DNA from: Candidatus Sulfotelmatobacter sp.
Lineage (GTDB): Bacteria > Acidobacteriota > Terriglobia > Terriglobales > Acidobacteriaceae
NCBI GenBank assembly: GCA_030037575.1
Contig: JASHRB010000334.1
Coordinates: 1-5,921, forward strand
Length of the DNA stretch: 5,921 nucleotides
Reading direction: 5' to 3'
Part shown: positions 1 to 5,921 of the stretch, one piece after another
Layout of the letters: every line of letters begins with the position of its first letter
Position numbering within the stretch: the stretch's first letter is position 1
Position numbers and translations under genes: made by a program
Notes under the pieces: generated by a model
What the model was told of the DNA's origin: nothing
Databases searched by the model: none
The model's input: only the letters and a program-made list of their open reading frames with translations

Positions 1-120
1 CAACGAAATGTAATGGGTGGCCCACCAGTCGACGGCCGCGATCACCGTGATAAGAAGACCAGCAATGACCAGCATTCGCGTGCGATGGGCCGGCGCATAG
101 ATGGAGAGAGGATCGTTCAT
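1..120 (-). CDS. N-terminus of a membrane protein, possibly a sensor (partial)
   Basis: Reading leftward from an ATG at 118-120, the frame is open for 40 codons to the window edge, so only the N-terminus is seen. It starts MNDPLSIYAPAHRTR, a short cytoplasmic stretch with Arg/His, followed by one strong hydrophobic segment (about residues 16-31) ending in DWW. Multi-helix sensor proteins (histidine kinases, SpoIIE-type phosphatases) of Acidobacteriota often begin like this, but that is recollection and no catalytic domain is visible. An in-frame ATG at 151-153 would add 11 residues; a stop lies 9 codons further upstream. Neither start has a strong Shine-Dalgarno: AAGG sits only 3 nt before the 120 start. 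The gene diverges from the efflux operon, so it could be a regulator of it, but nothing shows that directly. Confidence 0.6.
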   Translation of the reverse strand, partial: MNDPLSIYAPAHRTRMLVIAGLLITVIAAVDWWATHYISL

Positions 121-183
121 GACCTTGGCTAAATCTTGCTCCACTCCCGGCATCGCGGGAAACTGATTTTTTCACCACTGGCT

Positions 184-231
184 AAAAGATAGCCTGCAGC
201 TGCAAAAGATACGCACGCGATCTGAAAGATA
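184..231. repeat. Three AAAGATA direct repeats at 20-bp period
   Basis: AAAAGATA occurs at 184-191 and 204-211, and GAAAGATA at 224-231, so the repeats start exactly 20 bp apart, about two helical turns. The bases between them are not conserved apart from partial agreement (CG) just after copies 2 and 3. Such same-face spacing is typical of arrays bound by a transcription factor. The array lies 64-111 bp upstream of the left gene's ATG at 120 and about 460 bp upstream of the adaptor start, so the left gene is the nearer candidate target. The binding protein is unknown. Confidence 0.55.
195..204. repeat. 10-bp perfect palindrome TGCAGCTGCA
   Basis: TGCAGCTGCA is its own reverse complement and lies between the first and second copies of the 20-bp-period repeat, overlapping the first base of copy 2. 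It may be part of the same regulatory site or chance. Confidence 0.3.
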
Positions 232-323
232 CGGTGTGCATTCCCGCGCGACGACTTACACTCAAGCCAAACCATTGAACTACTGAAAGCCCGCCGAAGA
301 GGCGCCGGAAGAGATCGCGCAGC

Positions 324-479
324 ATGAAGGATTCAGACATGGCTACCGGTACGTGCTCTTGCGCCGGCATGTGGCGGCCGGCTCTTTGCCGGAGGACACG
401 CACAAATGTGCGGACACCTCTGGCCGCAGAGTTCTGGGTCACCGAAACCGTCCACTTCGTCACCGGAGCATTTCGCTGA
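324..479 (+). CDS. Possible small ORF with CxC motif, 51 or 46 residues
   Basis: An ATG at 324 opens a 51-residue frame ending at TGA 477-479. An in-frame ATG at 339 gives 46 residues and has the better ribosome site: GAAGGA at 326-331, 7 nt upstream. The product from 339 starts MATGTCSCAGMWRPALCRR, with a Cys-x-Cys pair and a third Cys; the rest is basic and then mildly hydrophobic (FWVTETVHFVTGAF). I do not recognise it. It overlaps the other weak ORF of this region (353-670) in a different frame, so at most one is likely real, or both are non-coding. A Cys-containing peptide ahead of a metal-efflux operon could be a leader or metal-binding peptide, but this is speculation. Confidence 0.2.
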   Translation: MKDSDMATGTCSCAGMWRPALCRRTRTNVRTPLAAEFWVTETVHFVTGAFR

Positions 480-670
480 ACTATGAAGCCTGGAATCGGT
501 ACGTTTTGATAGCGATAGGCCTGTTCGCCCTGCTTCTGTATATCGGTTTGCTCTACGCCGGTTTGGTTGAGTTCATGTCGGGTATATCAAAAAGCGGGAA
601 GGGCAAGAAACGTTCCCAGAATCGGGTCATGACTGGTAGATTACGCAACCCCAGAAGTTCGAGACATTAA
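353..670 (+). CDS. Possible small single-helix membrane protein
   Basis: The frame is open from just after a stop at 284-286 to TAA at 668-670; the first usable start is GTG 353, giving 105 residues. The first part (to about residue 42) is Arg/His-rich and looks non-globular. The part after NYEAWNRY (about residues 50-70) is a clean hydrophobic helix (IAIGLFALLLYIGLLYAGL), followed by a positive tail (KSGKGKKR), as in a single-pass membrane protein. No start has a good ribosome site: TTG 506 would give only the helix and tail. The stop lies 20 bases before the adaptor start at 691, which would suit an operon leader gene. It may instead be a decayed gene or chance. Family unknown. Confidence 0.3.
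   Translation: MLLRRHVAAGSLPEDTHKCADTSGRRVLGHRNRPLRHRSISLNYEAWNRYVLIAIGLFALLLYIGLLYAGLVEFMSGISKSGKGKKRSQNRVMTGRLRNPRSSRH
399..412. promoter_or_regulatory. Candidate operator: CGCACA-AA-TGTGCG dyad
   Basis: The 14-bp sequence CGCACAAATGTGCG is a 6-bp inverted repeat around a 2-bp centre. It is flanked by two direct copies of GGACAC (394-399 and 412-417). Compact GC-rich dyads of this size can be operators for dimeric repressors such as ArsR- or MarR-type proteins. It lies about 280 bp upstream of the adaptor start, inside two overlapping weak ORFs, so a regulatory role is only a suggestion. Confidence 0.25.
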
Positions 671-675
671 GAACT
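656..675. promoter_or_regulatory. AGTTC-N10-GAACT inverted repeat before the adaptor start
   Basis: AGTTC (656-660) and GAACT (671-675) form a 5-bp inverted repeat with a 10-base spacer, ending 15 bases before the ATG at 691 and directly before an alternative GTG at 676. In DNA it has half-sites about 1.5 helical turns apart; in RNA it would be a weak hairpin just upstream of the ribosome site. Five-base arms can occur by chance. Confidence 0.2.
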
Positions 676-690
676 GTGAAGAGTGCAAAG

Positions 691-1905
691 ATGAAAGATT
701 TCGAACAGGCCAACCAGAGAACTCTGGCTGCAGCTGCGACGGCCGCGATGATGGTGATCGCCACAGCTTCCTTCCTATCTGGGTGTGGCCACTCGGCCAG
801 CGCGAACACGCCGCCGGAGAGCGGTTCGGCAACCAAGCCGCCGCAGTCCGATCCCACGGTGGACTTATCGCCGAGCCAACTGAACGCAATCAAGATCGAA
901 CCCGTGGGAAGCTACGCGTTTCCCCTTGAGAAGGAAGCGGTGGGCAACATTGACTATGACGAAGACCTGTCGGTGCAGGTCTTTCCGGCCTACCAAGGCA
1001 CCATCATCAAAACCTTGGTGGAGCTTGGGGCTGAGGTTCAGAAGGACCAGCCCCTGTACACGATCAAGAGCCCCGATCTCATTCAGGCGGAATCCAACCT
1101 GATCGGCGCCGCAGCCACCTACGAACTGACCACCAAAGAGCTGGCACGCGCCAAGGATCTTTACACGACCAGCGTCGGAGTTCCCCAGCGGGAGTTGGAG
1201 CAGGCCATTTCCGATCAACAAACTGCCGAAGGTGCCCTCAAAGCCGCACGGGATGCGGTCCTCGTTTTTGGCAAGACGGATGCAGAAATCGATCAGATGA
1301 TCGCCTCTCGCAAAATCGATCCAGCGCTGGTCGTACGCAGCCCAATTCGCGGGAAGGTCACTTACAAGAACGCACAGCCGGGATTTTTCGTGCAGCCGGG
1401 GAATCTTCCGGCTCCCTACTCTGTCGCTGATGTGGCCCTGAAATGGATGCTGGCGAACGTGCCCGAAAGCGAGAGCGGATTTTTTCATCTCGGGCAGCCA
1501 GTGGCGGTCAGGACATTGGCTTACGACGGCCGCATATTCAAAGGCAAGGTCTCGAAGATCTACGAGTCGGTTGATCCCAACACGCACCGGGTCACCATCC
1601 GTTCTGACATCACGGATCCCGGGAATGACTTGCGTCCTGGCATGCTGGCCAATTTCGTGATCCGCGTCGACGCGCCGGTCGAGGCCACGGCTATACCGGC
1701 CAATGGGGTGGTGCGCGAACCCGACGGCACCATGGGCGCCTGGGTGACAACCGATCGGCAACGATTTACAGAACGAATCATCAAGGTGGGCCTGCGAAAA
1801 GATAACCGCGTTCAGATTCTGGAAGGCTTACAGCAAGGAGAGCTCGTGGTGAGTGATGGAGCCGTCTTCCTGAGCAATATGTTGCAAGCAGCCCCGAGCG
1901 ATTAG
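691..1905 (+). CDS. HME-RND periplasmic adaptor lipoprotein (CzcB/CusB type)
   Basis: This is the membrane-fusion subunit that links the inner-membrane pump to the outer-membrane channel in the periplasm. The 404-residue product (numbered from ATG 691) has a hydrophobic signal (about 12-29) and a perfect lipobox, L-S-G-C, with Cys32 as lipidation site. Next come a linker rich in Pro/Ser, the first half of the barrel-sandwich (about 93-131, GTIIKTLVELGAEVQKDQ), a short helical hairpin (about 132-195), the second half (about 213-247, VVRSPIRGKVTY), a beta-barrel (about 248-330, ending DLRPGMLANFVIRV) and a membrane-proximal domain to the end. Length is normal for the family. ATG 691 is preferred because GAAGAG (678-683) lies 7 nt upstream; an in-frame GTG at 676 would add 5 residues. 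The mature N-terminus lacks the Met cluster that CusB uses to bind Cu(I)/Ag(I). The gene ends with tandem in-frame stops (TAG 1903, TGA 1909), 42 bases before the pump gene, so the two are surely co-transcribed. Confidence 0.93.
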   Translation: MKDFEQANQRTLAAAATAAMMVIATASFLSGCGHSASANTPPESGSATKPPQSDPTVDLSPSQLNAIKIEPVGSYAFPLEKEAVGNIDYDEDLSVQVFPAYQGTIIKTLVELGAEVQKDQPLYTIKSPDLIQAESNLIGAAATYELTTKELARAKDLYTTSVGVPQRELEQAISDQQTAEGALKAARDAVLVFGKTDAEIDQMIASRKIDPALVVRSPIRGKVTYKNAQPGFFVQPGNLPAPYSVADVALKWMLANVPESESGFFHLGQPVAVRTLAYDGRIFKGKVSKIYESVDPNTHRVTIRSDITDPGNDLRPGMLANFVIRVDAPVEATAIPANGVVREPDGTMGAWVTTDRQRFTERIIKVGLRKDNRVQILEGLQQGELVVSDGAVFLSNMLQAAPSD

Positions 1906-1947
1906 ATCTGATGCCGCTTTCCGTTCACTCAAGAAGCCGATAAAAAA

Positions 1948-4900
1948 ATGTTTAAATCTCTCATCTGGTTTTGCCTGAGCCGGCGTCCGATTGTGCTCAT
2001 GGGGTTGCTGCTGTTTGCCGGCGCTGGATTGGTCGCTTTCCAGCTGCTCAACATCGAGGCCTACCCCAATCCCACGCCCGTCATCCTCGAAATTACGGCA
2101 CAAGCGCCGGGCCTCTCCGCCGAAGAGATGGAGCGCTACTACACCCGCCCCATGGAAATCGGACTTTACACGACGCCGGGGATCGAGGTGATCCGCTCAA
2201 CCTCTTTCTACGGGCTGTCGTTCGTACGGGTCAGCTTCAAATACGGCGTGGATTATTACTTTGCCTACAGCCAGGCCGCGATCGCCCTGCAGCAAAACGT
2301 CAACCTGCCGGGCGGAGTGTCGCCGAATATCCAGGCGAACAGCTCGACCGGAGAAATCTATCGCTATCAAGTCGTCGGTCCGCCGCATTTTGGAATTACC
2401 AATCTGCGCACCGTTCAGGATTGGATCGTCGCCCGGCGTCTGCTGACCATTCCCGGCATTGCCGCCATCAACAGTTGGGGAGGTCCCACCAAAACATTCG
2501 AGGTGCAGGTGGATCCGCACAAACTGGAAGCCTACAGCGTCACGGTTCCTCAAATTCTAACCGCGCTGGGCAACGCAAATATCAACGTCGGCGGTCGCGA
2601 GATCACGGTTGGCCAGCAGTCGATCAACATTCGCGGAGTCGGCCTGATCGATGACGGCGGCAACGATGACTTAAGGGAAGGTTACAAGGTTGAGGACATC
2701 GAGAATGTCGTTCTGAGCCAGGAGAACGGCGTTCCGGTGCTGGTAAAGGATGTGGGAAAGGTTTCGGTTGGATACAGACCGAGGCTGGGCATTCTCGGAC
2801 GCGACACGCACGACGATGTTGTCGGGGCAATCGTGGTGCAGAGGCGCACCGAAAAAACCGCCGAGATGATTCCCAAGGTCGAGGCAGCCATCCGAACCTT
2901 GAATCGCGACGGAAGTCTCCCGCCGGGGGTAAAAGTTGTTCCGTTCTATGACCGCTCCTCGTTGATCGCGTTGACCACACACACGGTTCTGCACAACCTG
3001 ATTTTCGGGTGTCTGCTCGTCTTTCTCATTCAGTGGATTTTTCTCGGGGATCTGCGCAGCGCGGTGATCGTCGGGATCAACATCCCATTCGCCTTATTCT
3101 TCGCCACCATCCTTCTGGTGATCGCGGGGGAAAGCGCGAATCTGCTCTCGGTGGGCGCGGTTGACTTTGGGATCATCATCGATTCGGTTGTGATCCTGGT
3201 CGAGAACATCTTTAAAAACTTTCAGAGAACGCCGCCAGAGCGGCAGGGTTTACTCGAGCGTTTGTCCGATGGTTTCTGGGGGTCCGACCCAACCAAGACT
3301 CCCGACCCGACCACGCAAGTGCATGGTTGGACCGATCGCTTGCGCATGATTCTGATCAGCGGAGTGCAGGTGGACAAGGCAGTTTTATTCTCCACGCTGA
3401 TCACCGTGGCCGGCTTTGTACCCTTGTTCACAATGCAGGGAGTCGAGGGGCAGATTTTTGCCCCTATGGCGCGGACCTACGGCTATGCCTTAGCCGGCGC
3501 CCTGATTGCGACCTTCACCATTACGCCCGTGATCGCCTCGTTGCTGCTGCCGGAGCAGGTGAAGGAAGCCGAAACCTTGGTTGTCCGTGCGCTCCACCGG
3601 GCTTACAACCCGGCGTTAGGCTTCGCCTTGACGCATCGAGCGCTCGTCGTCGGAATCGAATTGGCCATCTCGCTTGGAACCTTTTTCCTGATCGCGCCGC
3701 GGCTGGGCAGTGAGTTTTTGCCCCACCTGGAAGAAGGCAACTTCTGGATTCGTGCCTCCATGCCAACCACGCTGTCGCTTGAAGACGGGGAAGCGGCCTC
3801 GCGAAAGATGCGCGAGATTCTTCTGCGGCATGCAGAAGTCATCACGGTGGTTTCGCAGCACGGACGCCCGGATGACGGGAGCGACGCCTCGCCATTTTCT
3901 AACGTCGAATTGTTCGCGCCGTTGAAGCCTTTCGACAAATGGCCCCGAGGCTTGACCAAAGAGAAATTAACCAACCAGATTCAAACTGAATTCACCAACG
4001 AACTGCCGGGAGTTGTGTTCAATTTTTCGCAATACATCGAGGACAACATCGAAGAGGGGATCTCCGGCGTCAAAGGAGTGAATTCAGTTAAGATCGTTGG
4101 TCCCAATCTTGAAGTTCTAACCAATCTGGCCAATCAGGTGCGCGACCAGATGAGCCAGGTGCGAGGCGTGACCGACCTGGGCATCTTCCCGGTTCTCGGC
4201 CAGCCCAACCTCAACATCAAAGTCGATCGCGAGAAGGCTGCCCGTTATGGTCTCAACTCGGGCGACGTGAATACGGTCATTCAAGCAGCCATGGGCGGGG
4301 CGGTCGCGAGTGAGGTTTTGGAAGGCGACCGGCAATTCGACCTGGTGGTTCGGTACACGCCGGATTACCGTGACAGCCTCGACAAAATTGGCAACATCAA
4401 AGTGGCCTACACCACGGCCAGCGGCGCGAACGCCTACATTCCCCTGAGCGAACTGGCCACGATTACGCTCGATACCGGGGCGTCGTGGGTTTATCACGAG
4501 AGCGTGCAGCGCTTCATCCCGGTGAAGTTCAGTGTCCGTGGCCGCGATCTCGGCGGGACGGTGGAAGAGGCGCAAGCGCGCATCGCCAAGAATGTGCAAC
4601 TTCCTTCCGGCTACCACCTGCTGTGGGCGGGCGAGTTCGGCGACCTTCAGGAAGCCAAGAAGCGACTGGAGATCATTGTGCCGATCAGCTTCGTACTGAT
4701 TGCCGGCCTGCTCTATAGCCTATTCAACAATTTCAAAGATTGCGTGCTGGCACTCGCCGGCATTCCAGATGCGATCGTCGGCGGAATTCTCGCGCTCTAC
4801 GTCTCCGGCCTCCACTTCAGCATCTCCGCCGCCATCGGCTTCGTTTCGCTGTTTGGCGTTTCTGTGATGGATGGCATCTTGATGATCACTTTCTACAACC

Positions 4901-5211
4901 AGGAACTCCATCACGGCTTCAAGCCCGTGGACGCAATGTACCGCGCCGCCTCGACTCGTATGCGTCCGCTGCTCATGACGGCGCTTTCGGCTTGCATTGG
5001 TCTGTTTCCCGCCGCGATCTCCACCGGCATCGGCAGCCAGGTGCAACGTCCGCTGGCCACGGTGATCGTGGGCGGCATGTTGCTCGGCCCGGTCATGCTC
5101 CTGCTCGCAGTACCCGCGCTGCGGCTCATTTTTCTGGGCGGGGAACACCACCTGAGCCTGCATCTGCATCACCCGCCCGCGGGCGAGTCAAAAGCAGAGG
5201 AATCCAAATGA
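1948..5211 (+). CDS. czcA: Heavy-metal efflux RND pump, CzcA family
   Basis: This inner-membrane, proton-driven exporter moves metal ions from periplasm or cytoplasm into the adaptor and outer-membrane channel. The 1087-residue product shows the full RND plan: TM1 near residues 10-33, a large periplasmic domain, TM2-TM6 (about 349-536), TM7 (about 563-582), a second periplasmic domain, and TM8-TM12 (about 909-1062). TM4 carries DFGIIIDSVVILVEN, giving D406, D412 and E419, the spacing of CzcA's essential D402, D408 and E415. FSQYIEDNIEEGISGVKG and VQRPLATVIVGG are further family blocks. One Met (M605, in MPTTL) lies near CusA's Met573, but the other two CusA metal methionines seem replaced, so classic Cu/Ag export is unlikely; the metal is not assignable. 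Oddities: a loop of about 55 residues between TM4 and TM5, D975 in TM10, and a His-rich tail (HHLSLHLHH, 1067-1075). The ATG follows a weak AAGAAG (1931-1936); no other start lies between it and the upstream stop. The last 4 bases overlap the next gene. Confidence 0.95.
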   Translation: MFKSLIWFCLSRRPIVLMGLLLFAGAGLVAFQLLNIEAYPNPTPVILEITAQAPGLSAEEMERYYTRPMEIGLYTTPGIEVIRSTSFYGLSFVRVSFKYGVDYYFAYSQAAIALQQNVNLPGGVSPNIQANSSTGEIYRYQVVGPPHFGITNLRTVQDWIVARRLLTIPGIAAINSWGGPTKTFEVQVDPHKLEAYSVTVPQILTALGNANINVGGREITVGQQSINIRGVGLIDDGGNDDLREGYKVEDIENVVLSQENGVPVLVKDVGKVSVGYRPRLGILGRDTHDDVVGAIVVQRRTEKTAEMIPKVEAAIRTLNRDGSLPPGVKVVPFYDRSSLIALTTHTVLHNLIFGCLLVFLIQWIFLGDLRSAVIVGINIPFALFFATILLVIAGESANLLSVGAVDFGIIIDSVVILVENIFKNFQRTPPERQGLLERLSDGFWGSDPTKTPDPTTQVHGWTDRLRMILISGVQVDKAVLFSTLITVAGFVPLFTMQGVEGQIFAPMARTYGYALAGALIATFTITPVIASLLLPEQVKEAETLVVRALHRAYNPALGFALTHRALVVGIELAISLGTFFLIAPRLGSEFLPHLEEGNFWIRASMPTTLSLEDGEAASRKMREILLRHAEVITVVSQHGRPDDGSDASPFSNVELFAPLKPFDKWPRGLTKEKLTNQIQTEFTNELPGVVFNFSQYIEDNIEEGISGVKGVNSVKIVGPNLEVLTNLANQVRDQMSQVRGVTDLGIFPVLGQPNLNIKVDREKAARYGLNSGDVNTVIQAAMGGAVASEVLEGDRQFDLVVRYTPDYRDSLDKIGNIKVAYTTASGANAYIPLSELATITLDTGASWVYHESVQRFIPVKFSVRGRDLGGTVEEAQARIAKNVQLPSGYHLLWAGEFGDLQEAKKRLEIIVPISFVLIAGLLYSLFNNFKDCVLALAGIPDAIVGGILALYVSGLHFSISAAIGFVSLFGVSVMDGILMITFYNQELHHGFKPVDAMYRAASTRMRPLLMTALSACIGLFPAAISTGIGSQVQRPLATVIVGGMLLGPVMLLLAVPALRLIFLGGEHHLSLHLHHPPAGESKAEESK
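5196..5201 (+). promoter_or_regulatory. Shine-Dalgarno AGAGGA for the accessory gene
   Basis: AGAGGA lies inside the end of the pump gene, 6 nt before the ATG at 5208. It fixes the start of the unknown secreted protein and, with the ATGA overlap of stop and start codons, argues for translational coupling to the pump. Confidence 0.7.
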
Positions 5212-5780
5212 GGAAGGCACGGGTTTTGGGGCCGATGATTTTGTGGGCCGTCCTGGTCCATGGCGCAAGTTTCACGAGCCGGTCGGATCAGTCAGCGGTA
5301 CAAACATCCTCACCGAGCGACAAAAGGTCGGCGACCAACAGTTCGCCAGACGGCAGCAAAGACACGCAGGCTGGTGGCCAAAAGGATCAGACCGGCAAAT
5401 ACGGGGAAGAACACCAGGCGAGTTTCGCCGCTGTAAAAAAAGGCACACCCAAATTCCACCCCGCCGCCAGCCACGCGAAACCAGCTGCCAGCCGTCAGCA
5501 ACGTGCAGATAAGACGCCCACCGCCAACAATCTTGGGACGAAAACGCCCCGAACTGCTCTGGATGCTCATCCAACTGGCTCCGCTATGCCCGCTCAGCTT
5601 CGAAACAAACCTCTCCCCCATCCCAACCGGACCGTTCCCCCGTCCACCATGGCTTTAAACGGACAGCGGTTTAGCAATTCCCGCTATTCCGGCGCGCACA
5701 TGGCAAGCAGCGGAGGCGCGGCAAACTCTCGGCGGGGCACAGCAGCGATTAACGGAAGTGACATGAAGCGAAAACCTTGA
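5208..5780 (+). CDS. Unknown secreted basic low-complexity protein between pump and channel genes
   Basis: I do not recognise this 190-residue protein. It starts MRKARVLGPMILWAVLVHGA, a good signal peptide (basic start, hydrophobic core, likely cut near residues 19-20), so the mature part is probably periplasmic. The rest is rich in Ser, Ala, Pro, Thr, Gly, Asn, Lys and Arg, without hydrophobic core, Cys or further membrane segment, and is probably disordered. It has 14 Lys and 14 Arg against 8 Asp and 2 Glu, hence strongly basic, plus 7 His and 6 Met. The motif T-x-A-[LI]-N-G appears twice near the end (147-152 and 178-183), and the C-terminus is SDMKRKP. The gene starts inside the pump's stop codon (ATGA) with a good ribosome site and ends 9 bases before the channel gene, so it belongs to the operon. 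A role as metal-binding or assembly accessory (loosely like disordered SilE, or CusF by position only) is inference. The frame runs open upstream inside the pump gene, but that part is a shadow. Confidence 0.75.
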   Translation: MRKARVLGPMILWAVLVHGASFTSRSDQSAVQTSSPSDKRSATNSSPDGSKDTQAGGQKDQTGKYGEEHQASFAAVKKGTPKFHPAASHAKPAASRQQRADKTPTANNLGTKTPRTALDAHPTGSAMPAQLRNKPLPHPNRTVPPSTMALNGQRFSNSRYSGAHMASSGGAANSRRGTAAINGSDMKRKP

Positions 5781-5789
5781 ATTGGGGTT

Positions 5790-5921
5790 ATGACTCTTAT
5801 TCGCAAAACACGCGTCATTCATATGGTTGCGAGTCTCATCGTCATCTTGGCGTTGCTGATTACCGCAGGTTGTGCAGTCGGTCCGAACTTCAAAAGGCCA
5901 ACTGCGCCGAATGTTCCCGGT
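5790..5921 (+). CDS. Outer-membrane efflux lipoprotein, NodT/CzcC type (partial N-terminus)
   Basis: Only the first 44 residues are present; the frame is open at the right edge. A basic start (MTLIRKTR) is followed by a hydrophobic segment (about 12-25) and the lipobox-like TAGC with Cys28, then AVGPNFKRP. The block Gly-Cys-x-Val-Gly-Pro-Asn-[FY]-x-x-Pro is the hallmark of the N-terminus of outer-membrane factors of the NodT/OprM/CusC kind, the TolC-like channels that complete RND exporters. The -3 residue of the lipobox is Thr rather than Leu, a little unusual. The gene starts 9 bases after the preceding stop, with GGGG (5784-5787) close to the ATG as a weak ribosome site. An in-frame ATG at codon 12 (5823) would shorten the signal and remove its positive charges, so the first ATG is preferred. 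Confidence 0.88.
   Translation, partial: MTLIRKTRVIHMVASLIVILALLITAGCAVGPNFKRPTAPNVPG

What the first reader, a model, noticed from the sequence alone, without database searches (positions are those of the whole stretch)
5208..5780. Unrecognised secreted basic protein embedded in an HME-RND operon
Seen: a 190-residue protein with signal peptide, strongly basic, low-complexity, with 7 His and 6 Met, coupled by an ATGA overlap to the pump gene and 9 bases before the outer-membrane channel gene. Known: some metal RND systems carry small periplasmic helpers (CusF, SilE), but those are far smaller or have clear Met/His motifs, and this one matches neither. Inference: it is a dedicated accessory of this exporter family, perhaps a metal sponge, an assembly or peptidoglycan/anionic-surface tether, and may be an undescribed family.
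Basis: partly seen in the sequence, partly recalled or inferred. Interest (0 to 1): 0.7.

Follow-up and report, generated by a model that had tools for sequence, protein, structure and literature searches.

The report
Disordered fourth gene in efflux operons
Many Acidobacteriota with one kind of predicted metal-efflux pump carry, wedged between the pump gene and the outer-membrane channel gene, an undescribed small protein that is predicted to be exported and floppy, whose best-kept part is its last 35 or so residues, and that likely helps hold or assemble the channel.

Summary
Window 5208-5780 encodes 190 residues with a signal-like N-terminus; it is very basic, with 7 His and 6 Met, overlaps the pump stop by ATGA, and ends 9 bases before a channel (OMF) gene. 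It belongs to an undescribed family. Relatives sit between a CusA/CzcA-type pump and an OMF in 23 of 23 loci read out, spanning 8 genera and 3 families of one class of Acidobacteriota; in all 23 the start overlaps the pump stop by four bases. A tail-only profile gave 11 strong hits in 250 genomes, all at this place; 7 were rows of the profile, 4 were new. Three orphan pump paralogues without OMF lack it. Length varies (116-201 aa). The last ~35 residues (HRGxNPAVxGG...TGAINGxxMxRKP; in the window a derived form ending GTAAINGSDMKRKP) are held by selection on protein: mean pN/pS 0.29 against 0.65 in the middle. No Pfam, NCBIfam or credible PDB relative was found, and AlphaFold gives no fold. 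Metal-sponge and arrest-peptide readings fit poorly. Best reading, untested: a secreted disordered cationic strap whose tail docks on the tripartite complex, most likely the OMF.

The parts
5208..5780 (+). CDS of the secreted basic protein (190 aa), start overlapping the pump stop (ATGA)
   Evidence: relatives
5208..5267 (+). N-terminal signal-like segment (about residues 1-20; predicted helix 8-18)
   Evidence: sequence; AlphaFold helix 8-18; no dedicated signal-peptide program was run
5268..5651 (+). variable, basic, predicted disordered middle (residues 21-148)
   Evidence: mean pN/pS 0.65 over 21 pairs; low pLDDT
5652..5777 (+). conserved C-terminal tail (residues 149-190), ending GTAAINGSDMKRKP
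   Evidence: mean pN/pS 0.29; alignments A1, A5, A6
1948..5211 (+). CusA/CzcA-type RND pump gene
   Evidence: TIGR00914 840.7 bits; ACR_tran PF00873; best solved relative ZneA
676..1905 (+). periplasmic adaptor (membrane fusion protein) gene, start codon uncertain
   Evidence: HlyD_D23; RND_mfp TIGR01730 121.7 bits, cut-off 94.9
5790..5921 (+). start of the outer-membrane channel gene (runs off the window), lipobox-like TAGCAVGP
   Evidence: full-length relative in L064

Best explanation
The protein is the fourth gene of a predicted metal-type RND efflux operon in one class of Acidobacteriota, lying between pump and channel genes in all 23 loci read, and it likely works as an exported, disordered, positively charged strap whose conserved last ~35 residues would dock onto the tripartite pump, most likely its outer-membrane channel, to help place or hold it. 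Shown by sequence: four-base coupling to the pump in 23 of 23, OMF gene directly after it, absence beside three orphan pump paralogues, protein-level conservation of the tail, faster change and length change of the basic middle. Predicted: export by the N-terminal signal, disorder. Inferred and untested: that the tail binds a partner, that this partner is the OMF rather than adaptor or pump, and that the basic middle holds to peptidoglycan or another anionic envelope surface.
For: Gene order pump-SP-OMF and 4-base overlap with the pump stop in 23 of 23 loci. A tail-only profile gave 11 hits at E <= 4.6e-11 in 250 class genomes, 11 of 11 at this place; 7 of these were rows of the profile, the 4 new ones (G835:C391, G802:C377, G823:C457, G864:C120) are 4 of 4. 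The next hit is 2.2e-4; five of the eight best weaker hits were looked at and have no pump, adaptor or channel of this clade nearby. Pump copies of >= 77% identity with a readable 3' neighbour: 18 of 22 carry it; of the 4 without, 3 have no matching OMF in the 1.8-6.3 kb read, and the one of these whose upstream side was read has no matching adaptor either. Tail under protein-level constraint (mean pN/pS 0.29 against 0.65, with pS 0.61 and 0.56). All 23 are basic (computed pI of the mature part 10.6-12.0, net charge +9 to +23). AlphaFold on two branches: mean pLDDT 51.8 and 54.5, little beyond the signal helix. Precedent for a small OMF partner: YbjP, whose flexible linker and polar contacts hold TolC (PMC13082787, abstract and sections 6 and 12 read).
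Against: No binding partner was tested and no complex was modelled. G555 has pump and OMF without the protein, so it is not indispensable. At least one of the three lone pumps has lost the adaptor as well as the OMF, so partnership with the adaptor or with the whole complex fits equally well. The OMF is itself a predicted lipoprotein in 22 of 23 loci, so it does not need a YbjP-type lipid anchor. The window's own branch has lost the HRGxNPAV half of the motif. In the other large branch a stretch of the middle is also kept among close relatives (consensus HPRSRASLTAANRPKQLPN...), so the body is not free everywhere.
Confidence: 0.4

Rival explanations
1. Same accessory, other partner: the tail docks on the adaptor or on the periplasmic part of the pump and regulates or assembles it, not the OMF.
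For: The gene overlaps the pump by four bases in 23 of 23 loci, tighter than its gap to the OMF (4-15 nt in 21, 36 nt in 1, no fitting ATG found in 1). Three pumps without OMF also lack it, and one of them lacks the adaptor too.
Against: Beside the protein the pump stays 63-93% identical to the window's (22 of the 23, G601 not measured) where the protein is only 21-53% identical; orphan pumps of 82-85% identity do without it.
Confidence: 0.25
2. Metal sponge or chaperone in the style of SilE or CusF that buffers the exported ion in the periplasm.
For: Small predicted periplasmic protein in a CusA/CzcA-type operon, predicted disordered like SilE (PMC5008109, passages read); 7 His and 6 Met.
Against: 0 HxxM and 0 MxxH in the window protein; HxxM in 0 of 23 and MxxH in 4 of 23 loci; Met 0-5 and His 2-8 per mature protein, Cys in 1 of 23 loci and 29 of 173 database relatives. 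The M five from the end is I, V, F or another residue in 8 of 23, and the H of HRG is absent from the window branch. Strong positive charge disfavours cation binding (inference).
Confidence: 0.1
3. Regulatory nascent chain: a secreted protein whose conserved tail stalls the ribosome and so controls the next gene (SecM/ApdP-like).
For: Anatomy fits several published search rules: N-terminal export signal, more than 40 residues after it, C-terminal sequence conserved among homologues, immediately upstream of another gene (PMC7897499, passages read). The conserved tail is no longer than the exit tunnel could hold (recalled). The final Pro is in 17 of 23.
Against: The last residues vary (RKP 11, RRP 4, HKP 2, six others once each, of 23), whereas the best-kept site is a Gly eight from the end in the window (23 of 23). 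No RAPP-type end. RNA at the junction shows no marked structure in 6 loci (z -1.57 to +1.67). The channel start lies 4-15 nt after the stop in 21 of 22 loci where it was found, so a stalled ribosome would cover it (inference). The downstream gene is not a sec or yidC gene.
Confidence: 0.1
4. A non-specific cationic envelope protein that coats peptidoglycan or LPS and is only co-transcribed with the pump.
For: Low complexity, high charge, variable body.
Against: Would not explain a conserved tail or the restriction to this operon.
Confidence: 0.1

Closest known systems
SilE (periplasmic silver sponge of sil operons)
   Same: Exported, disordered small protein in an HME-RND locus (disorder shown for SilE, only predicted here).
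   Different: SilE has repeated His/Met motifs MxxH...HxxM (PMC5008109, passages read). The window protein has none, is strongly basic, and has a conserved tail.
CusF (periplasmic copper chaperone of cus operons)
   Same: Small extra periplasmic gene in an HME-RND operon.
   Different: CusF is a folded domain that binds Cu through Met, His and Trp (recalled). No Pfam family matched the window protein and no fold is predicted.
YbjP, lipoprotein partner of TolC
   Same: A small envelope protein that partners an RND-pump channel (shown for YbjP, proposed here); YbjP uses a flexible linker and polar contacts (PMC13082787).
   Different: YbjP is a lipoprotein with a globular domain (DUF3828) and serves a non-lipidated TolC. 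This one has no Cys, no predicted fold, and sits beside an OMF that is itself predicted to be lipidated.
SecM / ApcA / ApdA / ApdP arrest peptides
   Same: Export signal or TM segment, hydrophilic body, conserved C-terminus, upstream gene of a pair (PMC7897499, passages read).
   Different: Downstream gene is an OMF, the end residues vary, there is no marked junction structure, and the channel start would lie under a stalled ribosome.

Membership tests
Tripartite HME-RND operon (CusA/CzcA type) | pump passes the CusA/CzcA model | tested here: met
   TIGR00914 840.7 bits, cut-off 701.45
Tripartite HME-RND operon (CusA/CzcA type) | adaptor and OMF genes adjacent | tested here: met
   RND_mfp above cut-off; OMF start at 5790
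Tripartite HME-RND operon (CusA/CzcA type) | exports a metal ion | not testable with these tools
   no assay; of the three CusA Met sites (places recalled) about one aligns with Met by eye, so copper/silver is not supported and the cargo is open
SilE | repeated MxxH / HxxM metal motifs | tested here: not met
   0 in the window protein; HxxM in 0 of 23, MxxH in 4 of 23
SilE | intrinsic disorder of the free protein | tested here: inconclusive
   AlphaFold mean pLDDT 51.8 is consistent with disorder, not proof
CusF | matches a known CusF domain model | tested here: not met
   0 Pfam families for the window protein, 0 NCBIfam, at E <= 0.001
YbjP (DUF3828) | lipid-modified Cys after the signal | tested here: not met
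   no Cys in the window protein; Cys in 1 of 23 mature relatives
YbjP (DUF3828) | DUF3828 domain | tested here: not met
   not among the Pfam matches
Sec/YidC-related arrest peptide | N-terminal export signal, body over 40 aa, conserved C-terminus | tested here: met
   (signal predicted only)
Sec/YidC-related arrest peptide | encoded upstream of a localisation-machinery gene | tested here: not met
   next gene is an OMF
Sec/YidC-related arrest peptide | ribosome stalling by the tail | not testable with these tools
   indirect signs against:

The most novel reading that the evidence does not exclude
A new class of RND-pump subunit: an exported, fold-less, cationic strap, translated in lock-step with pump and channel, that uses a ~35-residue C-terminal docking tail to capture the outer-membrane channel or the adaptor-channel joint, so that a four-gene, not three-gene, efflux machine is the rule in these Acidobacteriota.
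Probability: 0.35. Interest if true: 0.7.

Novelty: new variant of a known kind. Interest (0 to 1): 0.5.

Why it matters
Tripartite RND pumps are usually described as three proteins plus, in some metal systems, a metal-binding helper. Here a fourth gene without metal motifs or predicted fold is locked into the operon across 8 genera and 3 families, and its best-kept part is a short tail. If the tail docks on the channel or adaptor, it would join YbjP as a small RND-channel partner, and it would be a peptide-sized tool for studying how channels are recruited. The family has at least several hundred sequence clusters and no name in the libraries searched here.

Tried and rejected
Metal sponge: rejected as leading idea for lack of motifs and of conserved His/Met. 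Arrest peptide: taken seriously because of the anatomy; junction folding gave z-scores of 0.16, 1.67, 1.45, 0.06, -0.04, -1.57 for the 6 loci given (of 23), the end residues vary, and the channel start is too close. DNA- or RNA-level conservation of the tail: rejected, because pS in the tail (0.61) is no lower than in the middle (0.56) while pN falls by half; pS is near saturation for many of the 21 pairs, so the ratio is rough. Tail as a domain shared with other proteins: not found. Besides the 11 strong hits there are only weak ones (2.2e-4 and worse, up to the 0.05 limit), many with stops inside; five of the eight best of them (G189, G769, G496, G868, G851) were looked at and look like chance or shadow frames. 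Spread outside the class: a tail search of 247 evenly drawn phylum genomes, which include the window's own class, found the window genome and one weak hit of that kind, G189; the A1 profile in 396 phylum genomes found only the window genome. That sampling is thin and does not prove absence. Pfam at E <= 10 over 39 relatives gave only weak unrelated names (best 0.0036, New_glue, 5 of 39). PDB profile search: one hit, E 1.5, a ribosomal protein. Structure search was not run, because both models are low-confidence. Literature: no paper in the library holds both Sulfotelmatobacter and efflux or all of Acidobacteria, CzcA, outer membrane efflux, hypothetical protein; two searches listed 7 and 3 papers, seen as listings only; (arrest peptides) only PMC7897499 was opened, only PMC13082787, only PMC5008109. 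The library is open-access only, so novelty in print is not proven.

Pump copies left out of the 18-of-22 count (10 of 32 at >= 77% identity): G458:C381 (broken pump), G006, G036:C94, G016:C82, G636, G835:C147, G864:C20, G835:C619, G823:C102, G952 (contig edge or not followed). In some searches only two candidates per genome were scored, so further copies may exist. Left out of the database count: P0077 and P0109 (ends that look frameshifted) and P0177-P0179 (short or weak).

Full report
What is there. The window (G000:C153) is a contig of a genome placed with Candidatus Sulfotelmatobacter, Acidobacteriota (phylum recalled): of six named records that encode the same protein, five bear that name and one is an Acidobacteriaceae record, and contigs of the same lengths turn up among the genomes listed as the window's genus. 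It holds an adaptor gene (676-1905), a CusA/CzcA-type pump (1948-5211), the gene in question (5208-5780) and the first 44 codons of an outer-membrane channel gene, OMF (from 5790). I call the protein SP below.

Relatives. A protein search with the window protein gave 38 clusters at E <= 1 among 261 candidates. They align over 98-100% of the query and share a nearly fixed end, RGTAxIxGxxxKRKP; the last P is F in one. With this profile 8 of 45 genomes of the genus have a match; with a second profile G029 and G031 are added. Their pumps are 88% and 84% identical to the window's, and their SP is a more distant form, in G031 with the tail RHRGPNPAVVGG...NTGAINGTRMHRKP. A search with the G031 form gave 345 clusters at E <= 1 among 450 candidates, 120 of them listed, so the window protein is one branch of a larger family. 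A last search with a 19-member profile gave 67 of 5043 candidates. Neither Pfam nor NCBIfam knows the window protein; 39 relatives gave only weak, unrelated Pfam names, and the PDB profile search nothing credible.

Place in the genome. Following the pump through the family (300 genomes) and the class (399 genomes), and the tail through the class (250 genomes), gave, with the genus loci, 23 loci with a complete SP: 9 in the window's genus, 3 in other genera of its family, 11 in two other families of the class; 8 genera in all. A 24th (G010) is cut by a contig end. In 23 of 23 the SP start overlaps the pump stop by four bases (ATGA in 22, GTGA in one). In 22 of 23 an ATG-started OMF with a CxVGP lipobox-like site follows after 4-15 nt (21 loci) or 36 nt (one); the 23rd (G826) has the OMF by homology. 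The tail search gave 11 hits at E <= 4.6e-11, 11 of 11 in this place. Seven of these were rows of the profile; the four that were not (G835:C391, G802:C377, G823:C457, G864:C120) are the fair test and are 4 of 4. The next best hit is 2.2e-4, and five of the eight best weak hits, when looked at, had no pump, adaptor or channel of this clade nearby.

Where it is missing. Of 32 pump matches at >= 77% identity, 22 had a readable 3' neighbour: 18 with SP, 4 without. G555 has the OMF directly after the pump. G841:C22, G829:C5 and G802:C446 have neither SP nor a matching OMF in the 6.3, 2.0 and 1.8 kb read; G841:C22 also lacks a matching adaptor in the 3.1 kb upstream. G841, G829 and G802 each carry a second pump copy or pump fragment that does have SP and OMF. 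After pumps at about 50% identity (G743, G922) and below (G834, G453, G456, G033, G275, a second G630 pump) no such gene was seen in the stretch translated behind the pump, which was only 200-400 nt for the last five.

Shape and constraint. Lengths run from 116 to 201 aa, computed pI of the mature part from 10.6 to 12.0, net charge from +9 to +23; Cys in 1 of 23. Over 7 loci of the window branch (21 pairs), mean pN/pS is 0.71 in the signal, 0.65 in the middle and 0.29 in the last 42 codons, with pS alike in middle and tail (0.56, 0.61), so selection acts on the amino acids of the tail. In the other large branch part of the middle is kept too among closer relatives. Across the 23 loci the 50% consensus of the end is N.RHRG.NPAV.GG.....RG.TGAING..M.RKP; only the Gly of ING is in all 23, while the final Pro is in 17. 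AlphaFold with 39-row alignments gives mean pLDDT 51.8 (window) and 54.5 (other branch), a signal helix, and in the window model two three-residue strands.

How it most likely works. Shown: operon lock-in, tight coupling, basic variable body, protein-level constraint on the tail. Predicted: export and disorder. Inferred: a disordered protein with one short conserved piece usually works by docking that piece on a folded partner; the partner should be in the envelope and belong to this complex. I favour the OMF because the OMF follows the protein at once in all 23 loci and three lone pumps lack both; but adaptor or whole complex would fit almost as well, and I give the OMF version 0.4. YbjP on TolC shows that a channel can have such a partner (PMC13082787; abstract and sections 6 and 12 read), though YbjP is a lipoprotein with a domain and is not required for efflux under standard laboratory conditions.

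What it is not, as far as tested. Not a SilE-type sponge by motif (SilE motifs from PMC5008109, passages). Not a CusF by family model. Not a typical arrest peptide, although its anatomy meets several of the published search rules (PMC7897499, passages): junction RNA is unremarkable in the 6 loci folded, end residues vary, and the next start codon is too near.

Limits. The genomes are mostly fragmented; several pumps end at contig edges. The 23 loci are not independent (9 in one genus, 6 in another). pS is near saturation for many pairs. Cargo is unproven. No signal-peptide program was available. The paper library is open-access only, and only the searches named support the statement that I found no description.

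Noticed in passing
window about 476-670 (+), inside ORF 353-670: A small single-TM protein core ([V/L]NYEAWNRYVLxAIGLFGxLLYxGLLYAG) is kept just upstream of the adaptor gene in the window and about seven other operons; one relative has a stop just before it and one has stops after it, so the gene is probably short and starts near that core. A possible further small subunit.
   Followed up: partly
L097 (G841:C22), L104 (G829:C5), L107 (G802:C446): Lone pump paralogues, 82-85% identical to the window pump and ending ..QAG, without SP or matching OMF (and, in the one case read upstream, without a matching adaptor); the same genomes hold a second pump copy or fragment with SP and OMF.
   Followed up: partly
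L052 3378-6929 (G458:C381): A second pump copy whose 3' end is replaced by unrelated sequence, next to other genes: a broken or rearranged copy in a genome that also has an intact one.
   Followed up: no
L072 (G630:C155), L098 (G826:C200): Pump reading frames interrupted (frame change in G630, in-frame TAA in G826) while SP and OMF stay readable; could be assembly error or decay.
   Followed up: no
window 5143-5178: The pump's C-terminal end in the window is rich in His (EHHLSLHLHHPP); this stretch varies strongly between the loci.
   Followed up: no
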